Source: an uncultured Ectothiorhodospiraceae bacterium
Lineage (GTDB): Bacteria > Pseudomonadota > Gammaproteobacteria > Nitrococcales > Nitrococcaceae
NCBI GenBank assembly: GCA_913056385.1
Contig: CAJXND010000002.1
Location: 1 to 47,107 of the forward strand
DNA: 47,107 bases
Direction: 5' to 3'
The notes below the pieces were generated by a model, which saw only the letters and a program-made list of their open reading frames with translations, searched no databases and was not told where the DNA came from. Of the stretch, positions 1 to 47,107 are shown piece by piece. Numbering within the stretch: position 1 is the stretch's first letter; each line of letters starts with the position of its first letter. A program made the position numbers and the translations under genes.

Positions 1-482
1 AGTCGAAAATCATCCCTAACCCCATCAGCCACGCCATGGATGTGAATACCCTGGCCATGGTCGTGCTCGTCTTTCTTCTGCCGGTCGGTGGATTGCTGGG
101 TGACCGGTTCGGATTCCGCCGCGTGATGCTCTGGGGCATTGCACTCACGGGGGGTGTCGCCTATCCCCTGTTTTTCTGGATCGATACCGGCAGTGTGCTC
201 GGCGCCGTCATCAGCGGGCTGATCTTCGCCATCGCCATTAGCTGGGTGCAGGGCCCCATGCCCGCATTGCTGGCGCAGACGTTTCCCCGCGATATTCGTA
301 ATACGGGTGTCGGGGTTGCCTATAACCTGGCGATGGGGTTGTTTGGCGGAACGGCCCCGATGGTCTGCACATGGTTGATCTCGGCGACCGGAGATGTAGC
401 CGCCCCCGCCTACTACCTGCTGGTCCTCGCGATCATCAGTGCGGTGGCACTCTTTACCTTCAACGCCCGGCAGCATGATTAA
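1..482 (+). CDS. MFS transporter, MHS-type, C-terminal part (5' truncated)
   Basis: The frame is open to the left edge (first full codon at base 3), so the first visible Met is not the start and only the last ~160 residues are present. The protein is very hydrophobic, with about five membrane segments. It carries a GDRFGFRR loop typical of the second MFS repeat, and near the end it reads RNTGVGVAYNLAMGLFGGTAP. That last block resembles the metabolite:H+ symporter (MHS) subfamily, which includes ProP (proline/betaine) and KgtP (2-oxoglutarate). The protein ends right after the last helix, without the C-terminal coiled coil of ProP. The substrate cannot be told from this fragment. Family call is good; anything finer is guesswork. 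Confidence 0.75.
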   Translation, partial: SKIIPNPISHAMDVNTLAMVVLVFLLPVGGLLGDRFGFRRVMLWGIALTGGVAYPLFFWIDTGSVLGAVISGLIFAIAISWVQGPMPALLAQTFPRDIRNTGVGVAYNLAMGLFGGTAPMVCTWLISATGDVAAPAYYLLVLAIISAVALFTFNARQHD

Positions 483-624
483 CCACTTCCGCGGTTTTGA
501 CCTGGGTTGAGGATGGAGGAGTCCAGGAGCTCGAGGTTGAGCGGCTCGATGCGCAGGTCGACCCGCACGGCAGGGCGATGCACGACGAAATTTCGGCGGA
601 GGAGGGGATTCGCGCGCCGGACAT

Positions 625-649
625 AAAAAACCCCGCATGGCGCGGGGTT
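625..649 (-). terminator. Intrinsic terminator of ssrA
   Basis: Read on the minus strand, this is an AACCCCGC / GCGGGGTT stem of 8 bp (arms 642-649 and 629-636, loop 637-641). A run of six T (complement of 625-630) overlaps and follows the 3' arm. It starts 10 bases after the tmRNA CCA end, so it is the natural terminator of that transcript. Confidence 0.85.
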
Positions 650-658
650 GGAAGAGTT

Positions 659-1018
659 TGGTGGAGACGGCGGGAATCGAACCCGCGTCCGAAGAACCTC
701 CACACCAGGGTCTACATGCTTAGCGCCGTCTTTATTTTTAGTGGCGTCCTACCCAACGGCCAGGGTATGGAAACCACGATCCCGAATGATGTTTCGCCTC
801 GCCAGTCCGGGCTCCCCGCGGGGCTAGCCTGTGTAATATGCCTGTCCGACACCCAACCACAGGCGATCAAGTGTGGACAGCTCACGGGTTTTTAGGCCGC
901 GAGTGCGTAGTTGTCGTCGTTGGCAACTATCTTTTTTGTCACATTATTTACGAGGTTGAGTGACGTCCTCGGCATGCACCTGGAGTTTCGCGACCTCCGT
1001 CGAAGCCATGTCGTCCCC
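659..1018 (-). ncRNA. ssrA: Transfer-messenger RNA (tmRNA)
   Basis: tmRNA rescues ribosomes stalled on broken mRNAs and adds a degradation tag. The mature 5' end reads GGGGACG and pairs over 7 bases (one G-U) with CGTCTCC just before the ACCA end, forming the tRNA-like acceptor stem. The T-arm GGTTCGATTCCCGCC lies before the 3' end and the conserved GGCTTCGAC follows the 5' end. The tag frame encodes ANDDNYALAA and stop. Length is about 360 nt, as usual for the one-piece form. smpB lies 80 bases upstream on the same strand and a terminator follows, so the two partners of trans-translation are neighbours. Confidence 0.97.
892..924 (-). other. tmRNA tag reading frame (ANDDNYALAA-stop)
   Basis: This is the resume codon GCC (922-924) followed by codons for N-D-D-N-Y-A-L-A-A and a TAA stop (892-894). 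It differs from the Escherichia coli tag (ANDENYALAA) by Glu to Asp at position 4. The terminal ALAA, which is what ClpXP/ClpAP recognise, is kept. Confidence 0.95.
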
Positions 1019-1034
1019 AAGTAATCGATCAGAC

Positions 1035-1063
1035 AGGTTAGCGATCAAATGGTTCCATGGGAA
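1035..1063 (-). promoter_or_regulatory. Candidate sigma-70 promoter of ssrA
   Basis: On the minus strand: TTCCCA (1058-1063), a 17-base spacer, TAACCT (1035-1040). The start would fall about 10 bases before the mature tmRNA 5' end, which fits a short leader removed by RNase P. Matches to consensus are only partial (4/6 and 3/6), so this is a suggestion. Confidence 0.3.
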
Positions 1064-1098
1064 GCGCTCGTTCTCTGCGGGCTCATCCCTGGAGGCCA

Positions 1099-1587
1099 TC
1101 AGACCCGATGCTTGAGCAGGCGTTCCTTCTCACGCTGCCAGTCGCGCTCCTTTTTGTCGGCGCGCTTGTCGTGCTGTTTCTTGCCCTTGGCGAGCCCGAT
1201 GCTCAGTTTCGCTTTCCCGCGTGACCAGTGCAGGTCCAGCGGAACCACCGTGTAGCCGCGCTGTTCGGTTGCCCCCACCAGCCGGGCAAGCTCCTTTTGA
1301 TGCAGGAGCAGCTTCCGAGTGCGCGTGGGATCCGGGTTGATATGCGTCGAGGCGGTTGGCAGCGGGGGAATATTGCAGCCGATCAGAAACGCCTCGCCGT
1401 TCCGCACGAGGACGTAGGCCTCGGTGAGGTTGATCCGTCCCGCCCGCAGGCTCTTGACCTCCCAGCCATGCAGGACGAGGCCCGCCTCGAACCGCTCTTC
1501 GACGAAATACTCGAAGCGCGCGCGGCGATTGAGGGCAATCGTGGCGCTGTCGCCACCCGGCTTTTTCTTACCTGCTTTCTTGCTCAC
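1099..1587 (-). CDS. smpB: SsrA-binding protein SmpB
   Basis: SmpB binds tmRNA and places it in the A site of stalled ribosomes. At 162 residues it has the family length and aligns from its first residues ([18 protein letters not shown], then [43 protein letters not shown]). The basic C-terminal tail ([18 protein letters not shown]) is the part that enters the mRNA channel. The start is GTG at 1585-1587; it is preferred because alignment to known SmpB begins here, although no clear Shine-Dalgarno precedes it. ssrA follows 80 bases downstream on the same strand. Confidence 0.96.
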
Positions 1588-1593
1588 TGCCGC

Positions 1594-1623
1594 ATTCTAA
1601 CGGGGCGCCGCCCCGGCATCCAA
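1594..1623 (-). promoter_or_regulatory. Candidate promoter of smpB
   Basis: On the minus strand TAGAAT (1594-1599, 5/6 to the -10 consensus) lies 18 bases after TTGGAT (1618-1623). The predicted start would be at or next to the GTG start codon at 1587, implying a very short leader. The -35 match is weak. Confidence 0.25.
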
Positions 1624-1707
1624 TGCGCCAGCACGAATGAGCGAAGGTGACGAGTCTGGTAAGCTTTCCGGCTTCGTTGAAACGCAACCTCGAGACGAGC
1701 GAATCGA

Positions 1708-2145
1708 ATGACCACGGTCTCCCGTTCCGCGATGGTTCGGCATTCCGCCGAGGAGATGTTCGAGCTGGTGGACGATGTCCGCGGCTATGAAGACTTCCTG
1801 CCCTGGGTGAAGCGCAGCAGGGAGCGGGAGCGCGACGGCGACGTGGTGATCGGCGAGCTCCTCTTCTCCAAGGCGGGTATCGAGAAGTCGTTTACCACGC
1901 GCAACCGACGCCAGCCGGGCAAGATGATCGAGATCCGTCTGGTGGAGGGGCCGTTCCGCCATCTTGAGGGCTTCTGGCGGTTCGATGCGCTGGGGGAGGA
2001 CGCCTGCAAGGTCTCGCTGGATCTGGAGTTCGAGTTCTCGAACCGCCTGCTGGCGATGGCGTTCGGGAAGGTGTTCACCCAGGTGGCCGGGACCCTGGTG
2101 GATTCGTTCGTCAAGCGGGCCAATGAGCGTTACGGCCTTGGCTGA
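1708..2145 (+). CDS. ratA: RatA/Coq10-like START-domain protein
   Basis: This is a 145-residue single-domain protein of the polyketide-cyclase/START superfamily (YfjG/Coq10 type). In E. coli the homologue was named RatA, because overexpression blocks 70S subunit joining; in other organisms the family binds coenzyme Q precursors. Visible family blocks are AEEMFELVDDVRGYEDFLPW near the N-terminus and EFEFSNRLLAMAFGKVF near the C-terminus. The pairing with an RnfH gene that overlaps its 3' end is the standard gammaproteobacterial arrangement, next to smpB. Family assignment is firm; whether it acts as a toxin or in quinone handling is not decided by sequence. Confidence 0.88.
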   Translation: MTTVSRSAMVRHSAEEMFELVDDVRGYEDFLPWVKRSRERERDGDVVIGELLFSKAGIEKSFTTRNRRQPGKMIEIRLVEGPFRHLEGFWRFDALGEDACKVSLDLEFEFSNRLLAMAFGKVFTQVAGTLVDSFVKRANERYGLG

Positions 2146-2470
2146 GTCGCAGGAGGCCGCCGATGCCATCGCTGTGGAGGTCGTCTATGCGACTGCCGAA
2201 GATCAGCGGCTGATCCCCCTCAACGTGGCCACGGGCACCACGGTTGAACAGGCCATCCATGCATCCGGGATCCTCGCCTGTTTCCCCGAAATCGACCTGG
2301 CCGAACAGTCGGTGGGCATTTTCTCGCAACCGGTGGCGCTGGATCAGCATCTGGCTGCCGGGGACCGGGTGGAGATCTATCGCCCGCTCCAGGTGGATCC
2401 CAAGGCACAGCGACGGGCGCGTGCCCGGGAACAGCGAACCCGGCGGGCCGGTCAGGCCCCGGGATCGTAG
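2123..2470 (+). CDS. RnfH family (RatB) ubiquitin-like protein
   Basis: 115 residues, starting at the ATG at 2123 inside the end of ratA (23-base overlap, other frame). The central part (IAVEVVYATAEDQRLIPLNV, then GTTVEQAIHASGI, then FSQPVALDQHLAAGDRVEIY) is the beta-grasp RnfH fold, and the end is a short basic tail (KAQRRARAREQRTRR). Despite the name, a role in Rnf electron transport is not established. The overlap suggests translational coupling to ratA. The last 19 bases overlap, tail to tail, the end of bamE. Confidence 0.88.
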   Translation: MSVTALAESQEAADAIAVEVVYATAEDQRLIPLNVATGTTVEQAIHASGILACFPEIDLAEQSVGIFSQPVALDQHLAAGDRVEIYRPLQVDPKAQRRARAREQRTRRAGQAPGS

Positions 2471-2835
2471 AGCGGGTTACCCGGCTCGATGAAGCTACCG
2501 CGGGCGCCGCTGAGTCCGCTTTCGTCGAAGACGAGGGTCAGCTTCCGGGATATCGGCTCAAGGCCCGTGCTCCGCGGCTCGACCTCGTAGACATAATCCC
2601 ACCGGCCTTCACTGAACGGATCTTCGATGGTTGGCGGCCCGAGCACGAAGCTGACCTGGCGCCGCGTCATGCCGGGCTCGAGCCGGGCGACGCTCTCGGC
2701 ATCGAAGAAAGTCCCCTGGCGTACCTCCGGCTTGTAGAGAATGGGCAGCTGCTCAACCGTACTGGCGCAGCCTGCCAGGGCGGCGGTCAGAAGGGACACT
2801 GCGAGCAGCCGTTTGCCGGTGTATACTGAAATCAT
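2452..2835 (-). CDS. bamE: Outer membrane assembly lipoprotein BamE (SmpA/OmlA)
   Basis: 127 residues. The signal sequence ends in the lipobox LAGC, giving lipidation at Cys22 and outer-membrane anchoring. The mature part has the BamE signature: GTFFDAESVARLEPGMTRRQ, then VLGPPTIEDPF, then WDYVYEVEP. BamE is an accessory subunit of the BAM complex, which folds beta-barrel proteins; the main subunit BamA is encoded at 26883 in this window. It is divergent from fur, an order conserved in pseudomonads and xanthomonads. The stop codon lies inside rnfH on the other strand and no terminator is visible between the two. Confidence 0.95.
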   Translation of the reverse strand: MISVYTGKRLLAVSLLTAALAGCASTVEQLPILYKPEVRQGTFFDAESVARLEPGMTRRQVSFVLGPPTIEDPFSEGRWDYVYEVEPRSTGLEPISRKLTLVFDESGLSGARGSFIEPGNPLYDPGA

Positions 2836-2871
2836 TCTAAACAGGCCGTCGTGCTGACTGGTGGAACGAAT

Positions 2872-3357
2872 ATGGTAACGCAGCCCCGCCCAGCCTCACA
2901 GATTCCCTGGGAAATCAGCCAGGAGTCGGACGAGCTCCGCCGTGCCGGGCTCAAGGCGACCCTGCCGCGGCTGAAGATTCTCCGGATTCTTGCCGGGCGG
3001 GAGCGAGCCCACCTGTCCGCCGAAGAGGTTTATCAGCGGCTGCATGAGGCCGGAGACGACATCGGCCTGGCCACCGTCTACCGCGTACTCACCCAGTTCG
3101 CGGAAGCGGGTATTGTCATTCGTCACAACTTCGACAGCGACCGGGCGGTCTTCGAGCTCAACTCGGGCATTCACCACGACCACCTCGTTTGCGTGGACTG
3201 CGGTCGGGTGGAGGAATTCAAGGACCGGATGATCGAGCGGCGTCAGGCTGACGTGGCGGCGGTCTCCGGGTATGAGTTGATCAGTCACTCGCTGATCCTG
3301 TACGGACGTTGCCCCGAGTGCGCTCAGGCGCCGAAGATAAAGGGCAGCGTGCTGTAA
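2872..3357 (+). CDS. fur: Ferric uptake regulator Fur
   Basis: Fe(II)-dependent repressor of iron acquisition. The start at 2872 follows a GGTGGA ribosome site by 6 bases; an upstream GTG at 2851 is less likely. The protein is 161 residues. An N-terminal winged helix (LKATLPRLKILRIL, LSAEEVYQRL, GLATVYRVLTQF) is followed by the metal-binding dimerisation half with HHDHLVCVDCGRVEEF and CPEC, which gives the His/Asp cluster and two CxxC zinc motifs. It is somewhat longer at the N-terminus than E. coli Fur (148). A TATACT at 2822-2827, inside the bamE start, could be its -10, but the -35 is poor. It converges on recN with one base between the stops. Confidence 0.96.
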   Translation: MVTQPRPASQIPWEISQESDELRRAGLKATLPRLKILRILAGRERAHLSAEEVYQRLHEAGDDIGLATVYRVLTQFAEAGIVIRHNFDSDRAVFELNSGIHHDHLVCVDCGRVEEFKDRMIERRQADVAAVSGYELISHSLILYGRCPECAQAPKIKGSVL

Positions 3358-3358
3358 T

Positions 3359-5029
3359 TCAGCCTACCCGCTCCAGCATTTCCCGTGCATGATTGAGCGT
3401 CTTCTCGGTGATCTCCAGGCCGCCGAGCATGCGCGCGATCTCGCTTGTCCGCTCATCCGCACACAGCTGTCTTACATCGGTGACCGTCCGGCCGTCATCG
3501 CGCTGGCGTTTTTCCACCTGCAGCTGATGCGTGCCCTGGGCCGCGACCTGGGGTAGATGGGTGATGCAGAGCACCTGGTGATGGCGGGCGAGGGCACGCA
3601 GCTGCCGTCCGACGACCTCGGCGACTCCGCCACCGATGCCGGTATCCGCTTCGTCAAAGATCAGCGCCGGCAGCTCCGCGGTATCGGCAGTGGCCACTTC
3701 CAGAGCCAGCCCGATGCGTGAGAGTTCGCCCCCCGAGGCGATCTTCTGCAGCGGTGCCGGCCGCTGGTCCGGGTTGGTGCGGACGTCGAAACGAACGCGA
3801 TCCGTGCCGTGGGCCGCGGGTGCGGCCTCGCTGTCCGGGTCCACGATGATGGTCAGCTCGGCGCCGGCCATACCCAGCTGAGCCAGTAGATCGTCGACCC
3901 GCCCGCCAAGCTGCCTCGCTGCTTCCCGGCGTGATTCCGAGAGACTCGCGGCCGCACTGCGGTACTCGTCGAGCAGCCGATCGCGTTCGGCATGCAATTC
4001 CAGCAGTCGGCTGTCCGCCGACTCGAGGCGGTTCAATTCGTCCCGGAGGGATTCGGCGTGGGCGGCGAGCCCTTCGGGCTCGACCTGGTGTTTGCGTGCC
4101 AGGTCGTGGAGTCGGCTGAGGGTGTCCTCGACCACCTGAAGCCGTTCCGGATCGATCTCGAGGCGGTCCGCGAAGTGCCTCAGCCCCTGACAGGCCTCCT
4201 CGAGCTGGACCTGACCGGTCGCCAGCAGATCCCGCGCCTCGGTGAGCGCCGTGTCGACATCGAGATGGGGATCCAGTGCCCGTTCGGCCGCCGCGATCAA
4301 CGTCTGGGCGGTGGTGTCGCCCTCATGGAGGAGCTCCAGCGCCTGCTGGCAGGCCGTGATGATCTCGCTGGCGCCGGCGAGACGCCGTTGCTCCTGCTCC
4401 AGCTCGGCGAAGGCCGCCTCGGTGAGTGCCTTCTCATCCAGTTCCTCGAGCTGGTAGCGCAGCAAATCCATTCGGTCCTGGTGGTCGCCATCACCGCCGC
4501 TCAGCGAGCGGATTTCCGCCTCAACACCTTGCCATTGCGCATGCAGGGTGGAGACGGCCTCCAGCTTGTCCCCATGCCCCGCGAATCCATCCAGCGTCCG
4601 CCGCTGCATCTCGGGGCGCATGAGCGCCTGGTGGGCATGCTGGCCGTGGATACCGACCAGCAGGCTGCCGAGTTGCTCGAGCTGGTAACGGGTCACCGGT
4701 CGCCCGTTGATCCAGGCCTGCGAGCGGCCATTACCCTGGATGACCCGGCGCAACAGGCATTCGTTGTCTTCGTCGAGGTTCTCTTCCGCGAGCCAGGCCT
4801 TTGCCCGGGGCGTGTCGCTGACATCGAAAATGACGTGGATTTCGCTGCGGGTGGCCGTCTCCGGGACCATGGAGGTGTCGGCCCGGTCGCCGAGGCACAG
4901 GCCCAGGGCATCCAGCAGGATCGACTTGCCGGCACCGGTTTCGCCGGTGAGCACGCTGAGCCCGGGATGCAGGTCGATGGCGAGTTCATCGATGATGGCG
5001 AAATCGCGGATCTCGATGCGGTTCAGCAT
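3359..5029 (-). CDS. recN: DNA repair protein RecN
   Basis: SMC-like ATPase for double-strand break repair. The ATG at 5029 is preferred (MLNRIEIRDFAIIDEL) because it overlaps the nadK stop by 7 bases and starts exactly where RecN proteins start, giving 556 residues. The Walker A motif GETGAGKS lies near residue 30. A long coiled-coil centre follows, then the ABC signature region (KIASGGELSRIGLALEVA) and Walker B LIFDEADTGIGG near the C-terminus. Translation is probably coupled to nadK. The stop is one base from the fur stop on the opposite strand. No LexA box is obvious; the promoter is probably upstream of nadK. Confidence 0.96.
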   Translation of the reverse strand: MLNRIEIRDFAIIDELAIDLHPGLSVLTGETGAGKSILLDALGLCLGDRADTSMVPETATRSEIHVIFDVSDTPRAKAWLAEENLDEDNECLLRRVIQGNGRSQAWINGRPVTRYQLEQLGSLLVGIHGQHAHQALMRPEMQRRTLDGFAGHGDKLEAVSTLHAQWQGVEAEIRSLSGGDGDHQDRMDLLRYQLEELDEKALTEAAFAELEQEQRRLAGASEIITACQQALELLHEGDTTAQTLIAAAERALDPHLDVDTALTEARDLLATGQVQLEEACQGLRHFADRLEIDPERLQVVEDTLSRLHDLARKHQVEPEGLAAHAESLRDELNRLESADSRLLELHAERDRLLDEYRSAAASLSESRREAARQLGGRVDDLLAQLGMAGAELTIIVDPDSEAAPAAHGTDRVRFDVRTNPDQRPAPLQKIASGGELSRIGLALEVATADTAELPALIFDEADTGIGGGVAEVVGRQLRALARHHQVLCITHLPQVAAQGTHQLQVEKRQRDDGRTVTDVRQLCADERTSEIARMLGGLEITEKTLNHAREMLERVG

Positions 5030-5907
5030 GGTGGTGCTCCATCCCCCCAATGCAGCTTCGCTCGCAGAATATCGAAGTAGCGGTGGCCGGGTGGGTGCAC
5101 AAGTCGCAGTTTGTGCGGCGATGCAACGATCTCGAGCCGTCCGTCGGCGGCGAGGGTCAGGTCGCTCTGACTGTCGCAGCTGACGTGAACCTGCTCGATG
5201 GAGTCGGGTTGAACCCGGACCTCGATGCGGCTGTTCGCGCTGATCACCAGGGGCCGGTTGCTGAGGGTGTGTGGAGAGATGGGCACCATGGCCACGGCGT
5301 TGATGCCCGGATGCATGATCGGGCCGCCCCCGGACAGGGCATAGGCGGTGGAGCCGGTGGGGGTGCTGACGATCAGTCCATCCGAGCGATGACGGTTGCA
5401 GGGCTCGCCGTCGATCCAGGTCTCGAACTCGATCATGCGCGAGGTGTTCCAGCGCTGCAGCACCACCTCGTTCAGCGCAGGGGAGCTGGCCATGATCCGG
5501 CCTCCTTCGAGCACGCGGGCCTCCAGCATGAGGCGCTGGTCGAGCTGCATGTCGCCGTCAACCACGCAGGCGATTTCATCGAACCGATCCGGCGAGACGT
5601 CGACCAGGAAACCGAGCCTTCCGCGATTGACGCCCAGAACCGGGACGCCATGCGGCGCGACGATCTTGGCGGCGTGCAGCAGTGTGCCGTCGCCGCCGAC
5701 CACGATCAGCAGATCGATAAGCCCGGCAAGGGACGCCAGGTTGTCGATGTCGCGGCCGTCGCCCGGCTCGGTGGCCCCGCCCATCGCCCTGTCGAGACAG
5801 ACATCGAGTCCATGGGCCTCGAGGCGCTCGATGAGCTTGCGAATGGTATCGATGACCGCGGTATCGTTCGGTTTGCCGGTTATCGCTATGCGTTGGAACG
5901 CTGGCAT
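5023..5907 (-). CDS. nadK: NAD kinase (ATP-NAD kinase)
   Basis: Makes NADP from NAD and ATP (or polyphosphate). It has the GGDGT motif (VVGGDGTLLHAA) with its catalytic Asp, the NE/(N)EVVL block (ALNEVVLQRW), DGLIVSTPTGSTAYALSGGG and HTLSNRPLVI. The start at 5907 (MPAFQRIAITGK) has a GAGGGGGG ribosome site 3-4 bases upstream and gives 294 residues, the family size; an ATG at 5934 is in frame but less likely. It is divergent from hrcA and overlaps recN, a common pairing in gammaproteobacteria. Confidence 0.96.
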   Translation of the reverse strand: MPAFQRIAITGKPNDTAVIDTIRKLIERLEAHGLDVCLDRAMGGATEPGDGRDIDNLASLAGLIDLLIVVGGDGTLLHAAKIVAPHGVPVLGVNRGRLGFLVDVSPDRFDEIACVVDGDMQLDQRLMLEARVLEGGRIMASSPALNEVVLQRWNTSRMIEFETWIDGEPCNRHRSDGLIVSTPTGSTAYALSGGGPIMHPGINAVAMVPISPHTLSNRPLVISANSRIEVRVQPDSIEQVHVSCDSQSDLTLAADGRLEIVASPHKLRLVHPPGHRYFDILRAKLHWGDGAPPC

Positions 5908-5954
5908 GCACCCCCCTCGCCGATGCATGGACAACTTAGCATGGCGTCCGCAAA

Positions 5955-5983
5955 TTGACAGCCATGCGGGGCGTTGATAGCTT
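5955..5983 (+). promoter_or_regulatory. Candidate sigma-70 promoter of hrcA
   Basis: A perfect -35 TTGACA (5955-5960), a 17-base spacer, then TAGCTT (5978-5983, 3/6). Transcription would begin near 5990, inside the CIRCE element. That is the usual geometry for HrcA repression. Confidence 0.5.
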
Positions 5984-5987
5984 CGCC

Positions 5988-6012
5988 TGGCACTCTAAGT
6001 CAGAGAGTGCCA
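5988..6012 (+). promoter_or_regulatory. CIRCE operator (HrcA binding site)
   Basis: TGGCACTC (5988-5995), nine bases, GAGTGCCA (6005-6012): a perfect 8-bp inverted repeat matching the CIRCE consensus core GCACTC-N9-GAGTGC. It sits 17 bases before the hrcA start, just upstream of the GGAGG ribosome site. HrcA bound here would repress its own operon; heat-titrated GroEL would relieve this. Confidence 0.95.
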
Positions 6013-6029
6013 ACTCCCACGGAGGCCTC

Positions 6030-7085
6030 ATGGTTCACCGACACGGCGATGAACCGCTTACAGAGCGTGCACGGCATCTGCTGAAAATGCTGGTGCATCG
6101 TTACATCCGCGATGGCCAGCCGGTGGGATCCCGGGCGCTGACGCGGGATGGTGGCCTCGACTTGAGCGCGGCGTCCATCCGCAATGTCATGGCCGACCTG
6201 GAGGAGGCGGGATATATCCAGTCGCCGCACACATCCGCCGGGCGGATACCAACGGACCGGGGCTATCGTTTTTTCGTCGACTCCCTGCTCAGCGTCCGAC
6301 GCGAGAGCGGGCTCGATGCCGATAATCTGCGAATCCGCCTTGATGCGGGCCGTGATACCGATTCACTGGTGGATTCGGCGTCCAATCTTCTGTCCGGGCT
6401 GACGCATCTGGCCGGCGTGGTGACGCTGCCACGGCGGGACTACGGCTCCATTCGGCATATCGAGTTCCTGCCACTGTCGGAGCGGCGGATCCTGGCCATC
6501 GTCGTGCTGAACGACTCCGAGGTGCAGAACCGCGTCATCGAGACGGATCGTCCGTACAGCCCGGCCGAGCTCCAGCAGGTCTCGAACTATCTGTCCCTGG
6601 AGTTTGCGGGCAAGAGCGTCAGTAATGTCCGGCGCGGGCTGCTGGAGGCCATGCAGGCCGATCAGCAGCATGTGAACAGCCTCATGACCTCGGCGATTGC
6701 GGTGGCTCGCGAGTTGTTCGCCGATAACGGCGGTAAGGACGATGACTTCGTGATCGCGGGCGAGACCAACCTCATGACCTTCGCTGAGCTGTCCAGCGTG
6801 GAGAAGCTCAAGGAGCTTTTCGAGGCGTTCGGGCGCAAGCGCGACATACTGCATCTGCTCGACCGCTGCCTCTCGGCCGATGGCGTGCAGATTTTCATCG
6901 GCCAGGAATCCGGCTATCGGGCCTTCGATGGTGTCAGCCTCGTGACCTCCACCTATCAGAGCGATGATCAGGTCCTTGGCGTTCTCGGCGTCATTGGCCC
7001 CACCCGGATGGAATATGACCGGGTAATCCCCATCGTCGATGTCACCGCTCGGCTCCTGGGCCATGCCTTGAAACCTGATCATTGA
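6030..7085 (+). CDS. hrcA: Heat-inducible transcription repressor HrcA
   Basis: Represses chaperone operons by binding CIRCE. The ATG at 6030 has GGAGG four bases upstream and follows the operator; more upstream in-frame starts would place CIRCE inside the gene. The protein is 351 residues. The N-terminal winged helix (ERARHLLKMLVHRYIRDGQP, GGLDLSAASIRNVMADLEE, YIQSPHTSAGRIPTDRGYRF) is typical; the GAF-like middle and C-terminal half (VLGVIGPTRMEYDRVIPIVD) also match. It is first gene of hrcA-grpE-dnaK-dnaJ. Its last 7 codons contain a sigma-32 promoter for the next genes. Confidence 0.97.
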   Translation: MVHRHGDEPLTERARHLLKMLVHRYIRDGQPVGSRALTRDGGLDLSAASIRNVMADLEEAGYIQSPHTSAGRIPTDRGYRFFVDSLLSVRRESGLDADNLRIRLDAGRDTDSLVDSASNLLSGLTHLAGVVTLPRRDYGSIRHIEFLPLSERRILAIVVLNDSEVQNRVIETDRPYSPAELQQVSNYLSLEFAGKSVSNVRRGLLEAMQADQQHVNSLMTSAIAVARELFADNGGKDDDFVIAGETNLMTFAELSSVEKLKELFEAFGRKRDILHLLDRCLSADGVQIFIGQESGYRAFDGVSLVTSTYQSDDQVLGVLGVIGPTRMEYDRVIPIVDVTARLLGHALKPDH

Positions 7086-7094
7086 TCCCCATTT
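7067..7094 (+). promoter_or_regulatory. Sigma-32 (RpoH) heat-shock promoter
   Basis: CTTGAAA (7067-7073), 13 bases, CCCCATTT (7087-7094). This matches the E. coli RpoH consensus CTTGAAA-N11-16-CCCCATnT at every defined position. It overlaps the final codons and stop of hrcA and points at grpE, whose start is about 60 bases beyond the predicted transcription start. It would drive grpE-dnaK-dnaJ without hrcA. Confidence 0.9.
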
Positions 7095-7160
7095 CTACCG
7101 ATAAGCGCGCGCCGCCCACAGGGGGGCGGTCAGCCGGATGCCGGAACAGCGGAGCAAGCA

Positions 7161-7760
7161 ATGAGCGGAGAAGATAAACGAGAGACCCCAATCGGGGAGT
7201 CCGGGCAAGTGGAGAACGGAGCAGAGCCATCCGGTACCGGGCCCGATGGCCCGGTGGAAATGCCGGAGGGCGAGGATCTGCAGGCCGCACTGCGTGAGGC
7301 AGAGGCCCGTGCCGAGGAGAACTGGAGTCAGTTCCTGCGCGCCCGGGCGGAAATGGAAAACCTGCGTCGGCGGGCGGAAAAGGATGTGGCGGCTGCCCGT
7401 CAACAGTCCCTGGAAAAGCTCGCCAGCGAATTGCTCGGCGTCAAGGACAGCCTGGAAATGGGACTGCAGGCCGCGAACGAGGATGGCGCAGACGTCGCCA
7501 AGCTCGCCGAGGGCTCGGAGCTGACACTGCGCATGTTCAACCAGGCGCTGGAGAAGTTCAGCATCGAGGAGCTCAATCCCGAGGGTCAGCGCTTCGATCC
7601 GGAGGCCCATGAGGCGATGGCCGCCCAGGAGGCCACGGATGTTGAGCCCAACACGGTGATCAACGTCGTGCAGAAAGGCTATCGCCTCGGCGACCGGCTG
7701 CTGCGACCGGCCATGGTAATTGTCGCGAAGGCACCCTCCGGTTCCGGGGCGGGGTCTTGA
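7161..7760 (+). CDS. grpE: Nucleotide exchange factor GrpE
   Basis: Releases ADP from DnaK. 199 residues: an acidic, disordered N-terminus, a long helix (ENWSQFLRARAEMENLRRRAEKDVAAARQ, shown here only by its ends ENWSQFL and EKDV) and the C-terminal beta domain with FDPEAHEAMAAQE, TVINVVQKGYRLGDRLLRPA and VIVAK, the GrpE signature. It sits 75 bases after hrcA, downstream of the sigma-32 promoter, and 64 bases before dnaK. Confidence 0.96.
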   Translation: MSGEDKRETPIGESGQVENGAEPSGTGPDGPVEMPEGEDLQAALREAEARAEENWSQFLRARAEMENLRRRAEKDVAAARQQSLEKLASELLGVKDSLEMGLQAANEDGADVAKLAEGSELTLRMFNQALEKFSIEELNPEGQRFDPEAHEAMAAQEATDVEPNTVINVVQKGYRLGDRLLRPAMVIVAKAPSGSGAGS

Positions 7761-7824
7761 AAAAAACCGTTGGCGCCTAAATCTCACCCAATGAACCGAA
7801 TTCGAAATCGAGGAGCATTCAATA

Positions 7825-9753
7825 ATGGGCAAGATCATCGGAATCGACCTGGGAACAACCAATTCCTGCGTCGCGGTGATGGAAGGGGGATCTTCCCGGG
7901 TTATCGAAAACGCCGAGGGTGATCGCACAACACCTTCCACCGTCGCATTCACCGAGGACGGCGAGGTCCTCGTCGGTGCCGCGGCCAAGCGGCAGGCGGT
8001 GACCAACCCCGAGAACACGCTGCACGCGATCAAGCGGCTGATCGGTCGAAAGTTCGAGGAGGACGTCGTCCAGCGTGATGTCCGTGAGATGCCCTACAGC
8101 ATCGTCAAGGCGGACAACGGCGATGCCTGGGTGGAGGTGCGCGACAAGAAGATGGCGCCGCCGGAGATCTCCGCGCGCGTGCTCCAGAAAATGAAGAGCA
8201 CCGCGGAAGATTACCTCGGCGAGGAGGTCACCGAGGCGGTGATCACCGTCCCGGCCTACTTCAATGATTCCCAGCGTCAGGCCACCAAGGACGCGGGCCG
8301 TATCGCCGGTCTCGAGGTCAAGCGCATCATCAACGAGCCCACTGCCGCGGCGCTGGCCTATGGCCTCGACAAGAAGGGCGGGGATCGCAAGATCGCCGTC
8401 TACGACCTCGGTGGCGGGACGTTCGACGTCTCCATCATCGAAATCGCCGAGGTCGAGGGCGAGCATCAGTTCGAGGTGCTGTCGACCAACGGTGACACGT
8501 TCCTGGGCGGTGAGGATTTCGATCGCGCGGTGATCGACTATCTCGTGGCCGAGTTCAAGAAGGACCAGGGGATCGACATCTCCTCGGACCGGCTGGCTCT
8601 GCAGCGGCTCAAGGAAGCGGCGGAGAAGGCCAAGATCGAGCTTTCATCGGCCCAGCAGACCGAGGTGAACCTGCCCTATATCACCGCCGATCAGACCGGG
8701 CCCAAACACCTCAATCTCAAGCTGACCCGTGCCAAGCTCGAAAGCCTGGTGGAAGGCCTGGTGCAGCGCACGATCAAGCCCTGCGAGGTGGCGCTCAAGG
8801 ATGCCGGCCTCAAGGCGGGCGACGTGGACGAGGTCATCCTGGTGGGGGGGCAGACCCGCACGCCCAAGGTCCAGGAGGCGGTCAAGGCGTTCTTCGGCAA
8901 GGAGCCGCGCCGCGACGTCAATCCGGACGAGGCCGTCGCCATCGGTGCGGCGATCCAGGGCGGTGTGCTGGGTGGCGACGTCAAGGATGTCCTGCTGCTC
9001 GACGTCACGCCACTCTCGCTCGGCATCGAGACCCTCGGTGGTGTCATGACCAAGCTCATCGAGAAGAATACGACCATCCCGACCAAGGCCAACCAGGTGT
9101 TCTCCACCGCCGAGGACAACCAGAGCGCGGTCACCGTTCACGTCCTGCAGGGCGAGCGCGAAATGGCCTCGGATAACAAGTCGCTCGGCAAATTCGATCT
9201 CTCCGACATTCCGCCGGCGCCCCGCGGCGTGCCGCAGATCGAGGTGACCTTCGATATCGACGCCAACGGCATCCTGCATGTGACAGCCAAGGACAAGGGC
9301 ACGGGCAAGGAGCAGTCGATCCAGATCCGCGCCTCCAGCGGGCTCTCGGATGACGAAATCGAGCGCATGGTCGAGGACGCCGAGTCGCACGCCGAGGAGG
9401 ACCGCAAGGCCCGCGAACTGGTCGAGGCCCGCAATCAGGCCGACAACCTGATCCACGCCGCGCGCAAGAGCCTGGAGGAAGTGGGCGACAAGGCCTCCGA
9501 TGACGAGAAGAAGGCGGTGGAAGACGCGATCGCCGATCTTGAAGAGGCCATGAAGGGCAGCGACAAGTCGGCCATCGAGTCGAAGACCGAAGCCCTGGCA
9601 ACGGCCTCCGGCAAACTGGCGGAGAAGATCTATCAGGACGCCGAGGCCGGCGGGGCGCCTGGCGAGGCGGGCGCCGAGAGCGGTGCCGGGTCGAGTCAGG
9701 AAGACGTGGTCGACGCCGAGTTCGAGGAAGTCAAGGACGACGAGAAGAAGTAA
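7825..9753 (+). CDS. dnaK: Chaperone protein DnaK (Hsp70)
   Basis: ATP-dependent chaperone, 642 residues (E. coli 638). The nucleotide-binding half shows [14 protein letters not shown] at the N-terminus, then [31 protein letters not shown] and [14 protein letters not shown]. The substrate domain and helical lid follow ([37 protein letters not shown]). The end is Gly/Ala/Ser-rich, then acidic ([15 protein letters not shown]), close to the E. coli tail. A GAGGAG ribosome site lies 9-10 bases before the start. It works with GrpE and DnaJ, encoded on either side. Confidence 0.98.
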
Positions 9754-9784
9754 CGGCGTTTCGCGGAACAGTCCTTTCGCCGGC

Positions 9785-9838
9785 AAGGCGCAGTGCATCG
9801 AATGGCCCGGTCCACCGGGCTTTCGATGCCTGCGCCTT
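9785..9838 (+). promoter_or_regulatory. Long hairpin between dnaK and dnaJ
   Basis: The inverted repeat is AAGGCGCAG (9785-9793) with CTGCGCCTT (9830-9838), GCATCGAA (9795-9802) with TTCGATGC (9822-9829), and GCCCGG (9805-9810) with CCGGGC (9815-9820), around a TCCA loop. That is 23 base pairs broken only by a one-base bulge and a small internal loop. No T-run follows, so it is more likely an mRNA-processing or stability element, or a partial terminator, setting DnaJ below DnaK. Confidence 0.8.
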
Positions 9839-9892
9839 TGCTGTTGACGCCGGGGTGGTTACCCTGCAGAGAGAACAGTCAGAACGGGCACC

Positions 9893-11032
9893 ATGGCAAA
9901 ACGTGACTACTACGAAATCCTCGGGGTTTCCCAGAACGCCTCAGAGGGTGATCTGAAAAAGGCGTATCGGCGCCTGGCGATGAAATACCACCCGGACCGC
10001 AACCCGGGTGACAGCGATGCAGAACAGCGTTTCAAGGAGGCCAAGGAGGCCTATGAGGTCCTCAGTGATCCCCAGAAGCGCTCGGCCTACGACCAGTTCG
10101 GTCATGCTGGTGTCGATCCCAGCGCCGGCGGCGGGGGCAGCGGCGGATTTGGCCGCGGGAGCGCCGATTTCGCGGATATCTTCTCCGATGTGTTCGGCGA
10201 CATATTCGGCGGTGGCGGTCGAGGCGGCGCGCGGGCGTTCCGGGGCGCCGATCTGCGCTATCGCATGGAGATCACACTGGAGGAAGCGGTTCACGGTCTC
10301 GAGCGCGAGATCCGGATTCCGACGCAGGTGCGCTGTGATGCCTGCGAGGGTTCCGGTGCTGCTCCCGGTAGCGAACCGCAGGCCTGCCCGACCTGTAATG
10401 GCCACGGCGACGTGCGGGTCCAGCAGGGCTTTTTCTCGATCCAGCAGACCTGCCCGCGCTGCAGTGGGACCGGGCAGATCGTCAGCGATCCGTGTCGGCA
10501 GTGTGGCGGCAGCGGGACCGTGCCCGACTATAAGACGCTCAATGTCCGGGTGCCGGCGGGTGTCGATACCGGGGACCGGATCCGGCTGAGCGGCGAGGGC
10601 GAGCCCGGTGAGCAGGGCGGGCCACCGGGTGATCTTTATGTGGAGATGGTGGTCAAGCCCCATCCGATCTTTACCCGAGAGGGCGCCGACCTGCGCTGTG
10701 ATATACCGCTCAGTGTGACCACCGCGGCCCTCGGCGGTGAGCTCGAGGTACCCACGCTGGACGGCCGGGTCACCCTGCGGGTTCCTGCGGGTACACAGTC
10801 CGGGAAGGTTTTCCGGGTCCGCGGCAAGGGCGTCAAGCCGGTACGCGGCGGCACCTCGGGCGATCTGTTGTGCCGTGTGGCGATGGAGACCCCCGTCAAC
10901 CTGACCGCTCGCCAGAAAGAGTTGCTCGAGGAGCTCGCCGAAACCCTCGAGAAGGGGGGCGAGCACCATAACCCCCGCGGCAGCTCCTGGCTGGACTCGG
11001 TGAAGTCGTTCTTCGAAGGGATGAAATTCTGA
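9893..11032 (+). CDS. dnaJ: Chaperone protein DnaJ (Hsp40)
   Basis: Delivers substrates to DnaK and stimulates its ATPase. 379 residues. The J domain has HPD at 33-35 ([10 protein letters not shown]), followed by a Gly/Phe-rich linker ([13 protein letters not shown]). The zinc domain has four CxxCxGxG repeats ([32 protein letters not shown]) and the C-terminal substrate domain follows. Type I DnaJ is complete. The stop is one base from the dapB start, so dapB may be read from the heat-shock operon. Confidence 0.97.
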
Positions 11033-11033
11033 C

Positions 11034-11852
11034 ATGACCGCCGTTGCCATTCTGGGCGCCGCCGGGCGCATGGGCCGAACGCTGATCGAACGGGTCGCGG
11101 CGGCGGAGGATCTGAGGCTGGTCGCGGCGACGGTCCGCGCCGACAGCGAGTGGATCGGACGTGATGCCGGTGACATCGCCGGCTGTGGGTGCCTGGACGT
11201 GGCCCTCACCGATGCGCCCGGTGATGCAGCGGCTGCTGCCGCGGTGGTCGTTGACTTCACGCTGCCGGATGCGCTCGAGGCGAATCTGGCGGCGGCGACG
11301 GCGGCGGGAACGCCGGTCGTGATCGGCACCACCGGGGTGGATGCGGCTGGAGAGAAGGCCATCCGGCGTGCCTCCGCCCAGATCCCGATTGTCTATGCCG
11401 CCAATTACAGCAGTGGCGTCACCCTGTTGCGCCGGCTGGTGCAGACGGCCGCAGCGGCACTTGGCGACGATTACGATGTCGAAATCATGGAGGCCCACCA
11501 TCGCGACAAGCGTGATGCGCCGTCGGGTACGGCCTGGGCGCTGGGCGAGTCGGTGGCCCGGGGCCGCGGGGTGCGGCTCGAGGATTACGCCATCCAGGCG
11601 CGCGACGGCATTGTCGGGGAGCGCCCCGCCGGCGCGATCGGTTTTCAGGCCTTGCGTGGGGGCGATATCGTCGGCGAGCACACCGTGATGCTTGCCGGTG
11701 ACGGTGAGCGGCTGGAGCTCACCCACCGTGCCTCCAGCCGGGCCACGTTTGCGCGCGGGGCGCTGCGCGCCGCGCGCTGGGCGGTCGAACGCCCCGCTGG
11801 GCTCTACGACATGGATGATGTGCTCGGTCTCAATGATCGGGCGCCGGATTGA
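11034..11852 (+). CDS. dapB: 4-hydroxy-tetrahydrodipicolinate reductase
   Basis: NAD(P)H-dependent step of lysine/diaminopimelate synthesis. 272 residues. The N-terminal Rossmann motif is GAAGRMGRTL (8-17), followed by DFTLPDA, GTTG and AANYSSGVT, then the substrate loop EAHHRDKRDAPSGTA with catalytic His155/156 and Lys159. It begins one base after dnaJ. The other dap genes of the pathway (dapC, dapD, dapE) are on the opposite strand just downstream. Confidence 0.97.
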   Translation: MTAVAILGAAGRMGRTLIERVAAAEDLRLVAATVRADSEWIGRDAGDIAGCGCLDVALTDAPGDAAAAAAVVVDFTLPDALEANLAAATAAGTPVVIGTTGVDAAGEKAIRRASAQIPIVYAANYSSGVTLLRRLVQTAAAALGDDYDVEIMEAHHRDKRDAPSGTAWALGESVARGRGVRLEDYAIQARDGIVGERPAGAIGFQALRGGDIVGEHTVMLAGDGERLELTHRASSRATFARGALRAARWAVERPAGLYDMDDVLGLNDRAPD

Positions 11853-11866
11853 CGCGGGAGAGAGTC

Positions 11867-12862
11867 ATGCGCATTGGCATTATCGGAGCGGGCATCGCCG
11901 GTCTGAGTGCCGGTCGTGCGCTTCAGGCGGCCGGGATCGATTCAGTGGTCTTTGACAAGGGCCGTGGGCCTGGCGGGCGGATGGTCAGCAAGCGCACCGA
12001 GTACGGGGCCATCGATCTGGGCGCCCAGTACTTCACGGCAAGGGACGGTGAATTCCGCTCGGCGGTGGATGAATGGCAATCCGCCGGCGTGGTAGCGCCA
12101 TGGCCGGTGAGTCCGCTGGTGCTTCCGGAACGTCAGCCGGCGCGACCGGAGACACGCCTCGTGGCCGTGCCACGCATGTCCGCGCTGGCCCGGCATCTGG
12201 CCGACGGCCTCGACGTGCAGAGCGGTGTACAGGTCAGCGAGATCACGCGCGAGCTCTCGGGATGGGTCCTCAATGGGCGCCACGGGGAGTCGCTGGGCGA
12301 GTTCGATGCGCTCCTGCTCACTGCCCCCGCGCCCCAGACGCAGTCGCTGCTTGCCGAACCCTGTCCCAGGCTGGCGGCCCGCGCCGCCGCGTCGAGGATG
12401 CAGCCCTGCTGGTCGGTTGGCCTCGTGCTTGAGCGACCGCTCGATGTCGATTTCGACGCTGGCTTCCCCAGCAGCGGTCCGCTTGGCTGGGTGGCCCGCT
12501 CGGGCTCTCGGCCGGACCGGCCCCACCTGCCGGAGATCTGGACACTCCATGCCACGGCGGCCTGGAGTGAGGCGAATATCGAATGGTCCCCGGAGGCCGT
12601 CGGCGAGTACCTCTCTACCGCGTTTGCCGAACTGATCCGGAAAACTCCGTCGGTGACCGCCCGCATTGCTCACCGATGGCGGTTTGCCCGGGCCCGCGGC
12701 GCCCTCGCGGAGTCGGTCGGATACCTGGAGCATGAGGATGTGCTCTGCGCCGGTGACTGGGTGACGGATGGCCGTATCGAGGGGGCATGGCGCAGTGGCC
12801 GCGCCGCTGCCCGACGGCTGGTCAATCGACTGATGGAGCGTTCCGGGCAAGGCGGCGAATAA
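11867..12862 (+). CDS. FAD/NAD(P)-dependent oxidoreductase, renalase-like
   Basis: 332 residues starting at the ATG at 11867 (GGGAGAGAG ribosome site just upstream). A classic FAD fold begins the protein: IGIIGAGIAGLSAGRAL, then DKGRGPGGRMVSKR and IDLGAQYFTARD. The C-terminal end has LCAGDWVTDGRIEGAWRSG, the second FAD contact (GD) seen in amine-oxidase/renalase-type enzymes. I recognise the family (predicted NAD/FAD-dependent oxidoreductases of the COG3380 type) but not a substrate. It follows dapB by 14 bases and overlaps dapE tail to tail by 41 bases. No role in lysine synthesis is implied. Confidence 0.8.
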   Translation: MRIGIIGAGIAGLSAGRALQAAGIDSVVFDKGRGPGGRMVSKRTEYGAIDLGAQYFTARDGEFRSAVDEWQSAGVVAPWPVSPLVLPERQPARPETRLVAVPRMSALARHLADGLDVQSGVQVSEITRELSGWVLNGRHGESLGEFDALLLTAPAPQTQSLLAEPCPRLAARAAASRMQPCWSVGLVLERPLDVDFDAGFPSSGPLGWVARSGSRPDRPHLPEIWTLHATAAWSEANIEWSPEAVGEYLSTAFAELIRKTPSVTARIAHRWRFARARGALAESVGYLEHEDVLCAGDWVTDGRIEGAWRSGRAAARRLVNRLMERSGQGGE

Positions 12863-13982
12863 TCGCCTCATAGGCATCGCTCAGGGCGTCGATTGCCGCC
12901 AGATCGATGTGCTCATCGACCTGGTGAATGCTCTCGTTCACCGGCCCGAACTCGACAACCTCGGCGCCGAGCGGGGCAATGAAGCGTCCATCAGAGGTGC
13001 CCCCCGCCGTATTCGCGATGGGCCAGTGGCCGGTTTTCTCGTGAACAGCATCCATAACGGCCTCCCGCAGCCGTCCGGGCGGGCTGCCGAACGGTTCGGC
13101 CGAGTGGGACCATCGCACGCGGCTGTCCGGGGCATGCGTTGTAACGGTGGCCTCGATGCGCCGGCGAAGCCCGTCGGCGCTGCTTGCCGGGGAATAGCGC
13201 AGGTTGAAACGGGCGGTGGCATGCCCGGGGATGATGTTCACCGCATCGGTATCCGTGTCCACTGCGGTGAGTTGCAGTCGGGTCGGTGGAAAGTCCGCGG
13301 TGCCCGGATCCCATTCACTGTTGACGAGCTCCGCAAGTATGGGGGCGAGACGATGCAGTGGATTGTCGGCCTGATCGGGGTAGGCGACATGGCCCTGTCG
13401 GCCGTCGATGATGATCTCTCCGCTGAGCGATCCGCGGCGGCCCACGCGAATGGTATCGCCCAGGTCCCGACTGCTGCTCGGTTCGCCGACCAGGCACCAG
13501 TCCACCGGCCCGAGTCGCGCCGGCAGGAGGGGGGCGACGGCCCGGATCCCGTCCTGCGCGGGCCCTTCCTCATCGCTGGTCAGGGCGATGGCGAGGCGTA
13601 ACCCGCCATCATCCGGTCCGCCGGCAAATCGCTCACAGGCCGTGACGAATGCCGCAACACTCGCCTTCATGTCCGCGCAACCGCGTCCGAAGAGCCGCTC
13701 GTCACGAATCGTCGGCTCGAAGGGCGGTGACTGCCATGCCTCGGCCGGTCCGCTCGGGACGACATCGGTATGACCCACGAACAGGAGAACAGGGCCCTGC
13801 TCCCCCCGGATCGCCAGCAGGTTGGAGACGTCTCCCCGGGGCAGCCAGTCGATGTCGAAACCCGCCTGCGCGAGACGCTCGGCGAGCAGGGCCTGGCAAC
13901 CCGCGTCGTCCGGGGTGACCGATGCCCGGCTGACCAGCGCTTCGGTCAGGGCCCGCGTACTGTGCATGGCATCGGCAGGCAT
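12822..13982 (-). CDS. dapE: Succinyl-diaminopimelate desuccinylase
   Basis: Zinc hydrolase that frees LL-diaminopimelate from its N-succinyl form. Metal and catalytic blocks are visible: FVGHTDVVPSG (His/Asp), GRGCADMKASVAAF (bridging Asp), SDEEGPAQDG (Glu pair) and GGTSDGRFIA near the C-terminus, as in E. coli DapE. The start is uncertain among ATGs at 13991, 13988, 13982 and 13967. I chose 13982 (386 residues) because an AAGGA lies 8 bases before it, just after the dapD stop. It is the third gene of dapC-dapD-dapE. The last 41 bases overlap the oxidoreductase gene on the other strand. Confidence 0.95.
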   Translation of the reverse strand: MPADAMHSTRALTEALVSRASVTPDDAGCQALLAERLAQAGFDIDWLPRGDVSNLLAIRGEQGPVLLFVGHTDVVPSGPAEAWQSPPFEPTIRDERLFGRGCADMKASVAAFVTACERFAGGPDDGGLRLAIALTSDEEGPAQDGIRAVAPLLPARLGPVDWCLVGEPSSSRDLGDTIRVGRRGSLSGEIIIDGRQGHVAYPDQADNPLHRLAPILAELVNSEWDPGTADFPPTRLQLTAVDTDTDAVNIIPGHATARFNLRYSPASSADGLRRRIEATVTTHAPDSRVRWSHSAEPFGSPPGRLREAVMDAVHEKTGHWPIANTAGGTSDGRFIAPLGAEVVEFGPVNESIHQVDEHIDLAAIDALSDAYEAIIRRLARNAPSVD

Positions 13983-13998
13983 GGGCATCATCCTTCGC

Positions 13999-14817
13999 TC
14001 AGGGCCGCAGCAGCTCGTTAATCCCCACCTTGGCGCGGGTCCTGGCATCCACCTGCTTGATGATGACCGCGCAGTAGAGGCTGTGGGAGCCGTCCGGGGC
14101 GGGCAGGCTGCCTGGCACCACAACCGCCCCCGGCGGTACCTGGCCGTAGATCACCTCACCGGTCTCGCGGTTGTAGATCTTGGTGCTCTGGCCGATGTAG
14201 ACGCCCATCGAGATGACCGCCCCCTCGCCGACGATGACGCCCTCGACGATCTCCGAGCGCGCCCCGATAAAGCAGTTATCCTCGATGATGGTCGGGCTCG
14301 CCTGCAGCGGTTCCAGGACGCCACCGATACCGACACCACCCGAGAGATGGACGTTGCGGCCGATCTGGGCACAGGATCCTACCGTCGCCCAGGTATCGAC
14401 CATGGTCCCACTGTCGACGAAGGCGCCAATGTTGACGTAGGAGGGCATGAGTACGACGCCGTTCGCGATGTATGAACCCCGGCGGGCCGCCGCCGGCGGG
14501 ACCACCCGCACGCCGTCGGCATCGAAATCGGCACTGTTGTAGTCGGCGTACTTCAGCGGCACCTTGTCGTAGTAGTCCGTCTCGCCGCCGCGGATGCGCT
14601 GGTTGGGCGTGAGTCGGAAGGATAGCAGCACCGCCTTTTTCAGCCATTCGTTCACCTGCCAGCCGTCGGTGGTCTTCTCGGCAACGCGGGCTTCGCCGCG
14701 GTCGAGCCTGGCCAGTGCCGCTTCGACCGCGTCCCGAACCGCCGGTGTGGCGGTGTCCGGGCTCAGCGTCTCGCGGTTCTCGAAGGCGGACTCGATGATG
14801 TCCTGGATCGATGCCAT
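13999..14817 (-). CDS. dapD: Tetrahydrodipicolinate N-succinyltransferase
   Basis: Transfers succinyl from succinyl-CoA to tetrahydrodipicolinate. 272 residues (E. coli 274). The N-terminal helical part ([12 protein letters not shown]) is followed by left-handed beta-helix hexapeptide repeats ([52 protein letters not shown]), then [20 protein letters not shown] and a C-terminal strand region. It lies 16 bases after dapC and 16 bases before dapE, clearly in one operon. Confidence 0.97.
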
Positions 14818-14833
14818 GAAAGGTCTCCGTCAG

Positions 14834-16057
14834 TCATTTCCATTGTTGGATAAAGTGGCGCATCCGCTCGAGCGCATCCTCGCAGATGGTCTGCTCGGCC
14901 ACCAGTGCCAGGCGCACATGCCCGGCGCCGGGGTCACCCTCGGCGGTCGGGCGCGACAGGTAGCGTCCGGGCAGCACCGTGATGCCCGTGGCGGCATACA
15001 GCCCCCGGGTAAAGGCCTCATCGTCGCCGCCGGGGACCGGCAGCCAGATGTAGAAACCGGCCTCGGGTTCGTTGTAGGGCGCCACATCGGCCAGGTATTC
15101 CCGGGCCAGGGTGAATTTTCGGCGATAGGCCGCCCGATTCTCCCGGACATGGGTCTCGTCGGCCCAGGCCGCGAGGCTCGCCCGCTGGGCATGGAAGGGC
15201 ACGGCGCAGCCCTGGTACGTTCGGTAGGCGGTAAACGCTTCGATCAACCCGGCATCACCGGCGATGAAACCGGAGCGCAAACCGGGGACATTGGAGCGCT
15301 TGGACAGGCTGTGAAAGGCCAGGCAACCGCTGAAATCATTGCGTCCGGCGGCCTCGCAGGCCGCTAACAGCCCCAGCGGTGGCGCGTGTTCGTCGCGGTA
15401 GAGCTCGCTGTAGCACTCATCGGCGGCGATCACAAAACCGTGGCGGTCGCGGATCGCGAAGAGCTGATTCCAGAACGATTGGGGCAGCACCCGACCGGTG
15501 GGGTTGCCGGGACTGCACAGATAGATCAGGCCGCAGTCGGCCCACGCCTGCTCATCGATGCGTTCGAGATCCGGCAGCCCGGCCCTCCCGGTGTTGAGCA
15601 TCCGCGGCCGGCCACCGGCCAGCAGGGCGGCGCCCTCATAGATCTGATAGAAGGGATTGGGCATGAAAACGGCGGGGCGACTGGCCGGATCGATCAGGGC
15701 CTGCGTCACGGCGAACAGCGCCTCCCGGGTGCCGGCGGCGGGCAGGATATGGCGGTCCGCTTCAATGCGCGCATTGACCAGCCGGAAACGCCAGCGCAGC
15801 CAGTCCGCGATACCAGCCCGGAGTTCGGGCATGCCGACGGTCGTCGGATAGCGGCCGAGACCGCTGTCCACGCCGGCACGAAAGGCCTCGGCGATGAAGC
15901 CCGGCACCGGGTGTTTCGGCTCGCCGATGGACAGCGGCACCGGCGTCGCCGTCGGGGGCGGTGTCACCCCGTCGAGCAGCCGCCGCAGGCGCTGGAATGG
16001 GTAGGCATGCAGTGCCGCCAGGCCCGGGTTGCCGCGTTCGAACCGCTCAGACCCCAT
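14834..16057 (-). CDS. dapC: Succinyldiaminopimelate transaminase
   Basis: PLP aminotransferase, fold type I, 407 residues. The start at 16057 ([13 protein letters not shown]) has GGAGG five bases upstream and overlaps the glnD stop by 11 bases. Visible family blocks are LSIGEPKHPVPGF, GLGRYPTTVGMPELR, YLCSPGNPTGRVL, AADECYSELYRD and SLSKRSNVPGLRSGF, with the PLP-binding Lys in the last. Position in map-glnD-dapC-dapD-dapE matches DapC of pseudomonads. Other class I aminotransferases share these motifs, so the specific call rests partly on context. Confidence 0.93.
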   Translation of the reverse strand: MGSERFERGNPGLAALHAYPFQRLRRLLDGVTPPPTATPVPLSIGEPKHPVPGFIAEAFRAGVDSGLGRYPTTVGMPELRAGIADWLRWRFRLVNARIEADRHILPAAGTREALFAVTQALIDPASRPAVFMPNPFYQIYEGAALLAGGRPRMLNTGRAGLPDLERIDEQAWADCGLIYLCSPGNPTGRVLPQSFWNQLFAIRDRHGFVIAADECYSELYRDEHAPPLGLLAACEAAGRNDFSGCLAFHSLSKRSNVPGLRSGFIAGDAGLIEAFTAYRTYQGCAVPFHAQRASLAAWADETHVRENRAAYRRKFTLAREYLADVAPYNEPEAGFYIWLPVPGGDDEAFTRGLYAATGITVLPGRYLSRPTAEGDPGAGHVRLALVAEQTICEDALERMRHFIQQWK

Positions 16058-18758
16058 CACCCCTCCGCATGATGTCCGATTCGCCCTCGAACGCGCTGAG
16101 CAGTTCGCTGCGCAGCTGCTGACGCGTGGCACTGCTCAGCGGGTTGTTCTCGTCGTCGGTGACAAAAAACACGTCCTCGGCGCGCTCACCGATTGTCGCG
16201 ATCTTGGCGTTCTGTACCCGCAGCCCGTGGCGGGCGAAGATGTAGCCCACCTGGGCGAGCAGCCCCGGCTGGTCACCGGTGATCAGTTCCATGGCCGTGC
16301 GATCGTTGCGGGTATCGTCACTGAAGTCCACCTGCGTCGGGGTCTTGAAGTGTCGCAGGCGACGCGGTGCGATGCGGGAGGATGGTTCCGGCAGTGCCTG
16401 AGGGTCGCGAAGGTGATTGATGAGTGTCTCGCGCATCCGTTCCATCCGGGCCTCGGGGTCTTCCGCCCCGTCGCGCTCGTACTGGACAAGGAAGCTGTCG
16501 AGCGTGTAGCCATTGTCCGTGGTGATGATCCGCGCATCGAGGATATCCAGTCCCAGCCGATCCAGCGCCGAGACGGCGAGCGCGAATATGTTGGCGCGAT
16601 CGCGTGTGTAGATGAACACCTCCATGCCGCCGCGCTTGGCATCGGCTTCGATCAGCACCAGCGGGGCATGGGCCGCATCCCCTGCGGAATGGATCGCTTC
16701 CGTGTGCCAGGCCACCTCGGCCGCGGAGTAGCGCAGGAAGTAATCCGGCGTGAAGTGCCGCCAGATGGAGCGCACGGTCATGTGATGCAGGCCGCGGCGG
16801 CGCAGGAGTTCACGGGCCCGATGCTGCGCCTCCGCCACCAGTTCGTCCTCGTCGATCGGCCGGCCGAGACCCCGTCGCACGGCCCGTGAGGTACGCCGGT
16901 AGAGCTCGAGCAACAGCGACTCCCGCCAGCTGTTCCAGAGCTTGGGGTCGGTGGCGCGGATATCCGCCACGGTCAGCAGGTAGAGATGGTCGAGGTGGTT
17001 GAGATCGCCCACCTCGGCGGCGAATTCATTGATTACCCCGGGGTCGCTGATGTCCCGGCGCTGGGCGGTCATCGACATCAGCAGATGCTTGCGGACCAGC
17101 CAGGCGACGAATCGGCAGTCATAGCGGGACAGACCGTGCTGCAGGCAGAAGGCATAGGCATCCTCGGCGCCGAGTTCCGAATGGTCGCCGCCCCGGCCCT
17201 TCGCGATGTCGTGGAACAGACCGGCCAGATAGAGCAGCTCGGGCTTGGGCAGTCGCGCATGCATCTCACTGAGCAGCGGGAATTCATCCTGGTGCTTCGC
17301 TACCCCGAAGCGGCGTAGATTGCGCACGACCATCAGCGTGTGGGTATCCACCGTGTAGACATGGAACAGGTCGTACTGCATGCGCCCCGTGATCTCGGCG
17401 AAGGCCGGGATATAGCGGCCGAGGATGCCGTGGCCGTGCATGCGGCGAAGGGCATGGGTAATGCCGCTGGGCTGGCGGAGGATCTCCATGAAAAGGCTGC
17501 GGGCACGAAGATCCCGACGGAACCGGGCATCGATGCGGTCGCGATGTTCGCGCAGCAGTCGGACCGTCGCGGCACGGATGCCGCGGATCTCCGGGTACTG
17601 CTGCATGAGCAGGAAAAGCTCAAGCATCGCAAAGGGATAGCGACGAAACACGTTGCGGTGCGTGACCTCGATAAAGCCACGTTTGACCTGGAAGCGCTTG
17701 TTCAGCAGGGACGGTTTTTCATCGACATCGGCGTAGAGAATGGTCTCCTGGTAGAGCTGCAGCAGCATCTCGTTGAGCCGCGTAAGCCGCATGATCATGC
17801 GGTAGTAGCGCTGCATGAACTGCTCGACCGCCAGCGTGTGTTCGCTGTCCTTGTAGCCGAACTGGCGGGCGAGTTCGGCCTGGAAGTCGAACAGCAGCCG
17901 GTCCTCCCGTCGTCCGGCGAGCAGATGCAGGGCGAAGCGGATATCCCAGAGGAAATGCTGCCCCTGGATCAGGTCCTCGTACTCGCTCTCAGTAAGAAAA
18001 CCCAGGCCGACCAGATCGCTCAGCGCACGGGCGTTGAAGTGGCGCTTGGCCACCCAGCCGACCATATGGATATCGCGCAGCCCGCCCGGACTCTCCTTGA
18101 GGTTCGGTTCGAGATTGTAGGCCGTGTCGTGATAGCGCTCGTGACGCCGCTGCTGCTCGGCCAGCTTGGCCTCGAAGAAGGCCGGGCCGGGCCAGACGCG
18201 GAAGGGGCTGGTCGCCGTCTGCATGGTCTCGAACAGCTGCCCATCGCCGGCAAGCGCCCGTGACTCCATGAGATTGGTGGCGACGGTGATGTCCTTTTCG
18301 GCCTCGGTGACACAGTCCTCGATGCTGCGAACACTGTGGCCGACCTCGATGCCGATGTCCCAGAGCCGTGTGACCAGGTCAGCCAGGCAAACCTCAAGGC
18401 CTTCCGGCAGAGTGGCGGGGACGATGATCATGAGGTCGGTGTCGGAGGCGGGATGGAGTTCGCCCCTTCCGTAACCGCCCACGGCAGCCAGGCAGGCCTC
18501 GTCGGCATGGGAGCCCAGACAGATGGTCCACACGCGGGTGACGATTTCGTCCATCACCGCCGCGCGCAGCGGCACCAGCTCGAAAGCCGGCGTCCCCTCG
18601 AGAAAGCGTGCCGCCAATGTGTCGTCCGCTTCGCGGAGCGCCTGCTGCAGCAGTGTCGTGGCGTTCTCGCCGGCCGCCAGACGCTGATCCAGCCCCTCGA
18701 GGTCGAGGAGCTGCCGGTCGATGGACGTGGCCGGAGCCTCCGGCGCCGTGGCCGCCAT
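16047..18758 (-). CDS. glnD: PII uridylyltransferase / uridylyl-removing enzyme
   Basis: Bifunctional nitrogen sensor that uridylylates PII when glutamine is low and removes UMP when it is high. 903 residues. The nucleotidyltransferase motif [17 protein letters not shown] lies at 94-110 (metal ligands Asp106, Asp108). An HD hydrolase domain has [20 protein letters not shown] near residue 513. Two ACT domains, near 711 ([17 protein letters not shown]) and 823 ([19 protein letters not shown]), sense glutamine. The start codon follows the map stop by one base. All four domains are present, so both activities are expected. Confidence 0.97.
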
Positions 18759-18759
18759 C

Positions 18760-19518
18760 TCAGTCGTCGCCGCTCAGGGTCAGGATATCCACGCCATCCC
18801 CGGTCACCACCACCGTATGCTCCCATTGGGCGGACAGGCTGTGGTCCTTGGTGACCACAGTCCACTGATCGCCCAGCAGCCGGGTGTCCGCCCGGCCCGC
18901 GTTGATCATCGGTTCGATGGTGAAGGTCATGCCGGGCCGCAGGGGCTCGCCGGTCCCGGGCCGCCCGTAGTGCAGCACCTGCGGGTCTTCGTGAAATCCC
19001 CGACCGATGCCGTGGCCGCAGTATTCGCGGACCACCGAGCACCCCTGCGACTCGGCAAGGGTCTGGATGGCATGGCCGATATCACCGAGACGGGCGCCGG
19101 GGCGAACCACGTCGATGCCGGCGTAGAGGGCCCTGTGGGCCACGTCGGTGACACGGCGCGCCTGGACGCCCGGCTCCCCGGCGAAGTACATGCGGCTCGT
19201 ATCGCCATGCCATCCTTCGTGGATGACGGTCACATCGATGTTCAGGATATCGCCGCGCTTGAGCTTCTTGCTGCCGGGGATGCCGTGGCAGATTACGTGA
19301 TTGACGGAAATGCAGGTGGCCTTGGGAAAGCCGCGGTAGTTGAGCGGCGCCGGGATGCAATCAAGTGCTTCGATTTTCTCGTGGCAGAGCCGATCGAGTT
19401 CGCCAGTCGTGATGCCCGGACGGACATGCTCGCCGATCATGTCCAGCACGGCAGCGGCGCGTCGGCCGGCCTCGCGCATTTTCTCGATCTCGGCTGGGGT
19501 CTTGATGGTGATGCTCAT
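18760..19518 (-). CDS. map: Methionine aminopeptidase, type I
   Basis: Removes N-terminal Met from new proteins. Five metal ligands are visible in the usual order: Asp in DILNIDVTV, Asp in WHGDTSRMY, His in [12 protein letters not shown], Glu in FTIEPMIN and Glu in QWEHTVVVT. The substrate His is in [10 protein letters not shown]. The start at 19518 ([13 protein letters not shown]) has GAAAGG 4-5 bases upstream and gives 252 residues; a further in-frame ATG at 19530 is less likely. It is divergent from rpsB, as in E. coli, and is followed by glnD after one base. Confidence 0.96.
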
Positions 19519-19531
19519 GCGGCCTTTCAAA

Positions 19532-19560
19532 TTGTCGATTTAAACCGCCTATGGTATAAA
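19532..19560 (+). promoter_or_regulatory. Sigma-70 promoter of the rpsB operon
   Basis: TTGTCG (19532-19537, 4/6), a 17-base spacer, TATAAA (19555-19560, 5/6). The predicted start is near 19567, which leaves a leader of about 120 bases before rpsB. It is the best sigma-70 match in the window, as expected for a ribosomal protein operon. Confidence 0.75.
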
Positions 19561-19599
19561 CGGCGCGCCATTTGGGCAATTCGACAAACCAAAACCACA

Positions 19600-19654
19600 C
19601 ATGCACCGACACAGCTGGCGGGGTGCCCTCGGGGTTGCCAGTTGCGGGTGCATG
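19600..19654 (+). promoter_or_regulatory. Structured rpsB leader (likely S2 autoregulatory element)
   Basis: The leader folds into a long hairpin: CATGCACC (19600-19607) with GGTGCATG (19647-19654) at the base and CTGGC (19615-19619) with GCCAG (19637-19641) above. It ends about 20 bases before the AAAAGGAG ribosome site. S2 is known to repress its own operon through the rpsB leader in gammaproteobacteria; this fold and position fit, but I have not matched it to a covariance model. Confidence 0.6.
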
Positions 19655-19686
19655 GAGGCCTAACCCATACAAAAGGAGTATTCGTC

Positions 19687-20529
19687 ATGGCCAAGGTGAC
19701 CATGCGTCAGATGCTGGAGGCCGGCGTGCATTTCGGCCACCAGACCCGTTACTGGGATCCGAAGATGGCCCCTTACATCTTCGGCGAGCGGAACAAGATC
19801 CATATCGTCAACCTGGAGAGGAGCCTCCCGCTCTACCAGGACGCCGTCAATTACGCGGGCAAGCTGGCCGCGAACGGGGGCCGGATCCTGTTCGTCGGCA
19901 CCAAGCGGGCGGCCCGCGACGCCGTGCGCGAGGAGGCCGAGCGCTGCGGCATGCCCTATGTCAACCACCGCTGGCTGGGTGGCATGCTGACCAACTTCCG
20001 CACCGTCAAGCGCTCCATCCGCCGCTACAAGGAGCTCCAGGAGCAGAAGAAGGACGGCACCTTCGAGAAGCTCGGCAAGCGCGAGGTTCTATCCCTGCAG
20101 CGCGAGATGGACAAGCTCGAGCGCTCCTTCGGCGGCATCGTCGACATGGAATCGCTGCCCGACGCACTGTTCGTGATCGACGTCGGTTACGAGCGCATCG
20201 CCGTGCAGGAGGCCCGCAAGCTGGGGATCCCGGTCGTTGCGGTCGTCGATACGAACAACAGTCCCCGCGAGGTCGACTACGTCGTCCCCGGCAACGATGA
20301 CGCCATCCGGGCCATCCGCCTCTATCTGCGCGGTATCTCCGATGCGATTATCGATGCCCGCATGGCTACTTCCCAGGCGCCGGCCGGCGATGACGAGTTC
20401 GTGGAGCTTCCCGGCGAGCCTGCTGCCGCCGAGACCGCGCCCGCTGAATCGGCAGATGCCGAAGCCGCCGCAGCGCAGGATGAAGGCAGCGACGACAACA
20501 GCGCCGGCGACGAGCAGAGCGCCGGTTAA
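19687..20529 (+). CDS. rpsB: 30S ribosomal protein S2
   Basis: 280 residues, starting at the ATG after AAAAGGAG. S2 signature blocks are [54 protein letters not shown] and [19 protein letters not shown]. It is about 40 residues longer than E. coli S2 because of an Ala/Glu/Asp-rich acidic tail from about residue 230 onward. Acidic extensions of this kind are common in salt-adapted bacteria, but that is an inference. First gene of the long operon; tsf follows after 25 bases. Confidence 0.97.
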
Positions 20530-20554
20530 CCGGAACAGGACAGAGGACAATCTG

Positions 20555-21439
20555 ATGGCGATTACCGCACAACGGGTCAAGGATCTGCGGGAGCGCACCG
20601 GCGCGGGCATGATGGAATGCAAGAAGGCGCTGGTGGAGACCGACGGCGATATGGACGCTGCCGTCGAGCACATGCGCAAGCGCGGGCTTGCAAAGGCCGA
20701 CAAGAAGGCTGATCGGGTTGCCGCCGACGGCGCCGTGATCGCGGCGCTGGCGGAGGACGGTCGCAGTGGCGCAATTGTGGAGATCAACAGCGAGACCGAC
20801 TTCGTCGCCAACGGTGACGACTTTCAGGCGTTCGGCCGCAAGGTGGCAAACCGGATTCTGGCCGACGACCCCGCGGACCTTGGCGTCCTGCTGGAAATGC
20901 CGCTCGAGGATGGCGGCGATTCGCTGGAGCTCGCGCAGAAGGAGCTGGTGGCCCGCGTCGGCGAGAACATCCAGGTCCGTCGTTTCCAGCGCTATGCCAC
21001 GGACAGCGGTCAGGTCTACCACTACCTCCACGGCAGCCGTATCGGTGTGCTGCTCGAGCTCGAGGGCGGTGACGAAGCCCTGGGCCGGGATCTGTGCATG
21101 CACATCGCGGCAAGCCGTCCGGTCTGCGTCAGCGTGGACGATGTCCCCGAGGATCGGGCCGCCAGCGAGCGCGAAATCCTCGTGGCCCAGGCGCAGGAGT
21201 CGGGCAAGCCCCAGGAGATCATTGACAAGATGGTCGAGGGTCGCCTGCGGAAGTGGCTGAGCGAGATCACGCTGCTTGGACAGCCCTTCGTCAAGGATCC
21301 GGATCAGACCGTGGAAAAGCTCCTCGCGGCGCAGGGTGCAAAAGTGGTGCGCTTTGCCCGGCTTGAGGTCGGTGAGGGGATCGAGAAGAAGGAAGAGAAC
21401 TTCGCCGAAGAGGTCGCCGCAACAGTCCAGGGCAGCTGA
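20555..21439 (+). CDS. tsf: Elongation factor Ts
   Basis: Guanine-nucleotide exchange factor for EF-Tu. 294 residues. The N-terminal UBA-like part has [19 protein letters not shown], and the core has [18 protein letters not shown], the classic EF-Ts signature with the TDFVA motif that inserts near the EF-Tu nucleotide. The C-terminal module ends in [21 protein letters not shown]. It follows rpsB as in nearly all bacteria and precedes pyrH by 10 bases. Confidence 0.97.
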
Positions 21440-21449
21440 GGGTCGCGCC

Positions 21450-22169
21450 ATGACGGATCCGGTCTATCGACGGATTCTGCTCAAGCTGAGTGGCGAGGCG
21501 CTTCTTGGCGATGCCGAGTACGGCATCGACCCTGCGGTCCTGCGGCGTCTCGCCACCGAAGTCCATGCCCTGATCGACCGCGGCGTGGAAGTGGCGCTGG
21601 TGATCGGGGGCGGCAATATCTTCCGGGGGGCCGGGCTGGCCGCGGCCGGCATGGACCGGGTCGGGGCCGATCACATGGGGATGCTGGCCACGGTCATGAA
21701 TGGCCTGGCAATGCAGGATGCCCTCGAGCGCGAGGGCGTCTTCACCCGCGTCATGTCGGCGATCAAGATCAATCAGGTCTGCGAGGACTACATCCGGCGG
21801 CGGGCCGTTCGCCACCTCGAGAAGGGGCGTGTGGTCATCCTGGCCGCCGGTACCGGCAACCCGTTCTTCACCACCGACTCGGCGGCCAGCCTTCGGGCAG
21901 TGGAGATCGGTGCCGACGTCATGCTCAAGGCCACCAAGGTCGACGGCGTGTATTCGGCCGATCCCGTGACCGACCCCGAGGCCCGTCGCTATGATCGCCT
22001 GACCTATGATCGGGTGCTGGACGAACGCCTGTCGGTGATGGACGCCACGGCGATCGTCATGTGTCGCGACCAGAACATGCCTATCATCGTGTTCGATATT
22101 AACCGTCCCGGAGCGCTGGCGAGTATTGTTGAGGGCGAGAACGTCGGCACCCGGGTCGAACGAGGATGA
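21450..22169 (+). CDS. pyrH: UMP kinase
   Basis: Phosphorylates UMP to UDP; it belongs to the amino acid kinase family and is hexameric in bacteria. 239 residues. Visible blocks are [14 protein letters not shown] at the N-terminus, [55 protein letters not shown] and [19 protein letters not shown] made here feeds UDP-GlcNAc for the lipid A genes downstream and UTP for pyrG. It begins 10 bases after tsf. Confidence 0.97.
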
Positions 22170-22173
22170 CTTC

Positions 22174-22731
22174 ATGATCGATGACATTGCCCAGGATGCG
22201 GATCAGCGGATGGAGAAGAGCGTGGAAAGCCTCCGGCAGGATCTGCACAAAATCCGAACCGGTCGGGCCCATACCAGCCTGCTCGACCAGGTGACCGTGA
22301 GCTACTACGGCACCGAGGTCCCGCTCAATCAGGCGGCGTCGGTGGCGGTGGGTGATGCCCGCACGCTGCTGGTGACTCCCTTCGAGAAGACCATGGTGGC
22401 CCCCATCGAGAAGGCCATCATGGAGTCCAACCTCGGGCTTACCCCGAACTCCGCCGGTCAGGCCATCCGCATTCCGCTGCCTCCCCTCACCGAGGAGCGG
22501 CGGAAGGACCTGGTCAAGGTGGTGCGCAGCGAGGGCGAGCAGGCCAAGGTGGCGGTGAGGAACATCCGCCGCGACGCCAATGGAGACCTCAAGCAGCTCC
22601 TCAAGGACAAGGAGATCACCGAGGACGAGGAGAAGCAGGCGGAGGATCGCATCCAGAAGCTCACCGATCGGCACGTCAAGGCCATCGACGAGGTCCTCGC
22701 TGCCAAGGAAGAAGAGCTGATGTCCGTGTGA
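22174..22731 (+). CDS. frr: Ribosome recycling factor
   Basis: Splits post-termination ribosomes together with EF-G. 185 residues, exactly the E. coli length. It has the three-helix bundle and small beta domain: [55 protein letters not shown] and [20 protein letters not shown]. The start is four bases after the pyrH stop, behind a GAGGA ribosome site. Confidence 0.97.
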
Positions 22732-22756
22732 GGCCGTCAGCGACCTGTCGCGCAGC

Positions 22757-23500
22757 ATGAGTGAGTCGCCTCGAGCGGTCCCCCGTCACGTCGCCGTGAT
22801 CATGGACGGCAATGGCCGCTGGGCGGCCCGTCATGGCGAGCCCCGGCACCATGGTCATCGGGCCGGCGCCGAGGCGGTCCGGCGAACCGTGGAGTGCTGC
22901 GCGCACGCCGGCGTCGAGGCGCTGACCCTGTTCGCCTTCAGCAGCGAGAACTGGCGTCGTCCGGCGGCGGAAGTCAGCATGCTCATGGAACTGTTCGTGC
23001 GTGTGCTTGATCGCGAGACGAATCGGCTGCACCGCAACGGGATCCGACTGCACATCATTGGCGACCGCTCGCGGCTCGCCAGGCGACTGCAGGAACGTTG
23101 CGCATCGGCCGAGGCGCTGACCGCCGGGAACACCCGCATGCAATTGAATATAGCGGCCAGCTACGGCGGGCGGTGGGATATCGCCATGGCGGCACGGCGC
23201 CTGGCCGAGGCGGTGGCCGCCGGCGACCGCTCTGCGGCATCCATCGACGAAAACGCCCTGGCGGCGGAAGTCTGCCTGCAGGAGCTCCCGGAGCCGGATC
23301 TTTTCGTGCGGACCGGTGGGGAGCAGCGCATCAGCAACTTCCTGCTCTGGCAGCTGGCCTACACCGAGCTCTATTTCACCCCTGTTCTCTGGCCCGACTT
23401 CGACGAGACCGAAATGGAGCGGGCCCTGGCATGGTTCCAGGAACGCGATCGGCGTTTCGGCGGGATTCGCGAAGACGCGGGAGACGATGCCGATGCTTAG
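22757..23500 (+). CDS. uppS: Undecaprenyl diphosphate synthase
   Basis: cis-Prenyltransferase that makes the C55 carrier for peptidoglycan and O-antigen. 247 residues. The catalytic motif HVAVIMDGNGRWA has the essential Asp17. LTLFAFSSENWRRP and the C-terminal substrate block LFVRTGGEQRISNFLLWQ, YTELYF and WPDFDE complete the family pattern. It ends seven bases past the start of cdsA, so the two genes overlap. Confidence 0.97.
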   Translation: MSESPRAVPRHVAVIMDGNGRWAARHGEPRHHGHRAGAEAVRRTVECCAHAGVEALTLFAFSSENWRRPAAEVSMLMELFVRVLDRETNRLHRNGIRLHIIGDRSRLARRLQERCASAEALTAGNTRMQLNIAASYGGRWDIAMAARRLAEAVAAGDRSAASIDENALAAEVCLQELPEPDLFVRTGGEQRISNFLLWQLAYTELYFTPVLWPDFDETEMERALAWFQERDRRFGGIREDAGDDADA

Positions 23501-24314
23501 GCAGCGAGTGCTCACGGCGATCCCGCTGGCCACGCTGGTGCTCGCCGTCGTCTGGCTGCTGCCCGGCGTCTGGCTGCAGGCGCTCTTCGCGGTCGCGGCA
23601 CTGCTCGCAGCCTGGGAGTGGGCAGGCCTCTCCGGCCTGGACGGGATCGCCGGGCGTCTGGGCTATGTCGTTGCGCTGGCCGTGCTGCTCGCGGGCCTCG
23701 GGGCGCTTGACGCACCGGTCAGCCAGGTCTGGCTGATACCGGGGCTGCTGTGGTGGCTTGCGATTGCGGTCTGGGTGCTCGCCCAGGCGCGTCGCGGCCA
23801 TTTCTACCGCCTCCCGTTCTGGCTGCCCGCCGTGGCCGGTCTGATCACCCTCGCCCTGGCATGGCTGGGGATTGCTGCCATCCATGCGCTGCCGGTGAGC
23901 GGCCCTTTCTGGGTCACGCTGCTCATGGCCCTCGTCTGGGGGGCCGATATCGGCGGCTATTTTGCCGGGAGGCGATTCGGGCGGCATAAACTGGCCCCGG
24001 CCATCAGTCCCGGCAAAACCTGGGAGGGGGTGGCCGGCGGTCTCGCGCTCGGACTGCTGCTCGCCGTGCTCCTGCAGCTGGCGGGCGCGCCGGTTCTGCC
24101 CGGGCTGCCGGGGCTTGGATGGCTCCTGCCGGTCGCGACGATGGTGATTGCACTCTCCGTGATCGGCGACCTTGCCGAGAGCGTCCTCAAACGTCAGGCT
24201 GATCGCAAGGATAGTGGTCAGTTGCTGCCCGGACACGGCGGCATGCTCGATCGGATTGATGCCCTGCTGGCCGCCGCGCCGGTCATGGCAGCCGCACTCA
24301 TGAGGGTGGGATGA
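23493..24314 (+). CDS. cdsA: Phosphatidate cytidylyltransferase
   Basis: Inner-membrane enzyme that makes CDP-diacylglycerol, the precursor of all phospholipids. It is a very hydrophobic 273-residue protein with about seven or eight helices. Signature blocks are [33 protein letters not shown] and [20 protein letters not shown], followed by [16 protein letters not shown], which contain the conserved Asp residues. The start is 23493, with GGGAGA 8 bases before it; an ATG at 23487 is also possible. It overlaps uppS and dxr. Confidence 0.96.
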
Positions 24315-25504
24315 CGGATTCTGCGACCATACGCGGCGTCGCCATTCTGGGCGCTACGGGTTCAATCGGCGCCAGCACACTGGATGTCATCGCTCGACAT
24401 CCATCCCGGTATCGGGCGGTAGGCCTCAGCGCCAGCCGCGATGTGGACGGTATGGAAGGGTTGTGCCGGCGCTTCCGGCCCGATCTGGCCGCCATGGCGG
24501 ATCCCGATGCGGCCTCAGTGCTGCGGGCCCGGCTCGCCGATCTGGATGGCATTCATGTGCTATCCGGCGAAGCCGGACTGTTGGAAGTGGCAAGGGCGTC
24601 GGCCGCTGACACCGTGGTGGCGGGTATCGTCGGCGCAGCCGGCCTGGCTCCCTGTCTGGTCGCCGCGGAGGAGGGAAAACGCGTCCTGGTCGCGAACAAG
24701 GAGGCGTTGGTGGTCGCCGGCGATCTCATTATGTCGGCGGCCCGGCAGAGCGGGGCGCTCCTTCTGCCCATCGACAGTGAGCACAATGCCATTTTCCAGT
24801 GTCTGCCACCGCAGGCAGCCACGTTGGACGACGCGGGCGTCGAACGGCTGGTGCTGACCGCCTCCGGCGGACCCTTCCGCGAGCGTGATCCCGGAACGCT
24901 GGCCAGCGTGACGGTGGAGGAGGCCTGCGCTCATCCCAACTGGTCCATGGGGCGGAAAATATCCGTCGACTCGGCAACCATGATGAACAAGGGGCTGGAA
25001 CTGATTGAAGCCTGTCGGTTTTTCGGCGCTTCGGCGGGTCAGGTGGACGTGCTGGTGCACCCGCAGAGCCTGGTCCATGCCCTGGTGCAGTACCGGGATG
25101 GCTCAACGCTCGCCCAGATGGGCAACCCCGACATGCGGACGCCGATCGCCAACGCGCTAGCATGGCCTGAGCGTATCGCGGCCGGGGTGGCGCCCCTTGA
25201 TCTGCTGGCTATGGGTCGACTGGATTTTTCGGCCCCGGACGGTGGGCGATTTCCCTGTCTTGGACTGGCGCGCGATGCGCTGGCCGCAGGCCATGGCGCA
25301 ACGGCGGCACTGAACGGGGCCAACGAGATAGCGGTAACGGCGTTTCTCGACGGTGCCCTGCGCTTCGACCGGATCGCGGGGGTCATTGAGGAGACCCTGT
25401 CGGCGATGGACGGTGAACCCGAAAACCGGCTTGATGCACTGGTCGATTACGAACGCCGGGCCCGGCGCGAGGCCACCGCGTCACTCAAGCGCTGGAGTCA
25501 CTGA
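24311..25504 (+). CDS. dxr: 1-deoxy-D-xylulose 5-phosphate reductoisomerase
   Basis: Second step of the MEP isoprenoid pathway (also called IspC), NADPH-dependent. 397 residues. It has the Rossmann motif [30 protein letters not shown], the metal/substrate block [48 protein letters not shown] and [19 protein letters not shown]. It overlaps cdsA by 4 bases (ATGA) and rseP by one base (TGATG). ispD, the next-but-one step, starts at 46773. Confidence 0.97.
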
Positions 25505-26868
25505 TGAGCTGGCTGATCAATATTCTCGGATTCCTGCTGGTCATCGGCGTGCTGGTGACGGTGCATGAATTCGGCCACTTCTGGGTAGCCCGCCGCGTGG
25601 GCGTCCGGGTATTGCGCTTCTCGGTCGGGTTCGGCCGGCCGTTGCTCAAGCGCACGGGCGCGGACGGGACGGAGTATGTCCTCGCCGCGATACCGCTGGG
25701 CGGCTACGTCAAGATGCTCGATGAGCGCGAGGGGTCCGTAGCGGAAGGCGACCTGGACCAGGCGTTCAACCGTAAGCCCCTGTGGGCACGCAACGCGGTG
25801 ATTGCCGCCGGACCGGCTTTCAATTTCGCGCTGGCGATCGTGGCCTACTGGCTGGTCTTTGTCATCGGCGCGACGGAGGTCCGGCCGATCATCGGGCCGG
25901 TCACCCCGGAGACACCCGCCGCCGAGGCGGGGCTCATGGAGGGAGACGAGTTCCTGCGGGTGGACGGTGCCCGCGTCAAGGCGTGGGATCAGGTGGTGAT
26001 GACCATACTTGATGCGCCCGATAACGAGCCGGTCCGTGTGGAGGTTGCTCGGGGGGATGGCCCGCCGGTCAACCTATCCCTCGATCTAACCGATACGCGG
26101 CTGCTCGACGAACAGGGCGAGGTTCTCCAGCGGATTGGATTGACCCCCTGGCAGCCGACGATTGAGCCGGTCATCGATGAGGTCGTCTCCGGAAGCAGCG
26201 CCGGAGAGGGCGGGCTCCAGCCCGGTGACCATATCCTCCGGGCGGATGGCACGGAAATGGGCTCCTGGCGCAGCCTGGTGGCGTTCGTGCGCGAGCGGCC
26301 GCAGACCCCGGTCGATCTCACCATCGAGCGGGATGGTCGTACTCTCGAGCGCAGCGTGACGCTCGGCAGCCGGGGGGAGGGCGATCAGCTGATTGGTGTA
26401 CTGGGTGTCACGCCGCGGGTACCGCCGGGGCTGTTCGATGACCTTCGCCACGAGGTGCGCTACGGACCGGTCGCCGCCATGGGCGAAGCGATGGAATCGA
26501 GCTGGCGGGCGGTCACGCTGACCATCGATGTTCTGATCAAGATGGTGATCGGCGAGGCGTCGGTCAAGAACCTGAGCGGGCCGATCAATATTGCGCAATA
26601 TGCCGGCGACTCCGTCTCGCTGGGACTGATTCCGTTCCTGAAGTTTCTCGCGATCGTCAGCATCAGTCTTGGTATCCTTAATCTGATGCCGGTGCCCGTG
26701 CTCGATGGCGGGCATCTGCTCTACAACACGATCGAGTGGGTCAGGGGGCGCCCCCTGTCGGAGGCGGCACAGGGGCTGGGCCAGCAGATCGGTCTGGCAC
26801 TGCTGTTCATGCTGATGACGCTGGCCTTGTACAACGACCTGCACCGTCTCATGGGCGCCGGGGGCTGA
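25504..26868 (+). CDS. rseP: Intramembrane zinc protease RseP
   Basis: Site-2 protease; in E. coli it cleaves anti-sigma factor RseA after DegS and so releases sigma-E. 454 residues. The zinc motif HEFGH lies at 21-25 in the first membrane helix. GYVKMLDERE follows, then two PDZ domains between about 110 and 300. The second zinc motif LMPVPVLDGGHLL is near residue 400, followed by the last helix (IGLALLFMLMTLALYNDL). Sits directly before bamA, as in enterics. Confidence 0.97.
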   Translation: MSWLINILGFLLVIGVLVTVHEFGHFWVARRVGVRVLRFSVGFGRPLLKRTGADGTEYVLAAIPLGGYVKMLDEREGSVAEGDLDQAFNRKPLWARNAVIAAGPAFNFALAIVAYWLVFVIGATEVRPIIGPVTPETPAAEAGLMEGDEFLRVDGARVKAWDQVVMTILDAPDNEPVRVEVARGDGPPVNLSLDLTDTRLLDEQGEVLQRIGLTPWQPTIEPVIDEVVSGSSAGEGGLQPGDHILRADGTEMGSWRSLVAFVRERPQTPVDLTIERDGRTLERSVTLGSRGEGDQLIGVLGVTPRVPPGLFDDLRHEVRYGPVAAMGEAMESSWRAVTLTIDVLIKMVIGEASVKNLSGPINIAQYAGDSVSLGLIPFLKFLAIVSISLGILNLMPVPVLDGGHLLYNTIEWVRGRPLSEAAQGLGQQIGLALLFMLMTLALYNDLHRLMGAGG

Positions 26869-26882
26869 GCGAAGGGCGAATG

Positions 26883-29174
26883 ATGCGAACACGACTGGCG
26901 GCATTCCTGCTGTTTCTGACCGTCGCGACCGGAGCGCAGGCGTTCACGATCGAAGAGATCCGCATTCGGGGCCTGGATCGTATTGCCGAGGGGACCGTGC
27001 TGAACTATTTGCCCCTGGAAGTTGGGGATGAGGTCGATGCGCGCGCCAGTGCGGACGCCGTGGAGGCACTTTTCGACACGGGATTCTTCGATGACGTGGC
27101 GCTGCTGCGTGATAACGACACGCTCATCATCGCGGTGGAGGAGCGGCCGGCGATCGCCCGGATCGAGTTCGTCGGCAATGACGCCGTTGCCAGCGACCGG
27201 TTGCGGGAGGGGCTGACCGCCGCGGGGCTCGGCGAGGGCCAGAGCTTCGACCGCTCGCTACTGGCTACCATCGAGCGTGAGCTCGAACAGCAGTACTTCG
27301 CCCTCGGCTACTATGACGTGGCCGTTGACAGCACGGTCTCGCCGTTGCCGCGTAATCGCATCAGCCTCCGACTGGACATCGAGGAAGGTGAGCCGGCCTC
27401 CGTGCAGCCGGTGCGTTTCATCGGCAATCGGGACTTTGATACCGATCGTCTGCGTGACCGCTTCCAGATGGGGCCGAAACCCTGGTGGGCCTTCCTCTCC
27501 AATCGTGACAAGTACTCCCGTGAGCGGCTCTCCGCCGATCTCCAGCGCCTCCGGGCCTTCTATCGCGATCGCGGGTACGCGGATTTCCGCATCGAATCCA
27601 CTCAGGTCACGATCAGCCCCGACCGTCAGCGCATCCATATCACCGTCAATCTGAATGAGGGGCAGCAGTACACCGTTGGCGATATCGCCCTGGCCGGGAA
27701 TCTGATCTATCCGAGGGAGGAACTTCGTGCCCTCCTCGAGCTGGAGAGCGGCGAGATCTACAACCAGCGCAATATCACCGACACGGTGGAAGCCCTCCGT
27801 GAGAAACTCGGCGAGCGCGGCTACGCCTTCGCGCGCATCAACCCGATCCCGGACTTGCGGGAGGCGGAGCGCATCGTCGATCTGACCTTCTTCGTCGACC
27901 CCGCCGACCGGGTCTATGTCCGGCGCATCCGCATCAGCGGTAACGAAACCACCCGGGATGATGTCATTCGCACGGAGCTCAGGCAGTACGAGGGGACCTG
28001 GCTGTCCACCTCGGATCTGCGCGAGTCGGAGTCGCGCCTCGGCCGGCTCGGCTTCTTCAGCGATGTGAGTATCGACACGCCGCGGGTGCCGGGGACCACC
28101 GATCAGGTGGATGTCGAGGTCAACGCGACGGAACGCCTGTCGGGAAGCCTCCGGGCCGGCGTCGGGTTCGGCTCGGGTGAAGGCGTGATACTCAATCTCG
28201 GCGTCGAGCAGGACAACGTTTTCGGCACCGGTGACCGCGCCGAGTTCGTGGCCAACAGCGACGACGCCGACACGGTTTACCGACTCTCCTATCTGGAGCG
28301 CAACTTCACGATGAGCGGGATTGACCGGCGCTATGCGCTGTCCTTCCGCGACCGCGACGCCGGCGAGGCCGATCTGGCGGATTATGGCCTGAAGACGACC
28401 CGGGCCTCCTATGGCTACCGGATTCCGGTGACCGCCAATGATCGGGTGGGCGCGGATCTGACCTTCGAGGACGTTTCCCTCAGTTTTACCGATCCCACGC
28501 GGATCGAGCAGCGTTTCGTCGACCGCAATGGCACGCGCAACACCAATGTCCTCGCCGATCTCTCCTGGACGCGGGATACCCGAAACTCGGCGGTCTTTCC
28601 CACTCGTGGCGGTCGTCAGAGCACGAGCCTGGAGATCTCGCTGCCCGGGATTTCCGATCTCGAGTATTACCGCCTGACGTATGAACAGTCCCGGTTTTTC
28701 CCGCTGAGCGACCGTTTCACGCTGGCCCTCGATGGGACGCTTTCCTATGGCGATGCGTATGGCACAGGTGAAACGCTGCCGTTCTACGACAATTTCTACG
28801 CAGGTGGTATTCGTACCGTGCGCGGTTTCGAGCTCAATTCCCTGGGTCCCCGCGACGAGAACAACGACCCCACCGGCGGCAATGTGCGGGCGTTGGGACG
28901 CGCGGAGGTTCGCTTCCCGCTGGCCGAGGACGAGGAGGGCAATAACCTGCGGCTGACGAGCTTCATCGACGCGGGCCAGGTATGGGATCGCGAGCACGAG
29001 GACCTCAACGGCTTCACCGGGATCAGCCTGTCCGATGTGCGCTATTCTGCCGGGGTCGGTCTGATCTACTTCTCGCCCATCGGCCCGTTCACCATGAGCG
29101 TGGCGCAGCCGCTCAATGCGGAGTCCGGCGACAAGAAGCAGCCGTTCCAGTTCACCATCGGGGCATCGTTCTGA
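26883..29174 (+). CDS. bamA: Outer membrane protein assembly factor BamA
   Basis: Central subunit of the BAM complex that inserts beta-barrels in the outer membrane. A signal peptide (FLLFLTVATGAQA) ends about residue 21. Five POTRA domains follow (FTIEEIRIRGLDRI begins the first), then a 16-strand barrel with the conserved VRGF motif (IRTVRGFELNSLGP) and a C-terminal Phe (FTIGASF). About 763 residues against 810 in E. coli. I prefer the ATG at 26883 (AAGGG six bases before) over the adjacent one at 26880. The skp start follows the stop with no gap. Confidence 0.97.
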   Translation: MRTRLAAFLLFLTVATGAQAFTIEEIRIRGLDRIAEGTVLNYLPLEVGDEVDARASADAVEALFDTGFFDDVALLRDNDTLIIAVEERPAIARIEFVGNDAVASDRLREGLTAAGLGEGQSFDRSLLATIERELEQQYFALGYYDVAVDSTVSPLPRNRISLRLDIEEGEPASVQPVRFIGNRDFDTDRLRDRFQMGPKPWWAFLSNRDKYSRERLSADLQRLRAFYRDRGYADFRIESTQVTISPDRQRIHITVNLNEGQQYTVGDIALAGNLIYPREELRALLELESGEIYNQRNITDTVEALREKLGERGYAFARINPIPDLREAERIVDLTFFVDPADRVYVRRIRISGNETTRDDVIRTELRQYEGTWLSTSDLRESESRLGRLGFFSDVSIDTPRVPGTTDQVDVEVNATERLSGSLRAGVGFGSGEGVILNLGVEQDNVFGTGDRAEFVANSDDADTVYRLSYLERNFTMSGIDRRYALSFRDRDAGEADLADYGLKTTRASYGYRIPVTANDRVGADLTFEDVSLSFTDPTRIEQRFVDRNGTRNTNVLADLSWTRDTRNSAVFPTRGGRQSTSLEISLPGISDLEYYRLTYEQSRFFPLSDRFTLALDGTLSYGDAYGTGETLPFYDNFYAGGIRTVRGFELNSLGPRDENNDPTGGNVRALGRAEVRFPLAEDEEGNNLRLTSFIDAGQVWDREHEDLNGFTGISLSDVRYSAGVGLIYFSPIGPFTMSVAQPLNAESGDKKQPFQFTIGASF

Positions 29175-29741
29175 ATGAAGCCATTCACGAAGCAAACGGG
29201 ATCGGGGGGCGTTGCGCGACACGTTCTACTGGCGATCGCCCTGTTGTTCGGCAGCCCGGTCGCGCTCGGCCAGGTCAGCGCGAATCTCAATATCGGATAC
29301 GTCAACCCCGGGCGGGTCTCCGATGAGGCGCCACAGGCCGATGCCGCCCGGCAGCGCCTGCAGGAGGAGTTCGCGCCACGGGACGAGGAAATCGTCGCCA
29401 TGCAGGAGGAACTGCGGGCCCTGGAGGATCAGCTCGCCGAACAGCGAATGCGCCTGGACACGGAGGCCGAGCAGGAGTTACAGCGTCAGATCGTGACCCA
29501 GCGCCGACAGATCCAGCGTCAGCAGGAGGCCTTCCGGGAGGATTTCAATCTGCGCCGCAACGAGGCCCTCGGGGATCTCCAGCAGCGTATTCTGCGCGTG
29601 GTCGAGGCATTCGCCGTGGAACAGGGCTACGACCTGGTGGTGAGTGATGGCGTGGTGTTCGCCAGTGACGCGGTGAATATCACCGATCGCATTATCGAGC
29701 GGCTCGAACGGCAGTACGAGCAGCGCAACGGGACGCAGTAA
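29175..29741 (+). CDS. skp: Periplasmic chaperone Skp (OmpH)
   Basis: Holds unfolded outer membrane proteins on their way to BamA. 188 residues. A signal peptide (VLLAIALLFGSPVALG) is followed by the strand NIGYVNPGRV, then a long, charged, Gln/Glu/Arg-rich coiled coil that forms the tentacles of the trimer, and a return strand (VEQGYDLVVSDGVVFASDAVNITD, represented here by YDLVVSDGVVFAS). It starts directly after bamA and precedes lpxD by 13 bases. Confidence 0.93.
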   Translation: MKPFTKQTGSGGVARHVLLAIALLFGSPVALGQVSANLNIGYVNPGRVSDEAPQADAARQRLQEEFAPRDEEIVAMQEELRALEDQLAEQRMRLDTEAEQELQRQIVTQRRQIQRQQEAFREDFNLRRNEALGDLQQRILRVVEAFAVEQGYDLVVSDGVVFASDAVNITDRIIERLERQYEQRNGTQ

Positions 29742-29754
29742 CGGGGTCTGACCG

Positions 29755-30804
29755 GTGACATCGCAGGACTACACGCTCGCCGAGCTGGCGGCGTTCACCG
29801 AAAGCCGGCTCGAGGGGAGTGGCGAGTGCCGCATCCGCGGCGTGGCCCCGTTGGAATCGGCCGGGCCCGACGACATCAGCTTCCTGGCCAACCCCAAATA
29901 CCGGGCGCATCTCGCCGACACCCGCGCCGTCGCTGTCATCCTGCCGGACACGGAGTCGGCGGACGCCTACGATTTTGCGGTCCTGCGGGCCGATAACCCG
30001 TATCTGGTCTTTGCCCGAATTGCGCGGATCCTCAACCCGGTACCCCGCGTGATTCCCGGCGTCCATGCGTCGGCCAGTGTCGCCGCGGGGGCCCGTCTGT
30101 CGGACACCGCGCGGGTGGATGCGCAGGCGGTCGTCGGCGAGGGCACGGTGATCGGTGACCGGTGCCGAATCGGCCCCGGCGTCGTGGTTGGGGATAACGT
30201 GGTCATCGGCGACGACTGCCGCCTCGACGCAAACGCGTCGGTGCTTGACGGCGTCCGGCTGGGCGCCCGCGTCCATATCCTGCCCGGTGCCGTGATCGGC
30301 GGTGAGGGATTCGGCTTCGCGCACGCCGGGGATCACTGGGAACCGGTCCCGCAGCTCGGCAGCGTTGTCATCGGCGATGATGTCTCCATCGGTGCCAATA
30401 CCACTGTCGACCGCGGCTCCCAGGGAGACACGGTGATCGGCAACGGCTGCAAGATCGACAATCTCGTGCAGGTGGCGCACAACGTCCATATCGGCGAGCA
30501 TACGATCATCGCGTCTGGCACCGGCATTTCCGGGAGCACGCGTATCGGGCGATACTGTACGATCGGGGGGTCGGTGGGGTTTGCCGGGCACCTGGAGATC
30601 GCCGACGGCGTGACGTTTACCGGCATGGCGATGGTGATCGGCAACGTGCCCGAGGCTGGCGTCTATTCGTCGGGTATCCCCGCGATGCCAACGCGCGACT
30701 GGCGGCGGAGCGCAGTGCGCTTCCGGCAGCTCGACGAGATGGCGCGCCGGCTCGAGAAACTGGAGAAGGCAATGGAAAACACAAAGGAGCGTGATGAGCA
30801 GTGA
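29755..30804 (+). CDS. lpxD: UDP-3-O-acyl-glucosamine N-acyltransferase LpxD
   Basis: Third step of lipid A synthesis: it adds a 3-hydroxyacyl chain to the 2-amino group. 349 residues, with a GTG start (GGGG precedes). The N-terminal domain (LAELAAFTESRLEGSG, GVAPLESAGPDDISFLANPKY) binds the uracil; the rest is a left-handed beta-helix with the catalytic His242 in LVQVAHNVHIGE and the end block GIPAMPTRDWRRSAVRF. LpxD acts on whatever LpxA and LpxC deliver, so it would have to accept both the normal and the 3-amino substrate if the second LpxA works as proposed. Overlaps fabZ by 11 bases. Confidence 0.97.
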   Translation: MTSQDYTLAELAAFTESRLEGSGECRIRGVAPLESAGPDDISFLANPKYRAHLADTRAVAVILPDTESADAYDFAVLRADNPYLVFARIARILNPVPRVIPGVHASASVAAGARLSDTARVDAQAVVGEGTVIGDRCRIGPGVVVGDNVVIGDDCRLDANASVLDGVRLGARVHILPGAVIGGEGFGFAHAGDHWEPVPQLGSVVIGDDVSIGANTTVDRGSQGDTVIGNGCKIDNLVQVAHNVHIGEHTIIASGTGISGSTRIGRYCTIGGSVGFAGHLEIADGVTFTGMAMVIGNVPEAGVYSSGIPAMPTRDWRRSAVRFRQLDEMARRLEKLEKAMENTKERDEQ

Positions 30805-31278
30805 TCCTTCGCAGCCGGCGGCGGAGCGCGTAATCAATCTGGACGGAATAAAGCGCCGCCTGCCGCATCGCTATCCCTTCCTGCTCATCGACCGTGTCCT
30901 GGATTATTCCCCCGGCGAGTGGTTGCGCGCGGTGAAGAACATCAGCGCCAACGAGCCATGGGCGGCCGGGCATTTCCCCGACCGGGCCATCATGCCCGGC
31001 GTACTCCTCGTCGAGGCCATGGCGCAGGCCTGCGGTTTGCTTGCCTTCGTCACCGACGAGGCTCGAGCTGACACGGAAATGCCGTCAGAAGCGCCGCTCT
31101 TCTATCTTGTCGGGGTGGATGACGCGCGCTTCAAGCAGCCGGTGGAACCGGGTGACAGTCCGCATATGGTGGCTTCGCTGGAACGCGTTGTGCGTGGTAT
31201 CTGGCTGTTCAAGGCGCGGGTCGAGCTGAACGACCGCCTCGTGGCCAGTGCCGGCATTCGCTGCACGATGAGGACGAT

Positions 31279-31282
<4 letters not shown>
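30794..31282 (+). CDS. fabZ: 3-hydroxyacyl-ACP dehydratase FabZ
   Basis: Dehydrates 3-hydroxyacyl-ACP in fatty acid synthesis and so competes with LpxA/LpxD for the same pool. 162 residues, hot-dog fold. Catalytic His60 lies in AAGHFPDRAIMPGVL and Glu74 in LLVEAMAQA, with RRLPHRYPFLLIDRV in front. The ATG at 30794 is preferred over the GTG at 30791 because GGAG (30786-30789) is better spaced. The stop overlaps the GTG start of lpxA (GTGA). Confidence 0.97.
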
Positions 31283-32055
<773 letters not shown>

Positions 32056-32067
32056 GTCGAGGGCCGC

Positions 32068-33207
32068 ATGCGCATCGCACTGGTTGCGGGTGAACCCTCC
32101 GGCGATTATCTCGGCGGCGGCTTGGTCCGGGCGTTATCCCGGCATTATCCGGGGGCGACCTTTGAGGGGATCGGGGGGAGCCACATGACGGCCGCGGGTC
32201 TGGAGACGTTTCATCCGCTCGATGCCCTGTCGGTGATGGGCGTCGCCGAGGTCCTGCGCCATCTGCCGCGGTTGCTTGCCATCCGGCGTGATCTGCGCCG
32301 GCGCTGGATAAGCGATCCCCCGGACGTCTTCATCGGCGTTGATGCACCGGATTTCAATCTCGGTCTGGCCCGCTCGCTGCGCAGCAGCGGGATCCCGACA
32401 CTGCAATACGTGAGCCCGACGGTCTGGGCCTGGCGATCCGGACGGATTCGGCTGATCCGCCAGGCGGTGGACCGCATGCTTTGTATCTACCCGTTCGAGG
32501 ATGCGTTCTTCGCCCGGTCGGGTGTTGATTCGCGTTTCGTCGGCCATCCGCTGGCTGACGAGATCGCCCTGGACACCGATCATCCGGCGGCTCGCGCGTC
32601 GTTCCGGGTGGAAGCCGGCGAGGCCATGGTCGCACTCCTCCCCGGCAGCCGACGCAGCGAGATTCGGCGACTCCTGCCCGTGTTCCTGGAAGTGGCCGAC
32701 CGGGTGGCGGCGGCCCGCCCGGAGAGCCGGTTCGTCATACCCGCCGCGACCCCCGCGTTGCAGGGGATGATCGAGCAGGGCATTGGCGGGCCGACCCGGG
32801 CGGCGAGGGTGGAGGTGATTCCCGGGCAGTCGACGCGGGTGCTGGCTGCGGCCGATGCAGGATTGATCGCATCGGGGACGGCCACCCTGGAGGCCATGCT
32901 GCTGAAATGCCCGTCGGTGATGGCCTACCGGGTCAATGCCATGACCGCGATGCTGGCGCGCCGAAGCCTGCGGATCCCCTTTTTCGCCATGCCCAATCTC
33001 ATGGCGGGCGAGATGCTCATGCCGGAGTTCGTGCAGGACGAGGCCAATGCCGAGGCCATTACACCCGCGATCCTCTCGTTGCTCGACGCACCCCGAAAGC
33101 GGCGGGAAATCGCCGAGCGCTTCGCCGAACTCCACGCCCGGCTCCGGCTCAATGCGAGCGAACAGGCGGCGGCGGGTGTGGCCGGGTTGCTGGCCCGTCG
33201 GGGGTGA
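32068..33207 (+). CDS. lpxB: Lipid-A-disaccharide synthase LpxB
   Basis: GT19 glycosyltransferase that joins lipid X and UDP-diacyl-glucosamine at the inner membrane. 379 residues. Blocks: IALVAGEPSGDYLGGGL, FEGIGGSHMTAAGLE, VFIGVDAPDFNLGLA, YVSPTVWAWRSGRI, LLPGSRRSEI and ASGTATLEAML. It starts 12 bases after lpxA. In Acidithiobacillus the gnnA-gnnB pair lies between lpxA and lpxB; here that pair is just beyond rnhB instead. Confidence 0.97.
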   Translation: MRIALVAGEPSGDYLGGGLVRALSRHYPGATFEGIGGSHMTAAGLETFHPLDALSVMGVAEVLRHLPRLLAIRRDLRRRWISDPPDVFIGVDAPDFNLGLARSLRSSGIPTLQYVSPTVWAWRSGRIRLIRQAVDRMLCIYPFEDAFFARSGVDSRFVGHPLADEIALDTDHPAARASFRVEAGEAMVALLPGSRRSEIRRLLPVFLEVADRVAAARPESRFVIPAATPALQGMIEQGIGGPTRAARVEVIPGQSTRVLAAADAGLIASGTATLEAMLLKCPSVMAYRVNAMTAMLARRSLRIPFFAMPNLMAGEMLMPEFVQDEANAEAITPAILSLLDAPRKRREIAERFAELHARLRLNASEQAAAGVAGLLARRG

Positions 33208-33211
33208 TTGA

Positions 33212-33793
33212 ATGAATGACGGGATTGTCGACGATATCGCCGGCGTTGATGAGGTGGGTCGTGGCCCGCTGGCCGGTCCGGTGGTGGCGGCCGCGGTGCG
33301 GCTCGACCCGGCGGCGGACTGGTCCGGACTGCGTGACTCGAAGCGTCTCTCCGTGCGAAGCCGGGAGCGGCTGGATGTGATGATTCGGGCGCAGTCGCTG
33401 GACTGGCGTATCGGGATGGCCAGCGTCGAGGAAATCGATCATCTGAATATCCGCATGGCCAGTCTGCTTGCGATGCAACGGGCCGTGACGGCGCTGGCGC
33501 CCACGCCGCGGGAGATCCTCGTGGATGGACGGGATATCCCGAGGGTGGCATGCCCGGCGACGGCGGTGGTCGGAGGTGATGACAGCGTTCCCGCGATTGC
33601 GGCGGCCTCCATCATCGCCAAGGTCTATCGCGACCGATGCATTCTCGAACTGCATGACCAGTACCCGGACTACGGGTTCGATCGGCACATGGGATACCCC
33701 ACCGCGCTGCATCGCGAGCGGCTGCAGGCCCTTGGGCCCTGCCCGGCACACCGGCGCTCCTTCGCCCCGGTCCGAAGACTGATCAGCGCCTGA
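33212..33793 (+). CDS. rnhB: Ribonuclease HII
   Basis: Cleaves RNA in RNA-DNA hybrids and starts removal of single ribonucleotides. 193 residues. The acidic active site begins [19 protein letters not shown] (Asp13, Glu14); LRDSKRLS and [20 protein letters not shown] follow, with [11 protein letters not shown] near the end. It starts four bases after lpxB and is the last gene of the long plus-strand operon. Its final 11 bases overlap, tail to tail, the aminotransferase gene on the minus strand, with no terminator between. Confidence 0.97.
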
Positions 33794-34922
33794 TTACCTC
33801 GATCACACGCTCGATATCGGCGTCCGGCATCTCCGGGTACATCGGCAGAGAGAGGCAGCGCTCCGCGACCGAATCCGCCACCGGACAACCCGGACCGCTC
33901 GGGTTCATGGTGGTGACCTGATCGGCTCCGCCGAAGGCCGCCTGCTGATGCAGGGGAACGGGGTAGTAGACCGCCGAGGCGATACGCTCGGCCGTCAGTC
34001 GTTCCATGAGCGCTTCACGCCCGGCGCGATCGTCGCAGAGCAACGTGTACTGGTGATAGACATGCTCCCCGTTACCGTCCTCATGGGGCGTGATCAGCCC
34101 CGGCAGGTCGCCGAGTCCCTCACTGTAGCGATGGGCGATCCGACGGCGGGCGGCATTGAATTGGTCGATATGCGGGAGTTTGGCCCGGAGAATGACGGCC
34201 TGGAGCTCGTCGAGCCGGCTGTTGTAGCCGATGCGGTCATGGTAGTACCGGCGACGACTGCCGTGGTTGCGCAGGGCACGCAATTCGCTGGCGATGGCCT
34301 CGTCCCGGGTCGTGACCAGGCCGCCGTCTCCGTAGCCCCCCAGGTTCTTGCTGGGGAAGAAGCTGAATGCCCCGGTGACGCCCAGGCTCCCGGTCATGCT
34401 GCCGTCGATCCCGGCGCCGAATGACTGGGCGCAATCCTCGACCAGCAGCAGGTCATGGTCCTCAGCCAGCCTCTGGAGGCGCGGCATGTCCGCGGGTTGA
34501 CCGAACAGATGGACCGGTACGATGGCACGGGTCCGTGCGCCGATCGCGGCGGCGACGGCCTCCGGGTCGAGGTTGAAGGTCCGCGGATCGATGTCGGCGA
34601 AGACCGGCTGCGCGCCCGTGTAGCAGATCGCCTCGGCCGTGGCGATGAAACTGAACGGCGTGGTGATCACCTCGTCCCCGGGGCCGATACCCGCCCCCAG
34701 CAGGGCGAGATGCAATGCATCGGTGCCCGAGGCGACACCAACGGCATGGGCGCAGCCCAGATAGTCGGCCGCCTCCGCCTCGAACGCCTGGACACCGGGG
34801 CCGAGGATGAAGCGCGCCTCGTCCAGCGCCGTCGCCAGGCCCCGGTCAATGGCATCGCGCACCAGGGGGTACTGCGCCGTCAGATCGACCATGGGGATGG
34901 AGTGGGGGGAGGTGTCGCTCAT
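33783..34922 (-). CDS. gnnB: UDP-3-keto-GlcNAc aminotransferase, GnnB-like (DegT/DnrJ/EryC1)
   Basis: PLP sugar aminotransferase, 379 residues. Motifs: VDLTAQY near the start, [12 protein letters not shown] (65-75), [23 protein letters not shown] (Asp163 to the PLP ring) and the PLP Lys192 in [14 protein letters not shown]. In GnnB of Acidithiobacillus ferrooxidans such an enzyme transfers an amino group from glutamate to C3 of UDP-3-keto-GlcNAc, giving UDP-GlcNAc3N. Its start overlaps the gnnA stop by 4 bases (ATGA). Close relatives (WbpE/WlbC type) make O-antigen diamino sugars, so the GnnB call depends on the lpxA next door. Family certain, exact role probable. Confidence 0.8.
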
Positions 34923-35866
34923 ACGGCATTCCGGTTCAGTTGCTGTCCGATCTCGATGGCGGCCGCCAGGGCCCGTCGGCCATCCCTTCCATCCACCACG
35001 GGCCGGCTGCCCCCGCTGACGGATGCGACGAAGGCACTGATCTCATCGGCGAGGGCATCCCGCCGCTCGATTTCCCGCGTTTCCCGCTCGATCTGCTCCA
35101 TGGTGGGCGGTCCCTGTGCGTCGACACGGCGCCGCTGGATGTCCATGGCACCGGCCTGGAGGTCGAGGGCAAGGTACGCATTGGGCTGAAAGATCCGCAT
35201 CCGGCGCTCTGCCCTGGGACTCACCCGGGATGCGGTGACGTTGGCTATGCAGCCGTCGGCGAAGCGCAGTCGGGCATTGGCGATGTCGATATCGGTGGAA
35301 ATGACCCGCGCACCGCTTGCATCCATCCGCTCCAGCGGGGCCTCAACAAGTTCGAGGATCAGGTCGATGTCGTGGATCATGAGATCGAGCACGACGCTGA
35401 CGTCGGCGCCGCGCGGATTGAATGGTGCGATACGATGGGACTCGATGAAAAGCGGCCGGTGGATCTCCGTCGCCGCCGCGACCATGACCGCATTGAACCG
35501 TTCCAGGTGTCCGACCTGAATGAGACAGCCATTATGGCCGGCGGCCTCGATGAGCTCGTCCGCCTCGGCGAGCGTGGTCGTCATGGGTTTCTCGATGAGC
35601 AGGTGGAGCCCGGCACCGATCAGCTCCAGCGCCATGGCATGATGCAGACGGGTCGGGGTGACCAGGCTCACGGCGTCGACCCGGCCGAACAGTGCCCGGG
35701 GATCGGTCAATGCCTCGCACCCGAGTTCCTCGGCCACGCTCGAGGCCCGATTGGCATCGGCATCCACCACGGCCACGAGGTCGCAATCCGGGTGTGCCGC
35801 GTATTTCTGCGCATGGAAGCGGCCGAGATAGCCGACACCCACGACGGCGGTGCGCAGGCGCCTCAT
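34919..35866 (-). CDS. gnnA: UDP-GlcNAc 3-dehydrogenase, GnnA-like (Gfo/Idh/MocA)
   Basis: NAD-dependent sugar oxidoreductase, 315 residues. Rossmann motif VVGVGYLGRFHAQKY (8-22), LLIEKPM with the family EKP at 92-94, GHLERFNAV (119-127) and MIHDIDLIL with the catalytic-region HDID (165-168). In GnnA an enzyme of this family oxidises the 3-OH of UDP-GlcNAc to a ketone for GnnB. It overlaps its neighbours by 4 bases on each side, so lpxA2-gnnA-gnnB are translated as a unit. An alternative is a WbpB/WlbA-type enzyme acting on the glucuronic acid form; the lpxA partner argues against that. Confidence 0.8.
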   Translation of the reverse strand: MRRLRTAVVGVGYLGRFHAQKYAAHPDCDLVAVVDADANRASSVAEELGCEALTDPRALFGRVDAVSLVTPTRLHHAMALELIGAGLHLLIEKPMTTTLAEADELIEAAGHNGCLIQVGHLERFNAVMVAAATEIHRPLFIESHRIAPFNPRGADVSVVLDLMIHDIDLILELVEAPLERMDASGARVISTDIDIANARLRFADGCIANVTASRVSPRAERRMRIFQPNAYLALDLQAGAMDIQRRRVDAQGPPTMEQIERETREIERRDALADEISAFVASVSGGSRPVVDGRDGRRALAAAIEIGQQLNRNAV

Positions 35867-36648
35867 CGGGTCAGACCCCGGCGGCTGGCGCGGATGAACC
35901 CGGTGAAGCCCTCGATCGCGGGCCCGGTCAGTTGCGGATCCTCACTGATCGCCTCGAGCGCGCTGTCCACCGATTGCCCACGCCGAAAGACCAGGTCGTA
36001 GGCGCGGCGGATGCCCCGGCGCTGATCCATGCCCAGACCGGCCCGCGCCAGGCCGCGGTTGTTCAGGCCACGGAGGCGGGCGCGGTTACCCGCCACCAGG
36101 GTGTAGGGCGCCACGTCCCGCGTGACCACCGCGCCGCCACCCACCATGGCCAGACGGCCGATGTGCACGAACTGGTGGATCCCGCAGACGGCGGATATGT
36201 AGGCCTGGTCGTCGACGTGCACATGACCCGCCAGCTGGCTTGCGTTGGAGATGGTGATCCCGTCGCCGATCCGCCCGTCGTGACCCACATGGCTGTAGGC
36301 CATGAACAGATTGTTGTTGCCCACGCGCGTAACACCGTCCTCCTTGGTGCTTGCCCGATGCACGGTCACGAATTCGCGGAAAGTGTTTCCCGCGCCGATC
36401 TCCAGCGCCGTTGGCTCGCCCTGATAGCCAGTATCCTGCGGCGGCAGGCCGAGCGTGGCATGGGCGGCGACATGGTTGCCCGGGCCCAGGCGAAGCGGGC
36501 CCTCGAGTACGACATGCGGGCCGATGACGCAGTCATCACCAATGGATACGTCCGGGCCGACAATGGCATAGGCGGCGACGCCGCAGCGCTCGCCGATTTC
36601 GGCGCCGTCGTCGATGCAAGCGGTCGGGTGGATACGGGTCTCCTGCAT
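35863..36648 (-). CDS. Second LpxA-type UDP-sugar acyltransferase
   Basis: 261 residues from the ATG at 36648 (MQETRIHPTACIDDG), which lines up with known LpxA starts; an ATG at 36699 is also in frame. It is a full LpxA: beta-helix (IHPTACIDDGAEIGERCGVA), LGLPPQDTGYQGEP, FREFVTVHRAS, His120 and catalytic His123 in YSHVGHDG, GIHQFVHIG, and the C-terminal helical domain. It differs clearly from copy 1: Gly171 at the hydrocarbon-ruler position, and LNNRGLARAG where copy 1 has TNSEGLRRRG in the nucleotide-sugar contact region. Grouped with gnnA-gnnB, it probably puts an amide-linked 3-hydroxyacyl chain on UDP-GlcNAc3N. Substrate is inferred. Confidence 0.9.
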   Translation of the reverse strand: MQETRIHPTACIDDGAEIGERCGVAAYAIVGPDVSIGDDCVIGPHVVLEGPLRLGPGNHVAAHATLGLPPQDTGYQGEPTALEIGAGNTFREFVTVHRASTKEDGVTRVGNNNLFMAYSHVGHDGRIGDGITISNASQLAGHVHVDDQAYISAVCGIHQFVHIGRLAMVGGGAVVTRDVAPYTLVAGNRARLRGLNNRGLARAGLGMDQRRGIRRAYDLVFRRGQSVDSALEAISEDPQLTGPAIEGFTGFIRASRRGLTR

Positions 36649-36751
36649 CCGCGCATGATGGCGGAAACGGTCGATCACGGCCAGTCCACGATCTATCATT
36701 GTGGCGTATTTCGGCGGTACGATTATCGACCTGACCGGCCCGGGAAGGATC
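36649..36751. promoter_or_regulatory. Divergent intergenic region lpxA2 / dnaE
   Basis: About 100 bases must hold promoters in both directions. For dnaE a weak candidate is TTGTGG (36699-36704), 16 bases, GATTAT (36721-36726). For the minus strand no convincing pair was found. A GGAAGGA ribosome site ends 3 bases before dnaE. No repeat or transposon end is visible. Confidence 0.35.
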
Positions 36752-39700
36752 ATGTCGCCAGCGTTTGTTCATCTCCACCTGCATACCGAATTCTCGCTGA
36801 TCGACGGGACCGTGCGGGTCAAGCCGCTGGTCGAGGCAGCCGCCCGTGAGGGAATGCCGGCGGTCGCAGTGTCCGACCAGGGCAATCTCTTCGGCATGGT
36901 CAAGTTCTACAGCGCCGCAGTCTCGGCCGGCGTGAAGCCGATTATCGGTGCCGACCTGCGTATCGCCGACGCCGACCGGGATGGCCACCATGTGCTCACC
37001 TTTCTATGCATGGATGACGCCGGCTACGCCAACCTCACGCGGTTGATCACGGCGAGCTATCTGGACGGGCAGGGGGAGGGGCTGCCGCTGGTGGATCGGC
37101 GGTGGCTCGACGACTGGAGCGCCGGGCTGATCGTGCTCTCCGGCGGGGCCCGCGGTGATATCGGCGAGGCGCTGGTCTCGGGTAACGGCGATCTTGCCCA
37201 TCGCCGGCTTGCCTTCTGGCGGGAGCGTTTCGGCGATCGCTTTTACCTGGAATTGCAGCGCACGGAACGCCCTGGCGACGAGGCCCATGTGCACGCCGCG
37301 GTGGCGCTCGCTGCGGAGACCGGCACGCCGGTGGTTGCCACCAATGACGTGCGCTTTCTGGAACGGGGCGACTACGAGGCCCACGAGGCAAGGGTCTGCA
37401 TCCACGACGGCCGCATCCTTCACGATCAGGATCGCCCCCGGCACTACAGCGACGCGCAATATCTGCGCAGCCCCGCCGAAATGGTCGAGCGGTTTGCCGA
37501 TATCCCGGAGGCCATCGACAACACCGTGGCCATCGCCCAGCGCTGCAATCTCTCGCTGACTCTCGGCCAGAACGTCCTCCCCGACTTCCCGGTACCCGGT
37601 GAGCAGACCATCGAGGATTACCTGCGGGCGGAGTCGCGGACGGGCCTGGCCCGCCGGATCGAGCGGCTCGGTACGCCCGGTGGCGAGGCGTCCGATTACT
37701 ACGCGCGTCTTGATCATGAACTCGATGTGATCATCCAGATGGGCTTCCCCGGATACTTCCTGATCGTGGCCGACTTCATTCGCTGGGCCAAGTCACGGGA
37801 TATCCCCGTGGGGCCGGGACGCGGATCGGGTGCTGGATCGCTCGTGGCTTACGCGCTGGATATAACCGATCTGGATCCATTGCGTTACGATCTTCTCTTC
37901 GAGCGCTTTCTGAATCCCGAGCGGGTCTCCATGCCGGATTTCGATGTCGATTTCTGCATGGAGAAACGCGACCAGGTCATCGACTACGTCGCCGAGCGCT
38001 ACGGCCGCGAGAAGGTCTCCCAGATCGCGACCCACGGGACCATGGCCGCGCGGGCAGTGGTTCGGGATGTCGGCCGGGTGCTCGGGCACGGCTACGGCTA
38101 CGTCGATCGTATCGCCAAGATGATTCCCTTCGAGATCGGTATGACCCTGGACAAGGCCCTGGCCCAGGAGGCCGATCTGCGTGAGCTCGCCGAACAGGAC
38201 GAGGATGTGGGCTTCCTGCTCGATCTGGCGGGGCGGCTCGAGGGGCTGTCACGCAATGTCGGCAAGCATGCCGGCGGCGTGGTGATCGCCCCCAGTGATC
38301 TCACCGATTTCGCACCGCTTTTCTGCGAACCGGATGGCAGTGGCCTGGCGACGCAGTACGACAAGGACGACGTCGAGGCGGTGGGGCTGGTCAAGTTCGA
38401 CTTCCTCGGACTGCGCACGCTCACCATCATCGACTGGACCGTGAAGGCGGTGAATGCGCTCCGGGAGGCCCGTGGCGAAGACGCGCTGGATATCGCCACG
38501 ATCCCGCTCGACGACAAACAGACGTTCGACCGGCTGAAGGAATGCCAGACAACGGCGGTCTTCCAGCTGGAATCCCGAGGGATGAAGGATCTGATCCGGC
38601 GCCTGCGCCCGGACAGTTTCGAGGATATCGTCGCGCTGGTCGCTCTGTTCCGGCCCGGCCCCCTGCAGTCGGGCATGGTCGAGGACTTCATCGACCGCAA
38701 GCATGGCCGCAAGCCGGTGGCCTATCCGACGCCGGAACTCCATCATGATGCGCTCAAGCCTATCCTCCAGCCCACCTACGGGGTGATCCTCTACCAGGAG
38801 CAGGTCATGCAGATCGCCCAGGCGGTCGGCGGCTACAGCCTGGGCGAGGCGGATCTGCTGCGCCGGGCCATGGGCAAGAAAAAGCCCGAGGAGATGGCCA
38901 AGCAGCGCAGCATCTTCCTTGAGGGGGCGAAGGGGCAGGGCCTGAAGGCCGAGCATGCCGAGGGGCTGTTCGACCTGATGGAGAAGTTCGCGGGCTATGG
39001 CTTCAACAAATCGCATTCCGCGGCCTATGCGCTCCTGTCCTACCAGACGGCCTGGCTCAAGGCGCACTATCCCTCGGCCTTCATGGCGGCGGTGCTGTCC
39101 TCCGACATGGACAATACCGACAAGGTGGTCACGCTCATCGACGAGTGTCGCGCCATGTCCCTCGAGGTGGCACCCCCGGATGTCAATCGCTCGGACTGGA
39201 TGTTCCGCGCCCCGGATGATGGCGGGGTGGTCTACGGTCTGGGCGCGGTCAAGGGCGTTGGCCATTCCGCCGTGGAGGCGGTTGTCGAGGCCCGGCGGGA
39301 GAGCGGTGCCTTCCGGGATCTCCATGATCTCTGCCGACGGGTGGACCTGCGCCGGGTCAACCGCCGGGTCCTCGAGGCGCTCATCCGTTCGGGCAGCCTG
39401 GATGGCATCACGCCGAACCGGGCGACGGCCATGGTGAACCTGCCGAATGCCCTGCAGGCGGCCGAGCAGCAGAGCCGCAACACGGAGCTCGGCCAGGATG
39501 ATCTGTTCGGCCTGGGCGCGCCGACGGGCGGGGATGCAGACGGGGCCGACGATCATCCGCTCGAGCAGGTGGCGGAATGGCCGGAGCGCGAGCGACTGGC
39601 GGCTGAGAAGGAAACCCTCGGGCTCTACCTCACCGGCCACCCGATCACTGAGCAGGAGGAGGAACTGTCGGGCTTCGTCAGCTGCCGGCTCAACGAGGCC

Positions 39701-40282
39701 GGCGCCGGCCTGGAGCGCAGTGCCGGGCGTCGCGACAGCGAGCAGCGCGTGGTGCTGGCGGGTCTGGTGGTGGCGGCACGCAGCCGGATTACCCAGAGTG
39801 GCAGGCGGCTGGGATTCGTGACGCTGGATGATCGGACCGCTCGCATGGAGATTGTCCTGTTCGGGGATGTCTACCAGCGCCACCGTCACCTGCTTGAGAA
39901 GGATCGACTCATCGTGGTGGAAGGGGACCTCGGCTACGATGAATTCAGCGACGGCTATCGCGTGTCGGCGGAACGGGTGTACGACCTGTCGGGCGCCCGC
40001 CTCCATTTCGCCCGGCGGCTGGTGCTGCGGGTCGATGCCGAGCAGGCCGGCAACGGTTTCGTGCCGGCGCTGCAGCAGGCACTGGCGCCCTACCAGCAAG
40101 GCGAATGCAGCGTGTGTATCGACTATGAAGGCCCGGATGTCTGCGCCCGGGTCCGCCTCGGCGAGGCATGGCGGGTCCGTCCCGAACCCGAGTTGATGAG
40201 TGCACTGTCACAGTTGCTGCCGGCGGACCGGGTCGCCGTCGACTACCGGCGCCAGGCGCGTGGTACGATCTGGCAATCTTGA
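36752..40282 (+). CDS. dnaE: DNA polymerase III alpha subunit
   Basis: Replicative polymerase, 1176 residues (E. coli 1160), from the ATG at 36752 behind GGAAGGA. The N-terminal PHP domain begins FVHLHLHTEFSLIDG. The C-family polymerase core has PGRGSGAGSLVAY and MPDFDVDFCMEKRDQ with catalytic Asp residues near 395. KKKPEEMAKQR and the fingers region GYGFNKSHSAAYALLSYQTA are present. The internal clamp-binding motif QDDLFG lies near 915, followed by an OB domain (VVLAGLVVAARSRITQSGRR) and a C-terminal tail. In E. coli it follows rnhB directly; here three minus-strand genes lie between, so it needs its own promoter. Confidence 0.98.
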   Translation: MSPAFVHLHLHTEFSLIDGTVRVKPLVEAAAREGMPAVAVSDQGNLFGMVKFYSAAVSAGVKPIIGADLRIADADRDGHHVLTFLCMDDAGYANLTRLITASYLDGQGEGLPLVDRRWLDDWSAGLIVLSGGARGDIGEALVSGNGDLAHRRLAFWRERFGDRFYLELQRTERPGDEAHVHAAVALAAETGTPVVATNDVRFLERGDYEAHEARVCIHDGRILHDQDRPRHYSDAQYLRSPAEMVERFADIPEAIDNTVAIAQRCNLSLTLGQNVLPDFPVPGEQTIEDYLRAESRTGLARRIERLGTPGGEASDYYARLDHELDVIIQMGFPGYFLIVADFIRWAKSRDIPVGPGRGSGAGSLVAYALDITDLDPLRYDLLFERFLNPERVSMPDFDVDFCMEKRDQVIDYVAERYGREKVSQIATHGTMAARAVVRDVGRVLGHGYGYVDRIAKMIPFEIGMTLDKALAQEADLRELAEQDEDVGFLLDLAGRLEGLSRNVGKHAGGVVIAPSDLTDFAPLFCEPDGSGLATQYDKDDVEAVGLVKFDFLGLRTLTIIDWTVKAVNALREARGEDALDIATIPLDDKQTFDRLKECQTTAVFQLESRGMKDLIRRLRPDSFEDIVALVALFRPGPLQSGMVEDFIDRKHGRKPVAYPTPELHHDALKPILQPTYGVILYQEQVMQIAQAVGGYSLGEADLLRRAMGKKKPEEMAKQRSIFLEGAKGQGLKAEHAEGLFDLMEKFAGYGFNKSHSAAYALLSYQTAWLKAHYPSAFMAAVLSSDMDNTDKVVTLIDECRAMSLEVAPPDVNRSDWMFRAPDDGGVVYGLGAVKGVGHSAVEAVVEARRESGAFRDLHDLCRRVDLRRVNRRVLEALIRSGSLDGITPNRATAMVNLPNALQAAEQQSRNTELGQDDLFGLGAPTGGDADGADDHPLEQVAEWPERERLAAEKETLGLYLTGHPITEQEEELSGFVSCRLNEAGAGLERSAGRRDSEQRVVLAGLVVAARSRITQSGRRLGFVTLDDRTARMEIVLFGDVYQRHRHLLEKDRLIVVEGDLGYDEFSDGYRVSAERVYDLSGARLHFARRLVLRVDAEQAGNGFVPALQQALAPYQQGECSVCIDYEGPDVCARVRLGEAWRVRPEPELMSALSQLLPADRVAVDYRRQARGTIWQS

Positions 40283-40298
40283 CTGAAGGAGCGCGACA

Positions 40299-41264
40299 TT
40301 GGCGTCCAGCGACCTGAATTTTCTCGAATTCGAGCGGCCCATCGCGGAGCTCGAGGCAAAGATCGAGGAATTGCGTTACGTCAGTGACGATGCCGAGGTC
40401 AGCATCAGCGAAGAGCTCACCCGGCTGCAGGCGAAGAGCCGCCAGCTGACAGAGCAGATCTTCCGCAACCTGACGCCCTGGCAGGTCTCGCAGCTCGCCC
40501 GGCATCCGCATCGTCCGTACGCCCGAGACTACATCGACGCGATCTTCACCGATTTCGAAGAACTCCACGGTGACCGTGCCTATGCCGACGATGCCGCCAT
40601 CATCGGCGGCCTGGCACGGCTCGACGGCCAACCGGTGATGGTCGTTGGTGAGCAGAAGGGGCGCGACACCCGGCAGAAGGTCGCCCGCAATTTCGGCATG
40701 CCGCGCCCGGAAGGCTATCGCAAGGCGAAACGCCTGTTCGAGATGGCCGAGCGGTTCTCCCTGCCGGTGTTCACCTTCATCGACACCCCGGGGGCTTATC
40801 CCGGCGTTGGCGCCGAGGAGCGCGGCCAGAGCGAGGCCATCGCACACAACCTCTTCCTGCTCTCGCAGCTGCGCACCCCGGTGATCTGTACGGTCATCGG
40901 CGAGGGTGGCTCCGGCGGTGCGCTGGCGATCGGCGTCGGAGACCGGCTGCTCATGCTCGAGTACAGCACCTATTCGGTGATCTCGCCGGAGGGCTGCGCC
41001 TCCATTCTCTGGAAGAGCGCGGACAAGGCGGCGGAGGCCGCCGATGCGATGGGCATTACCGCCACGAGGCTCAACGAACTGGGCCTCGTCGACGAACTCA
41101 TCGAAGAGCCGCTCGGCGGCGCCCATCGCGACTGGGCCGAGACCGCTCGACGGCTGGGTGAGGCGCTGCGGCGACATCATGCCGAGGTGGCGGCACTGGA
41201 TGGGGATACCATGTGTTCGCAGCGCTACGAGCGTTTGATGGCGCTTGGGCATTTCAAGGAATAA
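40299..41264 (+). CDS. accA: Acetyl-CoA carboxylase carboxyltransferase subunit alpha
   Basis: Transfers CO2 from carboxybiotin to acetyl-CoA with AccD. 321 residues. The start is TTG (40299-40301) with AAGGAG about 8 bases upstream, and family homology begins right there ([20 protein letters not shown]). Crotonase-fold blocks: [74 protein letters not shown] and [14 protein letters not shown]. It follows dnaE by 16 bases, as in E. coli. Confidence 0.97.
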
Positions 41265-42594
41265 CCCGCCACGCAACGCGCTTCCCGACCCGGCACAGCT
41301 CGCCGCTGCCTTGCCGGGGGATGCCGGGGGTTGTGTCGTTGCCTTCAGCGGCGGGCTCGACTCGACCGTGCTTCTGCACCTCGCCACGCAGGCGGACCGG
41401 CCGGTCCGTGCCATCCATGTCCACCATGGCCTGCAGGCCGGGGCCGACGAGTGGACGGGACATTGCAGCCGGGTATGCGAGGGTCTCGGCGTTGCCCTGA
41501 CGGTGGCCCGGGCCAACCCTGCCGAAATCGGGCGCGGGCTTGAAGATGCGGCGCGTGAGGCGCGCTATGCCGCGATTGCCGCCCGGCTCCAGGCGGGCGA
41601 GTGCCTTCTGACCGCCCACCATGCCGACGATCAGCTCGAGACCCTGTTGTTGCGCATGATGCGGGGGACTGGACCGGACGGACTCGCAGGGATTCCGGCG
41701 CGTCGTCGGTTTGGCCCCGGCTGGCTGGTCCGCCCGTTGCTGGACGTCCCGCGCGAGCGACTCCGCGATTATGCTCATGCCCATGATTTGCGCTGGGTGG
41801 AGGACCCCAGCAATGCTGACGTCGCCCGGGATCGCAATTATCTTCGTCACCGGGTTATCCCGCTGTTGACCGCCCGCTGGCCAGCAAGTGCCGCGGCGGG
41901 GGGGCGACTGGCGAGGCATTCGGTGCAGCAGCGCGATGCCCTGCGGATGTTGCTGGCGGAGCATCGTCGGCGCTGGCCGGGTCCCGGGGATGGTCCACTA
42001 CCCGTCGATGCGCTGCGGCAGAGCGATTCGTGCGTGCGCCCGGCGCTGATGCGGGAGTGGCTGCGCGACGGGGGGTTGGTCGTCCCCGGGAGCTCCCGCC
42101 TTGAGCGCGGGCTGGAAATGCTGCTGTATGCCGTCGGGGACCGCCAACCCGCAATGGTCTGGGGGAACTGCCAGGTGCGGCGCCACGGTGGATGGCTCTA
42201 TCGACTGCCCTGGCCACTACCGGCCGTACCGGATCCCGCGCCGGCTGATGCGAAGGGCAGCCCCTGGCGGGACGGAACCGGTGACGTCGTTTTTAACGCC
42301 GACCCGGGCCCGGGGTTGTGGATCAGGACGCCGCGCCCGGGCGAGCGGTTGACCATGCCGCAGCGTCCGGCCAAGCCGATCAAGGAATTGCTGCGCGAGG
42401 CGGGGATCCTCCCCTGGTGGCGTCCGCGCCTGCCGCTCCTCGAGAACGGCGATGGCGAGGTGCTCGCGGTCGCGGGGCTCGGCCTCACGGCGGCGGGTCG
42501 AGCGGCCTGCGGGGCGGAGTGCGCGGCGCCATGCTGGACCGCGCGGAAACGGCCTGACGGCCCCGACTGGGCGTGGTTCGCGCCACCGGGTTGA
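41245..42594 (+). CDS. tilS: tRNA(Ile)-lysidine synthase
   Basis: Changes C34 of the CAU-anticodon tRNA-Ile to lysidine, so that it reads AUA. The N-terminal PP-loop ATPase has [13 protein letters not shown] and [10 protein letters not shown], then [20 protein letters not shown] and [29 protein letters not shown] and a C-terminal domain ([24 protein letters not shown]) complete it. The start is uncertain: a TTG at 41245 overlapping accA by 20 bases gives 449 residues, while a TTG at 41311 would leave only about 12 residues before the PP-loop. No clear ribosome site marks either. Confidence 0.93.
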
Positions 42595-46493
<3,899 letters not shown>

Positions 46494-46501
46494 TCCGGTC
46501 C

Positions 46502-46780
46502 ATGCGCTGGCTGGCCGCGGGGCTGCTTTTACTCCTGCTCCTGCTGCAGTCACGGCTGTGGCTGGGTGAGGGGAGCATCCCCGAGGTCATGCATCTGCGC
46601 GAGGCGGTGGAGGCGCAGCGCGTCGAGAATGCGCAGCTGGATGAGCGTAATAGAGCGCTTGCAGCCGACGTTGCGGACCTGCGCCAGGGAATGGATGGCG
46701 TCGAGGAACGGGCACGACGAGATCTCGGCATGATCGGCGAGGATGAGCAGTTCTATCGGGTGATCGAGCCCGATGAATAG
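46502..46780 (+). CDS. ftsB: Cell division protein FtsB
   Basis: Small bitopic divisome protein that works with FtsL and FtsQ. 92 residues. A short N-terminal cytoplasmic end, one membrane helix (WLAAGLLLLLLLLQSRLW), then a periplasmic coiled coil with heptads (REAVEAQRVENAQLDERNRA, LAADVADLRQG) and the FtsB end block ERARRDLGMIGEDEQFYRV. Position between eno and ispD is the conserved FtsB location. It overlaps ispD by 8 bases. Confidence 0.95.
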   Translation: MRWLAAGLLLLLLLLQSRLWLGEGSIPEVMHLREAVEAQRVENAQLDERNRALAADVADLRQGMDGVEERARRDLGMIGEDEQFYRVIEPDE

Positions 46781-47107
46781 GCCGCGTTACTGGGGTGTGG
46801 TCGCCGCCGCGGGACAGGGACGACGGATGGCCAGCGACGACCTGCCCAAGCAATATCATCGCCTCGCCGGGCGGAGCGTCCTCGCCTGGTCGGTGGACGC
46901 GCTACGGCAAATATCGGGCGTGGCCGGAGTTATGGTGGTCAGGGCCCGGGGGGATGATCGCGACTGGGCGCGGCTGGGTCTGGAGAGCGCCGCGGATGTG
47001 CGTAGCTGCCGGGGTGGTCGCACCCGTCAGGCATCGGTGCTCGCGGGGCTTGAGGCGCTGCGTGACTGGGGAGCGGCGGACGGGGATCGCATCCTGATTC
47101 ATGATGC
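46773..47107 (+). CDS. ispD: 2-C-methyl-D-erythritol 4-phosphate cytidylyltransferase (3' truncated)
   Basis: Third step of the MEP pathway. The frame opens at the ATG at 46773 inside ftsB and runs to the window edge (about 111 residues visible). It starts WGVVAAAGQGRRMASDDLPKQ, the CTP-binding loop (AAAGxGxRM...PKQ) of IspD, continues with YHRLAGRSVLAWSVDAL and GRTRQASVLAGLEAL, and stops at ILIHDA, the conserved HDA just before the next substrate block. Together with dxr at 24311 this puts two isoprenoid genes in the window. Confidence 0.95.
   Translation, partial: MNRPRYWGVVAAAGQGRRMASDDLPKQYHRLAGRSVLAWSVDALRQISGVAGVMVVRARGDDRDWARLGLESAADVRSCRGGRTRQASVLAGLEALRDWGAADGDRILIHD

Follow-up and report, generated by a model that had tools for sequence, protein, structure and literature searches.

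The window analysed here, a 47,107-nucleotide stretch of DNA from an uncultured Ectothiorhodospiraceae bacterium, carries recN, nadK (-) and then hrcA, grpE, dnaK, dnaJ and dapB (+), and the last bases of hrcA run into a sequence with the form of a heat-shock promoter. This raises the question of whether that sequence is a promoter in its own right, from which the chaperone genes could be transcribed without their repressor gene, or whether it only resembles one. Based on a comparison of this locus with its relatives, we conclude that 7067-7094 is very probably a genuine, heat-activated RpoH (sigma-32) promoter for grpE-dnaK(-dnaJ), with a predicted start near 7100 and a transcript that leaves out hrcA.

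A sigma-32-type sequence across the end of hrcA

A preliminary description of this DNA placed a consensus-perfect sigma-32 promoter, CTTGAAA-N13-CCCCATTT, at 7067-7094 on the forward strand and in the last codons of hrcA. The boxes lie at these positions and match the consensus at 14 of 14 bases. The location given for them holds for the -35 box, which begins with the last base of an Ala codon and continues through TTG AAA in a gene end reading GCC TTG AAA CCT GAT CAT TGA, and for most of the spacer, but not for the -10 box, which lies one base past the stop codon (Table 1). The spacing, 13 bases after CTTGAAA or 14 after CTTGAA, falls within the 13-17 bases before the -10 element CCCCATNT in the consensus CTTGAA-N13-17-CCCCATNT given in an excerpt of PMC4263515; an excerpt of PMC6687850 gives the sigma-32 -10 as CCCCATWT.

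The site stands alone in its surroundings. The pattern CTTGAAAN{11,16}CCCCATNT matched the window only at 7067-7094 and matched none of 100 shuffles; with a spacing of N12-15, this was also the sole match in the organism's own genome (1.95 Mb in 86 contigs), with none in a backwards control. When both strands of the window were scored with a threshold of 11, it was the only 14/14 site, all others listed reaching 11/14. The looser pattern TTGAA-N13..15-CCCCAT matched the genome at four places and its backwards version at none: the hrcA-grpE site itself, one 118 bases 5' of the groES match, one 53 bases 5' of a Bax1-I family gene, and one within apparent transporter genes (judged by eye), which we take as chance. 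The site before the Bax1-I family gene, which is presumably YccA-type, has the form TTGAA-N15-CCCCAT (L005, 1501-1526, reverse strand) and likely marks a further RpoH target.

Table 1. Positions of features in the window.
Feature	Position	Strand	Basis or remark
-35 box CTTGAAA	7067-7073	+	sigma-32 promoter; within hrcA codons GCC TTG AAA
-10 box CCCCATTT	7087-7094	+	sigma-32 promoter; start predicted at ~7100
hrcA stop codon TGA	7083-7085	+	inside promoter spacer
hrcA, heat-inducible repressor	6030-7085	+	TIGR00331, 315.7 bits (cut-off 197.2)
grpE, first gene behind promoter	7161-7760	+	NCBIfam GrpE models, two over cut-offs; ORF
dnaK	7825-9753	+	TIGR02350, 985 bits
dnaJ	9893-11032	+	TIGR02349, 447 bits
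CIRCE operator, HrcA binding site	5987-6013	+	pattern match CTGGCACTC-N9-GAGTGCCAA
Probable housekeeping promoter of hrcA	5955-5983	+	TTGACA, 17 bases, TAGCTT; putative
Second, weak sigma-32-type site before dnaK, CTTGAAA-N14-CTAAATCT	7756-7784	+	11/14
tmRNA	659-1018	-	
t44 RNA family match	19578-19664	+	

The -35 box coincides with the only two frozen codons of hrcA

The preliminary description proposed comparing the two boxes with the surrounding codons in relatives, and named loss of the boxes in close relatives as evidence against a promoter. hrcA was found in all 23 genomes of the family, and both boxes are present in every one of them. CTTGAA is constant and the -10 box retains its CCCCA core, whereas both boxes vary in their final bases; the perfect match to the consensus is therefore a property of the window but not the property that is conserved. 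For the codon comparison we used the 22 family genomes with a full hrcA (the partial L030 was left out), which were not selected for having the site. Among the 95 hrcA columns with an invariant residue and at least four codons in play across these genomes, just two use a single codon in every genome, and these are exactly the -35 box codons GCC and TTG. Restricting the test to the genus (13 genomes) gave the same two codons out of 137 columns. The earlier suggestion that the coding sequence is constrained by a promoter is thus borne out at precisely these two codons, and the putative sigma-32 promoter is more conserved than the sequence around it.

The overlap extends across the Gammaproteobacteria

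We then read 191 hrcA 3' ends, 23 from the family, 21 more from the order (hrcA in 39 of 39 genomes searched) and 147 more from the class (hrcA in 174 of 232 genomes, the best 150 of the 174 being read and three of these counted already). grpE follows hrcA in 177 of them, 173 by tblastn and four (L024, L026, L177, L180) set by hand. A site was scored leniently as TTGAA-N13..16-CCCCA with at most one mismatch.

A lenient site was present in 147 of the 177 grpE-adjacent gammaproteobacterial loci, a count that ignores phylogeny, and an exact site in 118. Shuffled sequences gave 3.06 lenient sites per 177 loci, so that chance should account for about 3 of the 147, and 0.14 exact ones; the reverse strands held one lenient and no exact site, and 177 intervals taken within hrcA bodies held none. 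The -35 box lies inside hrcA in 123 loci and in the intergenic region in 24, while 30 have no site. Embedding is universal in the genus (14/14) and the remaining family (9/9), close to universal in the remaining order (19/21), and found in 81 of the remaining 133 loci of the class, next to 24 intergenic sites and 28 loci without one. When each family was represented by a single genome (grpE being adjacent in 85), 70 had a site, embedded in 53 and intergenic in 17, and 15 had none. Sixteen additional loci from Spiribacter, Aquisalimonas, Methylonatrum, Ectothiorhodospiraceae and one Chromatiales (L071-L086), partly on the same contigs as loci already in the survey, were all embedded; the more distant L087-L093 had no site, apparent hits in L087 and L088, and likewise one in L282, not being counted as the comparison was incomplete at the end of the stretch. 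Overlap of the predicted promoter with the end of hrcA is old and widely retained across the Gammaproteobacteria.

The geometry of the site is equally regular. From TTGAA to an exact CCCCA the gap is 14 bases in 86 loci, 15 in 32 and 13 in four, and any other gap from 3 to 40 occurs in at most two loci each. TTGAA lies 15 bases from the hrcA stop in 95 of the 123 embedded loci, 12 bases in 15, and between 1 and 51 bases in the rest. The -10 box falls wholly past the stop in 114 of the 123 embedded loci and wholly within hrcA in five. Among the 30 loci without a site, 13 still hold TTGAA among the final 60 bases of hrcA, and some carry an altered -10 such as CCTTATAT. Three loci counted as site-less (L097, L158, L211) retain CCTTGAAT, with CCTTATAT replacing CCCCATAT; in these, CCTTATAT may be the form that the RpoH -10 box takes in a particular lineage.

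A second junction and the other promoters of the operon

The site at the end of hrcA is one of several candidate inputs. The window has both an hrcA gene and a CIRCE inverted repeat before it, as expected of an HrcA/CIRCE operon, and a slightly looser CIRCE pattern was found 5' of hrcA in 13 of the 13 genus loci shown. The TTGACA of the probable housekeeping promoter is conserved in all 13 genus hrcA upstream regions shown, and its second hexamer varies; this promoter is missed by a consensus scan of 5900-11100 for housekeeping promoters and terminators, which gave nothing over the chance level.

At the next junction, dnaK is preceded by the second sigma-32-type site, in whose -35 box the TGA (7758-7760) is the stop codon of grpE. 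dnaK is visible in 57 of 59 long loci; TTGAA precedes it in 54 and runs across the grpE stop in 31 of the 57. A -10-like box scoring at least 5/7 at gap 14 or 15 is present in 42 of the 57 (shuffles, 0.2), and the gaps vary, gap 12 standing out with nine matches. Because the -10 half in the window reaches just 4/7, below the threshold applied to the relatives, the window is not among these 42 and the second site is less sure in this species.

Two predicted RNA structures were also noted in the operon. The dnaK-dnaJ gap (9754-9892) contains a very stable long predicted hairpin (-71.5 kcal/mol, z -4.5; window only), which may act in attenuation or processing and so lower dnaJ relative to dnaK. 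At 7100-7140, the grpE leader of the window species can fold into a GC-rich hairpin (-23.5 kcal/mol, z just -0.5), as can that of the closest relative (z -2.1); over 118 leaders the median z was -0.19, and we dropped this hairpin as a general feature.

These other inputs feed the alternative that best survives, namely that the promoter at 7067-7094 is real and carries little weight, most grpE-dnaK mRNA coming from the front promoter at CIRCE or from the second sigma-32-type site. The conserved CIRCE and TTGACA of the genus, together with an RpoH-type site before dnaK in many relatives, speak for such an arrangement; against it, selection on the hrcA-grpE site has been strong enough to freeze codons, and 24 loci have an intergenic site in place of the embedded one. 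We consider it unlikely that the site matters so little. Because this alternative is compatible with a genuine RpoH promoter, the probabilities that we assign to the explanations do not sum to one.

The element follows grpE rather than hrcA or its protein

It could also be argued that the C-terminus of HrcA (Ala-Leu-Lys/Asn) is conserved for the sake of the protein, and that the resemblance to a promoter is a by-product. The loci with an intergenic site, in which the -35 box lies outside hrcA, separate the two demands. Ala-Leu is retained at the HrcA tail in 20 of these 24, and the motif is thus partly protein-driven; however, of the 23 intergenic loci in which the Leu codon could be placed, only 7 use TTG there and only 5 have Lys or Asn after it (8 of the full set of 191 could not be placed and do not enter this tally). 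On our reading, the protein preserves Ala-Leu, and the promoter preserves the TTG codon with the Lys/Asn after it. Moreover, a demand of the protein does not account for synonymous choice frozen at GCC TTG alone, for a -10 box that in most embedded loci lies beyond the coding sequence altogether, or for a gap that stays at 14-15 despite a variable distance to the stop. The element is thus independent of the hrcA protein code, the by-product explanation is largely refuted, and we attach almost no probability to it.

The presence of the element varies with the gene that follows hrcA. Where grpE is not next to hrcA, a site was found in only 3 of 14 loci, one of them directly 5' of dnaK (Fisher p 3e-6 for adjacent versus non-adjacent, ignoring descent); these 14 include L182, which is truncated, L202, which possibly has a divergent grpE, and L070, in which dnaK directly follows hrcA. 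In other classes of the phylum, sampled at one genome per family, 20 genomes gave one lenient match, which lies deeper within hrcA; a grpE match fell within the stretch in 16 of the 20.

Conversely, the element is found in gammaproteobacteria that lack hrcA. grpE was found in 35 of 37 such genomes searched, and 30 loci were read; a lenient site precedes grpE in 19 of the 30 and an exact one in 12 (shuffles, 0.98 and 0.03), and 11 have no site. A divergent nadK lies nearby in 12 of the 30, 8 of which also have the site, and in E. coli K-12 nadK and grpE are likewise divergent, without an intervening hrcA. No hrcA match, and thus no relic of the gene, was found 5' of grpE in the 30 loci. Given that a site precedes grpE in 19 of these 30 and in E. 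coli K-12, the element serves grpE, and it goes with grpE and not with hrcA.

RpoH and its other candidate promoters

The organism's own genome encodes an RpoH (TIGR02392, 400 bits, over the cut-off) containing QRKLFFNLR, which we take to be the RpoH signature box, and it has 12/14 sigma-32-type sites at both groES and clpB. Like boxes recur at these two heat-shock genes in most genus loci. For groES, 13 loci were found and 10 of the 12 readable ones score at least 11/14, with CTTGAAT and a C-rich box 115-122 bases 5' of the match (the count omits L225, whose placement near a contig end was wrong). For clpB, all 8 loci score at least 12/14, with CCCCATAT (CCCAATAT in one) and a TTGAAA-like -35. 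No RpoH-type promoter was found at hslV in 13 genus loci, which, like the site-less loci of the grpE-adjacent and hrcA-less sets, counts against the promoter. E. coli K-12 has CTTGAAA-N13-CCCCATAA 5' of grpE, and its sites upstream of dnaK, groS and grpE, which are presumably the characterised promoters, have the same form as the window site.

That the boxes are read by another sigma factor or regulator in place of RpoH is scarcely credible. Two observations speak for it: a second sigma-like protein weakly matches the RpoH model (L002, 140 bits, below the cut-off; probably the housekeeping sigma factor), and genomes in which RpoH is matched only weakly show no clear loss of the site, some retaining it (exact in 3 of 8 versus 75 of 125, p 0.27). 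Against it, boxes and spacing resemble those at groES and clpB in the genus and at dnaK, groS and grpE in E. coli. To our knowledge, CCCCAT is not a housekeeping -10.

Discussion

Our data argue for an operon with two inputs. At the front, HrcA bound to CIRCE would repress a promoter that gives hrcA and a basal level of chaperones. Upon heat or protein-folding stress, RpoH would start transcription at ~7100, just past the hrcA stop, and this internal promoter would yield a grpE-dnaK(-dnaJ) mRNA without hrcA, raising the chaperones and not their repressor. We infer that sparing the repressor is the purpose of this arrangement. The bypass of hrcA and of CIRCE that the preliminary description expected follows from the position of the promoter.

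The promoter at 7067-7094 is ordinary in kind, though comparison supports it unusually well; what makes it of interest is the class-wide overlap and the frozen codons. We put at about even a broader proposal, drawn from the comparison of junctions: across the class, selection on the promoter would have shaped part of the HrcA protein, its -35 box fixing TTG as the Leu codon near the C-terminus as well as the Lys/Asn that comes next; the -35 box of the next junction would make use of the grpE stop; and the grpE element would outlive the loss of hrcA from the nadK-hrcA-grpE junction, as in E. coli. The locus offers a clean, countable example of regulatory DNA constraining codons and one residue of a protein, and it suggests a route by which many gammaproteobacteria may make more DnaK upon heat shock with the HrcA of the same operon not raised. 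It also calls for caution, in that conserved residues at the end of a gene may reflect a promoter signal rather than protein function.

The heat-shock regulons of HrcA and sigma-32 in beta-, gamma- and epsilonproteobacteria were reportedly, judging by the title, the subject of work by Permina and Gelfand in 2003. Among titles and abstract openings in the open literature, a scope outside which most subscription papers fall, we found no RpoH promoter within hrcA; we make no claim that ours is its first description. For other proteobacteria, the accessible part of PMC545781 describes sigma-32 candidates 5' of dnaK or of grpE-dnaK, with no mention there of an overlap with hrcA.

The window site resembles the known sigma-32 promoters of gammaproteobacteria in its boxes, its spacing, the genes served and the presence of RpoH in the genome; it differs from them in having its -35 box in the codons of an upstream repressor gene and a stop codon in its spacer. 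With respect to gene order, the hrcA-grpE-dnaK-dnaJ operon of Geobacter, with CIRCE before hrcA (PMC545781, in part), and that of Xanthomonas campestris (PMC11764788, in part) are the same as in the window. Compared with such HrcA/CIRCE operons, the window adds a predicted internal RpoH promoter, a second input that omits hrcA.
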